Shown here in pieces: positions 1-64,000 of a DNA stretch of 64,000 bases; positions within the stretch are counted from its first letter, which is position 1; the number at the start of each line of letters is the position of its first letter. Position numbers and translations under genes: made by a program. The DNA is taken from NCBI RefSeq assembly GCF_021172045.1, contig NZ_CP087164.1, forward strand, positions 3,596,001 to 3,660,000, written 5' to 3'. This stretch comes from Capillimicrobium parvum. GTDB lineage: Bacteria > Actinomycetota > Thermoleophilia > Solirubrobacterales > Solirubrobacteraceae. The notes beneath the pieces are model-generated. The model did no database searches and was not told where the DNA came from. It was given only the letters and a program-made list of their open reading frames with translations.

Positions 1-759
1 GCGCAGCGCGTCCATCGCCGGTCCGGCGACCGGTCCCTGCACGACGTCGCCGGCCCGCTCGGAGTGCTCGACGAGGTCGCGCACCAGGGCGTCGATCCGC
101 CTCGCCCCGGTCGGGCCGAGCGCCTCGATCGGCTGCACCGGCAGGTCGCGCTCGGCCAGCACCCCGGCGCGCACCGCGTCGTCGATGTCGTGGTTGATGT
201 AGGCGATGCGGTCGACGAGCCGCACGATGCGCCCCTCGAGCGAGGCCGGCGGCTCCATCCGCGAGGAGTGGCGCAGGATGCCGTCGCGCACGGGCTCGGT
301 GAGGTTCAGCGCCTCCAGCACGTCGACCACGCGCAGGGACTGCTCGAAGTGCCGGAACCCCGGGTGGCCGGGGAAGCGCTCGCGCAGGCAGCGGTCCAGG
401 GCCTCCTCGCCGATGTGGCCGAACGGCGGGTGACCGAGGTCGTGCCCCAGCCCGATCGCCTCGACCAGGTCCTCGTTGAGCGCCAGCGCCCGCGCGACGG
501 TGCGGCTGACCTGCGTGACCTCGAGCGTGTGGGTCAGCCGGGTGCGGTAGTGGTCGCCCTCGGGGGCCACGAAGACCTGGGTCTTGTGCTTCAGCCGCCG
601 GAAGGCCTTCGAGTGCACGATGCGGTCGCGGTCGCGCTGGAACGGGGTGCGGACCGGCGAGTCGTCCTCCGCGTAGGCACGACGCGCCGGGTAGGACCGC
701 ACCGCCCCGGGGCCGAGGAAGGCGTCCTCGAAGGCGCGCTGGCGGTCGGCGATGTTCAC
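1..759 (-). CDS. dgt: Deoxyguanosinetriphosphate triphosphohydrolase-like HD protein (3' end outside window)
   Basis: HD-superfamily dNTP triphosphohydrolase, which in this family removes triphosphate from dGTP or other dNTPs in the cytosol. About 253 residues are visible; the C-terminus runs off the left edge. The metal-binding HD core reads [13 protein letters not shown] near residue 105, and a later helix [14 protein letters not shown] supplies further metal ligands. The N-terminal [10 protein letters not shown] and [12 protein letters not shown] stretches are typical of the family. GTG at 757-759 is chosen because a TATCGT hexamer ends 6 nt upstream. It lies downstream of ppdK on the same strand after an 89-bp gap that holds this promoter, so it is probably transcribed separately. 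Family is clear; substrate is inferred. Confidence 0.93.
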
Positions 760-765
760 GCGATG

Positions 766-771
766 ACGATA
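766..771 (-). promoter_or_regulatory. -10 hexamer of dgt
   Basis: TATCGT on the minus strand ends 6 nt before the GTG start, so the transcript should begin at or within a base or two of the start codon. No good -35 was seen. Confidence 0.5.
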
Positions 772-848
772 CCGGTCGATGAGTACCCCCGTCGGGTATG
801 TTGTGACGAACGTGGAACATGCCGCCGCCGCCAGGCGCCGGCGTGGCC

Positions 849-3455
<2,607 letters not shown>

Positions 3456-3461
3456 GGCGGG

Positions 3462-3467
3462 ACAGTA
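3462..3467 (-). promoter_or_regulatory. -10 hexamer of ppdK
   Basis: TACTGT on the minus strand, 6 nt before the ATG; predicts a leaderless mRNA. Confidence 0.5.
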
Positions 3468-3484
3468 CCCGGTCGCGCCGTGGC

Positions 3485-3515
3485 AATGTATCCACCGTCG
3501 GGATTGCATCCACCG
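3485..3515 (-). promoter_or_regulatory. Tandem direct repeat upstream of ppdK (possible operator)
   Basis: On the minus strand CGGTGGATGCAAT and CGGTGGATACATT (11 of 13 identical) follow one another with an 18-bp period, just upstream of the ppdK -10. The position suits a transcription-factor site or upstream activator element. The regulator is unknown. Confidence 0.4.
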
Positions 3516-3586
3516 ACAGCGCGGCGGGTCACGGATCGGCCGGCGCACACCCGGCGAGCGGAGAAGCGCGGGCGGGCGCGGCCGGA

Positions 3587-4294
3587 CTACGCCGACGCGG
3601 CCCGCAGCCGCACGTGCGCGTGATGCTCGGCGGTCTCGCGGATCGCCCGCTCGGCCTGGCGCAGCGCCCGCGGGGACGCGTCCGGAGCCTCGCGCAGCGT
3701 GCGGCCGATCGAGTCGGTCATGAACCGGTGGGCCTCCTCGTCGAGCGGGAAGGCCGAGGCCTCGCAGGCGCCGCACACCACGCCGCCGGCGGCGCCCGAG
3801 AAGCCCGTGAGGTGCTCGCGCTCGCCGCAGCTCGCGCACGCCGTGAGCTGGGGCGCGAGGCCCGCGGCGAGCAGGAGCTTCATCCGGAACGCGAGCTGGT
3901 TGGCCAGTGTGGCGGCGGCCGGGTCCGCGTCGAGCAGCGCGAGCTCGTGACAGAGCAGGTGGTAGACGGGCGGATGGGGGTCGGCGGTCTCGAACAGGCG
4001 GGAGACCGCGTCGCACGAACGGCCCGCCGCGTCGAGCGTCGCGGCGCTGTCGCGCAGCCGGCGGTGCGCCGCGACGGTGTCCGCGCCGGTGACCGTCATC
4101 AGGTCGCTGCGGCCTTCGTGCAGCAACAGCGCGACCCGCGAGAAGGGCTCGAGGCGACCGCCGAAGCGGCTGCGTGCGCGGCGCACGCCCTTGGCCATCG
4201 CGCTGACGCGCCCGCGATCCTCGGTGTAGAGGTGCAGGATGCGATCCGCCTCGCCGTAGCGCATGGAGCGTAGGACGATCGCCTCCGTCTTCAC
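3587..4294 (-). CDS. recO: DNA repair protein RecO
   Basis: Recombination mediator that works with RecR to load RecA on SSB-coated single strands and anneals DNA. 235 aa. The N-terminal OB fold begins MKTEAIVLRSMRYGEADRIL and is followed by KGVRRARSRFGG. The C-terminal half carries a four-Cys zinc site, CASCGEREH followed by CGAC, around residues 152-175. Start codon is GTG at 4292-4294. It is divergent from the glutaredoxin gene and upstream of ppdK. No hexamer lies close to the start; AGTATAGC on the minus strand, about 25-30 nt upstream, could be its -10. Confidence 0.94.
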   Translation of the reverse strand: MKTEAIVLRSMRYGEADRILHLYTEDRGRVSAMAKGVRRARSRFGGRLEPFSRVALLLHEGRSDLMTVTGADTVAAHRRLRDSAATLDAAGRSCDAVSRLFETADPHPPVYHLLCHELALLDADPAAATLANQLAFRMKLLLAAGLAPQLTACASCGEREHLTGFSGAAGGVVCGACEASAFPLDEEAHRFMTDSIGRTLREAPDASPRALRQAERAIRETAEHHAHVRLRAASA

Positions 4295-4322
4295 CTGACC
4301 GGGAACCGGCTCACCCCCTCGC

Positions 4323-4328
4323 TATACT
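4323..4328 (+). promoter_or_regulatory. -10 hexamer of the glutaredoxin gene
   Basis: TATACT is one of the best -10 elements in the window and ends 10 nt before the ATG, so the leader should be absent or only 2-4 nt. No clear -35 was found. Confidence 0.55.
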
Positions 4329-4338
4329 TAGTGAAGTA

Positions 4339-4593
4339 ATGAATCGCGTCATCGTCTATTCCACCGACCCCTGTTCCTTCTGCTCGCAGGCCAAGGCCCT
4401 GCTCTCCAAGCGCGGCATCGCATTCGAGGAGATCAATCTCGCAAAGGACCCGGCTGGACGGGTCGCGCTGCACGAGAAGACGGGCATGATGAGCTTCCCG
4501 CAGATCGTGATCGACGGCGAGGTCGTCGGCGGGTTCCGCGAGCTCGTCCAGGCCGACCGCAGCGGCCGGCTCAGCGAGCTGCTGGCGGCGTAG
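4339..4593 (+). CDS. Glutaredoxin
   Basis: Small thiol-disulfide oxidoreductase of 84 aa, the usual size. The N-terminal beta strand RVIVYSTDP leads into the dithiol active site CSFC (residues 12-15 region). GMMSFPQIVIDGEVVGGF carries the cis-Pro and the substrate groove, and the end is helical. A two-Cys site indicates redox activity, perhaps with mycothiol or NrdH-type partners as in other actinobacteria (inference). The gene stands alone and its last 23 bp overlap the convergent lysX-like gene. ATG at 4339 lies directly behind the TATACT promoter. Confidence 0.93.
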   Translation: MNRVIVYSTDPCSFCSQAKALLSKRGIAFEEINLAKDPAGRVALHEKTGMMSFPQIVIDGEVVGGFRELVQADRSGRLSELLAA

Positions 4594-7500
4594 CCGCCTC
4601 CCCGGTCGCCGCCGCCCGCACCGGCGGCACGAAGAACCGGCCCACGACGGGCACCTCCAGGAAGCCCTCGACGCTGGCGTAGAGCAGCGCGACCTTCGGC
4701 AGCGCGCCCAGGTCGTCGATGACCAGTGACCGCGGCAGCCACTCGGGATAGAACTTCGCGTTGAAGTCGCGCAGCGACTGGATCTGGAAGAACGGGTTCA
4801 GGCCGCGCGCGATCCGCCGTTCGACCCGGCCCCACACGCCGGCGTCCTGCGCGCTGTCGAGCAGGCGCCCCCAGGCGGCGAAGTTCAGCGACAGCCGCTT
4901 GACGCCCTCCTCGCGCAGCGCGACCGCGGCGTTCGCGATGAGGAACTCGGTCAGGCCGTTCTCGGAGTCCGGCTTGCGGCGCATGAGGTCGAGCGAGTAG
5001 CCCATCTCCTGCGCGTCGTAGGCGGGGATGAAGCGCAGGAACCCGGCGGGCTCGCCCGAGCGGTCGCGGGCCAGCGCGATGCGGAAGTCCGGGTTGACGC
5101 CCTTGACGTCCTCGCCCAGCTCCATCGTGAACCCGCGCTCCTCGGCGCCCTGGCGCCACATCTCGCTGATCGCGTTGAGCTGCGCGACGAGCTCCGGCGG
5201 CGCCTGGTCCTCGTGCAGCAGCTCGAAGCTGTGCTCGCGCCCGACGCGGTTGACCGCCTCGCGCACGGCCTTCATGCGCCGCCCCTCGAGCCGGAACTCG
5301 TCCGGGTGCAGGACCGCCTCGTCGCCGAGGTACAGGACGTGCATGCCCCGCTCGCGGTAGAGCTCGGCGTCCGCCTCGCGCACGGCGAGGAACGCGACGC
5401 TCCAGCCGTTGCCGCGGCAGAACTCGAGGAACTCGTCGAGCGTGCGCCCGGTGTCCTCGGGCGGCCCGACCGGGTCCGCGGCGACCATCGCATGCCCGCG
5501 CACGTACGCGTATGCGATCAGCGAGCGGCCGTCGGAGGAGAAGAAGTAGCTCTTGTCGCGGCGCAGGGCGAAGTACGCCAGCGTGTCCCGGCCGTAGGCG
5601 CGCACGATCTGGTCCGCGCGCCGGCGCGCGGACTCGTCGGGCGGCACCTTCTGCACGAGCGGCCGCAGCAGCAGGTAGAGCAGGATCAGCGCGCCGGCGA
5701 TGCCGAGCGCCAGCAGCGCGGTCGGGAAGAAGTCGTTGAACAGCTCCCGCTTGTACGTGTAGGTCCCGTTGAGGCCGATGAGCCCGCCGAAGATCGTCTT
5801 CAGCCCGCCGCCGATGCCGAGCCGCGGCTCCAGGTGGTTGGCCTGGGTCAGCAACGAGGCGAAGCCGAACGTGAGCACGACCGCGACGTACAGCGGGACG
5901 AACATCAGCACGTCGGCGAGCGAGCCCGGATCGCTGCGCGCCCGGAAGTCGGTCCGGTACCACAGCAGGGCGAAGAGCATCGCCAGGTCGACGAGCAGCG
6001 GGATCGGGTCGGGGCCCTTGAGGAGGTGCACGACCGCCGCCACGCCGAACAGCGCGACCGCGATGTACCACGCCCGCCGCCGCCCCAGGTACAGCTGGCG
6101 GGCGACCGCGATCAGCCCGATGCCGATGACGACCGAGATGACGAACGTCACCGCGCGGCTGGGGCGGTCGAGGAGGTTGCCGATCCCGAACGACCAGTCG
6201 ATCAGCGGGATCGAGGGCAGCAGCGACAACAGGCCGACGATCCCCGTCAGCCACGACAGCGGCTTCAGCGACACCGGCCGGCGGGTGGGCGCCCGGAAGG
6301 TCGGCGGCTCGACGGCGTGCGGCGGCGCGGGCGGCTCGATGACGCCGGCCTCCCCCGCCTCGGCGGCGACGTGCGTGACCCCCGCGCCGTCCGCCGCCGG
6401 CTGCGCCTCGGGCGCGCCCGCCTCCGGCCGCAGCGTCGGGAAGAGGATGACCTCGCGGATCGTCTCGACGCCGGTGAGCAGCATGACCAGGCGGTCCATG
6501 CCGATCCCGAGCCCGCCGGTCGGTGGCAGCCCGTACTCGAGCGCCTGCACGTAGTCGTCGTCGACGGGCTCGGCCTCGGCGTCCCCGCCCGCCTGCAGCA
6601 CCGCCTCGGCGCGGAACCGCTCGGCCTGGTCGACCGGGTCGTTGAGCTCGGAGTAGGCGTTGGCCAGCTCGCGGCCCGCGACCACCAACTCGAAGCGCTC
6701 CACCAGCGCGGGGTCGTCGCGGTGCGCCTTGGCCAGCGGCGAGGTCTCGCGCGGGTGGTCCATGACGAACGTCGGCTCGACGAGCAGGTGCTCGGAGCTC
6801 GCGTCGTAGACCTCGCTCATGATCTTGCCCGAGCCCCATACCTCGAGCCACTCGACCCCGAGCCTGTCGGCGATCGCGCGCGCGTCCTGCACCGGCATCG
6901 ACGGGTGCATGTCGACGCCCGCGTTCTCCTTGATGAGCTCGGCCATCGTCGCGCGGCGCCACGGCGGTTTGAGGTCGACGTCGCGGCCCTCGATCTGCAC
7001 GACCGTCGTGCCGAGGGCGTCCATCGCCGAGGCCGCGACGATGGCCTCGGTGAGCTCCATCATGTCGTGGTAGTCGCCGAACGCCTGATAGGCCTCGAGC
7101 TCGGTGAACTCGGGGTTGTGGCGCGTGTCGAGCCCCTCGTTGCGAAAGACCCGGCCGATCTCGAACACGCGGTTCATGTCGCCGACGATCAGGCGCTTGA
7201 GCGGCAGCTCGAGCGCGATGCGCAGCGTCATGTCGAGGTCGAGCGCGTTGTGGTGGGTGAAGAACGGCCGCGCCGCGGCACCGCCCGCCTGGCCCAGGAG
7301 GACGGGCGTCTCGACCTCGCGGAACCCGCGCTCGGTCAGCACCCGGCGCGTCGTGGCGATCACCTTCGACCGGATGTCGAAGATCTGGCGCGTGCGCTCG
7401 TTGGCGATGAGGTCGAGGTAGCGCTGGCGGTAGCGCGTCTCGGCGTCGGTCAGGCCGTGGCGCAGGTCGGGCAGCGGGCGCAGGGCCTTGGACAGCAGCT

Positions 7501-7936
7501 CGAACCCGGCGAGCCGGATCGACAGCTCGCCGCGCTGGGAGACCACCACGGTCCCCTCCACGCCGACCCAGTCGCCGAGGTCGAGGTCGGCGAAGTCGCG
7601 CAGGATCCCGTCGCCGAGCACGCTGCGGTCGGCGAGCAGCTGGATCGTGCCGGTCTCGTCGCGCAGGTCGGCGAAGTCCAGCCCGCCGTGACGGCGCAGG
7701 CCGATGACGCGCCCGGCGGCCTTGACCACCACGCCGGCGTCGGCGCCCGGAGCGAGGTCGCCGTAGCGCTCGTGCAGGACGGCGGCGGTCGTGTCGCGAT
7801 CGAAGCGCGCGGGATACGGCTGGATGCCGCGCGCCCGCAGCGCATCGAGCTTCTGAAGGCGGTGCGCCCGCTCGCTCTCCTGGAAGGAGGCAGACTCGGC
7901 GGCGGACTCGTCGATGGTGCTCACGGGGTCGGACAT
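4571..7936 (-). CDS. lysX: Lysyl-tRNA synthetase / lysyl-phosphatidylglycerol transferase fusion, permuted order
   Basis: 1121 aa. Residues 1 to about 510 are a complete class II lysyl-tRNA synthetase: OB fold (KAAGRVIGLRRHGG), motif 2 (RVFRNEGLDTRHNPEFTELE) and motif 3 (GLGIGMDRLVMLLTG). A Pro/Ala linker follows, then about six hydrophobic helices (roughly 550-775). The C-terminal DUF2156/MprF-type aminoacyl transferase domain (roughly 785-1100) shows SSDGRSLIAYAYVRG and NPDFRIALARD. In this family the synthetase charges tRNA-Lys and the transferase puts lysine on phosphatidylglycerol, modifying surface charge. Mycobacterial LysX has the membrane/transferase part first; here it is last. ATG 7934-7936 is preferred to the upstream GTG at 7993. 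Divergent from the permease. It is the only LysRS in the window. Confidence 0.9.
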   Translation of the reverse strand: MSDPVSTIDESAAESASFQESERAHRLQKLDALRARGIQPYPARFDRDTTAAVLHERYGDLAPGADAGVVVKAAGRVIGLRRHGGLDFADLRDETGTIQLLADRSVLGDGILRDFADLDLGDWVGVEGTVVVSQRGELSIRLAGFELLSKALRPLPDLRHGLTDAETRYRQRYLDLIANERTRQIFDIRSKVIATTRRVLTERGFREVETPVLLGQAGGAAARPFFTHHNALDLDMTLRIALELPLKRLIVGDMNRVFEIGRVFRNEGLDTRHNPEFTELEAYQAFGDYHDMMELTEAIVAASAMDALGTTVVQIEGRDVDLKPPWRRATMAELIKENAGVDMHPSMPVQDARAIADRLGVEWLEVWGSGKIMSEVYDASSEHLLVEPTFVMDHPRETSPLAKAHRDDPALVERFELVVAGRELANAYSELNDPVDQAERFRAEAVLQAGGDAEAEPVDDDYVQALEYGLPPTGGLGIGMDRLVMLLTGVETIREVILFPTLRPEAGAPEAQPAADGAGVTHVAAEAGEAGVIEPPAPPHAVEPPTFRAPTRRPVSLKPLSWLTGIVGLLSLLPSIPLIDWSFGIGNLLDRPSRAVTFVISVVIGIGLIAVARQLYLGRRRAWYIAVALFGVAAVVHLLKGPDPIPLLVDLAMLFALLWYRTDFRARSDPGSLADVLMFVPLYVAVVLTFGFASLLTQANHLEPRLGIGGGLKTIFGGLIGLNGTYTYKRELFNDFFPTALLALGIAGALILLYLLLRPLVQKVPPDESARRRADQIVRAYGRDTLAYFALRRDKSYFFSSDGRSLIAYAYVRGHAMVAADPVGPPEDTGRTLDEFLEFCRGNGWSVAFLAVREADAELYRERGMHVLYLGDEAVLHPDEFRLEGRRMKAVREAVNRVGREHSFELLHEDQAPPELVAQLNAISEMWRQGAEERGFTMELGEDVKGVNPDFRIALARDRSGEPAGFLRFIPAYDAQEMGYSLDLMRRKPDSENGLTEFLIANAAVALREEGVKRLSLNFAAWGRLLDSAQDAGVWGRVERRIARGLNPFFQIQSLRDFNAKFYPEWLPRSLVIDDLGALPKVALLYASVEGFLEVPVVGRFFVPPVRAAATGEAATPPAAR

Positions 7937-8012
7937 GCTCGCAGGTGCTTCGGCCGTCACGCCGCGGAACTTGAGCGGTCGGTCCCGCCGCACCGACTGG
8001 CAGGATCCGCGC

Positions 8013-9476
8013 GTGGCGAACGGAAACCTCGACGCGATCGTCGCTCAGGCCGAGCACGACCGGACACGGCTCGACTCGAACGCGCTGGGGCCGGTCAGCC
8101 TCACGGCGCTGGGGATCGCGTCGGTGGTCGGCGCGGGGATCTTCGTGACGACCGGCGAGGCCGCGGCGCAGTACGCGGGGCCCGCGGTCGTCTTCTCGTT
8201 CCTGATCGCCGGACTCGCCGCCGGGGTGACGGCGCTCTGCTACGCCGAGCTGGCGTCGATGATCCCGGCCGCCGGGTCCACGTACTCGTACGCGTACGCG
8301 GTGTTCGGCATCTTCCTGGCCTGGTTCATCGGCTGGGACCTGCTCCTGGAGTACCTCTTCGCCGCGTCGACGGTCGCGGTCGGCTGGGCGGGCTACTTCG
8401 ACTCGATGCTGCGGTCGGCGGGGATCCACCTGCCCGACGCGCTCGTCGATCCGCCGTTCGGGGACGGCAGCGGCGTCGTCAACGTCCCGGCCATGGCGAT
8501 CGTCTTCCTCACGTGCGGGCTGCTCTACCTCGGCACGCGCGAGTCGGCCCGCGCCAACAACGCGCTGGTGGCCCTCAAGCTCGGCGCGCTGGCGCTGTTC
8601 ATCGGCGTCGGCGTGTTCTTCGTCGCCGGGTCGAACTGGAAGCCGTTCGTGCCGCCCAACGAGGGCGGGTTCGGCGAGTTCGGCGCGACCGGCATCCTGC
8701 GCGCGGCCGGCGTCGTGTTCTTCGCCTACGTCGGCTTCGACGCGGTGTCGACGGCGGCGGCGGAGTCGCGCAACCCGCGGCGCACGATCCCGATCGGGCT
8801 GCTCGGCACCGTGATCGTCTCGACGCTGCTCTACGTGGCGATCGGGACCGTCATGACGGGGATGGTCGACTACCACCAGCTCAACGTCCCCGACCCGCTC
8901 GCCGAGGCGGTGCGCTCGGCCGGCTCGTCGCTGGACTGGCTGGAGACGATCATCAACATCGCCGCGGTGGTCGGCCTGGCCGCGACCGTGCTGGTCACGT
9001 TCTACGGGCAGACGCGCATCTTCATGCGCATGTCCTCCGACGGGATGCTGCCCGACCGGCTCGGCAAGGTGAGTGGACGCTTCCAGACGCCCGGCCAGGC
9101 GACCCTGCTGTGCGCCGTGGCCGGCGCGATCGTGGCCGGCCTGCTGCCGATCGACGTCCTCGGCGACCTCGTCTCGATCGGCACGCTGCTGTCCTTCCTC
9201 ATCGTGTGCTCCGGCGTGGTGATCCTGCGCCGCCGCCGGCCGGACCTCGAGCGGCCGTTCCGCGTCCCCGCCGTGCATCTGGTCGCCGGCACCGGGATCG
9301 TCTGCTCCGTCGGGCTCATCGCGACGCTGCCGGTCACGACGTGGATCCGCCTGGTGGTGTGGCTGCTGATCGGGCTCCTGATCTTCTTCACCTACGCCAA
9401 GCCGCGCAGCAGCGCACGGATGGCGGCGCTAGCCGCCGGCGGGGGCGGCGGCGGTCCCGGCGACGGCGCTGCCTGA
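8013..9476 (+). CDS. APC-family amino acid permease
   Basis: 487-aa inner-membrane transporter with about 12 hydrophobic helices. The first reads LTALGIASVVGAGIFVTTG, the substrate-binding GxGIF motif of the amino acid/polyamine/organocation family. The cytoplasmic loop FMRMSSDGMLPDRLGKV after helix 8 is typical of the cationic amino acid transporter/YfnA branch. The frame is open upstream, but GTG at 8013 gives a normal N-terminus and follows a CAGGAT hexamer by 6 nt. Its glycine-rich tail overlaps the convergent DMT transporter gene by 48 bp. Substrate unknown. Confidence 0.88.
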   Translation: MANGNLDAIVAQAEHDRTRLDSNALGPVSLTALGIASVVGAGIFVTTGEAAAQYAGPAVVFSFLIAGLAAGVTALCYAELASMIPAAGSTYSYAYAVFGIFLAWFIGWDLLLEYLFAASTVAVGWAGYFDSMLRSAGIHLPDALVDPPFGDGSGVVNVPAMAIVFLTCGLLYLGTRESARANNALVALKLGALALFIGVGVFFVAGSNWKPFVPPNEGGFGEFGATGILRAAGVVFFAYVGFDAVSTAAAESRNPRRTIPIGLLGTVIVSTLLYVAIGTVMTGMVDYHQLNVPDPLAEAVRSAGSSLDWLETIINIAAVVGLAATVLVTFYGQTRIFMRMSSDGMLPDRLGKVSGRFQTPGQATLLCAVAGAIVAGLLPIDVLGDLVSIGTLLSFLIVCSGVVILRRRRPDLERPFRVPAVHLVAGTGIVCSVGLIATLPVTTWIRLVVWLLIGLLIFFTYAKPRSSARMAALAAGGGGGGPGDGAA

Positions 9477-10325
9477 GCCGGGCTTGGCGACCACCGTTCC
9501 CTCCTGCGTGCGGGCGAGGACGACCATCCCCGCCAGCGCGGCGCCCAGCGCGATCAGCGTGGCGATCCAGCCGAGCGTCGTCTCGTGCAGCGACTCCTGC
9601 AGCAGCGTCACCGCGAGCACGACGCTGACGATCGGGTCGAACGCCATCTGCGTGGCGACCGCGGGGGCGAGCGCGCCGGTGTTCAACGACATCTGGCTGA
9701 GCGTCATCGAGATGTAGCCGACGACGATCAGCGCGTACAGCGGCCAGCTCGTGAAGACCTCGAGCACGCCGTCGTCGAAGCGGTGGCCGGTCACGTCCGT
9801 GAGCGCGGCGCTCAGCCCGAACAGGACGCCGGTCGCCGTGCCCAGGACGGCGGCCTTCGGCGCGGTCGCCAGCCGCCGGGACGCCATCAGGAGCGGGATC
9901 ACGACGACCGCGCAGGCCCCGGCGGCGATCAGCCACTCGCGCAGCGGCGCGTCGTCGCGTCCGCCCGACGGGTTGGCGATCGTCAGGAACGCGATCAGCC
10001 CGACGGTGACGACGACGGCGGCGACCACGTCGATGCGCCGGACGCGCTGTCCCGTGAGGCGCGCGCCGAGCGGCAGCGCGAACACGACGCTGAAGACGAG
10101 CAGCGGCTGCACGACCGCCAGCCGGCCGATCGACAGCGCCGCGAACTGGCAGAGGAAGCCGATCGCGTCGCAGCAGATGCCGGCCAGCCAGACCGGCCGC
10201 TTGGCCATCTGGACGAGCAGGCCGGCGCCCGATCCGGTGGTCGGCTCGTCCAGGCCGCCCTTCTGCTGCAGGACCGTGCCGAGCGCGAAGAACAGCGCGG
10301 CGAGGAGCGCGAGGCCGATGTCCAC
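9429..10325 (-). CDS. DMT-superfamily (EamA/NIPA-like) membrane transporter
   Basis: 298 aa with nine to ten hydrophobic helices, beginning LALLAALFFALGTVLQQKG, which resembles EamA/NIPA-like permeases. Two half-repeats are visible (to about residue 135 and from about 150). The C-terminus is low-complexity Gly/Ala. Start is GTG at 10323-10325, 8 nt behind a TAGCCT hexamer. Convergent with the amino-acid permease, which it overlaps by 48 bp, and downstream of mutM after 93 bp. Substrate cannot be read from the sequence. Confidence 0.83.
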   Translation of the reverse strand: MDIGLALLAALFFALGTVLQQKGGLDEPTTGSGAGLLVQMAKRPVWLAGICCDAIGFLCQFAALSIGRLAVVQPLLVFSVVFALPLGARLTGQRVRRIDVVAAVVVTVGLIAFLTIANPSGGRDDAPLREWLIAAGACAVVVIPLLMASRRLATAPKAAVLGTATGVLFGLSAALTDVTGHRFDDGVLEVFTSWPLYALIVVGYISMTLSQMSLNTGALAPAVATQMAFDPIVSVVLAVTLLQESLHETTLGWIATLIALGAALAGMVVLARTQEGTVVAKPGSGSAVAGTAAAPAGG

Positions 10326-10333
10326 GCGCCGGG

Positions 10334-10339
10334 AGGCTA
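10334..10339 (-). promoter_or_regulatory. -10 hexamer of the DMT transporter gene
   Basis: TAGCCT on the minus strand, 8 nt before the GTG start. Confidence 0.45.
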
Positions 10340-10418
10340 CTAGGGGCTCCGACGCCGGCCCGCGGCCTCCAAGATGGGCGTGCAGCCGCTGCCCGGCGGG
10401 AGGCGGGCCCCCGTGCGT

Positions 10419-11273
10419 CTACCTGTGACGGCGCACGCCGCGCGGCGGGCGCTGGCAGTGCTCGCAGGCGTACGTGCCGCGGCCCGCGGCGACGAACTTC
10501 ACGATCTCCGTGCCGCAGCGCGGGCACGGCTCGCCGCGGCGGCGGTGCACGAGGAACTCGTTCTGGAAGGCGCCCTCGACGCCGTCGGCGTGGCGGAAGT
10601 CGTCGATCGTCGCGCCGCCGGCGCCGATCCCGGCGTTGAGGACCTCGACGATCGCGCCGCGCAGGGCGTCGAGCTGCGGGCGCCTGACCGTGCCCGCGGG
10701 CCGCAGCGGGTGGATCTGCGCGCGGAAGAGCGCCTCGTCGGCGTAGATGTTGCCGACGCCGGCGATGCGCCGCTGGTCGAGCAGCACCGCCTTGATCGGC
10801 GCGCGGCGGCCGCGGGCGGCGGCGCACATGGCGTCCGTGGTGAACTCGGGTCCGAGCGGCTCCACGCCTACGCGGGCGGCGAAGAACGCGTCGAGCGCGT
10901 CGCCGCCCAGCGCGAGCTCGCCGGTGCCGAAGCGGCGCGGGTCGCAGAACGCGATGTCGGGGCCGTCGTCGTCGCCGGCGAAGCGCCACCGGACGCGCTC
11001 GTAGCGGGTGCCGGGCGGCGGATCGATGAGCAGCGTGCCGGTCATGCGCAGGTGGGCGAGCAGGAACGCGTCGCCCTCGAGCGCCCAGACGAGGTACTTC
11101 CCGCGCCGGTCCAGGCGCTCGACGCGGCGGCCTTCGACGGCGGCCTTGAGCTCGGCGGGCGCGAGCGGCCGGCACCAGCGGGCGTCGTCGATGCGCAGCT
11201 CGCGCAGCGTGCGACCCTCGACCACCGGCGCGAGCTGGCGGCGGATCGTCTCGACCTCGGGAAGCTCGGGCAT
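10419..11273 (-). CDS. mutM: Formamidopyrimidine-DNA glycosylase
   Basis: Base-excision repair glycosylase/AP lyase that removes 8-oxoguanine and FaPy lesions. 284 aa. MPELPEVETIRRQL carries the catalytic Pro2 and Glu3, GKYLVW the conserved Lys, and AGVGNIYADEALF the helix-two-turn-helix motif. The C-terminal zinc finger has CPRCGTEIV and CEHCQRPP. ATG at 11271-11273 fixes the start because Pro2 must be exposed after Met removal. A TACGCT hexamer lies 11 nt upstream and a long hairpin separates it from deoB. Confidence 0.96.
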   Translation of the reverse strand: MPELPEVETIRRQLAPVVEGRTLRELRIDDARWCRPLAPAELKAAVEGRRVERLDRRGKYLVWALEGDAFLLAHLRMTGTLLIDPPPGTRYERVRWRFAGDDDGPDIAFCDPRRFGTGELALGGDALDAFFAARVGVEPLGPEFTTDAMCAAARGRRAPIKAVLLDQRRIAGVGNIYADEALFRAQIHPLRPAGTVRRPQLDALRGAIVEVLNAGIGAGGATIDDFRHADGVEGAFQNEFLVHRRRGEPCPRCGTEIVKFVAAGRGTYACEHCQRPPRGVRRHR

Positions 11274-11284
11274 GGGCGCGCTGG

Positions 11285-11290
11285 AGCGTA
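11285..11290 (-). promoter_or_regulatory. -10 hexamer of mutM
   Basis: TACGCT on the minus strand, 11 nt before the mutM ATG and downstream of the 11301-11345 hairpin. Confidence 0.4.
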
Positions 11291-11300
11291 GTCCCCGCGG

Positions 11301-11345
11301 CGAGTTGCGCTTTGTGTCCGAGGGGTGGACACGAAGCGCAACTCG
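11301..11345 (-). terminator. Long near-perfect inverted repeat between deoB and mutM
   Basis: Two 19-nt arms (CGAGTTGCGCTTTGTGTCC at 11301-11319 and its complement at 11327-11345, one G-T wobble) flank a 7-nt loop. It starts 4 bp after the deoB stop codon. There is no T-tract, so it is either an actinobacterial-type terminator or 3' stabiliser, or a copy of a dispersed palindromic repeat. Confidence 0.6.
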
Positions 11346-11349
11346 GCGC

Positions 11350-12489
11350 TCAGATGAAGGCGCGGCCCGGCAGGCCCGCCGCGTCGGCGCCCGCCAGCCA
11401 CCTGTGCACCGTCGCGCCGACGTCGGCCAGCGCGCCGTCGTGCCGGAAGCCCGGCCGGTCCGGCTGCACGACCGCCAGCAGCGGCGCGTGCTCACGCGTG
11501 TGATCGGAGTGCGCCGCCGCCGGGTCGCAGCCGTGGTCGGCGGTGATGATCAGCAGGTCGTCGCGGCGCAACTGCGCCATCCAGCGCCCCACCTCGGCGT
11601 CGATCTCGCGCAGCGCGCGGTGAAAGCCGTCGACGTCCTTGCGGTGCCCGTAGACCTGGTCGGTCTCGATGAGGTTCGTGAAGATCAGCCCGCCTTCGAG
11701 CTCGTGCAGCAGCCGGCCCGTCGAGGCGAGCGCGGCCTCGTTCGTCGCGCCGGGATGGGCCCGGTCGATCCCGCGCCCCGCGAACAGGTCGTCGACCTTG
11801 CCCACCGCGTGCACCGCCACGCCCGCGTCGCGCAGCGCGTCGAGGTAGGACTCCCGCGGCGGGGCGAGGGCGAAGTCGCGGCGCCCTGCCGTGCGGCGGA
11901 AGTCGCCCGGGCGCCCCTCGAACGGCCTCGCGATCACCCGCCCCACGTCGACCAGCTCGCGCGCCGCGGCGCACACGGCGTACAGCTCGTCCGGCGCGAC
12001 CCGGTCCACGTGCGCCGCGATCTGGAGCACCGAGTCCTGCGACGTGTAGAGGATCAGCGCCCCGGTCCGCAGGTGCTCCTCGCCGAAGTCATCGAGCACG
12101 GCGATGCCGTTCGCGGGCCGGTTCGCGACGAACTCGTGCCCGGTCGCGCGCCGCAGTGCGTCCACCACCTCGTCCGGGAAGCCCGCCGGATACGTGGGTG
12201 CGGGCGCCTCGGAGACGACGCCCATGAGCTCCCAGTGCCCGGCCGTCGAGTCCTTGCCGTGGCCTTGCGCGGCCAGCCGGCCGTGCACGACGGGCGCGGC
12301 GGCCGGTGCCACGCCGCGCAGCGGAAGGATCGAGCCGAGCCCGAGCGAGCCGAGCACCGGCAGGTCGAGTCCCCCGACCGCCTCGGCGAGGTGGGCGAGC
12401 GTGTTCGTGCCCGCGTCGCCGTACTCGCCCGCGTCGGGGAGCGCCCCCGCGCCGCAGGCATCGATGACCACGACCGCGGCACGCCTCAT
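11350..12489 (-). CDS. deoB: Phosphopentomutase
   Basis: Interconverts ribose-1-phosphate and ribose-5-phosphate (and the deoxy forms) in nucleoside salvage. 379 aa, alkaline-phosphatase superfamily. Metal and nucleophile region: VVVIDACGAGALPDA, then GTNTLAHLAE with the Thr nucleophile. KDSTAGHWELMG and the C-terminal LLIITADHGCDP and SDHTREHAPLL complete the dimetal site. ATG at 12487-12489; the upstream hexamer TAGCAT includes the xerD stop codon. The xerD-deoB pairing also occurs in Firmicutes. Confidence 0.95.
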   Translation of the reverse strand: MRRAAVVVIDACGAGALPDAGEYGDAGTNTLAHLAEAVGGLDLPVLGSLGLGSILPLRGVAPAAAPVVHGRLAAQGHGKDSTAGHWELMGVVSEAPAPTYPAGFPDEVVDALRRATGHEFVANRPANGIAVLDDFGEEHLRTGALILYTSQDSVLQIAAHVDRVAPDELYAVCAAARELVDVGRVIARPFEGRPGDFRRTAGRRDFALAPPRESYLDALRDAGVAVHAVGKVDDLFAGRGIDRAHPGATNEAALASTGRLLHELEGGLIFTNLIETDQVYGHRKDVDGFHRALREIDAEVGRWMAQLRRDDLLIITADHGCDPAAAHSDHTREHAPLLAVVQPDRPGFRHDGALADVGATVHRWLAGADAAGLPGRAFI

Positions 12490-12498
12490 TCCCGCCCG

Positions 12499-12504
12499 AT
12501 GCTA
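12499..12504 (-). promoter_or_regulatory. -10 hexamer of deoB overlapping the xerD stop
   Basis: TAGCAT on the minus strand, 9 nt before the deoB ATG; its TAG is the xerD stop codon, so the match may be partly chance. Confidence 0.3.
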
Positions 12505-13443
12505 ATGGGCGACCGTGGCGCGCGGGTGCGCCGCGAAGTACACGTCCTTGAGCCGGTCGGCCGACAGGTGCGTGTAGATCTGCGTCGTGGCGATGTCCGC
12601 GTGCCCGAGCATCTCCTGCAGCGAGCGCAGGTCGCAGCCGCCGGCGAGCAGGTGCGTGGCGAAGGTGTGGCGCAGCGTGTGCGGGCTCATGCGGTCGTCG
12701 AGGCCCGCCGCGCGCGCATGGCGCTGGACGATCTTGTACAGCCCCTGGCGCGTGAGCCCCGCCCCGCGCTGGTTGACGAACAGGTGCGGCTCAGGCGCCA
12801 GGCCGACGAACGCCGGCCGGCCGCGCTCGACGTAGATCCGCACCGCGTTGACCGCCTCCCGTCCGATGGGCACGAGGCGCTCCTTGGAGCCCTTGCCGGC
12901 CGCGCGCAGCACTCCCGCCTCGAGGTCGAGATCGGCGAGCGTGAGCCCGATCGCCTCCGACGCACGCAGCCCGCACGCGTACATGAGCTCCAGCAGCGCG
13001 CGGTCGCGCAGCGCGGCCGGGTCCGTGCCCCGCGGGGCCGCCAGCAGCCGGGCGACGTCGTCGCGGCTGAGCACGTTGGGCAGCCGCTGATCCTTGCGCG
13101 GCGCCCGCAGGTCGGCGGTCGGGTCGTGGTCGAGGATCTCCTCGCGGCGCAGGTGGCGGTAGAACGAGCGCAGGCACGCGGCCTTGCGCTGCAGCGTCGC
13201 GTTCGCCGCCGGGGCGCGCTCGGGCGGGTCGCCGGTGGCGAGGTCGGTGAGGAACGCCGCGAGGTCGGCGTGCGTGGCGCTCATGACGTCGACGCCGCGC
13301 GGGCGCATCCACGCTCCGACCTGCAGCAGGTCGGACCGGTAGGCCTCGAGCGTGTTGCGCGACAGGCCGCGCTCGAACTCCAGGTAGGCCAGGAAGTCGA
13401 GGACGAGGGGCTCGAAGGCTCGGGGCTGCGCGGTGGCTGTCAC
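12502..13443 (-). CDS. xerD: Tyrosine recombinase XerD-like
   Basis: Site-specific recombinase that resolves chromosome dimers at dif with XerC. 313 aa. The N-terminal SAM-like core-binding domain begins LDFLAYLEFERGLSRNTLEAY. The catalytic domain shows Arg in ACGLRASEAIGL, Lys in GKGSKERLVPIG, the HTLRHTFATHLL box, LGHADIATTQIYTHLS, and the Tyr nucleophile in that last motif. The gene is chromosomal and stands 12 bp before deoB, which argues for housekeeping XerD rather than an integrase. Start GTG at 13441-13443 is the most likely of several; the open frame extends further. Confidence 0.93.
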   Translation of the reverse strand: MTATAQPRAFEPLVLDFLAYLEFERGLSRNTLEAYRSDLLQVGAWMRPRGVDVMSATHADLAAFLTDLATGDPPERAPAANATLQRKAACLRSFYRHLRREEILDHDPTADLRAPRKDQRLPNVLSRDDVARLLAAPRGTDPAALRDRALLELMYACGLRASEAIGLTLADLDLEAGVLRAAGKGSKERLVPIGREAVNAVRIYVERGRPAFVGLAPEPHLFVNQRGAGLTRQGLYKIVQRHARAAGLDDRMSPHTLRHTFATHLLAGGCDLRSLQEMLGHADIATTQIYTHLSADRLKDVYFAAHPRATVAH

Positions 13444-13513
13444 GCCAGCCGGATTCGCCCGTGCGCCGGCGTTCCCTGTGCCTGCAAGGCGCCGATCAGG
13501 AACACTGCCCCGC

Positions 13514-14080
13514 GTGGAGCCCTGGCCCATCTGCGACGACGCGGTCCTGCGCCCGTTCGCCGAGAGCGACGCGGACGAGCTGCACGCCGCCATCGAGGCC
13601 AACCGCGACCACCTGTCGGAGTGGCTGCCCTGGGCGCCGCGCCAGGGTCGCGCCCAGACGCTTGAGTTCCTGCGCACCGCGCAGCGCCAGGCCGCCGCGA
13701 ACGACGGCCTGCAGCTGGCGATCGTCGAGCGCGGGCGGATCGTCGGCTCGGCCGGCTTCCACACCATCGACTGGCCGCGGAGGTTCACGTCGATCGGCTA
13801 CTGGCTCGCGCGCGACGCCCAGGGCCGCGGCCTGGCGACGCGGGCGGTGCGTGCGTGCGTCGTGCACGCCTTCGGCGAGTGGCGGCTCGAGCGGATCGAG
13901 ATCCGCGCGGCGCCCGAGAACGCGCGCAGCCGCGCGATCCCGGAGCGCCTCGGCTTCCGCGAGCTGGGCGTCCTGCGGGGCGTCGAGCGCGTGGGCGACC
14001 GCTGGGTCGATCACGTCGTCTACGAGCTGCAGGCGGCCGACTGGCCGCGCCCGCTCAGCGACCGGCCAGACGCTCCTTGA
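13514..14080 (+). CDS. GNAT N-acetyltransferase (RimJ/RimL type)
   Basis: 188 aa. The N-terminus VLRPFAESDADELHAAIEANRDHLSEWLPW is typical of the RimJ/RimL/SSAT-like branch. The acetyl-CoA loop lies in IGYWLARDAQGRGLATRAVRA, and RIEIRAAPENARSRAIPERLGF is the usual C-terminal motif. Start GTG at 13514 follows an AACACT hexamer by 7 nt. Divergent from xerD, and its last 26 bp overlap the convergent NUDIX gene. Possible targets are ribosomal proteins or small amines; not determinable here. Confidence 0.88.
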   Translation: MEPWPICDDAVLRPFAESDADELHAAIEANRDHLSEWLPWAPRQGRAQTLEFLRTAQRQAAANDGLQLAIVERGRIVGSAGFHTIDWPRRFTSIGYWLARDAQGRGLATRAVRACVVHAFGEWRLERIEIRAAPENARSRAIPERLGFRELGVLRGVERVGDRWVDHVVYELQAADWPRPLSDRPDAP

Positions 14081-14600
14081 GCAGGAGCAGGCCGATGAGC
14101 GTCTTGGAGTCCTTGGAGCGGGCGATCGCGTCGTCGAGGCGGTCCAGCGGCCAGGCCACGACCTCGATGCGCTCCTCCTCGTCGGCGTCGGCGCCGGCGT
14201 CCGAGAGGCCGGTGGCGAGGTAGATGTGGATCTCCTCGTCCATCACGCCGCAGCTCGTGTAGAACGACTTCAGGTGCTCGAAGCGCTCGGCGCGCTTGCC
14301 GACCTCCTCGGCGAGCTCCCGCTGGGCGTTGGCCTCGGGCGACTCGCCCTCGACGTCGAGCTTGCCGGCCGGGATCTCGAGCATGTCCGCCTCCCCCACC
14401 GCCTGCCGGGGCTGCACGACGAGCCACACGTGGTCGTCCTCGAGCGGGATGGTCGCGACGGCGCCGGGATGGCGCACGATCTCGCGCTCCACGACCGCGC
14501 CGTCCTCGACGAAGCGGAACGCCACCTCGTCGACGCTGACGACCTTGCCCTCCCAGACGGTCCGCGGCTCACCGGCGGCCTCGAAATCGCGTTCGCTCAT
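14055..14600 (-). CDS. NUDIX hydrolase (ADP-ribose pyrophosphatase-like)
   Basis: 181 aa. The full Nudix box GX5EX7REUXEEVG is present in GKLDVEGESPEANAQRELAEEVG, and the protein resembles ADP-ribose/nucleoside-diphosphate-sugar pyrophosphatases (TVWEGKVVSVDEVAFRFVEDG at the N-terminus). ATG 14598-14600 overlaps the TGA of the DUF3866 gene (ATGA), implying translational coupling, although a TAGCCT hexamer also lies 7 nt upstream. In mycobacteria a gene of this family sits between pyrG and xerD, and the order here is compatible. Confidence 0.92.
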   Translation of the reverse strand: MSERDFEAAGEPRTVWEGKVVSVDEVAFRFVEDGAVVEREIVRHPGAVATIPLEDDHVWLVVQPRQAVGEADMLEIPAGKLDVEGESPEANAQRELAEEVGKRAERFEHLKSFYTSCGVMDEEIHIYLATGLSDAGADADEEERIEVVAWPLDRLDDAIARSKDSKTLIGLLLLKERLAGR

Positions 14601-15538
14601 CGCCCGGAGGCTAGGACCCGCCCGGCGGCTGCGGCGGCGGCGAAGAAGAGCGGGTCGTCGCGGCCCATCGAGCGCAGCGGCCACGGGTAGCCGTCCAGCG
14701 CGCCCGAGGCGACCCGCCAGTCGTGGCGGTCGTCCGGCGCCGATTGGCCCTCCGGCAGCGCGACGATGACCGGCGCCAGCAGCATCTCGAGCACGGTCCG
14801 CGTGTGGTGCGAGAGGCCGCGGTGGCGCTGGCGCGGGTCGGCGCTCGACATCCGCGCCACGACGAGCGTCGGGAGGCCGAGCGCCAGCGCGGCGTGCGCC
14901 GAGTCGAGCGCCGCAAGCCCGCCGTGGCCGAGCGCGGTCCCCGAGCCGAGGATGCCCGGCCCCGGCCCGCACGCGACCGCGTCGCAGCGCTCGAGGGCGG
15001 CGCACAGCCCGCCGGCGGTCGTGATCGCCTCGAGCTCGCCGCCGTATGCCGGCCCCGCCGTGACGTGGACCTCCAGCAGGCCCGCCTCGCGCAGCTCACC
15101 GGCGGTGCGCGACAGCCGGCCGGGCAGCGCACCGCCGGCCGTCTGCACGTAGCCGAGCCGCGCCCCGGGCGCGGCCTGGCCGAACGCCCACGCGAGCGCG
15201 GGAAGCTGGCCGTGCGCGCCGAACACGGCGACGGGACCGCGGGCGGCGAGCGGGTCGCCGTCGGCCGCGTGGACCGCGTGCTGCAGCGGCGTGTAGTTCA
15301 GCTTCATCACGTGCGCGCCCGAGCGATCGGCCGCCTCCAGCCCGCGGGTCAGGTTCACGGCGACGACGTCGTAGCCGCCCGATCCGAGGCCGAGCCCGCG
15401 CGCCTGCACGTTGACGACGACGTCGTCGCCCACCTGCGCCGGCGGGTGCAGCGCCGGGTCGCTCCACGCCGGGCCCAGGTCGGTCTGCAGCCAGGCGCCG
15501 TCGGCGGCGGTCACGGAGGCGCGGCGCAGCTCGAGCAC
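14597..15538 (-). CDS. DUF3866 family protein
   Basis: 313 aa of unknown function. The sequence has a Rossmann-like feel: [21 protein letters not shown], an Asp/Cys patch [25 protein letters not shown], and [26 protein letters not shown]. These conserved stretches match what is annotated as DUF3866 in actinobacteria and some Firmicutes. Start GTG at 15536-15538, 7 nt behind TACCGT. Its stop overlaps the NUDIX start by 4 nt, so the two are likely translated together. No signal peptide or membrane helix. Function not known. Confidence 0.8.
14608..14613 (-). promoter_or_regulatory. TAGCCT hexamer upstream of the NUDIX gene
   Basis: TAGCCT on the minus strand, 7 nt before the NUDIX ATG but inside the DUF3866 coding end; could give an internal leaderless transcript. 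Confidence 0.35.
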
Positions 15539-15545
15539 GGGCGCG

Positions 15546-15551
15546 ACGGTA
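15546..15551 (-). promoter_or_regulatory. -10 hexamer of the DUF3866 gene
   Basis: TACCGT on the minus strand, 7 nt before the GTG start. Confidence 0.45.
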
Positions 15552-15596
15552 CCGCCCCAACACGTCTCCGTACTTCTCCACAGACCTACGCCGGCG

Positions 15597-15618
15597 AAGT
15601 TGAATCCGGATTCAACTT
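15597..15618. promoter_or_regulatory. Perfect 22-bp palindromic operator
   Basis: AAGTTGAATCC is followed immediately by its exact reverse complement. It covers the -35 and most of the spacer of the acyl-CoA dehydrogenase promoter. The half-site core TGAAT...ATTCA resembles operators of TetR-type fatty-acid repressors such as Bacillus FadR. No regulator gene is adjacent. Confidence 0.75.
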
Positions 15619-15628
15619 GGTCTACGGT
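15600..15628 (+). promoter_or_regulatory. Promoter of the acyl-CoA dehydrogenase gene
   Basis: -35 TTGAAT (15600-15605), 17-bp spacer, -10 TACGGT (15623-15628), then 6 nt to the ATG. It is the most complete promoter in the window and predicts a leaderless mRNA. Confidence 0.65.
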
Positions 15629-15634
15629 CTGGCC

Positions 15635-16861
15635 ATGGACTTCGAACCCACCCAACGCTGCCGCGAGTTCAGCGAGCGCCTCGAGGCGTTCATGGATGAG
15701 CGCGTCTACCCCGCCGAGTCCGTCTACGGGGAGCAGCTGCACGCGGGCGACGACCCGCACGGACAGCCGGCCGTGATGGAGGAGCTCAAGGAGGAGGCGC
15801 GCGCCCGCGGCCTCTGGAACCTCTTTCACCCCGACCCCGCGTACGGCCCCGGCCTGACCTACAACGAGTACGCCCCGCTGGCCGAGATCAGCGGCCGCAG
15901 CTTCATCGCGCCCGAGGCGATCAACTGCGCCGCGCCGGACACGGGCAACATGGAGGTCCTGACGCAGTTCGGGACCGAGGAGCAGAAGGAGCGCTGGCTG
16001 CGGCCGCTGCTCGACGGCGAGATCCGCTCGGCGTTCGCGATGACCGAGCCGGACGTCGCCTCCTCGGACGCCACGAACATCCAGCTGCGCATCGAGCGCG
16101 ACGGCGACGACTACGTCCTCAACGGGCGCAAGTGGTGGACGTCGGGCGCGATGCGCGACCGCTGCCAGATCTTCATCGTCATGGGCAAGACCGACCCGGA
16201 CGGCCCCACCTACAAGCAGCAGTCGATGATCCTCGTGCCGCGCGACACGCCCGGCGTGACCATCGTGCGCAACCTCCCGGTGTTCGGCTACATCGACGCC
16301 GAGGGCCACGCCGAGGTGACGTTCGAGGACGTCCGCGTGCCGGCGTCCAACCTGCTCGCCGGCGAGGGCGACGGCTTCATGATCGCCCAGGCGCGGCTCG
16401 GCCCGGGACGCATCCACCACTGCATGCGGACGATCGGCGCGGCCGAGCGGGCGCTCGAGGCGCTGTGCCGGCGCGCGCTCGCGCGCGAGACGTTCGGCGC
16501 GCCCGTGGCGACGCGGTCGAACGTCATCGACTGGATCGCCGAGTCGCGGATCGACCTCGAGATGATCCGCCTGCTGACGCTGAAGACCGCGTGGCTCATC
16601 GACACGGTCGGCAACAAGCACGCGCGCACGGAGATCGCGGCGATCAAGGTCGCGGCGCCGACGCTCGCGCTGAAGGTCATCGACCGCGCGATCCAGGTCC
16701 ACGGCGGCGGCGGCGTCACCGACGACTTCCCGCTGGCGAAGATGTACGCGCACGTGCGCACGCTGCGGCTGGCCGACGGCCCCGACGAGGTGCACAAGCT
16801 GTCGATCGCGCGGCGCGAGCTGCGCCAGTACATGGTCGAGGCGCAGGCCGCCGTGGTCTGA
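15635..16861 (+). CDS. Acyl-CoA dehydrogenase
   Basis: FAD-dependent enzyme that introduces the alpha,beta double bond in acyl-CoA. 408 aa. The N-terminal helical domain is [22 protein letters not shown]. The flavin/substrate signature is [20 protein letters not shown], the middle beta domain has [11 protein letters not shown], and the C-terminal helices include [22 protein letters not shown] and [36 protein letters not shown]. The form resembles the ACAD10/11-like FadE branch. ATG 15635 is set by the promoter 6 nt upstream. A perfect palindrome suggests repression relieved by an acyl-CoA ligand (inference). It ends 3 bp from the convergent YdcZ gene. Confidence 0.95.
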
Positions 16862-16864
16862 CGG

Positions 16865-17830
16865 TCAGTCGCCGGGCACGCACTCCGGCCGGCGCTGCCG
16901 GGCGGCGCGCGTGCCGGCGATGCCGGCGACCGCCACGGCGGCGATGGTCAGCGCGACGCTGACGACCGTCTGTGCGCTCACGGTGTGGCCGCTCGACGGC
17001 TCGAACAGGTCGATCAGCAGACCGCCCGTCGTCTGGCCGGCGACGAGGCCGAGGATGACCGGCAGCACGCCGAAGAGGCTCACGAGCTTGGAGAGGGTGG
17101 CCGCGATGGCGGCGCCGAGGAAGCCACCGACCCAGTCCTCGGGCGGCGCGGACCAGCCGTTGGGCGGCTGGAAGCCGGTGAGGATCGCGGTCACGACGAC
17201 GAGTGCCGTCGTGCCCACGAGGAAGTTCACGAGCGCCGACGCGATCGGCTGACCACTCACGCGGGTCATGTGGCCGAGTCCCGCCTGCTGGATCGCGACC
17301 CCCACCCCGGCGACCACGACGAGGGCGAGAAGCCCGAGCTTCGGGTCCCCGTTCGCGCCGATCGCCCCGAGCGCCACCGCGACGAGCGCCAGGGCGATGG
17401 CCAGGACGCGCGCGGCGGTGACCGGTCGCTTGCCGCCGGGCGCCAGGCCGATGCGATCGACGACGAGCGCGCCGAACACCTGCCCCACGACGACCGCGAC
17501 GAACAGCAGCGCCACGCCGATCTCCGGCGCCGCCTCGGAGCTGACGGTGATGAAGTAGGCGCCGCTCAGCCCCACGAGCAGGTGCCACCACCGTGGCCGC
17601 AGCCCGCTCTCGCGCATCTGGGCCAGCGCCCGCTGCGGGATGCGCCACACGGCCGACACGCACAGCAGCGCGACCAGGCCCACGAGGTTGTTCACGCTGC
17701 CGGCGATCTCGGCGGAGCCGAGGTGGCTGCGCAGCCGCCCGGTCAGGAAGATCTGCAGCGCGAAGACGATGCCGGTGACGAACGCGGCGGTCAGGCCGAG
17801 CGCGGTCGAGTGGCTCCCGTGTGAGGCCAC
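16865..17830 (-). CDS. DMT family transporter, DUF606/YdcZ type
   Basis: 321-aa membrane protein with ten hydrophobic helices in two homologous halves (about residues 10-150 and 170-310), as in the YdcZ/DUF606 inner-membrane family. Features include AEIAGSVNNLVGLVALL in half one and IASALVNFLVGTTALVV in half two. Start GTG 17828-17830 lies 3-4 nt after a GGAGG Shine-Dalgarno in the 13-bp gap behind the M20 peptidase gene, so it is a leadered, downstream operon member. Substrate unknown; one could guess a product of the peptidase. Confidence 0.85.
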   Translation of the reverse strand: MASHGSHSTALGLTAAFVTGIVFALQIFLTGRLRSHLGSAEIAGSVNNLVGLVALLCVSAVWRIPQRALAQMRESGLRPRWWHLLVGLSGAYFITVSSEAAPEIGVALLFVAVVVGQVFGALVVDRIGLAPGGKRPVTAARVLAIALALVAVALGAIGANGDPKLGLLALVVVAGVGVAIQQAGLGHMTRVSGQPIASALVNFLVGTTALVVVTAILTGFQPPNGWSAPPEDWVGGFLGAAIAATLSKLVSLFGVLPVILGLVAGQTTGGLLIDLFEPSSGHTVSAQTVVSVALTIAAVAVAGIAGTRAARQRRPECVPGD

Positions 17831-17843
17831 GATCCTCCGCCGC

Positions 17844-21508
<3,665 letters not shown>

Positions 21509-21517
21509 TGGTCCCTG

Positions 21518-21523
21518 ACGGTA
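21518..21523 (-). promoter_or_regulatory. -10 hexamer of the MraY-like gene
   Basis: TACCGT on the minus strand in the 32-bp gap, 9 nt before the GTG. Confidence 0.4.
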
Positions 21524-21540
21524 GCCGGGAGCGCGGACGG

Positions 21541-22254
21541 TCAGGCGGTGGTCTCGCTGCGCTCCAGCAGATCGAAGTACAGGAGGGTCGTGGCGATCGC
21601 CACGAACGGCGCCACGACGGTCTGGCTGAGCATCGAGGCGGCGAGCGCGAGCCAGTCGGCGTCGGCGCTCTGGGCCGCGGCCGTCAGCGGGATGCCGACC
21701 ACCACGCCCGCGATCCCCGCCGCCAGGCCGATCACCAGGTTGATGCCCAGCACCCGCCAGAAGCAGCCGTCCGTGAGCTCCCACGACCGGCGCAGGGCCG
21801 GGACTCCGCGCCGGCCTTCGAGGACCACCATCTGGATGCCGAAGAGCAGCCGGATGCCGGCGATGATGCCCGGGACGATCAGGAGCAGGACGCCGACCGC
21901 GATGGCGGCGGCGTAGAGCACCATCACGAGCAGGACGTGCGGGAACGCGTCGAGCCCGGCCTGGATCGCCTGCCCGGTCGAGCCCCTCTCACGGCGCAGC
22001 GCCTCGATCGCCATGGCGGTGATGAGCGGCGTCGTCACGAGGTACGTGACGCCGAGCTCCACCGCCTGCGCGCCGGCCGACGGGCTCGAGTCGAACGGGC
22101 CGGAGAGCTGGCCGAGCCCGACTCCGAGCACGATGAGATCCACCGGGACCACCACGACGAGCGCGATCAGGAAGAACGTCCGGAACTGGCCGCCGTAGAG
22201 CGTGAGCGCGTCGCGGAGGATCGCGCCGAGGTCCCGCCGGCTGCGCAGCGTCAC
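21541..22254 (-). CDS. Polytopic membrane protein of unknown function
   Basis: 237 aa with about six hydrophobic helices after a short basic N-terminus (VTLRSRRDLGAILRDALTLY). The pattern of a YGGQFRTFFLIALVV start and a central LLIVPGIIAGIRLLFGIQMVVLEGRRG resembles the membrane domain found beside glycerophosphodiester phosphodiesterases and in DUF7544/DUF975-like proteins. Start GTG 22252-22254 overlaps the mctB stop (GTGA), so it is coupled to mctB. No catalytic motif seen. Its fixed place between mctB and the MraY-like gene suggests an envelope role. Confidence 0.7.
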   Translation of the reverse strand: MTLRSRRDLGAILRDALTLYGGQFRTFFLIALVVVVPVDLIVLGVGLGQLSGPFDSSPSAGAQAVELGVTYLVTTPLITAMAIEALRRERGSTGQAIQAGLDAFPHVLLVMVLYAAAIAVGVLLLIVPGIIAGIRLLFGIQMVVLEGRRGVPALRRSWELTDGCFWRVLGINLVIGLAAGIAGVVVGIPLTAAAQSADADWLALAASMLSQTVVAPFVAIATTLLYFDLLERSETTA

Positions 22255-23126
22255 GGGCGGCTGACCCCGCCGACCACGCGCGGCAGCAGCGCCTCCGCGC
22301 TGGACTTCAGCCCGAACGCCCCGTCCGCGCCGGCCAGCGCGAAGACGAGCGCGGCCTGACCGGAGACCTGGTCGATCGAGTCGACCGAGGCCAGGCCGTG
22401 CTCTCGGTACCACGAGACCTGGGACGGGTCGGTGTCGAGGTGCTCGACGCCGACGACGGGCACGCTGCCGCGGAACATGCCGCGCATGATGCCCTGCTCG
22501 AGGGTGTCCGTCGTCCCGCGCTGCTCGTCCGACTCCTCGGGACGCGAGGACGAGCGCGCCACCACCACCCCGTCGAGCTGGCCGAGCTCGCCCGAGAACG
22601 ATCCCATCAGCGAGGAGCGCTCCTGCGAGACGAGCTTGCCGCCGGCCGCGAGCGCGAGCCCGATGCGCTCCGCGAACGGGCCGAGCAGGGCCGGGTTGTC
22701 CGCGAGCGCGATGTATCGGGTGGGCTTGGCGTGCTCGGCGAGCGCCTGGAGGCCGGGCGGCTCGCGCAGGACGCCGACCCAGCGCAGCTGCGCGCCCGCG
22801 GGCTCGATGGCCTCGCGGACCTGGTCGACCACGCCGCCCTGGGTCGGGCCCATGAACAGGAGCCCGATCTGGGCGCCGGGCAGGCGGCCCGCGACGAGGT
22901 CCGGATAGGTCTGCTTCTCGTAGTCGAGGTGGCGGCCGAGCTCCCCACGCAGGTCGTCCGCTTCGGCCCGTGACGCGCGCACGTCACCGCGCAGCGAGTT
23001 CTCGATGTCCTTCTGGGCCGACGACACCAGCCCCGAGTCGCCGATCGCCACGCCGAGCAGCAGCCCGACGGCGAGCGCGAGGAACACCGCCACGAGCGAC
23101 AGCGCGTGGTACCGGAAGTCGAACAC
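22251..23126 (-). CDS. MctB/SteB family copper transporter-like membrane protein
   Basis: 291 aa. One N-terminal membrane helix (ALSLVAVFLALAVGLLLGVAIG) is followed by a coiled coil (about 35-75) and a soluble extracytoplasmic domain. The family is named after mycobacterial MctB (copper efflux) and corynebacterial SteB, the partner of SteA in cell separation. The arrangement SteA then MctB/SteB is the conserved one. Start GTG 23124-23126 is 6 nt behind TAGCCT. The neighbourhood favours a division role; copper transport is uncertain because no clear metal-ligand cluster is visible. Confidence 0.85.
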   Translation of the reverse strand: MFDFRYHALSLVAVFLALAVGLLLGVAIGDSGLVSSAQKDIENSLRGDVRASRAEADDLRGELGRHLDYEKQTYPDLVAGRLPGAQIGLLFMGPTQGGVVDQVREAIEPAGAQLRWVGVLREPPGLQALAEHAKPTRYIALADNPALLGPFAERIGLALAAGGKLVSQERSSLMGSFSGELGQLDGVVVARSSSRPEESDEQRGTTDTLEQGIMRGMFRGSVPVVGVEHLDTDPSQVSWYREHGLASVDSIDQVSGQAALVFALAGADGAFGLKSSAEALLPRVVGGVSRP

Positions 23127-23132
23127 CGGACC

Positions 23133-23138
23133 AGGCTA
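23133..23138 (-). promoter_or_regulatory. -10 hexamer of the mctB-like gene
   Basis: TAGCCT on the minus strand in the 44-bp gap after steA, 6 nt before the GTG. Confidence 0.5.
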
Positions 23139-23170
23139 GTGGCCCGCCCCGCGATCATCGACACGAACCA

Positions 23171-24349
23171 CTACGTGTCCATGCCGAGCAGCACCTGCAG
23201 CTTGAGCCAGAGAAGCTGGACCAGGTTGTAGAGCGCCGGGGTGCGCCAGACGATGACGGCGACGGTGATGATGCCGGCGAGGAAGACCAGGCCGATCGGC
23301 AGCGTGCCGGGCCGCGGGCGGTAGAGACGGCCCACGCCCTTGGCGTCGATCAGCTTCTCGCCGAGCCGCAGGCGCGTCAGGAAGGTCGACGCCATCCCCT
23401 GACGGTTCTTGTCCAGGAACTCGACGAGGTTGAACTGCGAGCCGACCGACACGATCAGCTGCGCGCCCTTCTCGTGGGCGATCAGCATCGCGACGTCCTG
23501 GCTGGTGCCCGGGGCGGGCACGATCTTGTGCGGCAGGCCGAGCCGGTCGAGCACGTCGCGGCCGGGCGCTCGGCCGTCGGGATAGGCGTGGACGACGAGC
23601 TCGGCTCCGCAGGACAGGGTCTGCTCGGAGGCGGAGTCCATGTCGCCGACGATCATGTCCGGGCGAAAGCCCTCCTCGAGGATGGCGTTCGCGCCGCCGT
23701 CGACCCCCACGATCACGGGGCGCACGTCGCGGATGTACGGGCGCAGGGCGCGCAGGTCGCGCCGGTGGTCGACGCCGCGGACCACGATGAGCGCCGGCCG
23801 GTCGCGGAAGTCGGTGGTGAAGCGCGGCAGCTCGATCTTGCCGGCGAGCAGCTCGCGCTCGTCGAGCATGTGCTCCACCGTGTTGCGAGCGAACTCCTCG
23901 AGCGCCTCGCCAATGGCGTCACGGGAGGCGTCGTTGCGGGCGCGGACGTCGGACGGGCTCTGGACGGTTCCCTGGGCGATGACCTCGCCGCCGCGCAGGA
24001 CGTCGCCGTCGCGCACGGTGATCTCGTCGTCGTCGCGCAGGCGGTGAAAGAGGGTGTCGTCCGGCAGGTCGACGAGCACGATCCCGGCCTGGACGAGCAG
24101 CATCGGGCCCATGTTCGGGTAGCTGCCGCTCGAGCTCGGCCGGCAGTTGAGGACCGCGACGACGCCGACCCCGACGAGATCCTCGGCTGACACGCGATCG
24201 AGGTCGCGATGATCGATCACGGCGATGTCGCCCCGGGTCAGGCGCTTGACCAGGAGCTTGGTGCGCCGGCCGAGCCGCACACGCCCCGTCACCGGACGGG
24301 TCGTCGGCTCGAGCCGCGCGCTGTCCGAGACGCGAGGCACGGCGGACAT
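23171..24349 (-). CDS. steA: Cytokinetic ring protein SteA-like (thiamine pyrophosphokinase-fold)
   Basis: 392 aa. The central region VIVGVDGGANAILEEGFRPDMIVGDMDSAS (shown across positions about 215-245) is a thiamine-pyrophosphokinase-like catalytic fold. The C-terminus has a membrane helix in LPIGLVFLAGIITVAVIVW. In corynebacteria SteA localises at the division site with SteB; Mtb Rv1697 is the homologue next to recN. ATG 24347-24349 is 7 nt behind TAGACT. It follows recN across an inserted hydrolase gene on the other strand. Enzymatic activity is unproven in the family. Confidence 0.87.
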   Translation of the reverse strand: MSAVPRVSDSARLEPTTRPVTGRVRLGRRTKLLVKRLTRGDIAVIDHRDLDRVSAEDLVGVGVVAVLNCRPSSSGSYPNMGPMLLVQAGIVLVDLPDDTLFHRLRDDDEITVRDGDVLRGGEVIAQGTVQSPSDVRARNDASRDAIGEALEEFARNTVEHMLDERELLAGKIELPRFTTDFRDRPALIVVRGVDHRRDLRALRPYIRDVRPVIVGVDGGANAILEEGFRPDMIVGDMDSASEQTLSCGAELVVHAYPDGRAPGRDVLDRLGLPHKIVPAPGTSQDVAMLIAHEKGAQLIVSVGSQFNLVEFLDKNRQGMASTFLTRLRLGEKLIDAKGVGRLYRPRPGTLPIGLVFLAGIITVAVIVWRTPALYNLVQLLWLKLQVLLGMDT

Positions 24350-24356
24350 CCCGGCG

Positions 24357-24362
24357 AGTCTA
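24357..24362 (-). promoter_or_regulatory. -10 hexamer of steA
   Basis: TAGACT on the minus strand, 7 nt before the ATG. Confidence 0.5.
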
Positions 24363-24452
24363 GGGCGCGCGGCATCCGTGTGGCGTTGCGACCGCCCCGC
24401 GGCGCCTGCGTCGTGCGCGCGCATGGCAGGATGGGCGGGCACGTCAGCAAGC

Positions 24453-24461
24453 GAGGAGAGA
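24453..24461 (+). promoter_or_regulatory. Strong ribosome binding site of alpha/beta hydrolase 1
   Basis: GAGGAGAGA, 6 nt before the ATG. It is one of the few strong Shine-Dalgarno sequences in the window and is exactly complementary to a pyrimidine tract in the candidate small RNA at 29205-29297. Confidence 0.7.
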
Positions 24462-24467
24462 GCCCAC

Positions 24468-25160
24468 ATGGCGCAGGACGATCCGACGGTGCTGCTGGTC
24501 CACGGTGCGTGGCACGGGCCCTGGGCGTGGGCGGAGGTGGCGAGCCGCTTGGCCGCCGAGGGCATCGGCGTGCGCACCGTCGACCTGCCGAGCGTCGGGC
24601 CGGACGCGGACTCGCTCGGCGACCTGCACGACGACGCCGACGCGGTGCGGGCGACGCTCGCGGAGATCGACGGTCCCGTCGTGCTCGTGGCGCACTCCTA
24701 CGGCGGCGCGGTGGCGAGCGAGGGCGCCGCGGGCGCCGAGAACGTCTCGCACATCGTCTACCTGACCGCGTTCATGCTCGACGAGGGCGAGTCGCTGTAC
24801 GGCCTCGTCGGCGGCGAGCCGCCGGACTGGTGGTCGTTCACCGACGACCACCGCGCGCTGATCGCCTTCCGCCCGGAGGAAATCTTCTACAACGACATGG
24901 ACGCCGGCGCGGCCGAGACCGCCGCCGCCGCGCTCCAGCTGCAGCGCTTCGACGCGATCGCGCAGGAGCTGCGCGCCGCCGCGTGGCGCCAGACCCCCTC
25001 GACGTACGTGATCTGCGACCAGGACAACGCGATCCCCGTGCCGGCGCAGGAGATGCTCAGCCAGCGGGCGGGCACCATACACCGGCTCGATGCCGGCCAC
25101 TCCCCGATGCTCTCCCAGCCCGACGCGGTCGTCGAGATCATCCGCGGCGTGCTCCCGTAG
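24468..25160 (+). CDS. Alpha/beta hydrolase (esterase-like), copy 1
   Basis: 230 aa. Oxyanion region LLVHGAWHGPWAW, nucleophile elbow AHSYGGA, acid in CDQDNAIPVP and catalytic His in LDAGHSPMLSQP give a complete Ser-Asp/His triad. The compact form resembles small esterases/pyrethroid hydrolases of the HNL-like branch. ATG 24468 is fixed by the GAGGAGAGA site. It is inserted on the plus strand between steA and recN, breaking an otherwise conserved block, and is paralogous to the hydrolase at 29325. Substrate unknown. Confidence 0.87.
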   Translation: MAQDDPTVLLVHGAWHGPWAWAEVASRLAAEGIGVRTVDLPSVGPDADSLGDLHDDADAVRATLAEIDGPVVLVAHSYGGAVASEGAAGAENVSHIVYLTAFMLDEGESLYGLVGGEPPDWWSFTDDHRALIAFRPEEIFYNDMDAGAAETAAAALQLQRFDAIAQELRAAAWRQTPSTYVICDQDNAIPVPAQEMLSQRAGTIHRLDAGHSPMLSQPDAVVEIIRGVLP

Positions 25161-25188
25161 CGCCCGCCCGCCCGCCCGCCCGCCCGCC
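25161..25188 (+). repeat. Tetranucleotide microsatellite (CGCC)7
   Basis: Seven perfect CGCC units directly after the hydrolase stop codon; prone to slippage. It lies in the intergenic tail and should not alter a protein. Confidence 0.9.
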
Positions 25189-25212
25189 TGCGCGCGAGCG
25201 GCGCGTCGCGGG

Positions 25213-25260
25213 TGGCCGCCGCATCAGGGCGGCCGCCGCGTCGGGGTGGCCGCCGCGTCA
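25213..25260 (-). repeat. 17-bp tandem repeat running into the recN stop
   Basis: Almost three copies of a 17-bp unit with core GGCCGCCGC followed by RTC and G-rich bases; the last copy contains the recN stop codon (25258-25260). Probably slippage-made. Confidence 0.75.
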
Positions 25261-26916
25261 AGCCGCGCGCAGCAACTCCTCCGCATGACGGCGGGCCGCC
25301 GCATCCTCCCCGTCCGCGCCGAGCATGCGGACGAGCTCGCCGACCAGCTCGCCGGACGCGAGCTCGGTGACCGTGGTCCGGGCAGGGTCGGCGGACGTGT
25401 CCTTGGCGATCGAGAAGTTGCGGTCCGCGAGCGAGGCGACCTGCGGGAGATGGGTGATGCAGATGACCTGCCGGCTGCGGGCCAGAGTCCGCAGCTGCTC
25501 GCCGACCGCGCGGGCCGTCACGCCGCCGATGCCGGCGTCGACCTCGTCGAAGACGAGCGTCGCGCCGCCCTCCTCGTTGGCCACGCCCATGAGCGCCAGC
25601 ATCACCCGCGACAGCTCGCCGCCGGAGGCGATGTCGCGCAGCGGCCCGGCGGGCACGCCGGGGTTGGCGGCGATGAGGAACTCGACCGCGTCCGCGCCCG
25701 CCGGCCCGGGCTCCCGGTCGGCCAGTGCGACCTCGAACGACGCGCCCTCCATCGCCAGCGCCGCCAGCCGCTCGCGGACCGACTCCGCCAGCGCGGGACC
25801 GGCGGCCGCACGGGCCTCGTGCAGCTCGGCCGACAGCGCCGCGAGCTCCGCCCGCGCCTGCGCCAGCCGGTCCTCCGCCCGCCCGAGCGCCTCCTCCGCT
25901 CCGACAAGCTCGTCGCGCCGCCGCGTGCAGCTCTCGGCGTGCTCGAGGACCGCGGCGACGCTGCCGCCGTGCTTGCGCTTGAGGCGGTCGACCGCCGCGA
26001 GCCGCGCTTCGACCATGTCCAGCCGGCCCGGCTCGGCATCGAGGTCCTCGACGTACCGGCGCAGCTCGCTGGCGAGGTCGCCGACCTCGACGGTGACGAC
26101 CCGGAACCGCTCGACGAGGCCGTCGAGCTCCGGGTCGATGCCCGCCACGCCCTCGAGCGCCGCGCCGGCCGCCGCCAGCAGCGACGCCGCCCCGCCCTCT
26201 CCGTCGCCCGGCTCGATCGCCTCGACCCCGGTCATCGCCGCGCCGCCGAGCGCCGCCATGTGGCGCAGCCGGTCGCGCGCGGCGAGCAGATCGCGCTCCT
26301 CGTCCTCGTCAGGCGAGACCTCGGCGATCTCCGCGAGCTCGAACTCGAGGAGGTCGAGCTCGCGCTCACGGGCACCGGCCCGGTCGCGCAGCTCATCGAG
26401 CGCGGCCTGTAGCGACCGAGCGCGACCATGCGCGGCCGCCGCGGCAGCCCGCCGTTCGAGCTGCGCCGCCCCGCAGTAGCCGTCCAGGACGTCGAGCTGC
26501 GTCGAGGAGAGCGTCAGGCGCCGGTGCTCGTGCTGGCCGTAGAAGGCGATGAGCGGCTCGGCGAGCTCGCGCAGGTCGCCCGCGTTGGCCGACCGGCCGT
26601 TCACGTAGGCCCGCGTGCGGCCGTTCGCGCCGACCCGTCGGGCGAGCACCACCTCGTCGGCGTCCTCGGGCAGCCTTTCGCCCAGTTCGCCGCGCAGCTC
26701 GCCCGGCAGCTCGAACACGCCCTCGACGTATGCCTCCGCCGCCCCGGGCCGGACGATCCCGGCCCGGGCCTTGCCGCCGAGCAGCAGGTCGAGCGCATGG
26801 GCCAGCACCGTCTTGCCGGCCCCCGTCTCACCCGTCAGGACGTTGAGCCCGGGCGCCAGCCGCAGCTCGGCCCGTTCGATCAGCAGGAGGTTCTCGACGC
26901 GCAGCTCGTTGAGCAT
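25258..26916 (-). CDS. recN: DNA repair ATPase RecN
   Basis: SMC-like ATPase acting at double-strand breaks. 552 aa. Starts MLNELRVENLLLIERAEL with Walker A GETGAGKT (about residues 29-36) and FYGQHEHRRL. A long coiled-coil middle (about 150-360) follows, then the ABC signature IASGGELSRVMLAL and Walker B TLVFDEVDAGIGG. ATG 26914-26916 matches the family N-terminus, with TACATA/TACGTT just upstream. The tlyA-nadK-recN-steA order is the actinobacterial one, with two insertions here. Confidence 0.97.
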   Translation of the reverse strand: MLNELRVENLLLIERAELRLAPGLNVLTGETGAGKTVLAHALDLLLGGKARAGIVRPGAAEAYVEGVFELPGELRGELGERLPEDADEVVLARRVGANGRTRAYVNGRSANAGDLRELAEPLIAFYGQHEHRRLTLSSTQLDVLDGYCGAAQLERRAAAAAAHGRARSLQAALDELRDRAGARERELDLLEFELAEIAEVSPDEDEERDLLAARDRLRHMAALGGAAMTGVEAIEPGDGEGGAASLLAAAGAALEGVAGIDPELDGLVERFRVVTVEVGDLASELRRYVEDLDAEPGRLDMVEARLAAVDRLKRKHGGSVAAVLEHAESCTRRRDELVGAEEALGRAEDRLAQARAELAALSAELHEARAAAGPALAESVRERLAALAMEGASFEVALADREPGPAGADAVEFLIAANPGVPAGPLRDIASGGELSRVMLALMGVANEEGGATLVFDEVDAGIGGVTARAVGEQLRTLARSRQVICITHLPQVASLADRNFSIAKDTSADPARTTVTELASGELVGELVRMLGADGEDAAARRHAEELLRAA

Positions 26917-26981
26917 GCGAACGTATGTACCAGTGGCGCCCGACGGACCGGGCGTCCCGTGACGCTTCCGTGAGAAAGCCG

Positions 26982-27449
26982 TCAGGCGATCTCGGGCACC
27001 GCCATGCGCGACGGCACCGCCACGCGGTTCCACGCGTTGATCACGATCACCGCGGCGAGCAGGCCGGCCATCTGCTGTCCGGGGAAGGCCGCGGCCGCGG
27101 CGTCCCAGACGTCGTCGGGCACCCCGCCCGGCTCCAGGCGCGTCACCGATTCGGCGAACTCGAGCGCGGCGCGCTCGCGCTCGTCGAAGAGCGACACCTC
27201 GCGCCAGGCGGCGAGCATGTCGAGCCGCTGCTGGGACTCGCCGAGCTCGCGCAGGGCCCGGGCGTGCATGTCGAGGCAGAACGCGCAGCCGTTGATCTGC
27301 GAGACGCGCAGCTCGACGAGCGCCTTCAGGGCGGCGTCGATCTGGCCGCTCGCGGCCTGGTCGAGCCGGACGATTGCGGCGTACGCCGCGGGGAGCTCCT
27401 CGCCGAGGTCCAGGCGCGGAGCGTGCGAGGTTGCGGTCGTGGGGGTCAT
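26982..27449 (-). CDS. Carboxymuconolactone decarboxylase/AhpD family protein
   Basis: 155 aa all-helical protein. The AhpD-type CxxC motif with a following His, NGCAFCLDMHARAL, lies around residue 55, and FDERERAALEFAESVTRL is typical of the family. Members are alkylhydroperoxidases or decarboxylases; the CxxC points to a peroxide/thiol redox role. ATG 27447-27449 is 6 nt behind a TATCGT hexamer. It sits between nadK and recN, two genes that are adjacent in mycobacteria, so it is probably an insertion with its own promoter. Confidence 0.9.
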   Translation of the reverse strand: MTPTTATSHAPRLDLGEELPAAYAAIVRLDQAASGQIDAALKALVELRVSQINGCAFCLDMHARALRELGESQQRLDMLAAWREVSLFDERERAALEFAESVTRLEPGGVPDDVWDAAAAAFPGQQMAGLLAAVIVINAWNRVAVPSRMAVPEIA

Positions 27450-27455
27450 GCCGTG

Positions 27456-27461
27456 ACGATA
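27456..27461 (-). promoter_or_regulatory. -10 hexamer of the CMD family gene
   Basis: TATCGT on the minus strand, 6 nt before the ATG; the same hexamer and gap as dgt. Confidence 0.5.
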
Positions 27462-27522
27462 GGCCGGGATCGGACCCGGGTCGAGGGCCAGTCCACCACC
27501 GGCGCCCAGGACCACCCGCCGC

Positions 27523-28332
27523 CTACACGAGGTGCCCGAACTTCTCCCGCAGCCGCCGGTAGAAGGTCGTCCCCGGCAGCTGGGCGAGCAGCGCCGCGTC
27601 ACCGACGAAGGAGCAGTCGAGCGAGTCGGCCGGCGCCAGCTCACCGACCGGACGCCCGTCCACCGACACGTCGACGGACTCGGCGCTCGAGCGGTTGCAG
27701 ATCGTCAGCGTGTCCGCGGGCGCGACGACGAGCGCGCGCGCGGTCAGCGAGTGCGGGGCGATGAACGAGACGACGTAGCCGCCCACGCCCCAGGCCAGCA
27801 CCGGTCCGCCGTTGGCGAGGTTGTACCCCGTCGACCCCGCCGGGGTCGAGACGACGAGGCCGTCACACCGCACGCGGCCGAGCTCCTCGCCGCCCAGCAC
27901 GTACGCGAGCACGGCGACGCGATCGCCGGGACGCCGCGTGATCGACACGTCGTTGAGCCCGGCCTGCCGGATGCCCGGAGCGGCGATGCCGACGCCGGGC
28001 AGATGCAGCAGCTCGAAGTCCTGCGAGAACGCCCGCGCGAAGCCCCGCTGACAGTCGCTCGCCTCGATCGTGGCCAGGAAGCCGACCTGCCCGTAGTTCA
28101 CGGCGAACACGGGGACGCCGCTGCCCGAGAACCGTCGCAGCGCGCTCAGGATCGTGCCGTCGCCTCCCAGCGCGATGGCGATCTCGACGCCCTCGTCGTC
28201 GCCCTCCGGCTCGTCGTCGACGAAGCGCAGCGTCACGTCGTGCTCGGCGGCGACGCGCTCGAGCGTGTCGACCGCCTCGCGGATCTCCTCCGCCCGGCGA
28301 TGGGTCATGACGACCGCGACGCGCTCGGCCAT
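27523..28332 (-). CDS. nadK: NAD kinase
   Basis: Phosphorylates NAD to NADP. 269 aa. The diacylglycerol-kinase-like fold shows IALGGDGTILSALRRF (GGDG motif), NYGQVGFLATIE, GLNDVSI (the usual NE motif, here with Asp), and the glycine-rich CDGLVVSTPAGSTGYNLANGGP. ATG 28330-28332 shares one base with the tlyA stop (TGATG), so the two are coupled. It has no TANNNT hexamer of its own, consistent with dependence on the tlyA promoter. Confidence 0.97.
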   Translation of the reverse strand: MAERVAVVMTHRRAEEIREAVDTLERVAAEHDVTLRFVDDEPEGDDEGVEIAIALGGDGTILSALRRFSGSGVPVFAVNYGQVGFLATIEASDCQRGFARAFSQDFELLHLPGVGIAAPGIRQAGLNDVSITRRPGDRVAVLAYVLGGEELGRVRCDGLVVSTPAGSTGYNLANGGPVLAWGVGGYVVSFIAPHSLTARALVVAPADTLTICNRSSAESVDVSVDGRPVGELAPADSLDCSFVGDAALLAQLPGTTFYRRLREKFGHLV

Positions 28333-29123
28333 CAGGCCTCCACCTCCGCGACCGCCGGCTCGAGATCGCCGACCGCGCCGCCACGTCCGGCCTCGGCCAG
28401 CCAGAGGAACGTCTCCTGGTTGCCCTTGGGCCCGGGCAGCCCGCTGGGCGCGAAGCCGAGCACGGACGCGCCGAGGCCCTGCGCCGCCCGGGCGACCATC
28501 AGCAGCGCCTCGCGGCGCAGGCCTGGATCGCGCACCACACCGCCCTTGCCGACCCGGTCGCGGCCGACCTCGAACTGCGGCTTCACCATGACGAGCGCGT
28601 CGAAGCGGTCCGCGGCGGCGGCGAGCACCGCGGGCAGGATCTTCGTCAGCGAGATGAACGAGACATCCGCGACGATCAGGTCGGGCGCCCACGGCAGCCG
28701 GCCGGGGTCGAGCGCCCGGGCGTTGACGCGTTCGAGCACGGTGACGCGATCGTCCGTGCGCAGCGACCAGGCGAGCTCGCCGTAGGCCACGTCGACCGCG
28801 ACGACGTGCTCGGCGCCGCGCTGGAGCAGGCAGTCCGTGAAGCCGCCGGTCGAGGCGCCCACGTCGAGGCAGCGCCGGCCGGCCGGGTCCAGGCCGGTGG
28901 CGTCGAGCGCGTTGGCGAGCTTGCGGCCTCCGCGGGAGACGAACTGCGGCCGCTCGTCGAGCGCCACGACCACGCTGTCCTCGACCATCTGGCCGGGCTT
29001 GGCGGCCCGCCGGCGCTCGTGGCCGAGCATGACCTCGCCCGCCAGCACGGACGCGGCCGCACGGCTGCGAGTCTCGAAGAGGCCGCGCTGGGCCAGGAGG
29101 GCGTCGAGCCGAACCTTCACCAC
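28332..29123 (-). CDS. tlyA: TlyA family rRNA 2'-O-methyltransferase/hemolysin-like
   Basis: 263 aa. An N-terminal S4 RNA-binding domain (VRLDALLAQRGLFETRSRAAASVLAG) is followed by an FtsJ-like methyltransferase with the SAM motif CLDVGASTGGFTDCLLQRGA, DLIVADVSFISLTK and MVKPQFEVG. Mycobacterial TlyA 2'-O-methylates 16S and 23S rRNA cytidines, affecting capreomycin susceptibility. GTG 29121-29123 (a GTG GTG pair) is 8 nt behind TAGGTT. First gene of the block running towards recN. Confidence 0.95.
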   Translation of the reverse strand: MVKVRLDALLAQRGLFETRSRAAASVLAGEVMLGHERRRAAKPGQMVEDSVVVALDERPQFVSRGGRKLANALDATGLDPAGRRCLDVGASTGGFTDCLLQRGAEHVVAVDVAYGELAWSLRTDDRVTVLERVNARALDPGRLPWAPDLIVADVSFISLTKILPAVLAAAADRFDALVMVKPQFEVGRDRVGKGGVVRDPGLRREALLMVARAAQGLGASVLGFAPSGLPGPKGNQETFLWLAEAGRGGAVGDLEPAVAEVEA

Positions 29124-29131
29124 GGGCGCGA

Positions 29132-29137
29132 AACCTA
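29132..29137 (-). promoter_or_regulatory. -10 hexamer of tlyA
   Basis: TAGGTT on the minus strand, 8 nt before the first GTG. Confidence 0.45.
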
Positions 29138-29192
29138 GCGGTCGCGCGGTCGTTGCGTGACGAGGATCACAGTCGACTGGCCGGTCAGCCAG

Positions 29193-29198
29193 CATAAT
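29193..29198 (+). promoter_or_regulatory. -10 element of the candidate small RNA
   Basis: CATAAT matches the consensus at five of six positions, the best -10 in the 200-bp gap. Predicted start near 29205. No convincing -35 was found. Confidence 0.5.
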
Positions 29199-29204
29199 GG
29201 TCGT

Positions 29205-29297
29205 CAGCACCAACGCAGCAACGGTGCTCCCACAGAAGGACCATCACACAGCATCTCTCCTCCCCGAAGCGGCCCGTCTCCCCGGCGGGCCGTTTCA
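29205..29297 (+). ncRNA. Candidate ~93-nt small RNA or terminated leader
   Basis: Lies between the CATAAT -10 and an 11-bp terminator hairpin. Near the 5' end AGCACC (29206-29211) pairs with GGTGCT (29223-29228) around an 11-nt loop. An unpaired pyrimidine tract CTCTCCTCCCC (29255-29265) is complementary to Shine-Dalgarno sequences. ATGGTC (29197-29202) and GACCAT (29239-29244) could close an outer stem if transcription started earlier. It could instead be an attenuator leader for the hydrolase gene downstream. No known RNA family was recognised. Confidence 0.45.
29266..29296 (+). terminator. Rho-independent-like hairpin
   Basis: GAAGCGGCCCG and CGGGCCGTTTC form an 11-bp stem with one G-U pair around a 9-nt loop TCTCCCCGG. 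The T-run is inside the stem end, so termination may be partial. Confidence 0.6.
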
Positions 29298-29311
29298 TGT
29301 TCCGGAGCGGA

Positions 29312-29317
29312 TAACGT
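29312..29317 (+). promoter_or_regulatory. -10 hexamer of hydrolase 2
   Basis: TAACGT ends 7 nt before a CTG that begins the conserved hydrolase N-terminus. It supports a leaderless CTG start. Confidence 0.4.
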
Positions 29318-29324
29318 CCCGCAC

Positions 29325-30026
29325 CTGGCCACGTTCGCCCTCATCCACGGCGCCTGGCACGGCGGATGGTGCTGGGACCGCGTCGCGCCCCGGCTGCGCG
29401 ACGCCGGCCACCGCGTCATCGCGCCCGACCTGCCTTGCGACGTCGTCGGGGCGGGCGCCGCGGACTACGCCGCCGTCGTGCTCGACGCCCTGGGCACCGA
29501 CCCCGGCGGGGACGTCGTCGTCGCGGCGCACTCCGCCGGCGGCCTCACCGCGCCGCTGGTCGCGGCCGAGGCCGGTGCGCGCGCCGTCGTGCTCGTCTCG
29601 GCCCTCCTCCCCCAGCCCGGCGGCCGCTTCGTCGAGCAGAACGCCGAGGAGCACGTCCTGCTCGCCGACTACCAGGCCGGCGTCGAGCGCGACGCGGAGG
29701 GCCGGCGCGTGTGGACCGACGCGGAGCTCGCCCGCGACCACCTCTACAACGGCTGCGCGCCCGAGGACGCCGCCTCGGCGTACGCCCGCCTGCGGCCCCA
29801 GGCCTCGACGATCTTCAGCGAGATCAGCCCCGCCGCCGCCTGGCCGCCCGCGACGGCGACGGTCGTCGACGTGCGGGCCACCGAGGACCGGATCGTCTCG
29901 CCGCAGTGGGCCCGTGTCGCGGTGCCGCAGCGGCTGGGACTCGACTCGATCGTCCTCGAAGGCGTCGGGCACTCGCCGATGCTGTCGCACCCCGGCCGCG
30001 TGACCGAGATCCTGCTGGCCGCGTGA
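29325..30026 (+). CDS. Alpha/beta hydrolase, copy 2 (probable CTG start)
   Basis: 233 aa. FALIHGAWHGGWCWDRVAPRL, nucleophile elbow AHSAGGL, acid region VRATEDRIVSPQW and His in GVGHSPMLSHP form the triad; closely related to the copy at 24468. The frame has no ATG, GTG or TTG near the N-terminus. The nearest usable upstream start (29157) would translate through the small-RNA terminator. CTG 29325 fits the family N-terminus and follows TAACGT by 7 nt. Convergent with dxs, 6 bp apart. Small esterase-like enzyme, substrate unknown. Confidence 0.8.
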   Translation: MATFALIHGAWHGGWCWDRVAPRLRDAGHRVIAPDLPCDVVGAGAADYAAVVLDALGTDPGGDVVVAAHSAGGLTAPLVAAEAGARAVVLVSALLPQPGGRFVEQNAEEHVLLADYQAGVERDAEGRRVWTDAELARDHLYNGCAPEDAASAYARLRPQASTIFSEISPAAAWPPATATVVDVRATEDRIVSPQWARVAVPQRLGLDSIVLEGVGHSPMLSHPGRVTEILLAA

Positions 30027-30032
30027 TGGGGC

Positions 30033-31979
30033 TCAGCGGCCGGCGAGCGCAGCCTGCGGGTCGCGCAGCACCGCCTCGATGCGCTCGGCGATCCGCGGCC
30101 CGGTGAAGCCGACCTCGCTGTGCAGCAGCGCCGGCTTGCCGTGCGTGACGTAGCGGTCGGGCAGCCCGACGCGCAGGATCCGCGGCACCGGGAGCCCGGC
30201 GTCGTTGAGCGTCTCCCAGACCGCTGAGCCGAACCCGCCGTGCAGCACGCCCTCCTCGACCGTCACGACGAGCTCGTGCTCGGCCGCGAGCTGGGCCAGC
30301 AGCGCGCGATCCATCGGCTTGGCGAACCGGGCGTCGGCGACCGTGACGTCGAGGCCGCCCTCCGCGAGCCGGTCGGCCGCCTCGAGCGCCTTGAGCACGC
30401 CCGTGCCGTAGCCGACGATCGCGACGCGCCCGCCCTCGCGCAGGATCTCGCCGGTGCCGAGCTCGATCGGCTCGGGATCGTCGGGGATCGGCACGCCGGC
30501 CGCCTCGCCGCGCGGGTAGCGCAGGGCGATCGGGCCGTCGTCGTGGAGCATCGCCGTGCGCAGCATCCGCACGAGCATGGCCTCGTCGCGCGGAGCCATG
30601 AGCACCATGTTCGGCAGGCAGCGCAGGTAGGCGATGTCGAACGCGCCGTGGTGCGTGGGCCCGTCGTCGCCGACCAGGCCGGCGCGGTCCATCGCGAAGA
30701 CCACGTTGAGCTTCTGCAGGGCGACGTCGTGGACGATCTGGTCGAACGCGCGCTGCAGGAAGGTCGAGTAGATCGCGCAGACCGGCTTGGCGCCCTGGAG
30801 CGCGAGCCCGGAGGCGAACAGGACCGCCTGCTGCTCGGCGATGCCGACGTCGAAGTAGTGCTCGGGCTTGGCCTTCTGCAGGATGTTCAGGCCGGTGCCG
30901 GAGTTCATGGCGGCGGTGATGCCGACGATGCGCGGGTCGCGCTCGACCTCGCGCACGAGCGCCTCGCCGAACACCGTCGTGTACTGCGGCGGCGCGACGG
31001 GGCCGTTGGCCGGCTTGGGAGCGGCCTTCGCCGGGGCGCCGTTGGCGATCGACTTCGGCTTGGCGGCATGCCACTTCTCCATGCCCTCCAGGCCGCCGTT
31101 CTCGGCCGGCTCGAAGCCCTTGCCCTTGACGGTCGCGATGTGGACGACCACCGGGCGCTGGGCGTCGAGCGCCTCGGTGAGCGCGATGCGCAGCGCGTGG
31201 ACGTCATGGCCGTCGATGACGCCCATGTAGGCCCAGTCGAGCTCCTCCCAGATGAGCCCGGGCGCCCAGAACGCCTTGATGGACTCCTTCAGCTGCGGGC
31301 CGAGGTGCTCGAACGCGGTGCCGATGCCCGCCGGCAGCTTCGTCAGCTTCTCCTCGACGCCCTCGCGCGCCCGGTAGAGCTTCGGGTTCAGGCGGACGCG
31401 GTTGAAGTAGCGCGAGAGGGCGCCGACGTTCGGCGCGATCGACATGCCGTTGTCGTTGAGCACGACGACGATCGGGGTGCCCAGGCCGCCGGCCTGGCCG
31501 ATCGCCTCGAACGCGACGCCGCCGGTCATCGCACCGTCGCCGATGACCGCGACGACCTTGCCGGCGTCGATGTCGCCCTGCAGGCGCATCGCCTCCTTGA
31601 GCCCGACGGCGTAGCCGATCGAGGTCGAGGCGTGGCCGGCGCCCATGATGTCGTGCTCGGACTCGTGGATCGCGCAGAACGGAGCGAGGCCCTCGTACTG
31701 GCGGATGGTCGGCAGCTGGTCGCGGCGGCCCGTGAGGACCTTGTGGGGGTAGGCCTGATGGCCGACGTCCCAGAGGACCTTGTCGCGCGGCGAGTCCAGC
31801 AGCGAGTGCAGGGCGACCGCGAGCTCGCAGGTGCCCAGGTTGGCGCCGAAGTGGCCGCCGATCTCGCCGACCGTGTCGATGATATGCGCGCGTACCTCCT
31901 GCGCGACCTGCGCCAGCTCGTCGTCGGTGAGCGAGTGCAGGTCCTGCGGGCGGTCGATGCGATCGAGGATCGGCGTCAT
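30033..31979 (-). CDS. dxs: 1-deoxy-D-xylulose-5-phosphate synthase
   Basis: First enzyme of the MEP isoprenoid pathway: thiamine-diphosphate-dependent condensation of pyruvate and glyceraldehyde-3-phosphate. 648 aa. The TPP-binding region is VIGDGAMTGGVAFEAIGQAG and VLNDNGMSIAPNVGAL; GGHFGANLGTCELAVALH is the N-terminal active-site motif; MDRAGLVGDDGPTHHGAFD lies in the pyrimidine domain. A Pro/Ala-rich insert (about 305-330) links domains. ATG 31977-31979 overlaps the ispA stop by 4 nt (ATGA), so both prenyl-pathway genes are coupled. Confidence 0.98.
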   Translation of the reverse strand: MTPILDRIDRPQDLHSLTDDELAQVAQEVRAHIIDTVGEIGGHFGANLGTCELAVALHSLLDSPRDKVLWDVGHQAYPHKVLTGRRDQLPTIRQYEGLAPFCAIHESEHDIMGAGHASTSIGYAVGLKEAMRLQGDIDAGKVVAVIGDGAMTGGVAFEAIGQAGGLGTPIVVVLNDNGMSIAPNVGALSRYFNRVRLNPKLYRAREGVEEKLTKLPAGIGTAFEHLGPQLKESIKAFWAPGLIWEELDWAYMGVIDGHDVHALRIALTEALDAQRPVVVHIATVKGKGFEPAENGGLEGMEKWHAAKPKSIANGAPAKAAPKPANGPVAPPQYTTVFGEALVREVERDPRIVGITAAMNSGTGLNILQKAKPEHYFDVGIAEQQAVLFASGLALQGAKPVCAIYSTFLQRAFDQIVHDVALQKLNVVFAMDRAGLVGDDGPTHHGAFDIAYLRCLPNMVLMAPRDEAMLVRMLRTAMLHDDGPIALRYPRGEAAGVPIPDDPEPIELGTGEILREGGRVAIVGYGTGVLKALEAADRLAEGGLDVTVADARFAKPMDRALLAQLAAEHELVVTVEEGVLHGGFGSAVWETLNDAGLPVPRILRVGLPDRYVTHGKPALLHSEVGFTGPRIAERIEAVLRDPQAALAGR

Positions 31980-32830
31980 GAAGTCCGGGTGTAGATGAAG
32001 TCGGTGATGTGCTCGAGCTCGAGCGCACCGTTGGGAGCCGCCGCAGCCAGCGCGGCGCGCGCGTTGGCGTGGGACGTCTCGGCCATGGTACGCGCTCCTG
32101 CGAGACCGAACTCGCTGACGTACGTGCGCTTCCCGTGGCGCTCGTCCGAGCCCTGGGGCTTGCCGAGGGCGTCGTCGGTGCCGGTCACGTCCAGGATGTC
32201 GTCGACGATCTGGAAGAGCACTCCGAGCTCGGCACAATACGGGCGCCAGCGGTCGGCATCCGCGCCGCTGAGCAGCGCGATGCATTGGATCGAGGCGCCG
32301 ATGAGGCGTCCGGTCTTCAGCGCGTGCAGCTCGCGGAGGTCCGGGTGGTCGGCCGAGACGTCGAGGTACTGGCCGCCGACCATGCCGTTGACGCCGGTCG
32401 CCGTGGCGAGGTGGGCGAGCGCGTCGATGACGCACTGCGGATCGCCCGTCTGGTGCGTCAGGACGTGGCGGAACGCCTCGGCGTAGAGGGCGTCGCCCGC
32501 GAGGATCGCGACGTCCTCGCCGTACGCCACGTGGCACGTCGGCCGCCCGCGGCGCAGGTCGTCGTCGTCCATCGCCGGGAGGTCGTCGTGGATGAGCGAG
32601 TAGGTGTGGATGAGCTCGAGCGCGGCGGCGAGCGGCAGGACCTCGCGCTCGTCGCGGCGCAGCGCCCGCGCGGTGGCGAGCGCGAGGACGGGGCGGATGC
32701 GCTTGCCGCCCGCGAGCAGGCTGTAGCGCATCGCCTCCTCGAGGCCCTCGGTCGGGGTGCCGTCCGTGAAGCGCAGCTCGGCGAGGTAGTCCTCGACGAG
32801 CCCCCTGAGATGCTCGGGGTACTCGCTCAG
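31976..32830 (-). CDS. ispA: Polyprenyl (farnesyl/geranylgeranyl) diphosphate synthase, non-canonical start
   Basis: Trans-isoprenyl diphosphate synthase, 284 aa from the CTG chosen. The first Asp-rich motif is HDDLPAMDDDDLRRG, the second FQIVDDILDVTG, and RYSLLAGGKRIRPVL is the substrate site. The nearest in-frame ATG (32729-32731) would remove about 33 residues, LSEYPEHLRGLVEDYLAELR onward, that belong to the fold. No ATG, GTG or TTG lies between the upstream limit and that ATG. CTG 32828-32830 fits, 22 nt after the xseB stop. Alternatively a GTG overlapping that stop (GTGA at 32852-32855) was the start and one base has been lost. Confidence 0.88.
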   Translation of the reverse strand: MSEYPEHLRGLVEDYLAELRFTDGTPTEGLEEAMRYSLLAGGKRIRPVLALATARALRRDEREVLPLAAALELIHTYSLIHDDLPAMDDDDLRRGRPTCHVAYGEDVAILAGDALYAEAFRHVLTHQTGDPQCVIDALAHLATATGVNGMVGGQYLDVSADHPDLRELHALKTGRLIGASIQCIALLSGADADRWRPYCAELGVLFQIVDDILDVTGTDDALGKPQGSDERHGKRTYVSEFGLAGARTMAETSHANARAALAAAAPNGALELEHITDFIYTRTS

Positions 32831-32852
32831 AGCGATCGGGCGGTGCTCGTGG

Positions 32853-33053
32853 TCACAACAGGGCCCCCTGGCCGGGCGGCGGCGGCTCGCCGGCCGCCTC
32901 GCGGGCGCGGCGGTCGAGCTCGGAGCCCGCCTGCGCGGCGAGGGCGGCGCAGTCCTCGACGAGCGTCGCGGCGGCGTCGGCCGAGAGCTCGCCGGAGCGA
33001 AGCTGCTCGGCGGCGCGGTCCAGCCGTTCGATTAGGCGATCGAGGTCGTTCAT
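32853..33053 (-). CDS. xseB: Exodeoxyribonuclease VII small subunit
   Basis: 66 aa helical protein (NDLDRLIERLDRAAEQLRSGELS, then a second helix through AALAAQAGSELDRRA), the size and pattern of XseB, which binds the XseA nuclease tail. ATG 33051-33053 overlaps the nusB stop (ATGA), so it is translated with nusB. The large subunit xseA is not in the window, although it usually precedes xseB. Confidence 0.88.
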   Translation of the reverse strand: MNDLDRLIERLDRAAEQLRSGELSADAAATLVEDCAALAAQAGSELDRRAREAAGEPPPPGQGALL

Positions 33054-33460
33054 GGGGTGCAATCCTCGCGCATCTCCCGGAGGGCAGCGGCGAGGATGCC
33101 GTTGACGAACTTCGGCGCCTGCGCTCCGGCGTACGTCTTGGCGGTCTTCACGGCCTCCTCGATGGCCCCCTCGGGCGGGATCGGCGCATCGCCCGGAACC
33201 GCGTCGGGATGCAGGATCTCCGTCAGCGCGACGCGCATGATCGCCTTCTCGAGCGGCGCGATCCGGTCGATCGTCCAGCCCTTCGCATGGCGAGCGATGA
33301 TCGCGTCGGCGTCCTCGCTGTAGTCCTCGGTCGCATGGGCGAGCGCGCGGGTGAAGATGGGCGCGTCGCGTTCGAGCGTGTCCGCGAGCGGACGTCCCGT
33401 CAGATCGTGCTGGTAGACCGCGAAGACGGCGGCGCGGCGTTGATCGGAACGGCGGGCCAA
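33050..33460 (-). CDS. nusB: Transcription antitermination factor NusB
   Basis: 136 aa. RRSDQRRAAVFAVYQHDLTGRPL starts the family's helical bundle; GWTIDRIAPLEKAIMRVALTEIL and EAVKTAKTYAGAQAPKFVNGILAAAL are the two diagnostic blocks. Binds boxA RNA with NusE in rRNA antitermination. Start is TTG 33458-33460, the only candidate giving the conserved N-terminus. It follows efp after 31 bp. Confidence 0.95.
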   Translation of the reverse strand: MARRSDQRRAAVFAVYQHDLTGRPLADTLERDAPIFTRALAHATEDYSEDADAIIARHAKGWTIDRIAPLEKAIMRVALTEILHPDAVPGDAPIPPEGAIEEAVKTAKTYAGAQAPKFVNGILAAALREMREDCTP

Positions 33461-33491
33461 GGGTGCTCGGGCGGCTTCGGCTTCCGCGCGG

Positions 33492-34052
33492 CTAGGCGCG
33501 CGACATGTAGTCGCCGGACGCCGTCTGGACCTTGACGCGATCGCCGACGTTGACGAAGAGCGGGACCTGCACGACGGCGCCGGTCTCGAGCGTGGCGGGC
33601 TTGTTGCCGCCGCCGGACGCGGTGTCGCCGCGCAGACCGGGCTCGGTGTCGGTGACCTCGAGCTCGACCGACGACGGGAGCTGCAGGTCGCTCGGCTGGT
33701 CGTCGATGAAGAGCACGTCGACCTCGTCGCTCGGCTTCGTCCAGCGCAGGGCGTCCTTGACCGCCGGCTCGGGGATGGCGAGCTGCTCGTAGCTCGCGCT
33801 GTCCATGAAGTGCGCGTCGGTGCCGTCGGCGTAGAGGAACTGCATCTTGCGCGCCTCCGTGCGCACGGCGCGGAACTTCTCGCCCGCGCGGAACGTGCGG
33901 TCGATCACGTTGCCGTCGGAGGCGCGGCGCAGCTTCGTGCGCACGAACGCGCCGCCCTTGCCGGGCTTGACGTGCTGGAACTCGAGGATCTTGAAGACGG
34001 TCCCCTCGACGTCGATGTGGTTGCCGTTCTTGAACTGGTTCGTTGAGACCAT
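33492..34052 (-). CDS. efp: Translation elongation factor P
   Basis: 186 aa, three beta-barrel domains. It relieves ribosome stalling at polyproline. The loop reaching the peptidyl-transferase centre reads HVKPGKGGAFVRTKLR, with Lys32 at the tip where other species carry a modification. The C-terminal OB domain has VNVGDRVKVQTASGDYMSRA. ATG 34050-34052 lies 9 nt behind TACCCT. Two proline-rich proteins in this window (MltG, the LysX linker) are plausible clients. Confidence 0.97.
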   Translation of the reverse strand: MVSTNQFKNGNHIDVEGTVFKILEFQHVKPGKGGAFVRTKLRRASDGNVIDRTFRAGEKFRAVRTEARKMQFLYADGTDAHFMDSASYEQLAIPEPAVKDALRWTKPSDEVDVLFIDDQPSDLQLPSSVELEVTDTEPGLRGDTASGGGNKPATLETGAVVQVPLFVNVGDRVKVQTASGDYMSRA

Positions 34053-34061
34053 GCAGCCCCA

Positions 34062-34067
34062 AGGGTA
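34062..34067 (-). promoter_or_regulatory. -10 hexamer of efp
   Basis: TACCCT on the minus strand, 9 nt before the ATG; probably drives efp-nusB-xseB-ispA-dxs. Confidence 0.45.
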
Positions 34068-34232
34068 CTTCGCCCGCCGCGAGCCCGGATCCCGCGGACG
34101 CGACGGGGATGCCGGACTCCGGGCATCGCCGCGTCGGGGGTGACCTCGAGCACCACCCCGACGCCGTCGACGAGGTCGTCGCGGTCGAGCCCGGGCCGTA
34201 CCTGCGCGAGAAGTGCGCGCAGGCCGCCGCGC
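34068..34232. other. Intergenic stretch without a gene
   Basis: 165 bp upstream of efp. A GATGCC/GGCATC hairpin (around 34109-34130) with flanking CGACG/CGTCG arms could end the upstream small gene. Nothing else recognised. Confidence 0.4.
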
Positions 34233-34604
34233 TCACTGCGCCGGCCGCCCCGCGAGCCGCCGTGCGCGCTCGATCGCGATCCAGCACGCCACGGTGTCCT
34301 CCGGGGTCGCGTCCAGGCGCTCCCACCAGGGCCACAACGCGTCCTCGAGCGCGTCGGCGAGGTCGATCCGCTCGTAGCGGTGGTCGCCGACGTAGTCGAT
34401 CGCGTCGGCCTCCGGTCCGAGGTGCAGGTACCGGCGGGTGGCGTGGTGCTTGTAGGCGTGGTAGGCCACACCGGCGCGCGTCCGCAGCTCGCACATCCAC
34501 ATCCACGGCCACATCAGGTCCTCGCCGACAGCGAGCTGCAGCGGGCCCCAGTCGGGGCGGTCGAACTGGGCGAGACGGGCGGTGACGTAGCGCTTGCGAG
34601 GCAT
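34233..34604 (-). CDS. Hypothetical protein
   Basis: 123 aa, not recognised. It is rich in Trp, Tyr and His (WPWMWMCELRT, YHAYKHHATRRYLHLGP, ALWPWWERLD) with no membrane helix or signal. The amino-acid mix and codon third-position GC look like a real gene. ATG 34602-34604 is 6 nt behind CACCGT, the weaker NANNNT form of the local promoter motif. It precedes efp on the same strand. Confidence 0.65.
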   Translation of the reverse strand: MPRKRYVTARLAQFDRPDWGPLQLAVGEDLMWPWMWMCELRTRAGVAYHAYKHHATRRYLHLGPEADAIDYVGDHRYERIDLADALEDALWPWWERLDATPEDTVACWIAIERARRLAGRPAQ

Positions 34605-34656
34605 GCCGTCACGGTGCCGGGCAGCGCGTGCCCGAACAACACGCGGACGTGACAAG

Positions 34657-35205
34657 TCAGCGACGGGGGCGCGACAACTCGAGCCGGTACTCGATCAGCA
34701 CGAGGTCCGGCCCCGGCGCGTGGAACTCCTCGCCCGCCGGCTGCCAGCCCTCGCGCTCGTAGAACCGCCGGGCCCGGCCGTGCGCGGCCGGCGTGAACAG
34801 GCGCATCGCCGCGAAGCCGCGCTCGCGCGACGCCTCCACCCCGGCGCGGTGCAGCACCCGCGCCAACCCGCTCCCCCACTGATCGGGGTGCACGAAGAGG
34901 TTGCGCAGATGCGCGAGCGACGCGTCGTCGACCGGCATCCCCGAGAGCGCGGCGGGCAGCACCGCGATCTGCCCGACGAGCGCACCGTCCCGCTCGGCGA
35001 TCAGGCACCAGTGCTGCCTGCTGCGCAGCAGCCGCCGCACGTGGGCGACCTCCTCGGCCATCGGCGGCGGCTCCCAGCCGGCGGGCGCGAACGCGCGGTA
35101 CCCCGCGAACCCGTCGATGACGCACCGGCCGAGCGCCTCGGCGTCCTCGACGGTGGCGGCACGCAGCGAGACGCCCGGCGGCACGCTCGCAGCTGAGACG
35201 GGCAT
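34657..35205 (-). CDS. GNAT N-acetyltransferase
   Basis: 182 aa. VSLRAATVEDAEALGRCVIDGFAGYR is the N-terminal GNAT helix pair, LRNLFVHPDQWGSGLARVLHRAG the acetyl-CoA loop (Q/RxxGxG/A form), and MRLFTPAAHGRARRFYEREGWQPAGEEF motif B. ATG 35203-35205 is 7 nt behind TACGGT. Divergent from the aldo/keto reductase with the same hexamer facing the other way. Substrate unknown. Confidence 0.87.
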   Translation of the reverse strand: MPVSAASVPPGVSLRAATVEDAEALGRCVIDGFAGYRAFAPAGWEPPPMAEEVAHVRRLLRSRQHWCLIAERDGALVGQIAVLPAALSGMPVDDASLAHLRNLFVHPDQWGSGLARVLHRAGVEASRERGFAAMRLFTPAAHGRARRFYEREGWQPAGEEFHAPGPDLVLIEYRLELSRPRR

Positions 35206-35212
35206 GTCGCGG

Positions 35213-35218
35213 ACCGTA
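35213..35218 (-). promoter_or_regulatory. -10 hexamer of the GNAT gene
   Basis: TACGGT on the minus strand, 7 nt before the ATG. Confidence 0.5.
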
Positions 35219-35296
35219 CCCGCCCGAGCGCTGTCGCAGGCGGGCGCGCCAACGCGGCGGGACGGCGCTCCCCGGCCACGATCTCGCGCCGACGTC

Positions 35297-35302
35297 TACG
35301 GT
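35297..35302 (+). promoter_or_regulatory. -10 hexamer of the aldo/keto reductase gene
   Basis: TACGGT, 6 nt before the ATG, identical in sequence and gap to the acyl-CoA dehydrogenase promoter. Confidence 0.5.
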
Positions 35303-35308
35303 GCCGTC

Positions 35309-36247
35309 ATGCTCCACCGCTCGCTCGGACACTCCGGCCTCGACGTCTCGGTCATCGCGCTCGGCTCCTGGCAGACCTACGAGCGCATCCCGCGCGAGCA
35401 GGGCGCCGCCGTCCTCAACGAGGCGCGCGCGGCGGGCATCGACTTCCTCGAGGTCGCCCGCTACAACGACATGACCGGCACGGCGCCGATCCCGACCGGC
35501 TACTCCGAGGTCGTCTTCGGCGAGGTCTTCCGCGCGTCGGACTACGGCCGCGACGAGGTGACGATCGCGGGCAAGCTGTGGTGGGAGTTCTGGCCCGAGC
35601 AGGACGCCGCGCAGGAGCTCGACGCCTCGCTCGAGCGCACCGGCCTCGACCACCTCGACTTCATCTACTCCGACCCGCCGCCGGCGGAGCTCCCGCTCGA
35701 GGAGGTCGTCGCCCAGATCGGTGCGCTGCTCGCCGCCGGCCGCGCCCGCGCGTGGGGCATCGTCAACTGGCAGGCCGACCGCCTGGCCGAGGCCGGCCGG
35801 ATCGCCCGAGCGCAGGGCGTGCCGACGCCGTGCGCCGCCCAGCTGCCCTACAGCCTCGTCAGCCGCGACTGGGTCGAGGGCCAGGCCATGGTCGACGCCC
35901 TGCAGGCCTGCGAGGCGAGCGTCGTCGCGTCGTACACGCTGGCCGGGGGCATCCTCACCGGCAAGTACGCGGACGGAGCGGCGCAGGGCCGGATGGCCGG
36001 CGAGCTCGGCGACGAGCGCTGGCGGCCCGCCCGAGCGGCGGCGCAGGCGCTGCGCGAGCGGGCGGCCGAGCTCGGCGCCACGCCCGCCCAGCTCGCCCTC
36101 GCGTTCGCGCTGTCCAACCCCGACACCGCGACGGTGCTCTGCGGCGCCACGCGGCCCGAGCAGGTGGCCGACAACGCCGCCGCGGCAGACCTGCTGGCGC
36201 GCCTGGACACGCACCAGATCGCCCGGTTGCGCGGGATCGGCGCCTGA
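35309..36247 (+). CDS. Aldo/keto reductase family protein
   Basis: 312-aa TIM-barrel NADPH oxidoreductase. It begins MLHRSLGHSGLDVSVIALGSW. The Asp-Tyr pair falls in GIDFLEVARYND and Lys in IAGKLWWEF. The usual active-site His after the Lys strand (normally an H in a YxxHxPD-type motif) is replaced in DFIYSDPPPAELPLEE, which may alter catalysis. SNPDTATVLCGATRPEQVADNAAA is the C-terminal cofactor motif. ATG 35309 is set by TACGGT 6 nt upstream. Substrate unknown. Confidence 0.88.
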   Translation: MLHRSLGHSGLDVSVIALGSWQTYERIPREQGAAVLNEARAAGIDFLEVARYNDMTGTAPIPTGYSEVVFGEVFRASDYGRDEVTIAGKLWWEFWPEQDAAQELDASLERTGLDHLDFIYSDPPPAELPLEEVVAQIGALLAAGRARAWGIVNWQADRLAEAGRIARAQGVPTPCAAQLPYSLVSRDWVEGQAMVDALQACEASVVASYTLAGGILTGKYADGAAQGRMAGELGDERWRPARAAAQALRERAAELGATPAQLALAFALSNPDTATVLCGATRPEQVADNAAAADLLARLDTHQIARLRGIGA

Positions 36248-36292
36248 GAGCCTGTTGAACCTCCCCGCCGCGCGAGAGAGATCAACAGACTC
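36248..36292. terminator. Inverted repeat between convergent genes
   Basis: GAGCCTGTTGA (36248-36258) and TCAACAGACTC (36282-36292) pair in 10 of 11 positions around a 23-nt loop. It follows the aldo/keto reductase stop by 1 bp and could terminate both strands. Confidence 0.5.
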
Positions 36293-36473
36293 CTGACCGG
36301 CGCGCGCCCGCCGCTGCGCGTACGGCTCCAGGCCGTCCTGCGCCACGTGGCGATGCGCGACGCCCGCCGGCGTGAGCACCGAGTCGCTCGCCGCCGGTCT
36401 GCGCGGTCGTGGTGCGGGACTCGATCGTCAGCCCCAGGCGGGGCACCTCCAGCACGTCGCCCGGCTGCGCCAT
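36282..36473 (-). CDS. Small ORF, possible remnant of a cupin-type gene
   Basis: 63 aa. MAQPGDVLEVPRLGLTIESR followed by TTTAQTGGE resembles the N-terminus of small cupin proteins, but the following sequence is Gly/Arg/Ala-rich and not cupin-like. This suggests a frameshift or truncation after residue 29. A good ribosome site, AAGGGAG, sits 4 nt before the ATG (36471-36473), and it follows the EVE-like gene in the same direction. Its stop lies inside the inverted repeat. Could be a decayed gene or a real small protein. Confidence 0.4.
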   Translation of the reverse strand: MAQPGDVLEVPRLGLTIESRTTTAQTGGERLGAHAGGRRASPRGAGRPGAVRAAAGARRSGVC

Positions 36474-36535
36474 CGCTCTCTCCCTTGCTCGCTGCGCCCC
36501 CGACGCCATCGATGTCGCAGCGGCGCTCCTCCGGA

Positions 36536-36940
36536 TCACCGCGCGACCGAGCCGAGCACCTCGACCGCGCGCTCGTATTGCGACGCGGTGATCGAGACAT
36601 GCGACTGCTGGCTCATCGAGCGCGGCGCCACGCCGGCCCCCTGCACCGGCGGGGCATCCGAGAGCCGGGGCACCACGAGCAGCGGCTCGACCGCGATCGC
36701 CCAGGGCCACCGCGGATGGTCGACCACCTCGGGCTCGCCGACGGCCTCGACCACCCCGAAGATCCGCCGCCATACCGACGCGTACAGGACCAGCCGGTCG
36801 CCCGGGACGATCCGCGGACGCCGGGGGAAGCCGGCCCGCGTCAGCACGGCCAGCCGGCCCTCCTCCAGCCAGCGGTCGGGCAGCGGGCCGCGCGCGTGGC
36901 CGACCGCCTTGAGCCAGTGACCGCGGGCGGGATCGCTCAG
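36536..36940 (-). CDS. EVE/PUA-like domain protein (probable CTG start)
   Basis: 134 aa. GHWLKAVGHARGP, IVPGDRLVLYASVWRRIFGVVEAVGEPEV and the C-terminal SHVSITASQYERAVEVLG follow the pattern of EVE-like proteins, PUA-related folds thought to read modified bases. The frame has no ATG, GTG or TTG before a GTG at about codon 26, which would cut the first strand. CTG 36938-36940 overlaps the thioesterase stop as CTGA, parallel to the ATGA and GTGA junctions used elsewhere here. Last full gene of the aro operon. Confidence 0.7.
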   Translation of the reverse strand: MSDPARGHWLKAVGHARGPLPDRWLEEGRLAVLTRAGFPRRPRIVPGDRLVLYASVWRRIFGVVEAVGEPEVVDHPRWPWAIAVEPLLVVPRLSDAPPVQGAGVAPRSMSQQSHVSITASQYERAVEVLGSVAR

Positions 36941-37623
36941 CTGCGAAGCTCGATCCAGGTCGCGTGGGCGATGGCGAGCACGCCGCCGTCCCCGTCCACC
37001 AGCGCGGAGCCCGTGTGCTTCTTGCGCCCGTCGAGCGAGCGCGTCCAGCTCATCACGGCGTGCGGCACGCCCGCCAGGGGCAGCCGGTCCACCCGGGCCG
37101 CGATCCGCCCGAGCAGGTGCGGCGCACCGCCCGGCTCGGAGACCGGCGCGCTGCTCGGGCAGTCGAGCGCCGCCCAGACGAGCTCGCGCGACGACTGGCC
37201 GGGTGTCCAGCCGACCGCCCAGATCCCTTCGCGGCCGGCGACCGGGCCGCACAGGCAGTGCAGCCCGTCGTCGCCGCGCATGGGCCCGCAGCCGAAGCAG
37301 GTCGGAAACGGATGCTCGTGGGCCAGCGGCGTCGCCGCCCCCGCCGCGTGCGCCGCGGCCACGTCCACCACGGCAGGAACGTCGATCTCCAGCGCCTCGA
37401 GCGGGCGCCCCGACGCGACGACGTCATCGCCGTCGAGCAGCCGGACCGACCCATCGGCGTGGCGCTCCACGCGCAGCTCGCGATCCAGGGGCGGCGGGCG
37501 CAGCAGCGTCACCTCGACCGGGCCGTCGCCGGCGAGCGCCGCCACGCGTCCGGCGGTGTAGCCGCCGTTCGCCGACGCGGGCGGGCCGTTGAACCGCGCC
37601 GGCAGCACCACCGTCTCAGCCAA
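36937..37623 (-). CDS. Hot-dog fold thioesterase superfamily protein
   Basis: 228 aa. It opens VLPARFNGPPASANGGYTAGRVAAL; a central HPFPTCFGCGPMRGDDGLHCLCGP contains four Cys that might bind zinc; ALDCPSSAP and the C-terminal MSWTRSLDGRKKHTGSALVDGDGGVLAIAHATWIEL resemble double hot-dog acyl-CoA thioesterases. Start TTG 37621-37623 lies inside the pepQ end (8-nt overlap). The catalytic acid is not evident. Function beyond the fold unknown. Confidence 0.78.
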   Translation of the reverse strand: MAETVVLPARFNGPPASANGGYTAGRVAALAGDGPVEVTLLRPPPLDRELRVERHADGSVRLLDGDDVVASGRPLEALEIDVPAVVDVAAAHAAGAATPLAHEHPFPTCFGCGPMRGDDGLHCLCGPVAGREGIWAVGWTPGQSSRELVWAALDCPSSAPVSEPGGAPHLLGRIAARVDRLPLAGVPHAVMSWTRSLDGRKKHTGSALVDGDGGVLAIAHATWIELRS

Positions 37624-38692
37624 CGGTCGTCAGCTCCTTCGTCAGCGTGCTCAGCACCTCGTGGCCGTCCTCGCGCACGACGACGAGGTCCTCGATGCGC
37701 ACCCCCACCGCGCCGGGGATGTACACGCCCGGCTCGACCGTGACGATCTGCCCGGCGGCGAGGGTCGCCTCGCTCGTCGTCGACAGCCGCGGCGCCTCGT
37801 GGATGTCGAGCCCGACGCCGTGCCCGAGCCCGTGGCCGAAGTGCTCGCCGTGCCCCGCCGCCGTGATGATCTCCCGGGCGACCGCGTCGACCTCGCGTCC
37901 CGTCGGACCGGGCCGCACGGCGGCCAGCGCCGCCATCTGCGCGTCGAGCACCAGGTCGTAGACCTCGCGGTCGCGCGGATCGAGCTCGCCGGTGGCGAAC
38001 GTGCGCGTGCAGTCCGAGCAGTAGCCGTCGAGCCTGCAGCCCCAGTCGATGACGACAAGCGTGCCCCGCGGGATCTCGACGTCGCGCGGCACGGCGTGCG
38101 GCAGAGCGCCGTGGGCGGCCGCCGCGACGATCGGCGGGAAGCTGACGCCCTCGGCGCCCCGGCGGCGCTGCTCGAACTCGAGGTCGAGCGCCACGTCGCG
38201 CTCCGTGCGCCCCGCGAGACCGCGCGCCACGACCGCCGTCAGCGCCTCGTCGGCCAGCCGCGCCGCCGCGCGGATCTTGTCGATCTCGCCCTCGTCCTTG
38301 ATGGCGCGCAGCTCCTCGACCAGGCCGCCGGCGGCGACGAGCTCCACCTCGTCGGGCAGCATCTCGCGCAGCCGCTCGTGCGAGCGGACGCTGAGCGTCG
38401 CGTCGTCGAAGCCGATCCGCCGCGCCTGCTCCGGCACCAGCCGGGCCAGCGCCGCCAGGAGGTCGGCCGGCGCGATCTCGCGCTCGAAGGCCTCCGCCAC
38501 CTGCTCGGCGGACTGGGTCAGGTAGCGGAAGTCGGTGAGGAACCGCCGCAGCCCCGGGGCGACGATCGCCGCCGCGTTGGAGCCGGTGAACCCGGTCAGC
38601 CAGCGCACGTTGACGAGCTCGGTGACGAGCAGCGCGTCGAGCTCGCGCTCGGTCGCGCGCGCCTCGAGCCGGTCGGCCCGGTCCGCGCTCAT
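37616..38692 (-). CDS. pepQ: M24 family Xaa-Pro aminopeptidase
   Basis: 358 aa dimetal peptidase that releases N-terminal residues before proline. The creatinase-like N-domain (DALLVTELVNVRWLTGFTGSN) precedes the catalytic pita-bread fold: DWGCRLDGYCSDCTRTF with two Asp ligands, FGHGLGHGVGLDIHEAPRL with His, and VTVEPGVYIPGAVGVRIEDLVVV with Glu. ATG 38690-38692 overlaps the aroQ stop (ATGA). The gene lies next to efp in many Gram-positives; here thioesterase, EVE and accessory genes intervene. Confidence 0.94.
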   Translation of the reverse strand: MSADRADRLEARATERELDALLVTELVNVRWLTGFTGSNAAAIVAPGLRRFLTDFRYLTQSAEQVAEAFEREIAPADLLAALARLVPEQARRIGFDDATLSVRSHERLREMLPDEVELVAAGGLVEELRAIKDEGEIDKIRAAARLADEALTAVVARGLAGRTERDVALDLEFEQRRRGAEGVSFPPIVAAAAHGALPHAVPRDVEIPRGTLVVIDWGCRLDGYCSDCTRTFATGELDPRDREVYDLVLDAQMAALAAVRPGPTGREVDAVAREIITAAGHGEHFGHGLGHGVGLDIHEAPRLSTTSEATLAAGQIVTVEPGVYIPGAVGVRIEDLVVVREDGHEVLSTLTKELTTVG

Positions 38693-39132
38693 GCGCTGAG
38701 CTCCCGCCGGATGCGCTCCAGGGCGACCCGGTAGCCGTCGACCCCCTGGCCGCTGACCGTCTCGACACAGAGATCCCGGATCACGGACACCTGACGCCAC
38801 TCCTCTCGGCTCGCCACATCGGAAAGATGCACCTCCACGGCCGGCAGCGCCGCGATCTCCAGTGCGTCGCGGATCGCCCACGCGTAGTGGGTCCACGCGC
38901 CGGGGTTCAGGACGATCGCGTCGGCGACGCCGTCCAGGGTGTGCAGGTGCTCCACGAACCGGCCCTCGTGGTTGGTCTGGAAGAAGCGGGTGGTCAGCCC
39001 GAGCGCGTGCCCGAAGTCGCCGATCGCCCGCTCGAGCTGCGCCAGCGTGAGGGAGCCGTAGTGGCCGGGATCGCGGCGGCCGAGCTGATCGAGGTTGACG
39101 CCGTGCATGATCTCGACGCGGTTGCGCGGCAT
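38689..39132 (-). CDS. aroQ: 3-dehydroquinate dehydratase, type II
   Basis: Third step of the shikimate pathway. 147 aa, dodecameric type II fold. VEIMHGVNLDQLGRRDPGHYGSLTL corresponds to the usual NGPNLNLLG...YG block with the catalytic Tyr; FFQTNHEGRFVEHLH has the mobile loop; LNPGAWTHYAWAIRDAL and EVHLSDVASREEWR carry the active-site His and Ser-binding residues. MHG replaces the more common LNG. ATG 39130-39132 shares one base with the aroKB stop. Confidence 0.95.
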   Translation of the reverse strand: MPRNRVEIMHGVNLDQLGRRDPGHYGSLTLAQLERAIGDFGHALGLTTRFFQTNHEGRFVEHLHTLDGVADAIVLNPGAWTHYAWAIRDALEIAALPAVEVHLSDVASREEWRQVSVIRDLCVETVSGQGVDGYRVALERIRRELSA

Positions 39133-40661
39133 CAGACGGCCAACTCTTCCACGGCCGCGCGGACCACGTCCGGCTCGACGACCTGGCCGTGGCGCACGTC
39201 GCCGGGCCCGCGCACCAGCACGAACGGGACCGTGTCGCCGACCCGCTTCTTGTCGCGCTGCATGACCTCCAGCACGGCCACGCGATCGACGCCGGCGGGA
39301 AGCGCCACCGGCAGGCCGGCCCGCAAGAGCAGCTCGCGCACCTGCCCGCGCAGGTCGCCGAGGCCCGACAGCCGCAGCGCGGCGAGCAGGCCGAGCCCCA
39401 CCGCCTCGCCGTGGCGCAGCGTCCCGTAGCCGGTGGCGGTCTCCAGCGCGTGGCCGATCGTGTGCCCGAGGTTGAGGATCTGGCGCCGGCCGCCGTCGCG
39501 CTCGTCGGCGGCGACCACGGCGAGCTTGGTCCGCGCGCAGTCGAGCACGGTCTCCTCGTCGTCGAAGTGCCCGGCGGCGACGCGCTCCCACAGCCGTCCG
39601 CCGGCGATGAGCGCGGTCTTGACGACCTCGGCGCGGCCGGCGGCGAGCTCGGCCTCCGGAAGCGTCTCCAACAGCCCGACGTCGACGAGCACGCCCGCCG
39701 GCTGGTGGTAGGCGCCCACGTAGTTCTTGCCCTCCGGAAGGTCGACGCCGGTCTTGCCGCCGTAGGCCGAGTCGACCTGCGCGACGAGCGTCGTCGGGAC
39801 CTGGACGACCGGGATGCCGCGCTGGTACGTCGCGGCGCAGAACCCCGCCACGTCACCGACGACGCCGCCGCCGAGCGCGACGACGTGGTCGCCGCGCCCC
39901 GCGCCCGCCCGCGTCAGCTCGCGCTGCAGGCGTTCGAACGTCGCGAGCGTCTTGTGCTCCTCCCCGGGCGCCATCGTCAGGCGTGCCGCCGGCGAGCCGA
40001 TCCGCGCCCCGTGGCGCCCGCCGACCGTCTCGTCGCTGATGACGAACCGGCGCCCGCGCGCCGGCCACGGCCGCACCTCGAGCGCGCGACGGCCGATGAG
40101 CACGGGGTAGCTCGCCGATCGCGCGGTCGCCCACAGCAGCCGGACGCCCTCGCCGAGCTCGAGCAGCCACGGCGTCGCGCGGCGAGCGGTGCCGCGCTCG
40201 CGCCCCGGCAGGATCGCGTCGGCCAGCGCCAGGTACAGCGACTCGCGCGTCGCGTAGAGCCGCTCGAAGGCGGCCCGGTCGCGGGCCAGCGGCCGGCCGC
40301 GACCCGACGCCCGCGACCACGCCGTCTCGACGTCCACGTCGATGAGCACCGCGGTGTGGCGGGCCAGCGCCGCGCGCGTCGCCTCGCTGAGCACGGCGCC
40401 GCCGCCGAGGGAGATCACGTCGCCCGCCCGCGCGCGCTCGAGCAGCTCGACGCACAGGCGCTGCTCGTGCTCGCGGAAGCCCGCCTCGCCGAAGCGGTCG
40501 AACGCCTCCTGGACGGTGCAGCCGAGCCGCTCCTCGAGCATGCGGTCGGTGTCGAGGGCGCGCACGCCGACCGAGGCCGCCGCCTCGCGGGCTGCGGCGG
40601 ACTTGCCCGCCCCCATGAAGCCGATGAAGACGAGCGCGCGGTCGGGTGCTACCGCCGCCAC
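39132..40661 (-). CDS. aroKB: Bifunctional shikimate kinase / 3-dehydroquinate synthase
   Basis: 509 aa. Residues 1 to about 165 are shikimate kinase (P-loop FIGFMGAGKSAAAREAA, LDTDRMLEERLG, VISLGGGAVLS). From about 180 it is dehydroquinate synthase (NAD site GGGVVGDVAGFCAATYQRG, PTTLVAQVDSAYGGKTGVD, zinc ligands in AGRAEVVKTALI, NLGHTIGHALE and RHGEAVGLG). The two reactions are not consecutive in the pathway but both genes usually adjoin. Start GTG 40659-40661 overlaps the aroC end by 13 nt. No frameshift separates the halves. Confidence 0.96.
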   Translation of the reverse strand: MAAVAPDRALVFIGFMGAGKSAAAREAAASVGVRALDTDRMLEERLGCTVQEAFDRFGEAGFREHEQRLCVELLERARAGDVISLGGGAVLSEATRAALARHTAVLIDVDVETAWSRASGRGRPLARDRAAFERLYATRESLYLALADAILPGRERGTARRATPWLLELGEGVRLLWATARSASYPVLIGRRALEVRPWPARGRRFVISDETVGGRHGARIGSPAARLTMAPGEEHKTLATFERLQRELTRAGAGRGDHVVALGGGVVGDVAGFCAATYQRGIPVVQVPTTLVAQVDSAYGGKTGVDLPEGKNYVGAYHQPAGVLVDVGLLETLPEAELAAGRAEVVKTALIAGGRLWERVAAGHFDDEETVLDCARTKLAVVAADERDGGRRQILNLGHTIGHALETATGYGTLRHGEAVGLGLLAALRLSGLGDLRGQVRELLLRAGLPVALPAGVDRVAVLEVMQRDKKRVGDTVPFVLVRGPGDVRHGQVVEPDVVRAAVEELAV

Positions 40662-41812
40662 CCGATGCGCTCCTCGTAGGCGCGGACGGCCTCGCGGACG
40701 TCATCGATGTGGTCGCCGCCGAACTTGCGCCGGTACGCGTCGGCGAGCACGAACGCCACCATCGCCTCGGCGACGACGCCGCCCGCGGGCACGACCGACG
40801 AGTCGGTGCGCTCGCGCAGCGCCTGGGCCGGCTCGCGCGTGGAGATGTCGACCGAGCGCAGCGGCTTGGTCAGCGTCGGGATCGGCTTCAGCGCGCCCTG
40901 GATGATGAGCGGCTCGCCCGTCGTCATCCCGCCCTCGAGCCCTCCGGCGCGGTTCGTCTCGCGGAAGTAGCCGCGATCCTCGCTGTAGAAGATCTCGTCG
41001 TGAGCCTCCGAGCCCGGTGCGGCCGGCAGGTCGAAGCCGTCGCCGAACGCGACGCCCTTGCAGGCCTGGATCGAGCAGACGGCCTGCGCGAGGCGGCCGT
41101 CGAGGCGCTCCTCCCAGGAGACCGACGAGCCGAGCCCCGGCGTGGCGCCGAACGCGCGGACCTCGAAGATCCCGCCGATCGACTCGTTGGCCTTGCGCTG
41201 TTGGTTGATGTGGGCCACCATCGCGCGCGACGCCTCGGCGTCCAGGCAGCGGACCGGGTCGTCGTCGACGCCGGCGAAGTCCTCGGGACGCACGGGCCGC
41301 GCGGGCGAGCGGATCGGCCCGACCTGCACGACGTGGCTGAGCACCTGGACGCCGAGCGCGCGCAGGAACGCCTTCGCCAGCCCCCCGCCGGCGACTCGGG
41401 CCGCCGTCTCGCGGGCGCTGGCCCGTTCGAGCACGTTGCGCACGTCGGTGTGGCCGAACTTCCAGACGCCGACGAGGTCGGCGTGGCCGGGCCGCGGGAG
41501 ATGGACCTCGCCCACCTCCGCCTCGACCGGCCACGGGTTCATCCGCTCCTCCCAGTTGGCGTAGTCGCGGTTGACCACCTGCAGCGCGACCGGCCCACCC
41601 ATCGTGCGCCCGTGACGAACGCCCGCGGTCACCTCGGCGGCGTCCTTCTCGATCTTCATGCGCCCGCCGCGGCCGTGGCCGAGCTGGCGCCGCGCCATGT
41701 CCGCGTTGAGGACGTCGCGGTCGAGCTCGAGCCCGGCGGGGAGCCCTTCGACGATCGTCGTCAGTCCCGGACCGTGCGACTCGCCGGCCGTGATGAGGCG
41801 CAGCGTGCCCAT
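40649..41812 (-). CDS. aroC: Chorismate synthase
   Basis: Last step of the shikimate pathway, a reduced-FMN-dependent trans-1,4 elimination of EPSP phosphate. 387 aa. MGTLRLITAGESHGPGLTTIVEGLP, RRQLGHGRGGRMKIEKD, RPGHADLVGVWKFGHTDVRNVLERASARETAARVAGG in pieces, and MTTGEPLIIQGALKPIPTL are diagnostic. Start ATG 41810-41812, 4 bp after the small zinc-finger gene, so it shares the TACTCT promoter at 42037. Confidence 0.98.
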   Translation of the reverse strand: MGTLRLITAGESHGPGLTTIVEGLPAGLELDRDVLNADMARRQLGHGRGGRMKIEKDAAEVTAGVRHGRTMGGPVALQVVNRDYANWEERMNPWPVEAEVGEVHLPRPGHADLVGVWKFGHTDVRNVLERASARETAARVAGGGLAKAFLRALGVQVLSHVVQVGPIRSPARPVRPEDFAGVDDDPVRCLDAEASRAMVAHINQQRKANESIGGIFEVRAFGATPGLGSSVSWEERLDGRLAQAVCSIQACKGVAFGDGFDLPAAPGSEAHDEIFYSEDRGYFRETNRAGGLEGGMTTGEPLIIQGALKPIPTLTKPLRSVDISTREPAQALRERTDSSVVPAGGVVAEAMVAFVLADAYRRKFGGDHIDDVREAVRAYEERIGWRR

Positions 41813-41816
41813 GCGG

Positions 41817-42026
41817 TCACGCGGCCTGATCGGGCGGGTCGTCGTCGCCGCGCCCGGAGCCGTGGTGGACGGCCTGGGCGTTGTGCTCCGGACCGAGGCG
41901 CCGGCCGCCGCCCTCGCACCAGGGGCAGACGATCTCGGTGGGCGTGCCGCCCAGGCGGGAGATCACCTTGCCCGTCCCGCGGCAGGCGGAGCAGGGCACG
42001 CTGGTGGGTGGGTCGATGGTCGCCAT
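41817..42026 (-). CDS. Small DnaJ-type zinc-finger protein
   Basis: 69 aa. Two CxxCxGxG-like knuckles, VPCSACRGTGKVISR and VCPWCEGGGRRLGP, form half of a DnaJ/HSP40 cysteine-rich domain without any J domain. The tail is Gly/Asp/His-rich. ATG 42024-42026 follows TACTCT by 10 nt. It is the first gene of the aroC-aroKB-aroQ-pepQ operon. A chaperone-like or regulatory zinc-binding role is possible; no function is established from sequence. Confidence 0.78.
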   Translation of the reverse strand: MATIDPPTSVPCSACRGTGKVISRLGGTPTEIVCPWCEGGGRRLGPEHNAQAVHHGSGRGDDDPPDQAA

Positions 42027-42036
42027 GGCCGCGGCG

Positions 42037-42042
42037 AGAGTA
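42037..42042 (-). promoter_or_regulatory. -10 hexamer of the zinc-finger/aro operon
   Basis: TACTCT on the minus strand, 10 nt before the ATG; the only promoter seen for the operon down to about 36282. Confidence 0.45.
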
Positions 42043-42164
42043 CCTTGGTCGCGTCCCGGCGCGCGTATCGGCCCTCGCCGCGGTACCGCCGCCGCGCCTG
42101 CGGGCACCGCCGACGGCCGCCCCCGAGCCCTCCGCCGCCGCTGTCGCGCGGCATTGGGCGGAGA

Positions 42165-42180
42165 GTGCGGTTATCCGCAC
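42165..42180. promoter_or_regulatory. Short perfect inverted repeat
   Basis: GTGCGG, 4-nt loop TTAT, CCGCAC in the 246-bp gap between the aro operon and the MFS gene; possible protein site or hairpin. Confidence 0.3.
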
Positions 42181-42203
42181 CGCGGGCGGCCGGTTGGCCC
42201 CGG

Positions 42204-42249
42204 TTGACGGTTCGCGGCACGTGTGAAACGTTGACTACCTCAAGCGTTT
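42204..42249 (+). promoter_or_regulatory. Promoter/operator region of the MFS gene
   Basis: TTGACG (42204-42209) with AACGTT 17 bp further is a weak promoter. AAACGTTGA (42226-42234) and TCAAGCGTTT (42240-42249) form an inverted repeat with one bulge, suited to a MarR or TetR-type repressor. A purine-rich AAAGG lies before the GTG start. Confidence 0.4.
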
Positions 42250-42272
42250 AGCTCCTCGAAAGGCAGCAACAA

Positions 42273-43721
42273 GTGACATCCGCAACCACCGCGCGTGACC
42301 GCCGCTGGCTCGCCCTCGTGCTGCTGGCGGGCGCGCAGTTCCTCGTGGTGCTCGACGCGACCGTCGTCAACGTCGCGCTGCCCCACATCCAGCAGGACCT
42401 CGACTTCTCGCCCGCCAACCTGCAGTGGGTCGTCAACGCCTACACGCTGACGTTCGGCGGCTTCCTGCTCCTGGGCGGCCGCGCCGCCGACCTCTTCGGC
42501 CGCCGCCGCGTCTTCATGGCCGGCATCGGCCTGTTCGCCGTTGCCTCCCTGGTCGCCGGCCTCTCGCAGTCGGAGGGCATGCTCATCGCCGCCCGCGCGG
42601 TGCAGGGCCTCGGCGGCGCGATCATCTCCCCCGCCGCGCTCTCGATCGTCATGACGACGTTCGCCGAGGGCACCGAGCGCAACAAGGCGCTGAGCGTCTG
42701 GGGCGCCGTCGCCGGCGCCGGCGGCGCGGTCGGCTCGCTGCTCGGCGGCGTGCTGACGGACGCGGTCGGCTGGGAGTGGGTCTTCTTCATCAACGTCCCC
42801 GTCGCGGCGGCGATCCTGTTCTCGGCGCCCGCGCTGCTGGCCGAGTCGCGTGCCGAGAGCGACCGCGAGGGCTTCGACGTCGCCGGTGCGGTGACCGCCA
42901 CGGGCGGCCTCGCGCTGCTGATCTTCACGCTGGTCAACACGACCGAGCACGGCTGGGGGTCGGCGCGCACGCTCATCGGCTTCGCCGCGGCGCTCGTCCT
43001 GCTCGTCGCGTTCGTCGTGCGCGAGACGACGGCGCGCCATCCGCTCGTGCGCCTGGGGATCCTGCGCAACCGCACCCTGGCGGCGGCGAACGGCACGGCG
43101 ATGCTCGCCGTGGCCGCGCTGATGGCGATGTTCTACTTCCTGTCGCTCTACATGCAGCAGGTCCTCGGCGCGTCGGCGATGCGCACGGGCTTTCAGTACC
43201 TGCCGCTCGCGGTGACGATCTTCGTGACCGCCGGGCTCGCCTCGACGGTCGTGGCGAGGATCGGCGTGCGGGCCACCCTCACGACGGGGTTCGTGCTCGC
43301 CGCCGGCGGCCTGCTCTGGTTCTCGCAGATCTCCGCGGACGGCACGTACCTGGGCGACGTGCTGTTCCCGTCGCTCCTCGTGGCGATGGGCATCGGCCTG
43401 TTCTTCGTGTCCGGCACGATGGCCGCGACGGGCGGCGTGGCGGCGCACGAGTCGGGGCTGGCCTCCGGACTGCTGAACACCTCCCAGCAGGTGGGCGGCG
43501 CGCTCGGGCTGGCGGTGCTGGCGACGCTGGCCGCAGAGCGGACGACGAACGCGCTGTCGGACGGTGCCGCGCAGGCCGCGGCGACGGTCGAGGGCTTCCA
43601 GCTCGCGTTCCTCGTGGGCGCCGGCTTCGCCCTGGCCGGCGCGGTGCTCGCGGCGCTGTTCGTCCGCCCGCCGCGCGCGGCCGCCGAGCCGGAGGGCGAG
43701 CCGCAGCCGATGGCCGCGTAG
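42273..43721 (+). CDS. MFS transporter, DHA2 (EmrB/QacA) family
   Basis: 482-aa drug:H+ antiporter-type permease with about 14 helices. Motif A variant GGRAADLFGRRRVFMAG follows helix 2, helix 1 has LVVLDATVVNVALPHIQ with the conserved Asp, and motif C-like AVAGAGGAVGSLLGGVLTDAVGWEWVFFINVP is in helix 5. Start GTG 42273 has an AAAGG about 10 nt upstream and a plausible operator in front, so it is leadered and perhaps repressible. Substrates are unknown; family members export cationic drugs or antibiotics. Confidence 0.92.
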   Translation: MTSATTARDRRWLALVLLAGAQFLVVLDATVVNVALPHIQQDLDFSPANLQWVVNAYTLTFGGFLLLGGRAADLFGRRRVFMAGIGLFAVASLVAGLSQSEGMLIAARAVQGLGGAIISPAALSIVMTTFAEGTERNKALSVWGAVAGAGGAVGSLLGGVLTDAVGWEWVFFINVPVAAAILFSAPALLAESRAESDREGFDVAGAVTATGGLALLIFTLVNTTEHGWGSARTLIGFAAALVLLVAFVVRETTARHPLVRLGILRNRTLAAANGTAMLAVAALMAMFYFLSLYMQQVLGASAMRTGFQYLPLAVTIFVTAGLASTVVARIGVRATLTTGFVLAAGGLLWFSQISADGTYLGDVLFPSLLVAMGIGLFFVSGTMAATGGVAAHESGLASGLLNTSQQVGGALGLAVLATLAAERTTNALSDGAAQAAATVEGFQLAFLVGAGFALAGAVLAALFVRPPRAAAEPEGEPQPMAA

Positions 43722-43738
43722 GGGGCCGGGGGCGGGCC

Positions 43739-43744
43739 TAGCCT
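43739..43744 (+). promoter_or_regulatory. -10 hexamer of gluQ
   Basis: TAGCCT, 7 nt before the GTG start. Confidence 0.5.
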
Positions 43745-43751
43745 GTGAGGG

Positions 43752-44639
43752 GTGGGACATGACGGCCGCTACGCCCCCTCGCCCTCCGGGCCGCTGCACG
43801 TGGGCAACCTGCGCACGGCGCTGCTGGCCTGGCTGTTCGCGCGCTCGGCCGGCGCCCGGTTCGTCGTGCGCGTCGAGGACCTCGACCGCGGCCGTTCGCG
43901 GCCCGAGCACGAGCGCGGCCAGCTCGAGGACCTCGCCGCGATCGGCCTGGACTGGGACGGCGAGGTCGTGCGCCAGTCCGAGCGCGGCGCCCTGTACGCG
44001 GCGGCGATCGGGCGCCTCGACACCTACCCGTGCTTCTGCACGCGGGCCGAGATCCGCGATGCGGCGTCGGCCCCGCACGGGATGCCCGGCCACTACCCGG
44101 GCACCTGCCGCGAGCTGACCGCCGCGCAGCGCGCCGAGCGCCAGGCGCAGGGACGGCCTCCGGCGCTGCGCCTCCGGGCGGGCGGGGCGCGCGTTGCGTT
44201 CGAGGACCGGGTGATGGGGCAGTACGAGGGGGTGGTCGACGACGTCGTGGTGCGCCGCAACGACGGGACCGCCGCATACAACCTCGCGGTCGTGGTCGAC
44301 GATGCCGGCCAGGGCGTCGGCGAGGTCGTTCGCGGCGCCGACCTGATCGGCGCGACGCCCGCCCAGATCTTCGTCGCCGATGCGCTCGGCCTGCCCCGCT
44401 GCTCCTACGCCCACGTGCCGCTCGTGCTCGCCGCCGACGGCACGCGGCTGGCCAAGCGGCACGGCGCCGTGACGCTGGCGGACCGCCGCGCGATCGGCGA
44501 GAGCGTCGCCGAGGTGCGCGCCCGCCTGCTCGAGTCGGCCGGCCTGCCCGGGGACCTCGACGAGGCGCTCACCGCGTTCGACCCGGCCGCGCTGGCGCGC
44601 GATCCGGCGGTGTGGACCGGCGAGGCGGTGCTGCGGTGA
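43752..44639 (+). CDS. gluQ: Glutamyl-Q tRNA(Asp) synthetase
   Basis: 295-aa truncated glutamyl-tRNA synthetase paralogue lacking the anticodon domain; the family attaches Glu to queuosine-34 of tRNA-Asp. RYAPSPSGPLHVGNLRTALLAWL is the HIGH region, the zinc site is CFCTRAEI with a later YPGTC, and KRHGAVTLADRR is the KMSKS-like loop (LAKRHG). The start GTG 43752 is 7 nt behind TAGCCT. Queuosine genes are not in the window, so the substrate rests on family knowledge. Confidence 0.92.
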   Translation: MGHDGRYAPSPSGPLHVGNLRTALLAWLFARSAGARFVVRVEDLDRGRSRPEHERGQLEDLAAIGLDWDGEVVRQSERGALYAAAIGRLDTYPCFCTRAEIRDAASAPHGMPGHYPGTCRELTAAQRAERQAQGRPPALRLRAGGARVAFEDRVMGQYEGVVDDVVVRRNDGTAAYNLAVVVDDAGQGVGEVVRGADLIGATPAQIFVADALGLPRCSYAHVPLVLAADGTRLAKRHGAVTLADRRAIGESVAEVRARLLESAGLPGDLDEALTAFDPAALARDPAVWTGEAVLR

Positions 44640-44989
44640 TCCTGAAGTTCACGCGAACGTGGCTGCCGGCGATCGTCGTCGCCGCCGGCGTGATCCTCTG
44701 GCTCATCGACCCGTCCGTCGACACCGCCGAGGGAGCGGCGGGGATCATCGGCGCGGGGCTGTCGATCTGGCTGCTCAACGTCCTGTTCCGCATCGGCGTC
44801 AAGGGCGACGCGGAGCGCGACGCCGAGCTCGAGGCGCGCGACTACTTCGACCGCCACGGCCACTGGCCCGATCAGGCCCCGAAGCAGCCGGCGGACCCGT
44901 CCGGGGACGGCGGCAACGGACCGGCGAAGCCGGGGTCGCCGCACCGCGATGCGCGCACCGCGCCGCGCGCGCGGCGCCCGCGTGATTGA
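44636..44989 (+). CDS. Small membrane protein
   Basis: 117 aa. Two hydrophobic helices (TWLPAIVVAAGVILWLI and AAGIIGAGLSIWLLNVLF) are followed by an acidic helix DAERDAELEARDYFDRHGHWPDQ and a disordered Pro/Gly/Arg tail. GTG 44636 overlaps the gluQ stop (GTGA), so it is coupled to gluQ. Family not recognised with certainty; similar two-helix proteins are common in actinobacteria. Confidence 0.72.
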   Translation: MILKFTRTWLPAIVVAAGVILWLIDPSVDTAEGAAGIIGAGLSIWLLNVLFRIGVKGDAERDAELEARDYFDRHGHWPDQAPKQPADPSGDGGNGPAKPGSPHRDARTAPRARRPRD

Positions 44990-45007
44990 TTTCCCGCCAT
45001 CGCCACG

Positions 45008-46171
45008 TTGCCCCTGCCCACCTTCGCCCTCTCCGAGCTCGCCGATCAGTCGCGCGCGAGCGGGCGCCTGGCGATCGACACCGAGTTCATGGGCGAGGGC
45101 CGCTACCGCACGCTGCTGTGCCTCGTGCAGGTCGCCGTCCCGGCCGCCGACGGGGTGCGCATCGAGGTGATCGACCCGCTCGACGACGACGTCGACCCCG
45201 CGCCGCTGGCCGCGGTGCTCGCCGATCCGGACGTCGAGGTCGTCATGCACGCCGCGCGCCAGGACGTCGCGCTGCTGCGCCGCGTCTGGCGCACGGAGAT
45301 CACGAGCCTCTTCGACACGCAGGTCGCGGCGGGCTTCGCGGGCCTGCGCGCCCAGGCGGGCTACGAGTCGCTGCTCGGCGACGTGCTCGGCATCCGGCTG
45401 CCGAAGTCGGCGAGCTACACGAAGTGGGACCGCCGGCCGCTGAGCGCCGAGCAGGTCGCGTACGCCCGCGAGGACGTCGAGCACCTCTTCCAGCTCGCCG
45501 ACGCGCTCCAGGACCGGCTGCGCGAGCGCGGCCGGCTCGAGTGGGCACGCGAGGAATGCCGGTTCCTCGAGACGGTCTCCGACGAGCGCGACCTCGACGC
45601 GATCTTCGACCGGCTGCCGCGCATCGCCGGGCTCGACGCCCGGTCGCGCGCCGTGGCGCGCGAGCTCGTCGAGTGGCGGGAGTCGCTGGCCGCCACGCAG
45701 GATCGGACGGTGCAGAGCGTCCTCGCCGACGCCGCTCTGGTCGAGATCGCCAAGCGCAAGCCGGACTCGCGCAAGGCGCTCGAGAACATCCGCGGCATCA
45801 ACCCCGGCAACCTGCGCCGGCGCGGGGACGACATCCTCGAGGCGGTCGCGCGCGGCCGCGACCGCGAGCCGATCCCGTTCGAGGGCGAGCGCCGTCCCGC
45901 GCCGCACCCGGGCGACGCCCCGCTCATCGCGCTGTCGGAGGCGCTCGTGCGCACCCGCGTCGCCGACTCCGACCTCGCCTACGAGCTCGTCGCGTCGCGA
46001 GCCGACCTGCAGGCCATCCTCGCCGGCCTGCGCGAGGGCGCCGACGCGGACGTCCGCACGCTACACGGCTGGCGGCGCGAGCTCGTCGGCGACGAGCTGC
46101 TCGCGCTGCTGCGCGGCGAGCGCGCGCTGGCGATCGACAGCGATCTGAAGGTCCGCGTCACCGAGCGCTGA
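45008..46171 (+). CDS. rnd: Ribonuclease D
   Basis: 387-aa 3'-5' exoribonuclease used in tRNA and small-RNA 3' maturation. The DEDDy core shows RLAIDTEFMGEGRY, VMHAARQDVALLRRVW, SLFDTQVAAGFAGL and YAREDVEHLFQLAD. An HRDC domain lies near 210-290 (SRAVARELVEWRESLA through GINPGNLRRRGDDILEAV). Start TTG 45008; no clear hexamer at the usual distance. Its end overlaps convergent aroE by 14 bp. Confidence 0.93.
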   Translation: MPLPTFALSELADQSRASGRLAIDTEFMGEGRYRTLLCLVQVAVPAADGVRIEVIDPLDDDVDPAPLAAVLADPDVEVVMHAARQDVALLRRVWRTEITSLFDTQVAAGFAGLRAQAGYESLLGDVLGIRLPKSASYTKWDRRPLSAEQVAYAREDVEHLFQLADALQDRLRERGRLEWAREECRFLETVSDERDLDAIFDRLPRIAGLDARSRAVARELVEWRESLAATQDRTVQSVLADAALVEIAKRKPDSRKALENIRGINPGNLRRRGDDILEAVARGRDREPIPFEGERRPAPHPGDAPLIALSEALVRTRVADSDLAYELVASRADLQAILAGLREGADADVRTLHGWRRELVGDELLALLRGERALAIDSDLKVRVTER

Positions 46172-46943
46172 GCGCGGCGGCTCGCATGACCTCGAGCGGG
46201 GCCGTGCGGCCCGTCCAGCGCTCGAGCGACAGCGCGCCCTGCCCGACGAGGATCTCCAGTCCGTCGACCGTCGGGTGGCCCTGGGCGCGGGCGGCGCGGA
46301 CGAGCGTGGTGCCGCCTTCGCGGTAGACGAGGTCGACGATCGTGCCGAACCGGTGCAGCTCGTCGAGGTCCACCGGGGCGGCGCGCTCGTCGTGCAGGCC
46401 GACCGTCGTGCAGTTGACGAGGATGTCCGCGGGCTCGGCCTCCGTTACCACGCGGATGCCGAGGTCGACGGCCAGGCGGTCGGCGCGCTCGCGCGTCCGG
46501 TTGAGCACCGCGACGCCGGCGGCGCCCGCCTCGCGCAGCGCCCAGGCGGCGGCGCGGGCGCTGCCGCCGGCGCCGAGGACGAGGGCGGTGCGGCCCTCCG
46601 CCGGCTCGGGCAGCGACGCGAGCAGGCCGGGCGCGTCGGTGTTGCCGGCCTCGATGCGGCCATCGTCGTGGAAGGTCAGGGTGTTCGCCGCGCCGATCGC
46701 CTGGGCGGCGGGCGTGGCGTCCGTGGCGAGCGCGAGCGCGGCCTCCTTGTGGGGCACGGTCACGTTCGCCCCGGCAAACCCGGCCCCCGGCAGGGCGCGG
46801 ACGGCCCGCTCGAAGAGCTCCGGCGGGACGGGCAGCAGCTGGTAGCGCCAGCCGGCGAGGCCGAGCGCGGCGAGGGCCGCGTTGTGCATGGCAGGCGAGC
46901 GGCTGTGGCGCACCGGCCAGCCGAGGACGCCGAGCAGCGGCAT
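46158..46943 (-). CDS. aroE: Shikimate dehydrogenase
   Basis: NADPH-dependent reduction of 3-dehydroshikimate. 261 aa. GWPVRHSRSPAMHNAALAALGL binds shikimate, ANVTVPHKEAAL carries the catalytic Lys, and GNTDAPGLLASL the Asp. The Rossmann motif is VLGAGGSARAAAWALREAG with NRTRERAD for the adenosine phosphate. ATG 46941-46943 is 19 bp after mltG. With aroC, aroKB and aroQ it supplies five chorismate-pathway activities in the window; aroA and the DAHP synthase are not here. Confidence 0.96.
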   Translation of the reverse strand: MPLLGVLGWPVRHSRSPAMHNAALAALGLAGWRYQLLPVPPELFERAVRALPGAGFAGANVTVPHKEAALALATDATPAAQAIGAANTLTFHDDGRIEAGNTDAPGLLASLPEPAEGRTALVLGAGGSARAAAWALREAGAAGVAVLNRTRERADRLAVDLGIRVVTEAEPADILVNCTTVGLHDERAAPVDLDELHRFGTIVDLVYREGGTTLVRAARAQGHPTVDGLEILVGQGALSLERWTGRTAPLEVMRAAALSAR

Positions 46944-46962
46944 CAGCCTGCGCGCCCCACGG

Positions 46963-48708
46963 TCAGCAGGTGTCGGGCGACTTGCCGCCGTTCTTCGCCC
47001 GCGCCTGCTCGTAGCGCTGGACGTCGCGCTGGAACTGCGCGTTGGTCGACGAGAACGCGTGCTCGCCGCACGTGCCCGGCTTGACGACGTAGTAGATGTA
47101 CTTCGCGCTCGCCGGGTCGGCGGCGGCCTTCATCGACGCGAGGCCCGGGTTGCCGATGGGCGTCGGCGGCAGCCCGCGCCGGGTGCGCGTGTTGTAGGGC
47201 GTGTCCTTCTGCAGCTCCGAGACGCGCAGCGGGCGGCTCCACTGGCCCAGCTCGTAGCGGGTCGTGGCGTCGATGCCGAGCGGGATGCCCTGCTTCAGGC
47301 GGTTGTAGATGACCGCGGAGATCAGCTCGCGCTCCTTGGCGACCTGGGCCTCGCGCTCGATCATCGAGGCGATGATCAGCACGTCGTAGGGCGTCAGGTT
47401 CCTGCGCTTGGCCTTCGTCATCGAGATCTCGTCGAAGTTGCGCTTGAAGGCGTCCAGCTGCAGGCCGACGAGGCGGCCCGCGGTGGCCTGCTTCTCCCCC
47501 ATCTCGTAGGTCGCGGGGAACAGGAAGCCCTCGAGCGTCTTCGTCGACCGCGGCGCGCCGTAGGAGCGCGGGCTGAAGCCGGCGTGCTTGTCGGAGGCCG
47601 CGAGGTAGCTGCCGGAGACGCCGGCCTTCTTGGCGAGCGGCGCGGTCTCCTTGCGCGAGAGGCCCTCGGGGATCGTCACGTTGATCGTGGGCGGCGCGAC
47701 GGGGTTCTGCGTGAGCTTGTCGATCGCGGCGCCGTAGCTCATGTCGTGGGCGAGCTCGAAGCGGCCGGCCTTGAGGTCGTCGCGTTTGCCGGCGACCTGC
47801 GCGCGCAGGTCGAAGAAGAAGCCCGACGAGACGACGCCGCGGTCGGCGAGCAGGTCACCGACCTCGCGGGACGTCGCGCCGCGCGGGACGTTCACGACGA
47901 CGGTCCCGTCGCCGTCGCCCTTGAAGGGCTGGAAGAGGCTGAAGATGAACCACAGGACGAAGGCGACCGCCAGCAGGGCGAGGACGGCGAAGATGCGCTT
48001 GATCCACCGCCGACCGGACCGGCGGGCGGGGCCGGTCGCCGGGCTGCGCCGCGGGTCGGGCGGGGTGTACCGGCGGCGGGGCGGCGTCGGGAGCGGGCGC
48101 GCCGACGACCTGGCGGGCATCGGCGGCGCCGTGCGGTCGACGTCGGCGATGGGCGGATCCAAGGCCGGGGGCGGCGTCGTGACGGCCTCTGCGCGGTGCT
48201 CGGCGGTGACGGGGTCGGCGGGCGGCTCCGGCTCGGTGGGCGTGACCGGGTCGGGGTCGGGGTCGGGCGCCGGCGGCTCGGCCGCCTCCGTCGCGGGCTC
48301 GAACGGCGGCTCGGGCTCGGCGGGCGGCTCGGGCTCGACGAGCGGCGGCTGCACGGCGGTCGGCGGCTCCTCGGCGGCCGGCGGGTACTCGACCCACGCC
48401 TCCTCGGCGGGCGGCGGCTCCTCGGGCGGCAACTCGTCGGCGGCCGGCGGGTACTCGACCCACGCCTCCTCGGCGGGCGGCTCCTCCCACTCGCTCTCGA
48501 GCTCCGCCACCGACTCGACCGGGTGCGTGCCCTCCTGATCGACCGGCTGTGACGGCAGGTACGGCGGCGCCTCGTCCTCGACCTCCATCTCGTCCGGCCG
48601 CGGCGGATCGGGCAGCCCGAGCCGTCGCGCCTCGCGCAGGCGCCGCGCATACTCCCGCTCAGCGGGCGTGCGTTCTCCTGAGGAATCGGATCGGCGAAAC
48701 AGAGGCAT
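46963..48708 (-). CDS. mltG: Endolytic peptidoglycan transglycosylase MltG
   Basis: Membrane-anchored lytic transglycosylase that cuts nascent glycan and sets strand length. 581 aa. A long cytoplasmic N-terminus (about 1-235) is rich in Pro and Glu and holds two copies of a PPAEEAWVEYPPAA segment. One membrane helix follows (about 238-262), then the LysM-like subdomain and YceG domain with TLEGFLFPATYEMG, IIASMIEREAQVAKE (catalytic Glu), DTPYNTRTRRGLPPTPIGNPG and KYIYYVVKPGTCGEHAFSST. The family usually has a much shorter cytoplasmic part. ATG 48706-48708; possible TAGCCT promoter at 48764-48769 with a leader. Confidence 0.94.
   Translation of the reverse strand: MPLFRRSDSSGERTPAEREYARRLREARRLGLPDPPRPDEMEVEDEAPPYLPSQPVDQEGTHPVESVAELESEWEEPPAEEAWVEYPPAADELPPEEPPPAEEAWVEYPPAAEEPPTAVQPPLVEPEPPAEPEPPFEPATEAAEPPAPDPDPDPVTPTEPEPPADPVTAEHRAEAVTTPPPALDPPIADVDRTAPPMPARSSARPLPTPPRRRYTPPDPRRSPATGPARRSGRRWIKRIFAVLALLAVAFVLWFIFSLFQPFKGDGDGTVVVNVPRGATSREVGDLLADRGVVSSGFFFDLRAQVAGKRDDLKAGRFELAHDMSYGAAIDKLTQNPVAPPTINVTIPEGLSRKETAPLAKKAGVSGSYLAASDKHAGFSPRSYGAPRSTKTLEGFLFPATYEMGEKQATAGRLVGLQLDAFKRNFDEISMTKAKRRNLTPYDVLIIASMIEREAQVAKERELISAVIYNRLKQGIPLGIDATTRYELGQWSRPLRVSELQKDTPYNTRTRRGLPPTPIGNPGLASMKAAADPASAKYIYYVVKPGTCGEHAFSSTNAQFQRDVQRYEQARAKNGGKSPDTC
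48371..48480 (-). repeat. Perfect 44-bp direct repeat inside mltG
   Basis: 48371-48414 and 48437-48480 are identical over 44 bp with a 66-bp (22-codon) period, encoding a duplicated Pro/Glu/Tyr segment in the cytoplasmic tail of MltG. Copy number could vary in frame by recombination. Confidence 0.9.
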
Positions 48709-48862
48709 GACAGCGACAGCGTCGCGCGCGGAGCGGCGGATCGGTGACCCGCGCGGATGGGTCAGGCTAGATGATTGGTCCTATGGCCGTCGTGCTCGGA
48801 TGTGGGCACCGTGGTTGCCGTGCGCCGCGCAGCGCGTGCGGCCGAGTGCGACGGTCGCGGGA
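48709..48862. other. ruvX-mltG intergenic region
   Basis: 154 bp. A TAGCCT hexamer (minus strand, 48764-48769) lies too far upstream for a leaderless mltG transcript, implying a leader of about 50 nt with a small GACCC/GGGTC hairpin. No gene seen. Confidence 0.35.
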
Positions 48863-49276
48863 TCAGTCAGCTGGATGATCGCCAGGACCGTGCGCCGCCA
48901 GCCAGTCCTCGAGCAGCACCGCGGCGGCCCGGGAGTCCTCAGACGAACGCGACGATCCGGACCGCTGCGCGATGCGCGTCGTGAAGCGCTCGTCGTACAG
49001 CTCGACCGGCACCTCGGCCCCCAGGCGGCGCTCCAGGCGCTCCGCGAACGCGCGTGCCTCGGCGGTCTGCGCGGAGTCGCCGCCCGACAGCGACAGGGGA
49101 AGCCCGACCACCACGCGTTGGGCGTCGGTCTCGCGCACGACGGTCGCGATGCGGTCGAGGCCCCGGCGCGTCGCGGCGCGGGTGACTGCCTCGAGCGGCG
49201 TGGCCAGCGTGCCCGTCGGGTCGCTCACCGCCACGCCGCACCGCGCCGAGCCGTAGTCGAGCGCGAGGACGCGCAC
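48863..49276 (-). CDS. ruvX: Holliday junction resolvase-like protein RuvX (YqgF)
   Basis: 137-aa RNase H-fold nuclease implicated in 16S rRNA 5' maturation and junction resolution. VLALDYGSARCGVAVSD has the first Asp, VVGLPLSLSGGDSAQT the second block, YDERFTTRIAQ the third, and DSRAAAVLLEDWL the last Asp. Start GTG 49274-49276 follows alaS after 14 nt with a GAGG ribosome site. The alaS-ruvX-mltG-aroE order is the standard actinobacterial one. Confidence 0.93.
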   Translation of the reverse strand: MRVLALDYGSARCGVAVSDPTGTLATPLEAVTRAATRRGLDRIATVVRETDAQRVVVGLPLSLSGGDSAQTAEARAFAERLERRLGAEVPVELYDERFTTRIAQRSGSSRSSEDSRAAAVLLEDWLAAHGPGDHPAD

Positions 49277-49290
49277 CGAGCCGGGTGGCC

Positions 49291-51927
49291 TCAGCCGCCG
49301 AGCCGCCGCTCGATCGCCTCGCGGGCGACCCCGAGCGCCTCGTCGAGCTTGCCCGGATCGCGGCCGCCGGCCTGCGCCATCGTGTCGCGCCCGCCCCCGC
49401 CACCGCCGGTCACCTCCGCGGCCAGGCGCACGATCTCGCCGGCCTTCACGCCGCGCTCCACGAGCGCCGGCGCGACCGAAGCCACGAACATGACTTTGCC
49501 GTCGGCCGCCGCGCCGAGCACGACCGCCGCGTCGCCGAGCTTCGGCTTGACGCGATCGAGCACGTGGAGCAGCGCCTTGTTGTCGGCCGCCTCCACCCGC
49601 GCGGTGAGCACCCGCGCGCCGTCGACCGCCTCCGCCTCGCCGAGCAGCGCCTCGACGTCCACGCCCGCGCCCGCCGAGGGCGCCCCGCCCTTCGCCGCCG
49701 CCTTCGCCTTCGCCTGCAGGTCGGCCAGCTTCGCCGGGACGTCGTCGGGACGGGTGCGCAGCATCGACGCGACGTCGCGCAGGTACGCGTCGTGGCGGCG
49801 CAGCAGCGCGATCGCATCCCGTCCGGTCACGGCCTCGATGCGCCGCACGTTCGCGGCCGAGGAGGTCTCCGCCGTCACCCTGAACGCGCCGATCTCGGCG
49901 GTCGAGCGCACGTGCGTGCCGCCGCACAGCTCGCGCGAGAACGACCCGTCGCCGACCTCGACCATCCGCACGACGTCGCCGTACTTCTCGCCGAACAGCG
50001 CCATCGCGCCCTTCGCCTTGGCCTCGTCGAGCGTCGTCTCGCGCCACTGGACCGGCCAGTTCTGCACGATCCACGCGTTCACCTGGTCCTCGACGGCGTG
50101 CAGCTCGTCCGGGCTCAGCGCCGAGCCGTGGGTGAAGTCGAAGCGCAGCTTGTCCGGGCCGACGTAGGAGCCGGCCTGGCGGACGTGGCCGCCGAGGCTC
50201 CGGCGCAGCGCGGCGTGGAGCAGGTGGGTCGCGGTGTGGTTGGCCATCGTCGCCAGCCGCGTGTCGCGGTCGACGCGCGCGTAGACCCGCTCGCCGGGAC
50301 GCAGCTGCCCGCGCTCGGGCTCGACCAGCACCGCCTGGTCGTCGCCGATGCGCACCACGTCGACCACCCGCGCGCGGCAGTCCCCGTCGGCGCACTCGAT
50401 GACGCCCGCGTCGCTGATCTGCCCGCCGCCCGCCGCGTAGAAGGGCGACTCGGCGAGCTTCACCGCGACGTGGCCGTTCTCGGAGCCGACCCGGGTGACC
50501 TCGGTGCCCTGCTCGAGCGTGTCGTAGCCGGTGAAGCGGGTGGGCGCGAGCGATGCGCCCGTGCCGAACAGCGACTCGAAGCCCGCGAGCCCCCCGGGGC
50601 GCTTGCCGCCCGACCCGGAGCGCGAGCGCTCGCGCTGCTCGGCCATGAGCGTCTCGAAGCCCTCCTCGTCGGAGCCGAGGCCCTCCTGGGCGAGCAGCTC
50701 GCGCGAGAGGTCGAACGGGAAGCCGAACGTGTCGTGCAGCCGGAAGAGGTCGTCGGCGCCAACGCCCTCCTCGCCGTTCTCGCGCGCCCGCGCGACGATG
50801 TCCGAGAGCATCCGCGTGCCCTGCTCGAGCGTACGGCCGAACGACTCCTCCTCCGCGCGCAGCCACTTGTCGATGGACTCGCGCTGCTCGTGCAGCTCGG
50901 GGTACGCCGCGCCCATCAGCTCGGTGACGCGTTCGGAGAACCGCGGCAGGAACGTGCCCTCGATGCCGAGGCTGCGGCCCTGCTGGATCGCCCGGCGCAT
51001 GATGCGGCGCAGCACGTAGCCGCGGTCCTCGTTGGACGGCACGACGCCGTCGGCCACGAGGAACGTCATGCCGCGCGTGTGGTCGGCGAGGATGCGCAGC
51101 GCGCGATCGACCTCGAAGGACTCGCCGTACGTCCGGCCCGACAGCTCCTCGCCGAGCTGGACGAGCGGCAGGAACTGGTCGGTCTCGAAGACCGTGTCGG
51201 TCCCCTGCTGGATGACCGCCATGCGGTTGAGGCCCAGCCCGGTGTCGATGTTCTGCGCCGGCAGCGGCGTCAGGTCGTTGACCGGGTCCTGGTTGAACTG
51301 CATGAACACGAGGTTCCAGTACTCCAGGAAGCGCTCGTTCTCGCCGCCCGGAAGGTCGTCGGGCGCGCCCCAGTCCAGGCCGCGGTCGTAGTACAGCTCC
51401 GAGCACGGGCCGCACGGGCCGATCGGGCCGGCCTGCCAGAAGTTCTCCGAGCGCGGGCACAGCACGATGCGCTCACGCGGTACGCCGACCGCCTCCCACG
51501 CGGAGATGGCCTCCTCGTCAGGCCCGAGGCCGAGCTCGTCGTCGCCCTCGAAGACGGTGATCCAGATCTGCTCGGGGTCGAAGCCGAAGCCGTTGAGGGA
51601 GAGGTCCCACGCGAACTCGACGGCGCCCTGCTTGAAGTAGTCGCCCATCGAGAAGTTGCCGAGCATCTCGAAGAACGTGAGGTGGCGCGTGGTCGTGCCG
51701 ACGATGTCGATGTCCGGCGTGCGGAAGACCTTCTGGCAGCTCGTCAGGCGCGGCGCCGGGGGCGCCTCCTGGCCGAGGAAGTACGGCTTGAGCGGGTGCA
51801 TGCCGGCGGTGGTCAGCAGCACCGAGGGATCGAACGCGGCGGGCACGAGCGATGCGGACGGCAGGCGGCGGTGGCCGCGCTGCTCGAAGAAGGACAGGAA
51901 GGTCTCGCGGATCTCGTCGGACGTCAC
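49291..51927 (-). CDS. alaS: Alanyl-tRNA synthetase
   Basis: 878 aa. Class II catalytic core begins EIRETFLSFFEQRGHRRLPSASLVP, with TTAGMHPLKPYFLG, motif 2 and GLGLNRMAV for motif 3. The editing domain has NHTATHLLHAALR and CGGTHVRSTAEIG for zinc. The C-Ala domain ends GGGGGGRDTMAQAGGRDPGKLDEAL. Start GTG 51925-51927 is 7 nt behind TAGACT. Head of the alaS-ruvX-mltG-aroE operon and divergent from the phospholipase D gene. Confidence 0.98.
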   Translation of the reverse strand: MTSDEIRETFLSFFEQRGHRRLPSASLVPAAFDPSVLLTTAGMHPLKPYFLGQEAPPAPRLTSCQKVFRTPDIDIVGTTTRHLTFFEMLGNFSMGDYFKQGAVEFAWDLSLNGFGFDPEQIWITVFEGDDELGLGPDEEAISAWEAVGVPRERIVLCPRSENFWQAGPIGPCGPCSELYYDRGLDWGAPDDLPGGENERFLEYWNLVFMQFNQDPVNDLTPLPAQNIDTGLGLNRMAVIQQGTDTVFETDQFLPLVQLGEELSGRTYGESFEVDRALRILADHTRGMTFLVADGVVPSNEDRGYVLRRIMRRAIQQGRSLGIEGTFLPRFSERVTELMGAAYPELHEQRESIDKWLRAEEESFGRTLEQGTRMLSDIVARARENGEEGVGADDLFRLHDTFGFPFDLSRELLAQEGLGSDEEGFETLMAEQRERSRSGSGGKRPGGLAGFESLFGTGASLAPTRFTGYDTLEQGTEVTRVGSENGHVAVKLAESPFYAAGGGQISDAGVIECADGDCRARVVDVVRIGDDQAVLVEPERGQLRPGERVYARVDRDTRLATMANHTATHLLHAALRRSLGGHVRQAGSYVGPDKLRFDFTHGSALSPDELHAVEDQVNAWIVQNWPVQWRETTLDEAKAKGAMALFGEKYGDVVRMVEVGDGSFSRELCGGTHVRSTAEIGAFRVTAETSSAANVRRIEAVTGRDAIALLRRHDAYLRDVASMLRTRPDDVPAKLADLQAKAKAAAKGGAPSAGAGVDVEALLGEAEAVDGARVLTARVEAADNKALLHVLDRVKPKLGDAAVVLGAAADGKVMFVASVAPALVERGVKAGEIVRLAAEVTGGGGGGRDTMAQAGGRDPGKLDEALGVAREAIERRLGG

Positions 51928-51934
51928 GTCTCCG

Positions 51935-51940
51935 AGTCTA
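51935..51940 (-). promoter_or_regulatory. -10 hexamer of alaS
   Basis: TAGACT on the minus strand, 7 nt before the GTG; same hexamer and gap as steA. Confidence 0.5.
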
Positions 51941-51959
51941 GGTCCCGGCGGCCGCGGGC

Positions 51960-51965
51960 AACACT
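51960..51965 (+). promoter_or_regulatory. -10-like hexamer of the phospholipase D gene
   Basis: AACACT, 6 nt before the ATG; a NANNNT variant of the local motif. Confidence 0.35.
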
Positions 51966-51971
51966 GCGGTC

Positions 51972-53423
51972 ATGGCGCGCACGTTCGTCGATCGGCTGGA
52001 CCATGTGGCCGGTGCCGGCATCGAGGGGACGGTGCGGCTCAAGCACCGGCGGCGGCTGGCCCGCATCGGCCAGGTCTCCGCGCTCGACCCACCGCGCGAC
52101 GGGTCGCTGTGGGCGGCCGCCGCGGCGCCCCGGTCCGGATGCGCGCTGGACGTCCTCATCGACGGATCCGAGGCCCTCCCGCGGATCGCCGCCGCCCTCG
52201 AGGGGGCGCGTTCCCACGTCCACGTCGCGGGCTGGCACGTCACCCCCCGCTTCGGCCTCACCCGTGACGACGGGGCCCGGCGCCTGCGCGACGTCCTCGG
52301 CGAGCTGGCCGAGCGCGTGGACGTCCGCGTCCTGCTGTGGGCCGGGGCGCCGCTGCCGGTGTTCAAGCCGACGCGCTCGCAGGTGCGCGAGGCGCGCGAC
52401 GAGCTCGTGCGCGGCACCCGGATCCGGTGCGTGCTCGACGCGCGCGAGCGGCCGATGCACTGCCACCACGAGAAGCTCGTCATCGTCGACGGCGAGGTCG
52501 CGTTCGCCGGCGGCATCGACCTCACGACGCTGGCCGGCGACCGCTTCGACACCCCGGAGCACCGGGTGCGGGCGGGACTCGGCTGGCACGACGCCGGAAC
52601 GTGCCTGCGCGGGCCCGCGGTCGCAGACGTCGCCGGCCACTTCGCGGCGCGCTGGGGCGAGGTCGACGGCACGCCCGCGCCCGTCCCGAGCCCGCCGCCC
52701 GGTCCGGCCGGCGACGTCGAGCTGCAGGTGCTGCGCACCATCCCCGAGCGGGTGTACGACTTCGCGCCCCGCGGCGACTTCGGGATCCTCGAGGCCTACA
52801 CCCGCGCGCTGCGCGCCGCCCGCTCGGTGGTCTATCTCGAGAACCAGTTCCTGTGGTCGCCGGAGATCGTCGCGATCCTGCGCGACAAGCTCGCCCATCC
52901 GCCGAGCGACGAGTTCCGCCTGGTCGTCCTGCTGCCGTCCCGGCCGAACAACGGCGAGGACGACACGCGCGGGCAGCTCAGCGTGCTCGCCGACGCCGAC
53001 GACGGGGCGCACCGGTTCCTGGCGACCACGATCTCGTCGCGCACCGGGCAGGTCACGAGCCCGCTGTACGTCCACGCGAAGGTCGGCATCGTCGACGACC
53101 GCTGGCTCACGGTCGGCTCCGCGAACCTCAACGAGCACTCGCTGTTCAACGACACCGAGGTCAACGTGGCGACGACCGATCCCGCGCTGGCGCGCGACAC
53201 GCGGCTGCGTCTGTGGGCCGAGCACCTCGAGACGACGGTCGAGGCGGTCGGCGGACCGCCGCATCGGGTGGTCGACGAGCTGTGGCGGCCGGTCGCGGCC
53301 GAGCAGCTGGCCCGGCGCCGCTCGGGCGCCCCGCCGACGCACCGCCTCTGCGAGCTTCCCGGCGTCTCGCGCCGCGCCCGCACCATCCGCGGGCCGCTGA
53401 AGTCGCTGGCCGACGACGGGTGA
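51972..53423 (+). CDS. Phospholipase D superfamily protein (cardiolipin synthase-like)
   Basis: 483 aa with two HKD motifs: CHHEKLVIVDGEVAFAGGIDL (about 160-180) and YVHAKVGIVDDRWLTVGSANLNEHSL (about 355-380). Each has HxK(x)4D and the following Gly/Asn. VYLENQFLWSPEIVAILRDKL is typical of bacterial PLD-type transphosphatidylases. There is no membrane helix or signal peptide, unlike cardiolipin synthases, so the enzyme may be soluble or peripheral. ATG 51972. Confidence 0.9.
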   Translation: MARTFVDRLDHVAGAGIEGTVRLKHRRRLARIGQVSALDPPRDGSLWAAAAAPRSGCALDVLIDGSEALPRIAAALEGARSHVHVAGWHVTPRFGLTRDDGARRLRDVLGELAERVDVRVLLWAGAPLPVFKPTRSQVREARDELVRGTRIRCVLDARERPMHCHHEKLVIVDGEVAFAGGIDLTTLAGDRFDTPEHRVRAGLGWHDAGTCLRGPAVADVAGHFAARWGEVDGTPAPVPSPPPGPAGDVELQVLRTIPERVYDFAPRGDFGILEAYTRALRAARSVVYLENQFLWSPEIVAILRDKLAHPPSDEFRLVVLLPSRPNNGEDDTRGQLSVLADADDGAHRFLATTISSRTGQVTSPLYVHAKVGIVDDRWLTVGSANLNEHSLFNDTEVNVATTDPALARDTRLRLWAEHLETTVEAVGGPPHRVVDELWRPVAAEQLARRRSGAPPTHRLCELPGVSRRARTIRGPLKSLADDG

Positions 53424-53461
53424 CTGGACGAACGTCGGTCGGATCGCGGTCCCGGCGCCGG

Positions 53462-53467
53462 TAGCGT
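53462..53467 (+). promoter_or_regulatory. -10 hexamer of the secreted protein gene
   Basis: TAGCGT, 7 nt before the GTG start. Confidence 0.5.
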
Positions 53468-53474
53468 CACCCGC

Positions 53475-53999
53475 GTGCACGTCGCCCACGCCGTCCGCCA
53501 CGCCGCCCTCACCGTCGCCGTCGCCGCCGTGGCCGTCCTCGGCGGCGCCGCGTCCGCGAGCGCCCAGGATCTCGGTCCCGGAGGCCGCGCCTACGCGTGC
53601 TGGCAGACCTTCGCCAGCTACGGGCCGATGGGGCAGCTGAGCGGCTTCAACCGGGCGCAGCGCGGCGTGCTGCACCTCTACGCGACCGAGACGCTCGTCT
53701 ACGAGGTCAGCAACGCCGCGGGCTTCCTGCCGAAGGGCTACGCCCGCACCGGCCGCTGGAGCTGGGACGGCCGGGAGCTTCGCTTCACGAGCGGCCCGTA
53801 CCACCAGCGCCGGGCGGGCTGGGACCTCGCCGGGACGTACCACCCGGACGGCGTGCGCATGCCGCACGATCGCCGGCGCGGCCGGCGGTACCAGATCGTC
53901 CTGCGCTCGATCATGCGCCATCCCGCCGACGACGCGCCGCCCCGCCACGAGGGCCGCGACTTCATCATCACGTACTGGTACTGCCGCGCCCAGGGATGA
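53475..53999 (+). CDS. Secreted protein of unknown function
   Basis: 174 aa. An N-terminal signal peptide (basic start, hydrophobic AALTVAVAAVAVLGGA, cleavage after ASASA) precedes a small domain with two Cys (YACWQTF and the C-terminal ITYWYCRAQG) that could form a disulfide. RTGRWSWDGRELRFTSGPYHQRR and LAGTYHPDG suggest a beta-rich fold. Start GTG 53475 behind TAGCGT. Its stop abuts the convergent PBP gene with no gap. Not recognised as a known family. Confidence 0.72.
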   Translation: MHVAHAVRHAALTVAVAAVAVLGGAASASAQDLGPGGRAYACWQTFASYGPMGQLSGFNRAQRGVLHLYATETLVYEVSNAAGFLPKGYARTGRWSWDGRELRFTSGPYHQRRAGWDLAGTYHPDGVRMPHDRRRGRRYQIVLRSIMRHPADDAPPRHEGRDFIITYWYCRAQG

Positions 54000-55685
54000 T
54001 CAGAGGGCGGCCTGCAGCACCTCGCGCGCGACCGGCGCGGCGGCCGTCCCCCCGAACCCCGCGCCGACCAGCATGACCGCCACCGCCACCTCCGGACGGC
54101 CGGCCGGGGCGAACGCCACGAACCAGGCGTCGGCGTCCTTCGGATCCGACGAGTTGGGCCGCAGCTCGGCCGTGCCCGTCTTGCCCGCCACCTCGACGCC
54201 CGGGATGGCCGCCGCGGTGCCGGTGCCCGAGCGCACGACGCCGAGCATCATCTCGCGCACCTGATGCGCCACCTTCGTCGAGACGGCGCGCTTGCGTACA
54301 CGCTTCTGCAGGCGCGACAGGCGCGGCGCGGCGCGCACGCCGCCGGTCGCGATCGTCGCCCCGACGCTCGCCATGGCCAGCGGGGTGGCGAGGTCGCGGT
54401 CCTGGCCGATCGCCGCCGCGCCCACCGCGAGGTCGTCGGGCAGCTTCGACGGCGGCGAGATCGTGCTCGGCTTGGCCGCCGGGATGCGCGGCTCCTCGTT
54501 GAACCCGAACCGCTCGGCCGCCGCCACGAGCTTCTTCGCGCCCACCTTGGCCCCGAGCGGCGCGAACACGGAGTTGCACGACTCGATGAACGACTCGGTC
54601 AGCGTGCCGCCGCACGACTCGCCGCCCGCGTTGCGCAGCTGCGTGCCGGACAGGACCGCTGCCGTGCGGACCGGGTACGTCGTCGCCGGCGTCGCCTTGC
54701 CATCCTCGAGCGCCGCCGCCGCGGTGATGATCTTGAACGTCGACCCGGGCGGCTGCGGAGCGGACACCGCGAGGCCGGCGAGCGCCAGCACCGCACCGTC
54801 GCGCGGCCGGATGACCGCCACCCCGCCGAGCCGGTCGCCGAGCGCGTTCGCGGCCCGCGCCATGAGTGCGGGCCGGATCGTCGTGTGCACGTCGCGGCCC
54901 TTGGCCGCCTTCGTGCGGGCGATGACGCGCTTGCCGAACAGCAGGCGCTCGGCCGGGTGGCCGGCAAGGCGGTCGTCGAAGATCCGCTGCAGGCCGGTCG
55001 GCTTCCCGCCCTCCGCGCCGGGCCGCCCCGCGATGGAGGCGCCGAGAGCCGTCGCGTCGAGCAGCGTGCCGTCGGCGGCGATGATCTCCCCCCGCGAGAC
55101 CGGCGTGCCCGACCGCTTGTGCACCGCCTCGCCCGCGCGCAGCCCGGGCAGGCGCAGCATCGGGTCCCACTCGACGCCCGCATCCTTCTTGGACCCCTTC
55201 ACCGGGACCTGCACCGTGCCGCGCAGCTCTCCGAAGTCGGCCGTCGTGACGACCACCGGCACGGCGATGTGGCCGTTGGCCTCGTCGCCCGGCGTGCCCG
55301 CCCGCAGCTCGCGAACGCCCGCCGCCCGGTACGCGCGCCGGTACGACGCGGCGAAGTCCACCTCGGGCGCGCGCGCCTGCGCCGCCGGGGTCAGCGCCTC
55401 CCACATCCCGTGGCGATCGCCCTTCTCCCAGGCGGTGACGAAGCTCGCGGCCGCCTGGCGCCGGTCGTCCTGTGCCGACGACTTCGTGCGCCACCAGATC
55501 ACCCCGCCGACGACGCCGGCGATCACCGCCAGCACCAGCAGCGCGCCGATCAGCGCCCGCAGCATGCTGCGCCAGCCGCCGCCCGGGCCCCGGGACCGCC
55601 GGCGGCGCGCCGTGGCGCCACCGCCCAGGAGCACCGAGCCGGCCCGCGGGGTCGGGGCGGAGTAGCGAGAGCGTCGGCGCGGCAT
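54000..55685 (-). CDS. Penicillin-binding transpeptidase with NTF2-like MecA_N domain
   Basis: 561 aa, class B-like PBP. One membrane helix (ALIGALLVLAVIAGVVGGVIWW) lies behind a very basic N-terminus. The NTF2-like domain (about 70-130) starts SFVTAWEKGDRHGMWEAL, and the dimerisation domain follows. The transpeptidase has PPGSTFKIITA (Ser-x-x-Lys), ESCNSVFA (SxN) and AGKTGTAE (KTG). MecA_N domains mark low-affinity PBPs such as PBP2a and mycobacterial PbpA-like enzymes; beta-lactam affinity cannot be inferred. ATG 55683-55685. Confidence 0.93.
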   Translation of the reverse strand: MPRRRSRYSAPTPRAGSVLLGGGATARRRRSRGPGGGWRSMLRALIGALLVLAVIAGVVGGVIWWRTKSSAQDDRRQAAASFVTAWEKGDRHGMWEALTPAAQARAPEVDFAASYRRAYRAAGVRELRAGTPGDEANGHIAVPVVVTTADFGELRGTVQVPVKGSKKDAGVEWDPMLRLPGLRAGEAVHKRSGTPVSRGEIIAADGTLLDATALGASIAGRPGAEGGKPTGLQRIFDDRLAGHPAERLLFGKRVIARTKAAKGRDVHTTIRPALMARAANALGDRLGGVAVIRPRDGAVLALAGLAVSAPQPPGSTFKIITAAAALEDGKATPATTYPVRTAAVLSGTQLRNAGGESCGGTLTESFIESCNSVFAPLGAKVGAKKLVAAAERFGFNEEPRIPAAKPSTISPPSKLPDDLAVGAAAIGQDRDLATPLAMASVGATIATGGVRAAPRLSRLQKRVRKRAVSTKVAHQVREMMLGVVRSGTGTAAAIPGVEVAGKTGTAELRPNSSDPKDADAWFVAFAPAGRPEVAVAVMLVGAGFGGTAAAPVAREVLQAAL

Positions 55686-55749
55686 GAGGACCCCCCGTTC
55701 TAGCGTCCCGCCGCCCCGCGTGTCGCAGGTTTCGGCCCGCGGGACGCCC

Positions 55750-56358
55750 TCAGCGCGGCCGCGGCATGTCGAACAGCCGGTCCACGACCGCATAGTCGCC
55801 GAGATAGCCGCAGCGCGCGATCGGCCGCAGCGCCGCCGTGTCGACCTTCCCGTCGGCGACGAAGCGCTCGTCGAGGTGCACCCCGACGACCTGGCCGATG
55901 ACGAGGTGCCGGTCGAGCTCGCGGCCCTCCACGTCGCGCAGCTGGACGGTGTGCACGACGCGGCACTCGAGCGCGCACGGGCTCTCGGCGACGCGCGGCG
56001 GCTCGACGAGCCGCGACGGCGCCATCGTCAACCCGGCGTGGGCGAACTCGTTGACCCCGCGCGGGAGAGTCGCCGACGTCGCGTTCATCGCCTCGCGCAG
56101 ATCCCAGGTCGCCAGGTTCCACACGAAGGCGCCGCCCTCGTCCGCGAACGTCGCGGAGTCCTTGCGGCCGTCGCTCGAGAAGGCGAGCATCGGCGGGCCC
56201 TCGGAGACCGCGTTGAAGAAGCTGTACGGGGCGAGGTTGACCGCGCCGTCCGCGCCGACCGTCGAGACCCAGCCGATGGGCCGCGGGGCGATGATCGCCT
56301 TGAACGGGTCGTGCGGCAGCAGCTCGCGCGGCCGCGCATCCGGCTCGTAGAACAGCAC
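55750..56358 (-). CDS. Flavin reductase family protein (DIM6/NTAB)
   Basis: 202 aa, FMN-binding split barrel. IIAPRPIGWVSTVGADGAVNLAPYSFFNAVSEGPPML and ATFADEGGAFVWNLATWDLREAMN are the family's flavin-binding blocks, and AESPCALECRVVHTVQL the central strand. GTG 56356-56358 shares a base with the mnmA stop (TAGTG), so it is coupled. It could reduce FAD/FMN for the hpaB-type oxygenase two genes upstream, as HpaC does for HpaB (inference from context). Confidence 0.88.
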   Translation of the reverse strand: MLFYEPDARPRELLPHDPFKAIIAPRPIGWVSTVGADGAVNLAPYSFFNAVSEGPPMLAFSSDGRKDSATFADEGGAFVWNLATWDLREAMNATSATLPRGVNEFAHAGLTMAPSRLVEPPRVAESPCALECRVVHTVQLRDVEGRELDRHLVIGQVVGVHLDERFVADGKVDTAALRPIARCGYLGDYAVVDRLFDMPRPR

Positions 56359-57755
56359 TACGCGATCGTCGCGTGCCCGAGCACGCGCTCGCCCGCCATG
56401 AACACCGCGGCCTGCCCGGGCGCCGCGCCGTCGAAGGCCTCCTCGAGCTCGACGACGTCGCCGTCGAGCCGGCACGCCACCGGCCGCGAGCGGTAGCGCA
56501 GCCGGACCGTCTCGACCTCCTCCGCCGGCCGGTTCAGCCGCACGCCGCGCAGGCGCACGCGCGTGGTCGCCAGCTCCTCGCGCGCGCCCACCACCACCGT
56601 GTTCGTCGCCGCGTCCTTCGCGAGCACGTAGCGCGGCTCGCCGCCGCCGAGGCCCAGGCCCTTGCGCTGGCCGACCGTGTACTCCGCGTGGCCGCGATGA
56701 CGCCCGAGCCGGCGGCCGGCGGCGTCGACGATGTCCCCGGGGCGGGCGCGATGGCCGCCGTGGCGGGCGAGGAACGCGGCGCGTCCGGTGCCGGCGAGGA
56801 AGCACAGGTCCTGCGAGTCGGGCTTGCGCGCGACCGGCAGCCCGGCGTCCTCGGCGAGGGTGCGCACCTGCGGCTTGGCCAGCTCGCCGAGCGGGAAGCG
56901 CATCCGGGCCAGCGACGAGCGCGGCACGGCGGCGAGCACGTAGCTCTGGTCCTTGGCCGGGTCGGCCGCGACGCGCAGCAGCCCGTCGCCGTCGAGGCGC
57001 GCGTAGTGGCCGGTCGCGAGGGTCTGCGCCCCCACACGGTCGGCGAAGTCGAGCATGGCGTCCAGGCGCACCGAGCCGTTGCACCGCACGCACGGGTTCG
57101 GCGTCAGCCCGGCCTCGTGGTCGGCGAGCCACGGCTCGACGACCCCCGCGCGGAACTCGTCGCGCAGATCGAGCGTGAAGTGCGCGAGCCCCATCCGGTG
57201 CGCGAGCGCCCGCGCGTGGCGGACCGCGGAGGCCGAGCAGCAGGAGGTCTCGGCGTCGTTCTCGGGCGACGCCCACAGCTCGAGCGTGACGGCCACGACG
57301 TCGCCGCCCGCCGCGCCGCAGCGCAGTGCGGCGACCGCCGAGTCGACGCCGCCGCTCATCGCCACGAGCACGCGCCCGGGGACGGCCGCCGCCGTCCCGT
57401 CGGCGCGCACCGCCGCGCCGAGCGCCCGGTGCAGCGCGTCCGCCGCCAGCTCCGCGGCGTGGACCTTGCCCGGGCTGAGCCCGCCGAGCTCGCCGGCGAT
57501 CGTGGCCGCCGACACCCGGCCGGCGGCCAGGACCGGCGCGCCGCGCACGAGCTCCACGGCCGCCGACGCCGCCGCCTGGGCCGCTCCGCAGCCGGACGCG
57601 TCGCAGCCCGCGTCGGCCACGCGATCGCCCTCGACCGCCACGGACACGCGCACGAGGTCGCCGCACGCCGCGCCGCCCGCGGCGCCGTGCCGCGCGCCCT
57701 CCGGCCGGTGGCCGCGCGGCGCGCGCAGGTACTCCTCGAAGCGCTCGTCGGCCAT
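56358..57755 (-). CDS. mnmA: IscU-like domain fused to tRNA 2-thiouridylase MnmA
   Basis: 465 aa, about 100 longer than MnmA. Residues 1-115 are an IscU/NifU-N scaffold: Cys31-Gly-Asp33, SGCGAAQAAAS with Cys56, and GKVHAAELAADAL where His99 is kept but the next residue, normally Cys, is Ala100. From about 128 it is MnmA: PP-loop SGGVDS (134-139), a Cys pair (172-173), TPNPCVRCN (Cys222, Cys225), ATGHYAR, DSQDLCFLAG (Cys318), and the C-terminal beta barrel. MnmA adds sulfur at C2 of U34 in tRNA Lys/Glu/Gln. The fusion suggests an Fe-S or sulfur hand-off in cis. ATG 57753-57755 is 7 nt behind TACACT. Confidence 0.9.
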   Translation of the reverse strand: MADERFEEYLRAPRGHRPEGARHGAAGGAACGDLVRVSVAVEGDRVADAGCDASGCGAAQAAASAAVELVRGAPVLAAGRVSAATIAGELGGLSPGKVHAAELAADALHRALGAAVRADGTAAAVPGRVLVAMSGGVDSAVAALRCGAAGGDVVAVTLELWASPENDAETSCCSASAVRHARALAHRMGLAHFTLDLRDEFRAGVVEPWLADHEAGLTPNPCVRCNGSVRLDAMLDFADRVGAQTLATGHYARLDGDGLLRVAADPAKDQSYVLAAVPRSSLARMRFPLGELAKPQVRTLAEDAGLPVARKPDSQDLCFLAGTGRAAFLARHGGHRARPGDIVDAAGRRLGRHRGHAEYTVGQRKGLGLGGGEPRYVLAKDAATNTVVVGAREELATTRVRLRGVRLNRPAEEVETVRLRYRSRPVACRLDGDVVELEEAFDGAAPGQAAVFMAGERVLGHATIA

Positions 57756-57762
57756 GCGCCCG

Positions 57763-57768
57763 AGTGTA
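57763..57768 (-). promoter_or_regulatory. -10 hexamer of the iscU-mnmA gene
   Basis: TACACT on the minus strand in the 39-bp gap after the hpaB-type gene, 7 nt before the ATG; gives mnmA a promoter independent of the oxygenase. Confidence 0.5.
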
Positions 57769-57794
57769 CGTGCGCGCCGCCGCGCCCGGCTTCT

Positions 57795-59375
57795 CTATGC
57801 GGGCGTCTCCGCGATGTAGCCCTCGTGGGCGTCCTGCTCGCGGGCGTACTCCGGCTGGTAGCGCACGTTGGTGTAGTGCGACGCCTTCTCGGACTCCTCG
57901 GCGCGCGCCGCGAGCTCGGCCGTGTCGCCGAAGCCGAGCACCTCGCGCGCCAGCTCGGTCATCGGACCGTCGACCTGGTACTCGGTGCGCTGCATCGTCA
58001 GCAGGTTGATGAGGTACAGGGGCGTGCCGTTGAACTTCTCGAACATCTCGTGGCGCGCGCCCCACTCGGTCAGGTAGCGCTCGCTGATCTGCCGGAAGAT
58101 CGCGATCCGGTCGCGCGCCGTGATCGCCGAGCCCTTCAGCGCGTCCTCGAGCTTGGGCCCGATGTACGGGTCGTCGAGCTCGCGCCGCGTCGGCTGGATC
58201 ACGACGCCACGCCCGCAGAAGTCGATGAGCGTGTTGACCATCTTGTGCTGGTTCTCGAGGTAGTGCGCGCGGCCGAAGTCGACGAACACGTTGTTCGGCT
58301 TGTAGAGGCCGCCGGGGGTCGCGAAGCCCGTCTCCTCGGCGGCGATCATGAACGCGCGGCAGGTCTCGCGGAAGCGGATGAGCTCGGCGAGCTGCGACTG
58401 CACCACCGGGCTGCCGGCGGTGCCGAGCGCCTGCGTGATCAGCAGCCCGAGCCCGACCATCAGCTCGGCGTGGACCGTGTGGCGGATCTGCGTCTCGAGG
58501 TGCACCCAGTCGAACTGGCGCTGCGGGTACCACTTCGCGTGGTCCGGGTTGCCGACGTGCTGGACCTCCCCCCACGGGATGAGGACGTCGTCGAAGTAGA
58601 CCATCCCGTCCAGCTCGTCGCCGATCGTCGACAGCGGGCGGTCGTACGGGTCGGCGTCGGGCGTCGCCCGCGACTCGCGCGCCACGACCGTGACCCCGGG
58701 GGTGCTGAGCGGGACGAGCGCGTAGACCGTCTGCTCCGGCGTCTGCCCCGGGCGCCAGAGGTTGCCGATCAGCAGCTCGTTGACGAACGGGATCGTCGTC
58801 CCGATCGCCTTCCAGCCGCGCACGACGATCCCGTCGTCGTTCTCCTCGACGATCTTCAGCATCGGGGTCTCGGCCATGGCGTCGTCGCGGCCGCGGTCGT
58901 ACTGGACGTCGAGGAACATCGGCGAGATCGCGAGATCCTGCGTCGTCACGCGCTCCCACTGGCGCTCGATGTTGCCGCGCAGGTCGCGCTCCGGCCCCTG
59001 GAAGCGCGAGTTCGCCGCCCAGGGCTCCGGGTCGTCGACCTGCGTGTACATGACGACGTTCATCCCCGCCGGCGGACGGGTGAAGATGCCGCCCTTGAAG
59101 TGGCGGAACCAGAACTCGTGGTAGGCCCGCCGGCGCAGCACGTCCTCCTTGGAGCGCGGCAGGAACCAGTGCAGCGACTGGCGCTCGCCGCGCTCGTCGA
59201 CGAAGGTCAGCACGTCCTCGTGCGCGGTATCGAGGTGCAGGTCGTAGTACTCGGCGATCGCCTGCGCGTAGCCGCGGGTCTTGGGATGCGTCGTGACGTC
59301 CTCGATCAGCTCGCCGCCGACGTACACACGACGGCCGTCGCGCAGCGACGCCAGGTACTGCTCGCCCGTCCTCAT
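57795..59375 (-). CDS. hpaB: 4-hydroxyphenylacetate 3-monooxygenase (HpaB)-type flavin oxygenase
   Basis: 526 aa FADH2-dependent oxygenase of the HpaB/PvcC family, acyl-CoA dehydrogenase fold. MRTGEQYLASLRDGRRVYVGGE is the family N-terminus; WKAIGTTIPFVNELLIGNLW and LIDFCGRGVVIQPTRRELDDPYIGPKL are conserved. The substrate is a phenol of some kind; 4-hydroxyphenylacetate is only the family name. Start ATG 59373-59375 is preferred over one 15 nt upstream because GAGGAGAG lies before it. It follows the STAND/SARP regulator by 67 bp and precedes iscU-mnmA and the flavin reductase. Confidence 0.92.
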   Translation of the reverse strand: MRTGEQYLASLRDGRRVYVGGELIEDVTTHPKTRGYAQAIAEYYDLHLDTAHEDVLTFVDERGERQSLHWFLPRSKEDVLRRRAYHEFWFRHFKGGIFTRPPAGMNVVMYTQVDDPEPWAANSRFQGPERDLRGNIERQWERVTTQDLAISPMFLDVQYDRGRDDAMAETPMLKIVEENDDGIVVRGWKAIGTTIPFVNELLIGNLWRPGQTPEQTVYALVPLSTPGVTVVARESRATPDADPYDRPLSTIGDELDGMVYFDDVLIPWGEVQHVGNPDHAKWYPQRQFDWVHLETQIRHTVHAELMVGLGLLITQALGTAGSPVVQSQLAELIRFRETCRAFMIAAEETGFATPGGLYKPNNVFVDFGRAHYLENQHKMVNTLIDFCGRGVVIQPTRRELDDPYIGPKLEDALKGSAITARDRIAIFRQISERYLTEWGARHEMFEKFNGTPLYLINLLTMQRTEYQVDGPMTELAREVLGFGDTAELAARAEESEKASHYTNVRYQPEYAREQDAHEGYIAETPA

Positions 59376-59380
59376 GCTGG

Positions 59381-59388
59381 CTCTCCTC
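59381..59388 (-). promoter_or_regulatory. Strong ribosome binding site of the hpaB-type gene
   Basis: GAGGAGAG on the minus strand, 5 nt before the ATG; decides the start and is complementary to the pyrimidine tract of the candidate small RNA. Confidence 0.7.
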
Positions 59389-59442
59389 ATGCCGAGACTG
59401 TTCCGGCGGGATGCTGAGCGGCGGCCGTTAACCAGCCCGAAA

Positions 59443-62400
59443 TCAGCGCCGCAGCGCGACGAGCAGCTGCCGGGTGGACGGCGACGGCTGGGTGCCCAGC
59501 TCGCCGAGCGCCCGCCGGCAGCGGCGGTACGCGGCGATCACGCGGTCCTCGTCGCCCGTCGCGCCCGCGATGCGCATGACCAGCCGCCACGCGCTCTCCC
59601 GGAACGGGTCCGCCGCGAGGGCCGCCTCGACGAGCTCCTCGGCCTGCCGGTAGCGGCCGGTGGCGAACGCCAGGTGCGCCGCCTCCACGCGCGCCTCGCC
59701 CACGAGCTCGACGAGCCGCTCGCGCCGCTCGTCCGCCCACGGTGCGGGGATCGCGGGGAGGTACTCGCCGCGCTCGGCGATCGCCAGCGCGTCGAGGATC
59801 GCGGCGAGCTGCTCCTCGCCCTGCAGTCGCGCCGCCTCGCGCAGGCGCCCGGTCAGCTCGTCGGACTCGCTGCGCAGGTCGACCTCGGCGTCGAAGCGCA
59901 CCTGGCTGCCGTCGAGGCACGGGCCGACGCCCTCGGGCAGCACCTCGCGCAGCCGGTGCACCGCCTGGCGCAGATAGGCGCGCGTCGACTCGTCCGAGCG
60001 CCCGCCGAACAGCGCGTCCAGCAGCCGATCGCGGTCGGCGGCGTGGCCGGGCGCCGCGGCGAGGTAGGCGAGCAGCGCGACGCTCTTGGCGATCCGCGGA
60101 CGCACCTCGTGCCCGTCGACCTCGATCCGCGCCGTCCCGAACTCGGCGAGCCGGATGGTGGTGCGCGCAGGCAGGTCGATCGCGACCCCCTCGGCCATGA
60201 GCGCCCGCCCGAGCTCGTGCCAGCGCGAGTCGGCGCCCGCCTCGGCATCGAGCCGGCGCGCGACGACGGCGGGGAAGTCCGCCAGCGCCTGGAGGAGGTG
60301 GTGGTTGGAGCCGTGCCTCGTCGCCGCCTCGAGCGCCAGGTCGGCGGCCGCGTCGGCGCCGTCCTCGTCGCCGGCGCGCCAGCGGGCCTCGGCGAGCAGG
60401 ATCGCCGCGGTCGGCAGCTCGATGATGCGGCCCGACGCGCGCATGCGCTCGACCGCGCGCTCGAGCACCGTCAGCGCCTCGGCGCCGGGCGAGCGCATGA
60501 GCAGCGCCAGCCCCCGCCACGTGTCGGACTGCTCGGCGAGGAACCCGTAGCGGCCGCCGACCGGGTCCGCGTCGACGGCGTCGAGGATGGCGAGCGCCGC
60601 GTCCGGGTCGTGGCACAGGCGCAGCTCGAGCCTGGCCTCGATGAGCCGGTTGAGGACGTCGAAGACCAGCGAGCCGCTGGCGCGGATGTCCTCGCGGCCG
60701 CGCAGGAGCACCTCGCGCGCCTCGGCGACGTCGCCCACGTCGATGATCAGCTCCGGGCCGACGATGCCGTGCATCCACGCCGGCGCCCAGGCCCTCGGGT
60801 GGGCGCGGTAGAGGTCGAGCGCCTGGTCGGTGCGCCCGCTCGCCCGCAGCGACCCGACGCGCCACGGCGTGGTGACCGCCTCGGCCCACGAGGAGGCCGG
60901 CGACTGCCCGGCCTCGCGGACGAGACCGTGGGCGTAGTTCACGCGCCGGACCAGCGCGTCGAGCGGGCCGCCGCTCAGCGCCGGGCCCTCCGGCGGCACC
61001 GGCGAGCCCTCGTGGTCGACGAGCCGCAGCAGGTAGTGGAGCGCGTCGACCTCGGGGCTCGGCTCAGCGGCCGCGACGACCGCGCGGGCGTCGGCGTCGC
61101 GCCCGAGGTGCCAGTAGCACCACGCCAGCAGCGCCGCCGCCATCGACGACGTGCGGGCCAGCCGCTCGCGCTCTCCCGCAGCGTCCAGCCGGTCGCCCAG
61201 CCGTCCGCCGCGGCGGTAGTCCTCGCCGCCGATCGCCAGCATGAGCTCGGCCACGGTGAGCGGCCCGAGCGGCGGGGCCACCGGCGCGACCTCGTCGAGC
61301 AGGCGCTCGGCCACCGCGAAGTCCAGGCGCTCCACGACCGCCTCGACGACCGCCTCGACGGCGGGCAGCGCGCGCTCGCGCTCCCCCACGCGCAGGAACT
61401 GCTCGGCCGCGTCCTCGTGGTGGCGCTCGGCCATGAGCAGGTCGCCGTAGGCGCAGCGCAGCGCCCGGACGTCCTCGCCGCCGCGGCGCTCGAGGCGCTC
61501 GACCAGGTACTCGCGAAAGCGCGGGTGGCAGCGCATCCGCAGCCCGCCGGGCTCCCAGACGACGGGCAGGTGGCGCGCCCGTAACGCGACGAGCCTGTCG
61601 CCGGCGCCGGGCTGCCCGAGGGCCTCCGCACGGGCCGGGGTCACCTCGTCGAGCAGCGACGTCGCCTCGAGGAAGTCGCGGTCGGCCGGCTCGAGGTGGC
61701 CGAGGATCTGCGAGGCGAGGTAGCCGGACAGGGGGTCGGCCTCGCCCCCCGAGCCGGGGACGTGCTCGGCCGAGCGCCACGCCTCGAAGAGCACGCCGGT
61801 CACCCAGCCGCCGGTGACCTGGACCGCGTGGGCGGGGTCGACGGTGTCGATGCCCCCGCGGGCCAGCGCCTGCGCCGCCTCCGCCTCGGTGAACGCCAGC
61901 GCGCCCTCGCCGATCGCCGCGGCGCGTCCGAGCGCGCCCGCGGCCCCCAAGTCGAGCTGGACGTCGACGCGGCTGACGAGCACGACGCGCATCGCGGCCG
62001 GCGCGTAGCGGACGAAGGCGGCCAGGACCGCGAGCGCCTCCGGCGCATCCGCGAGCCGCTCCAGCTCGTCGACGACGAGGACCAGCCGGGCACCTTCCGC
62101 CGCCTCCGCGAGCAGCCCGGCCGCCTCGGCGTGCGGGATGCCGGCGGCGAGCGCCGCGCCGGCCACGTCGCTCGCACGCGGCACCGGCCGCGCGAGCGCC
62201 GCCTCCAGGTACGTGAGCAGGCGTCCGGGCGCCGCGTCGGTGTCGTCGAGCGTCAGCCACGCGACCGGGCGGTCCAGCGCGGCGGTGGCCTCGACCACCG
62301 CGGTCGTCTTGCCCGAGCCCGCCGTCGCGCAGACCCAGACGAGCGGGTGCGCGTCGACGATCCCGGCCAGCAGGCCGCTCACCCGGGGCCGGGCGACGAG

Positions 62401-62484
62401 CCGCTCGGAGAGCGGCGGCACCGCCAGCTTGCTCTGGATGACCGAGCGCCGGCCGCGCGACCCTGTTCTGCCGTCCTGGGACAT
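59443..62484 (-). CDS. STAND ATPase/SARP-type transcriptional regulator
   Basis: 1013 aa. N-terminal MalT-like NTPase: QSKLAVPPLSERLVARPRV, Walker A ATAGSGKTTAVV and Walker B LVLVVDELERL. A long helical-repeat middle (about 330-750) is TPR-like. The C-terminus carries a winged-helix domain (about 765-850, IRLAEFGTARIEVDGHEVRPRIAKSVALL in part) and a BTAD helical domain ending at the stop (ADPFRESAWRLVMRIAGATGDEDRVIAAYRRC). In classical SARPs the DNA-binding/BTAD pair is N-terminal. ATG 62482-62484; a TATGCT hexamer lies 18 nt upstream. Likely controls the hpaB cluster immediately downstream (inference). Confidence 0.87.
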   Translation of the reverse strand: MSQDGRTGSRGRRSVIQSKLAVPPLSERLVARPRVSGLLAGIVDAHPLVWVCATAGSGKTTAVVEATAALDRPVAWLTLDDTDAAPGRLLTYLEAALARPVPRASDVAGAALAAGIPHAEAAGLLAEAAEGARLVLVVDELERLADAPEALAVLAAFVRYAPAAMRVVLVSRVDVQLDLGAAGALGRAAAIGEGALAFTEAEAAQALARGGIDTVDPAHAVQVTGGWVTGVLFEAWRSAEHVPGSGGEADPLSGYLASQILGHLEPADRDFLEATSLLDEVTPARAEALGQPGAGDRLVALRARHLPVVWEPGGLRMRCHPRFREYLVERLERRGGEDVRALRCAYGDLLMAERHHEDAAEQFLRVGERERALPAVEAVVEAVVERLDFAVAERLLDEVAPVAPPLGPLTVAELMLAIGGEDYRRGGRLGDRLDAAGERERLARTSSMAAALLAWCYWHLGRDADARAVVAAAEPSPEVDALHYLLRLVDHEGSPVPPEGPALSGGPLDALVRRVNYAHGLVREAGQSPASSWAEAVTTPWRVGSLRASGRTDQALDLYRAHPRAWAPAWMHGIVGPELIIDVGDVAEAREVLLRGREDIRASGSLVFDVLNRLIEARLELRLCHDPDAALAILDAVDADPVGGRYGFLAEQSDTWRGLALLMRSPGAEALTVLERAVERMRASGRIIELPTAAILLAEARWRAGDEDGADAAADLALEAATRHGSNHHLLQALADFPAVVARRLDAEAGADSRWHELGRALMAEGVAIDLPARTTIRLAEFGTARIEVDGHEVRPRIAKSVALLAYLAAAPGHAADRDRLLDALFGGRSDESTRAYLRQAVHRLREVLPEGVGPCLDGSQVRFDAEVDLRSESDELTGRLREAARLQGEEQLAAILDALAIAERGEYLPAIPAPWADERRERLVELVGEARVEAAHLAFATGRYRQAEELVEAALAADPFRESAWRLVMRIAGATGDEDRVIAAYRRCRRALGELGTQPSPSTRQLLVALRR

Positions 62485-62534
62485 TGGACGCGATCCGCGG
62501 CGAGCATACCGGCGCCCGGCCGGCCGACCCGGCG

Positions 62535-64000
62535 CTACAGGAGGCGCAGGCCGAGCTCGCGCAGCTGGCGCTCGTCCACCGGGGCCGGAGCGCCGGTCAG
62601 CGGATCGCCGCCGCTGGCGGTCTTCGGGAAGGCGATGACGTCGCGGATCGAGTCCGCGCCGGCCATGATGGCGGCGATGCGGTCCAGGCCGAACGCGATG
62701 CCCCCGTGGGGCGGCGCGCCGTAGCGCAGCGCGTCGAGCAGGAAGCCGAACCGGCGCTCGGACTCCTCCTCCCCCATCCCGAGGATCTCCAGCACGCGGC
62801 GCTGTACATCGGTGTCATGGATGCGGATGGAGCCGCCGCCGAGCTCGGACCCGTCCACGACGAGGTCGTACGCGCGCGAGCGCAGCGAGCCCGGGTCGTC
62901 CAGATCGCCGAGCGGCGCCGTGAACGGATGGTGCAGCGCGTCCCAGCGCTGCTCGTCGTCGGCCCACTCGAACATCGGGAAGTCGACGACCCACACCGGC
63001 GCGTGGCCGTGGGCGTGCGGACGGCCCAGGTGCAGCCGCAGAGCGCCGAGCGCGTCGGCGGCGACGCGGGGCCGGTCGGCGACGGCCAGCAGCAGGTCGC
63101 CCTCGGAGGCGCCCAGGCGGCTCGAGATCGCCTGCATCTCCTCGTCGGCGAGGAACTTCGCGACCGGCGAGCGCCACACGCCACCGGACTGCACGAACGC
63201 CCAGACGAGGCCCTTGGCGCCGTGGCGCTGGGCCATCTCCGTGAGCTCGTCGAGCTCCTTGCGCGGCGTCTCGCGCGGCCCGACGTTGAAGGCGCGCACG
63301 ACGCCGCCGGAGTCCAGGACCGAGCGGAAGACCTTGAACTCGGTCTGGCCGAGCGCGTCGGAGAGGTCGTGGATCTCCAGCCCGAAGCGCAGGTCCGGGC
63401 GGTCGGAGCCGTAGCGGGCCATCGCCTCGTCGTAGGGCATGCGCGGCCACGGCGGCGCCGCGACGTCGAAGCCGCTGACCGCGAACACACGCGCCATCAG
63501 CGTCTCCATCAGGTCGATGACGTCGGCCTCCTCGACGAAGGACATCTCGATGTCGAGCTGCGTGAACTCGGGCTGGCGGTCGGCGCGCAGGTCCTCGTCG
63601 CGGAAGCAGCGCACGATCTGGAAGTAGCGCTCGAAGCCGCCGATCATGAGCAGCTGCTTGAAGAGCTGCGGCGACTGCGGCAGCGCGTACCAGTTGCCGG
63701 GCTGCAGGCGCGCGGGCACGAGGAAGTCGCGCGCGCCCTCGGGCGTCGAGCGCGTCAGCATCGGCGTCTCGATCTCGAGGAAGTCCGCACCGGAGAGCAC
63801 CGAGCGCATCTCGCGGGTGATCGCGTCGCGCAGGATGATGTTGTCGCGCATGCGCTCCCGGCGCAGGTCCAGCACGCGGTGATGCAGGCGCGTGTTCTCG
63901 TCGACCGGGCCGTCCTCGTCCACCGGGAACGGCGGGGTGTCGGACTGGGCGAGGACCTCCATGTCGGCGACCTGGAGCTCGACCTCGCCGGTCGGCAGGT
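62535..64000 (-). CDS. aspS: Aspartyl-tRNA synthetase (5' end outside window)
   Basis: Bacterial-type AspRS; 488 residues visible, the first ~100 (most of the anticodon OB fold) are past the right edge. Class II motifs: motif 1 in FLEIETPMLTRSTPEGARDFLVP, motif 2 in QIVRCFRDEDLRADRQPEFTQLDIEMSF, motif 3 in GIAFGLDRIAAIMAG. The GAD insertion domain lies about residues 240-370 of the visible part. FLVPARLQPGNWYALPQSPQLFKQLLM is typical of bacterial enzymes, some of which also charge tRNA-Asn. It ends 50 bp before the regulator. Confidence 0.97.
   Translation of the reverse strand, partial: LPTGEVELQVADMEVLAQSDTPPFPVDEDGPVDENTRLHHRVLDLRRERMRDNIILRDAITREMRSVLSGADFLEIETPMLTRSTPEGARDFLVPARLQPGNWYALPQSPQLFKQLLMIGGFERYFQIVRCFRDEDLRADRQPEFTQLDIEMSFVEEADVIDLMETLMARVFAVSGFDVAAPPWPRMPYDEAMARYGSDRPDLRFGLEIHDLSDALGQTEFKVFRSVLDSGGVVRAFNVGPRETPRKELDELTEMAQRHGAKGLVWAFVQSGGVWRSPVAKFLADEEMQAISSRLGASEGDLLLAVADRPRVAADALGALRLHLGRPHAHGHAPVWVVDFPMFEWADDEQRWDALHHPFTAPLGDLDDPGSLRSRAYDLVVDGSELGGGSIRIHDTDVQRRVLEILGMGEEESERRFGFLLDALRYGAPPHGGIAFGLDRIAAIMAGADSIRDVIAFPKTASGGDPLTGAPAPVDERQLRELGLRLL

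What the first reader, a model, noticed from the sequence alone, without database searches (positions are those of the whole stretch)
15597..15634. Perfect 22-bp palindrome embedded in a complete promoter of an acyl-CoA dehydrogenase
Seen: arms AAGTTGAATCC and its exact complement; the left arm contains the -35 TTGAAT, the spacer is 17 bp and the -10 ends 6 nt from the ATG. A perfect 22-mer palindrome is very unlikely by chance in GC-rich DNA, and its core resembles TetR-family FadR sites. Inference: a lipid-responsive repressor encoded elsewhere controls this gene and perhaps a regulon with the same site.
Basis: partly seen in the sequence, partly recalled or inferred. Interest (0 to 1): 0.58.

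Follow-up and report, generated by a model that had tools for sequence, protein, structure and literature searches.

The report
TetR operator controlling ACAD11-like lipid gene
The palindrome is very probably the landing site of a specific repressor protein that switches one fat-breakdown gene on and off, and the likely repressor was found far away in the same genome; it looks like a newly recognised example of a familiar kind of bacterial switch.

Summary
Confirmed and largely explained. Palindrome, -35, 17-bp spacer, -10 and ATG are as described. A perfect 22-mer alone is not rare here (about 0.3 expected per 64 kb; two exist). Its sequence is what matters: it matches an operator found across Actinobacteria beside one TetR subfamily that neighbours orthologues of this gene. 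A matrix trained only on other orders scores it 31.3 bits (shuffle maximum 17.0). The window's genome encodes that TetR 3.5 Mb away. Within the genus, site and TetR are both present in two genomes and both absent in two, where the TetR's usual place is assembled without it. In distant genomes, a site without a nearby TetR went with a TetR elsewhere in 7 of 9, against 2 of 21 without a site (cut-off chosen afterwards). The enzyme is of the ACAD10/11-LvaC type; related regulons carry lactonase-family, ligase and APH-kinase genes. Most likely a repressor released by a catabolic intermediate; binding, repression and ligand are inferred. New member of a known kind.

The parts
15597..15618 (.). perfect 22-bp palindrome, proposed operator (core TTGAATCCGGATTCAA at 15600-15615)
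   Evidence: 31.3 bits against the outgroup matrix
15600..15605 (+). -35 hexamer TTGAAT, inside the left arm
   Evidence: sequence; assignment by consensus, not mapped
15623..15628 (+). -10 hexamer TACGGT, 17 bp from the -35 and 6 nt from the ATG
   Evidence: a TANNNT at the same distance from the ATG in G001, G002, G011 and one base further in G003
15635..16861 (+). acyl-CoA dehydrogenase gene of ACAD10/11-LvaC type, 408 aa, probably leaderless
   Evidence: Pfam, nearest PDB ACAD11, active-site offsets
14597..15538 (-). divergent DUF3866 gene whose promoter may share the operator (start codon GTG 15538 presumed)
   Evidence: PF12982 E 2.3e-68; starts listed; control by the operator untested

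Best explanation
The palindrome is the operator of a dedicated TetR-family repressor encoded in trans at G000:C1:109045-109650 (minus strand, 201 aa). A TetR dimer covers the -35 hexamer and most of the spacer, blocks RNA polymerase and keeps the probably leaderless acyl-CoA dehydrogenase gene off. A small-molecule intermediate of the pathway served by this ACAD10/11-type enzyme binds the TetR and releases it; a 4-hydroxyacyl-CoA, its acid or a gamma-lactone is the guess. Shown here: the sequence, the promoter geometry, the match to the TetR-linked operator, and the co-occurrence of TetR and site. Inferred: binding, repression, the ligand and the leaderless start.
For: TetR subfamily beside the orthologous gene in 31 of 80 named loci. 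Sharp spacing peaks of TTGA-Nx-TCAA at x=8 and x=14 in 29 TetR-linked outgroup loci, 25 and 25 against 5 in all at ten other spacings. Window site 31.3 bits, shuffles at most 17.0. G000 encodes the TetR, E 4.7e-87. Genus: TetR and site together in G000 and G002, neither in G001 and G003, whose flhB-flhA junctions are assembled without the TetR. Family: site of 15 bits or more within 1.5 kb upstream in 5 of 9 TetR-positive places (window included) and 0 of 55 TetR-negative. Named genomes: site without nearby TetR has the TetR elsewhere in 7 of 9, 2 of 21 without a site, at E <= 1e-85.
Against: No binding data. No second clear target and no autoregulatory site in G000. In G002 the dyad is one base shorter (N7) and scores -0.6 bits with the 16-bp matrix. 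In G012 (TetR-positive) no site was seen at the gene; in G042 and G047 the sites lie at a ligase/lactonase promoter more than 1.5 kb upstream. Five of the 21 site-less genomes have weaker relatives of the TetR, so the contrast shrinks to 7 of 9 against 7 of 21 at E <= 1e-40. A MerR promoter in G000 carries a 24.8-bit look-alike.
Confidence: 0.78

Rival explanations
1. The palindrome is an operator, but of another regulator (one of the about 70 other TetRs of this genome, or a MerR-type activator), and the match to the TetR-linked motif is convergence.
For: The genome has 72 TetR_N matches. A MerR gene has a similar dyad in its promoter (L002; 24.8 bits). Another TTGA-N8-TCAA motif (TTGACTNGCNAGTCAA) is in use in this genome, one copy next to a CN hydrolase-TetR gene pair.
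Against: The centre ATCCGGAT fits the linked subfamily and not TTGACTNGCNAGTCAA (9-19 bits for five copies). TetR and site are lost together in the genus. The 17-bp spacer is ordinary, whereas MerR promoters usually have 19-20 bp (recalled).
Confidence: 0.15
2. The TetR binds here but acts as an activator, or mainly controls the divergent DUF3866 gene.
For: The intergenic region is about 96 bp, so the operator lies close to both genes. Some TetR-family proteins activate (recalled).
Against: The operator overlaps the -35 and spacer of the dehydrogenase promoter, the classic repressor position. In relatives the sites sit at dehydrogenase, ligase, lactonase and TetR promoters.
Confidence: 0.05
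3. Chance palindrome without function.
For: Perfect 22-bp palindromes are expected about 0.3 times per 64 kb and a second one lies at 5612-5633. Most orthologues in the family lack it.
Against: 31.3 bits against an independently trained matrix, far above 5000 shuffles; position on the promoter; co-occurrence with the TetR.
Confidence: 0.02

Closest known systems
AccR of Streptomyces avermitilis (TetR repressor of accD1A1-hmgL-fadE4, echA8, echA9, fadE2)
   Same: TetR repressor of acyl-CoA genes with a 16-nt palindrome of two 5-bp arms and a 6-bp spacer (review PMC10933834, passages)
   Different: AccR motif is GTTAA-N6-TTAAC, here TTGAA-N6-TTCAA; the AccR paper is not held, so protein kinship was not compared
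QsdR of Rhodococcus erythropolis (TetR; qsdA lactonase, qsdC acyl-CoA ligase)
   Same: TetR with phosphotriesterase-family and AMP-ligase genes, as beside the related TetR in L196, L197, L199; QsdR senses the lactone ring (PMC6262395, abstract and passages)
   Different: The window has neither gene nearby; the QsdR structure 4za6 is not among the 60 of 260 PDB rows shown for this subfamily; QsdR's operator is not given as letters in the passages seen
ACAD10/ACAD11 and the lva operon (LvaA kinase, LvaC dehydrogenase)
   Same: Dehydrogenase of the same type (nearest PDB ACAD11; R/H/R/D conserved); an APH-type kinase beside the TetR-linked dehydrogenase in L098 and L233
   Different: In the window's genome no kinase is adjacent; three APH relatives lie elsewhere
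FadR of Bacillus and Sulfolobus (TetR, acyl-CoA ligands)
   Same: TetR fold; SaFadR Z 18.6, Bacillus FadR Z about 18
   Different: EthR ranks higher (Z 20.5) and the fold is common to the family; sequence 39.9 bits against a FadR cut-off of 200

Membership tests
TetR-family transcriptional regulator with palindromic operator | TetR_N DNA-binding domain in the proposed regulator | tested here: met
   PF00440 37.8 bits, cut-off 24, in the G000 protein
TetR-family transcriptional regulator with palindromic operator | palindromic operator overlapping the target promoter | tested here: met
   window 15597-15618 over the -35 and spacer
TetR-family transcriptional regulator with palindromic operator | binding, repression, release by a ligand | not testable with these tools
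   needs bench work
AccR regulon | GTTAA-N6-TTAAC site | tested here: not met
   window arms are TTGAA/TTCAA; AccR motif
QsdR | sequence kinship to QsdR (PDB 4za6) | tested here: inconclusive
   not among the 60 shown of 260 rows, nor in the 50 rows
FadR (Bacillus type, NF053878) | curated model cut-off of 200 bits | tested here: not met
   39.9 bits for L068 and 34.7 for the G002 protein; the G000 protein itself was not scanned with this library
ScbR-type autoregulator receptor (NF041196) | curated model cut-off of 150 bits | tested here: not met
   63.2 bits for L068 and 49.0 for the G002 protein
ACAD10/11-LvaC dehydrogenases | R/H/R cluster and catalytic D in place of the usual ACAD residues | tested here: met
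   R254, H262, R265, D381 at the offsets of ACAD11 R626, H634, R637, D753
ACAD10/11-LvaC dehydrogenases | partner kinase making 4-phosphoacyl-CoA | tested here: inconclusive
   three APH relatives, 36-39% identical, elsewhere in G000; substrate unknown

The most novel reading that the evidence does not exclude
A widespread actinobacterial TetR-operator pair dedicated to 4-hydroxy-acid and gamma-lactone catabolism (ACAD10/11-type dehydrogenase, APH kinase, phosphotriesterase-family lactonase, acyl-CoA ligase) that senses a 4-hydroxyacyl-CoA or lactone. In the window's lineage the regulon has shrunk to a single remote promoter, while the TetR gene sits unlinked between the flagellar genes flhB and flhA.
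Probability: 0.3. Interest if true: 0.62.

Novelty: new member of a known kind. Interest (0 to 1): 0.45.

Why it matters
It assigns a specific regulator, operator and likely pathway to an otherwise anonymous dehydrogenase across Actinobacteria, and shows that a regulator can be traced from a palindrome although its gene lies 3.5 Mb away. If the ligand is a 4-hydroxyacyl-CoA or lactone, the TetR would be a candidate biosensor for the metabolites handled by ACAD10/11 in mammals. It also gives a testable rule: where the TetR is lost, the operator is lost.

Tried and rejected
Rejected: chance palindrome. Regulon in the same genome: the 16-mer with up to 3 mismatches gave the window site, a MerR promoter and one weak place. 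TTGAA-N4-7-TTCAA gave the first two only. The degenerate consensus with 2 mismatches gave 218 places against 24 reversed; only the first part was listed, and apart from the window and MerR sites most listed places are TCGAC-NNCG-like, which I take for coding sequence (not annotated one by one). The 22-bp form gave 11 places against 5 control, none fitting the consensus by eye.

MerR control was considered because of L002; spacer length and the joint loss in the genus argue against it. QsdR: similar gene context, kinship not shown.

Literature: searches found no description of this TetR or its operator in the held open-access library. One search ran on six letter strings; 20 of 86 papers were listed, nearly all of them animal studies. 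The idea that M. tuberculosis Rv0230c-Rv0231-Rv0232 is the orthologous locus is recalled only; one search gave neither support nor refutation.

Rows and choices: of 49 TetR-less named loci, 30 were given, all 9 with a site and 21 of 40 without, chosen by hand. Five of those 21 genomes have weaker relatives of the TetR (E between 1e-62 and 1e-40) counted as absent at the 1e-85 line, which was set after seeing the result; counted at 1e-40 the split is 7 of 9 against 7 of 21. In one search three genomes with weaker matches (G155, G100, G135) were counted as TetR-negative; none is among the 64 upstream regions. Two of 66 dehydrogenase matches (G054, G113) lacked the N-terminus and were dropped. 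The Fisher value printed for 6 of 9 against 0 of 55 mixes two criteria (G002 by dyad, the rest by matrix) and is not used. Loci of close relatives are not independent, so p values are optimistic. 4za6 (QsdR) was not seen; not listed is not excluded.

Full report
Observation. The palindrome AAGTTGAATCCGGATTCAACTT lies at 15597-15618. TTGAAT is at 15600-15605, a 17-bp spacer follows, TACGGT is at 15623-15628 and ATG at 15635. Palindromes of 22 bp or more are expected about 0.30 times per 64 kb in this composition (first-order Markov model, 100 simulations), and another lies at 5612-5633. So perfection alone is weak evidence; the sequence and its place are the evidence.

The gene. It encodes a 408-aa acyl-CoA dehydrogenase whose nearest solved structures are ACAD11 (E 7e-139). 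ACAD10/11 and bacterial LvaC share an R/H/R cluster and a catalytic D (PMC12440821, passages); the window protein has all four at the same offsets (R254, H262, R265, D381). That paper assigns ACAD10/11 to 4-hydroxy-acid catabolism through a 4-phosphoacyl-CoA made by an APH-like kinase domain. Three APH relatives exist elsewhere in the window's genome. The same function for the window protein is inference.

Orthologues. A TANNNT element ends 6 nt from the ATG in G000, G001, G002 and G011 and 7 nt from it in G003, whether or not the palindrome is there (five genomes looked at). The short-leader promoter therefore seems independent of the operator. Most family members lack the dyad: TTGA-N4-10-TCAA within 150 bp upstream occurs in 2 of 9 TetR-positive and 0 of 55 TetR-negative places.

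The regulator. In distant Actinobacteria the orthologous gene is often accompanied by one TetR subfamily (31 of 80 named loci). In 29 such loci outside Solirubrobacterales, TTGA-Nx-TCAA peaks at x=8 (25) and x=14 (25), with 5 in all at ten other spacings; in 36 loci without the TetR the numbers are 6, 6 and 11. The operator thus comes in a 16-bp form, as in the window, and in a 22-bp form close to TTGAAC-nTGAAn-CCGG-nTTCAA. In several Streptomyces and Nocardia loci the outer TTGAAC lies 17 bp from a TACGGT, as a -35 would. The half-sites look modular in 6-bp steps; the window's operator sits one step further upstream of its -10 than those. Over all 80 named loci, 22 of 31 with the TetR hold an exact site and 9 of 49 without; control spacings reach at most 5 of 31 and 4 of 49.

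Matrix test. A symmetrised matrix built from those outgroup sites gives the window site 31.3 bits, against a maximum of 17.0 in 5000 shuffled upstream regions and 4.3 in 55 upstream regions of TetR-negative places. In up to 1.5 kb upstream, a site of 15 bits or more occurs in 4 of 8 further TetR-positive places (G157, G089, G092, G095; with the window 5 of 9) and in 0 of 55 TetR-negative ones. In G042 and G047 sites lie at a ligase/lactonase promoter further upstream. In G012 none was seen at the gene. In G002 the dyad is one base shorter and falls outside the matrix.

The trans-encoded TetR. A profile search of 146 family genomes finds the subfamily in 16 at E <= 1e-25; the window's genome has it at 109 kb (E 4.7e-87), 3.5 Mb from the palindrome. 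Within the genus, G000 and G002 carry both TetR and palindrome; G001 and G003 carry neither. The TetR sits between flhB and flhA. In G001 these genes are adjacent (about 160 bp apart) and in G003 another ORF fills the gap, so the absence is not an assembly gap. As a further test, 30 named genomes without a linked TetR were searched: 7 of 9 with a site have the TetR elsewhere at E <= 1e-85, and 2 of 21 without a site (Fisher p 0.0005). The two failures are a Neobacillus and a Rubrobacteraceae bin. The E line was chosen after the result; at 1e-40 the contrast is 7 of 9 against 7 of 21.

Regulon content elsewhere. Sites or linked genes include a phosphotriesterase-family protein, an AMP-binding ligase, an enoyl-CoA hydratase, SDRs, a zinc-type dehydrogenase, a MaoC dehydratase and APH kinases. 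This resembles qsd (lactonase and ligase under the TetR QsdR, which senses the lactone ring; PMC6262395, abstract and passages) and the lva pathway. The guess of a 4-hydroxyacyl compound or lactone as inducer follows from that context and is not tested.

In the window's genome. No second convincing target was found. A MerR promoter carries a 24.8-bit look-alike. The TetR gene itself has no visible site. The regulon here is probably one gene, perhaps with its divergent DUF3866 neighbour.

Structure. An AlphaFold model of the L068 TetR (mean pLDDT 90) is a TetR fold, closest to EthR (Z 20.5), with acyl-CoA-binding FadRs at Z about 18. This says nothing certain about the ligand.

Verdict. This is a TetR-operator pair of a well-known kind, with a specific regulator named and a plausible pathway; binding, repression and ligand remain to be shown.

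Noticed in passing
G000:C1:307217, 1441235, 1845271, 4438526, 4522175, 4666472 (loci L134, L139, L141, L143, L144, L145): A second palindromic motif, close to TTGACTNGCNAGTCAA, recurs in the window's genome near two acyl-CoA dehydrogenase genes, an electron-transfer flavoprotein gene, an ATP-grasp ligase gene and a CN-hydrolase/TetR gene pair: apparently a separate fatty-acid regulon.
   Followed up: partly
L002 1501-1516 (G000:C1:2073628-2073643): Promoter of a MerR-family gene carries a 16-bp dyad that also scores 24.8 bits with the TetR matrix; either MerR's own operator or a second TetR target.
   Followed up: partly
window 5612-5633: A second perfect 22-bp palindrome, entirely G+C-rich apart from its ends, inside predicted coding sequence.
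   Followed up: no
L077, L083, L082, L089, L091, L093, L104, L105, L116 (Streptomyces, Nocardia, Janibacter): Operators with three half-sites in 6-bp register (TTGAAC-TTGAAn-CCGG-nTTCAA), which suggests overlapping dimer sites or cooperative binding.
   Followed up: no
G000:C1:109045-109650; G002:C113 (L229, L230, L276, L277): The TetR gene sits between the flagellar genes flhB and flhA in G000 and G002; the place is empty in G001 and holds an unrelated ORF in G003.
   Followed up: yes

Follow-up and report, generated by a model that had tools for sequence, protein, structure and literature searches.

An IscU-derived domain with four predicted metal ligands is fused to the tRNA thiolase MnmA in Thermoleophilia

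Introduction

Why would a tRNA thiolase carry, at its N-terminus, a domain related to iron-sulfur scaffolds? The question is raised by one gene of the window, i.e. the whole stretch of 64,000 nucleotides analysed here, which comes from a genome assembled as one 5.95-Mb contig. In this gene, an IscU/NifU_N-type domain and MnmA are encoded in one frame. The original prediction held that the domain delivers or holds a cluster or sulfur for thiolation of U34 in cis. For MnmA in general, the use of an Fe-S cluster as opposed to persulfide transfer is disputed (PMC11784392). The separate parts of the protein and the gene neighbourhood are already known. In open-access full text, we found neither the fused protein, nor the four-ligand rule, nor the repeated decay described below; subscription papers and domain databases were outside the scope of this search.

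Results

The fusion gene and its surroundings

The gene is read on the minus strand, from an ATG at 57755 down to 56358 (Table 1). The uninterrupted frame of 465 codons that had been announced, with no strand named, is real. The plus-strand reading of the same interval was rejected, as it is not the gene, and C31, D33, C56, H99, A100, C172/C173, C222/C225 and C318 all stand where they had been placed. An assembly accident is excluded, since nearly all of the relatives searched carry the same full-length fusion. The start codon is preceded by a -10-like element of the leaderless type. A TAnnnT motif located 5-9 nt 5' of the start codon was found in 26 out of 36 fusion genes of the window's own order, against a mean of 1.3 and a maximum of 5 in 300 trials with shuffled upstream sequences. 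The arrangement speaks for the start codon as predicted, and suggests that the fusion gene has its own transcription.

In the window, the gene is flanked with very short gaps by those of a flavin reductase and of an HpaB-type hydroxylase, a large regulator being encoded upstream of hpaB. HpaB and a flavin reductase are the usual halves of a two-component monooxygenase. As a functional clue, these two neighbours were discarded: they were not seen beside the fusion in two congeners (in one of them the contig ends near the gene). From sequence reading, the fusion lies elsewhere in the class mostly within a conserved block, hisS-aspS-[iscS]-fusion-alaS-ruvX-mltG-aroE.

Table 1. Position of the fusion gene, its domains, its key residues and its neighbours in the window
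Feature	Position	Strand	Remark
Fusion gene, IscU/NifU_N domain + MnmA	56358..57755	-	465 codons + stop
IscU/NifU_N-fold domain, residues 1-119	57399..57755	-	Pfam NifU_N residues 22-113; IscU fold 1-119
C31, predicted metal ligand	57663..57665	-	Invariant in own order; = ISCU2 Cys69, SufU Cys40/41 (SufS persulfide acceptor)
D33, predicted metal ligand	57657..57659	-	Invariant in own order; = ISCU2 Asp71
C56, predicted metal ligand	57588..57590	-	Invariant in own order; = ISCU2 Cys95
H99, predicted metal ligand	57459..57461	-	Invariant in own order; = ISCU2 His137
A100, place of the third Cys of IscU	57456..57458	-	= ISCU2 Cys138, persulfide acceptor
Linker, residues 120-126	57378..57398	-	AlphaFold2: helix 95-119, MnmA strand from 128
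Complete MnmA, residues 127-465	56361..57377	-	NF001138 339.6 bits vs cut-off 284; 2hma Z 36.7
PP-loop SGGVDS, residues 134-139	57339..57356	-	Invariant in fusion alignment
C172-C173 pair	57237..57242	-	Common to MnmAs of the phylum
CxxC, C222 + C225	57081..57092	-	TPNPCVRCN, cysteines invariant; = E. coli MnmA D99, C102
C318	56802..56804	-	Invariant; = E. coli MnmA C199, catalytic Cys or cluster ligand (PMC11784392)
TACACT, -10-like element, leaderless-type start	57763..57768	-	7 nt 5' of ATG
Flavin reductase	55753-56352	-	Flanks the fusion gene
HpaB-type 4-hydroxyphenylacetate 3-hydroxylase	57795-59390	-	Flanks the fusion gene
Regulator, 1013 aa	59443-62484	-	AAA + Trans_reg_C-like + BTAD domains; upstream of hpaB

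A complete MnmA of the CxxC-C subtype

The MnmA part exceeds the cut-offs of the MnmA equivalog NF001138 (Table 1) and of TIGR00420 (281.5 bits vs. 236.95). It consists of a HUP domain, a PRC-barrel-like middle domain and a C-terminal beta-barrel, the three domains matching over residues 128-464, and this modelled remainder of the protein adopts the MnmA fold (2hma, rmsd 2.1 over 335). The fusion is the only MnmA of the genome, the second match to the MnmA HUP domain being GMP synthase. Both the CxxC-C pattern (C222, C225 and C318) and the PP-loop with the catalytic Cys pair C225/C318 are present. By this cysteine pattern, the fused MnmA belongs to the CxxC-C subtype (defined in PMC8584467), of which the Thermus thermophilus enzyme was shown to carry a [4Fe-4S] cluster (PMC8584467). 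The three-Cys active site, the PP-loop and the domain order are shared with the T. thermophilus enzyme (PMC8584467) but, unlike the latter, the fused MnmA is preceded by an IscU-derived domain. The C172/C173 pair, which had been presented as an extra, was misjudged: it occurs in nearly all related MnmAs, stand-alone ones included.

An IscU homologue far under the equivalog cut-offs

A profile search with residues 1-115 alone gave a significant match to PF01592 NifU_N (E = 4e-20, 72.7 bits vs. a cut-off of 22), and the same residues match IscU sequences of known structure (E = 8e-16). In the full fusion protein, the NifU_N match extends over residues 22-113 (E = 6.4e-19, 68.8 bits vs. 22). The AlphaFold2 model of the fusion, obtained from a 53-sequence alignment, has a pLDDT of 93.8 and a pTM of 0.92; its N-terminal domain shows the IscU fold (4eb5_C, Z = 19.5, rmsd 2.5 over 133) and its MnmA part superimposes on 2hma with Z = 36.7. 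Profile and fold thus bear out the proposal of a genuine IscU homologue at the N-terminus, and its ligands are conserved.

This domain is homologous to the IscU/NifU_N scaffolds (PF01592; TIGR03419 NifU_clost, TIGR01999 IscU), with which it shares the fold and the C-D-C-H ligands, and its nearest relatives among them are the NifU of iscS-nifU-mnmA clusters. Unlike these scaffolds, it is covalently linked to MnmA, has Ala instead of the third Cys and falls far under the equivalog cut-offs of the models for IscU, NifU and NifU_clost (pairs of score and cut-off: 70.1/187.9, 54.9/273.3 and 54.2/192.4 bits). The SufU equivalog TIGR01994 is not reached either (37.4 bits vs. a cut-off of 92.5). From the five-residue assembly site (Cys, Asp, Cys, His, Cys), C31, D33, C56 and H99 are kept and the third Cys is replaced by A100. 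The fused domain is therefore unlikely to be a canonical cluster-assembly scaffold.

Distribution and origin of the fusion

The survey of the class (Thermoleophilia) established that the fusion is general there. It is full-length in families f1-f5, f8, f9, f10 and f11, where f1-f4 are the families of the window's own order, and it carries a shortened domain in f7; some f8 members possess a stand-alone CxxC-C MnmA. Outside the class, the fusion was found in four families of the same phylum (f22, f53, f15 and f33). Separate iscS, nifU and mnmA genes were observed in f6 (same class) and in f28 and f50 (outside the class). In f6, nifU and mnmA are close or overlapping, and a gene for an Rrf2-type regulator precedes one f6 locus. 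In f10, f11 and f22, iscS is directly upstream of the fusion. Fused and separate nifU-mnmA are both present in f22 (L122, L127 and L142), differing by a single in-frame stop or frame change; these genomes are drafts, in which sequencing errors are possible.

Scanning species genomes with the unfused NifU gave 80 sampled loci from many phyla, separate iscS-nifU-mnmA genes being kept in Bacillota, Thermodesulfobacteriota and others. In most of these loci iscS precedes nifU. The mnmA gene comes after nifU in 33 of the 80, mostly at 150 bases or less, and overlaps the end of nifU in 5 more. The NifU frame lengths (129-143 aa) indicate that these five flagged overlaps are separate frames, and no one-frame fusion beyond the phylum was found among the 80 loci. 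In Clostridium perfringens, cpe1786-1783 forms an iscR-iscS-iscU-trmU cluster (PMC2940859). A cluster of this kind, alike in gene order and in both proteins, is the likely source of the fusion; the clostridial proteins are however separate, the relatives that we read have the full H-C site, and in the window genome no iscS was found and the gene is located elsewhere. Because the iscS-nifU-mnmA order is present in f6 and in other phyla, the fusion most likely arose by the joining of two neighbours within such a cluster. In the AU test, holding all fusion families together gave P = 0.038 and the class plus f22 as one clade was not rejected (P = 0.48), with groups named after viewing the tree and a quick tree with many open forks; a single origin of all fusions is thus disfavoured, but weakly.

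Four ligands, His or Cys

Human ISCU2, in its free form, coordinates Fe(II) by Cys69, Asp71, Cys95 and His137 (PMC11021402), and by alignment C31, D33, C56 and H99 are exactly these four ligands. Among the first 120 positions of 32 own-order sequences, only seven are invariant (C31, D33, C56, G92, H99, A107 and A111), and the chance that all four ligands fall within these seven is about 4e-6 (hypergeometric). Position 100, which corresponds to the persulfide acceptor Cys138 of ISCU2, is Ala in 94% of own-order sequences. In ISCU2, Cys138 is essential for sulfur transfer, as are Asp71 and Cys95, and the exchange of His137 and Cys138 at the metal drives cluster assembly (PMC11021402).

We then compared all N-terminal domains with an intact C-D-C. 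His without Cys was found in 56 of them (f1-f5 and f22, one being an unfused f22 NifU), Cys without His in 13 (fused, from f8, f10, f11 and f53), neither residue in none, and both in 5, all of which are unfused operon NifUs; the window's own gene is counted twice here. Every fused domain with C-D-C intact thus has exactly one of His and Cys, whereas unfused operon NifUs normally have both. At least three changes of the His/Cys state are required on the MnmA tree. We read this pattern as selection for exactly four ligands, against the five-residue site.

A loss of the third Cys caused by the loss of IscS was considered, since the class taken by itself seemed to favour it, and rejected. IscS is strong in f6, f8, f10 and f11, all of which keep the third Cys, but f9 keeps IscS and yet has a degraded site. 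Moreover, f22 is devoid of the third Cys, even in its unfused copy, despite an iscS directly upstream, so losing IscS does not account for the missing acceptor.

A four-ligand Cys2-Asp-His site could also be redox-sensitive, in which case the fused site might report iron or oxidant status and tune MnmA, so that s2U34 and translation would follow the Fe-S supply. For E. coli MnmA, a regulatory effect of the cluster state was put forward earlier (PMC11784392). We regard such a sensor as very improbable: no regulatory feature was found, and for the fused protein the idea is purely speculative.

Lineages that lost the ligands

Some or all of the ligands have disappeared in f7 and f9 (within the class) and in f15 and f33 (outside), where the domain and the CxxC-C of MnmA are kept. 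The site of f9 reads Cys-Ala-Ser/Ala, and those of f15 and f33 are also degraded. On the tree, the site degenerated at least three times while the fusion stayed. In f7, the N-terminal domain is reduced to about 70 residues with no Cys and is still fused to MnmA. This remnant (L063 and L070-L081; first 70 codons of mnmA) shows 61-76% identity within the family and matches the intact fused NifU domain in profile comparison (probability 91.7%, E = 8e-7). Its model has a pLDDT of 94.8, and with VIA-align the best 19 structural alignments are all IscU (Z = 6.8-7.6, values below 8 being weak on their own); Foldseek gave no significant match for it, the best IscU having an E-value of 1.1. We read the f7 remnant as a pruned IscU fold, possibly a pseudo-scaffold. 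The tree places f7 together with f10 and f11 (support 99), two families that have retained the ligands and an adjacent iscS.

Since the fusion was kept in f7 and f9, where all or most of the ligands are gone, the metal site is not essential to every fused MnmA. Even without metal, the fused domain is thus of some value, the simplest reading being docking or stability. A rival role would be one in which the fold is kept only for its surface (binding of the desulfurase or of tRNA, or folding of MnmA) and the metal, if present, is structural. The Cys-free fold remnant of f7 (70 aa) and the repeated degeneration with retention of the fusion fit such a role. For the window's protein we nonetheless hold it to be rather improbable: in the window's own order the four ligands are invariant and the remainder of the domain has drifted, a pattern not expected if only the surface and its structure mattered.

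These lineages also bear on cluster delivery. A chaperone in cis would receive from SUF a [2Fe-2S] or [4Fe-4S] cluster, hold it on C31, C56, H99 and D33, and insert it into the CxxC-C of the attached MnmA. In favour of this, IscU proteins act as scaffolds for clusters, the own order shows strict conservation of the ligand set, and the MnmA part is of the type for which a [4Fe-4S] cluster is reported in T. thermophilus (PMC8584467). However, where ligands were lost the CxxC-C is intact, so the fused domain is not an obligatory cluster donor for CxxC-C MnmA, and the class also has CxxC-C MnmAs that stand alone (f8). In addition, the Cys equivalent to the acceptor Cys138 of ISCU2 (PMC11021402) is missing, and the full five-residue site is never kept in fused domains, those with an intact C-D-C retaining only four ligands. 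We consider a cluster chaperone unlikely, and delivering or holding a cluster, as originally predicted, does not stand as the general role of the domain.

Sulfur supply

The only other NifU_N protein of the genome is SufU, encoded after SufS. An IscS query against the window genome returned only SufS-like scores (best E = 2.4e-22), i.e. no IscS was found. Among the desulfurase-like proteins found in this genome, SufS alone has a Cys loop; the next Aminotran_5 match (L109) was examined as a second desulfurase and rejected, as it has no Cys-loop cysteine. TusA is also absent from the window genome, while the same search was positive in 11 out of 14 control genomes. More broadly, IscS was not found in 19 out of 20 own-order genomes, nor in 7 out of 9 genomes of f7. 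The suggestion that the fused domain replaces a TusA-like relay is weakly supported: TusA is absent from 11 of 14 own-order genomes, but it coexists with the fusion in f5, f8 and f9.

In these three families, TusA genes often adjoin the gene of a cysteine desulfurase and are apart from mnmA (G057:C2:312171, G083:C14:54578 and G111:C1:1262690, for instance). This suggests that desulfurase and TusA form a unit in another sulfur pathway.

Discussion

The reading that we favour, and that we hold to be quite possible, is that the fused domain is a metal-dependent, desulfurase-docking and sulfur-transfer domain that feeds MnmA in cis, with SufS as donor. In the ancestor, IscU/NifU would have been encoded beside mnmA in an iscS-nifU-mnmA cluster, before being joined to MnmA. 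After the fusion, the full assembly scaffold would have become a domain with a fixed four-ligand metal site (C31, D33, C56 and H99). Loaded with Zn(II) or Fe(II), this domain would dock a cysteine desulfurase, which here could only be SufS, since neither IscS nor TusA was found in the genome. It would accept or position the persulfide sulfur of the desulfurase, probably via C31 as SufU does, and hand it to the C318/CxxC site of MnmA, where the ATP-activated U34 would be thiolated. The sulfur step in cis, as first proposed, is plausible given that IscS and TusA are both missing and that the fused domain is conserved in the class. Alternatively, the SufU of the same genome could serve MnmA in trans.

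A close parallel would be Zn-SufU, the sulfurtransferase of Mycobacterium tuberculosis and Bacillus subtilis, with which the fused domain shares the IscU fold and a predicted four-ligand metal site (PMC10216065). Zn-SufU uses a four-ligand site, and M. tuberculosis SufU takes the sulfur of SufS on its first Cys, at the same position as C31 (PMC10216065). The fourth ligand is Cys in SufU and His in the fused domain, and SufU occurs as a protein by itself. In the SufU of the window genome, C-D-C is accompanied by Cys, without His. In the YrvO-MnmA system of B. subtilis, as in the fusion, MnmA is supplied without Tus proteins, but by direct transfer from a dedicated desulfurase, without an IscU-like domain (PMC11784392).

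More tentatively, fusion with MnmA may have repeatedly locked the IscU scaffold as a four-ligand domain, with His or Cys as the fourth ligand. A SufU-like sulfur module would thus have been re-invented in cis, providing a route to s2U34 without Tus or IscS.

The His-or-Cys exclusivity bears on the mechanism of ISCU2, where His137 and Cys138 alternate at the metal. The family forms a natural graded series of one protein, from the full site (separate NifU) to His-only, Cys-only, partly lost and completely lost sites, and comparing its members could separate metal binding, sulfur acceptance and docking. The sulfur route to MnmA outside Tus-bearing organisms is little known, and the fusion has its putative donor domain bound covalently to MnmA. 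Present across most of the class, it is a natural experiment on the routes by which sulfur or clusters reach a thiolase of the tRNA anticodon.
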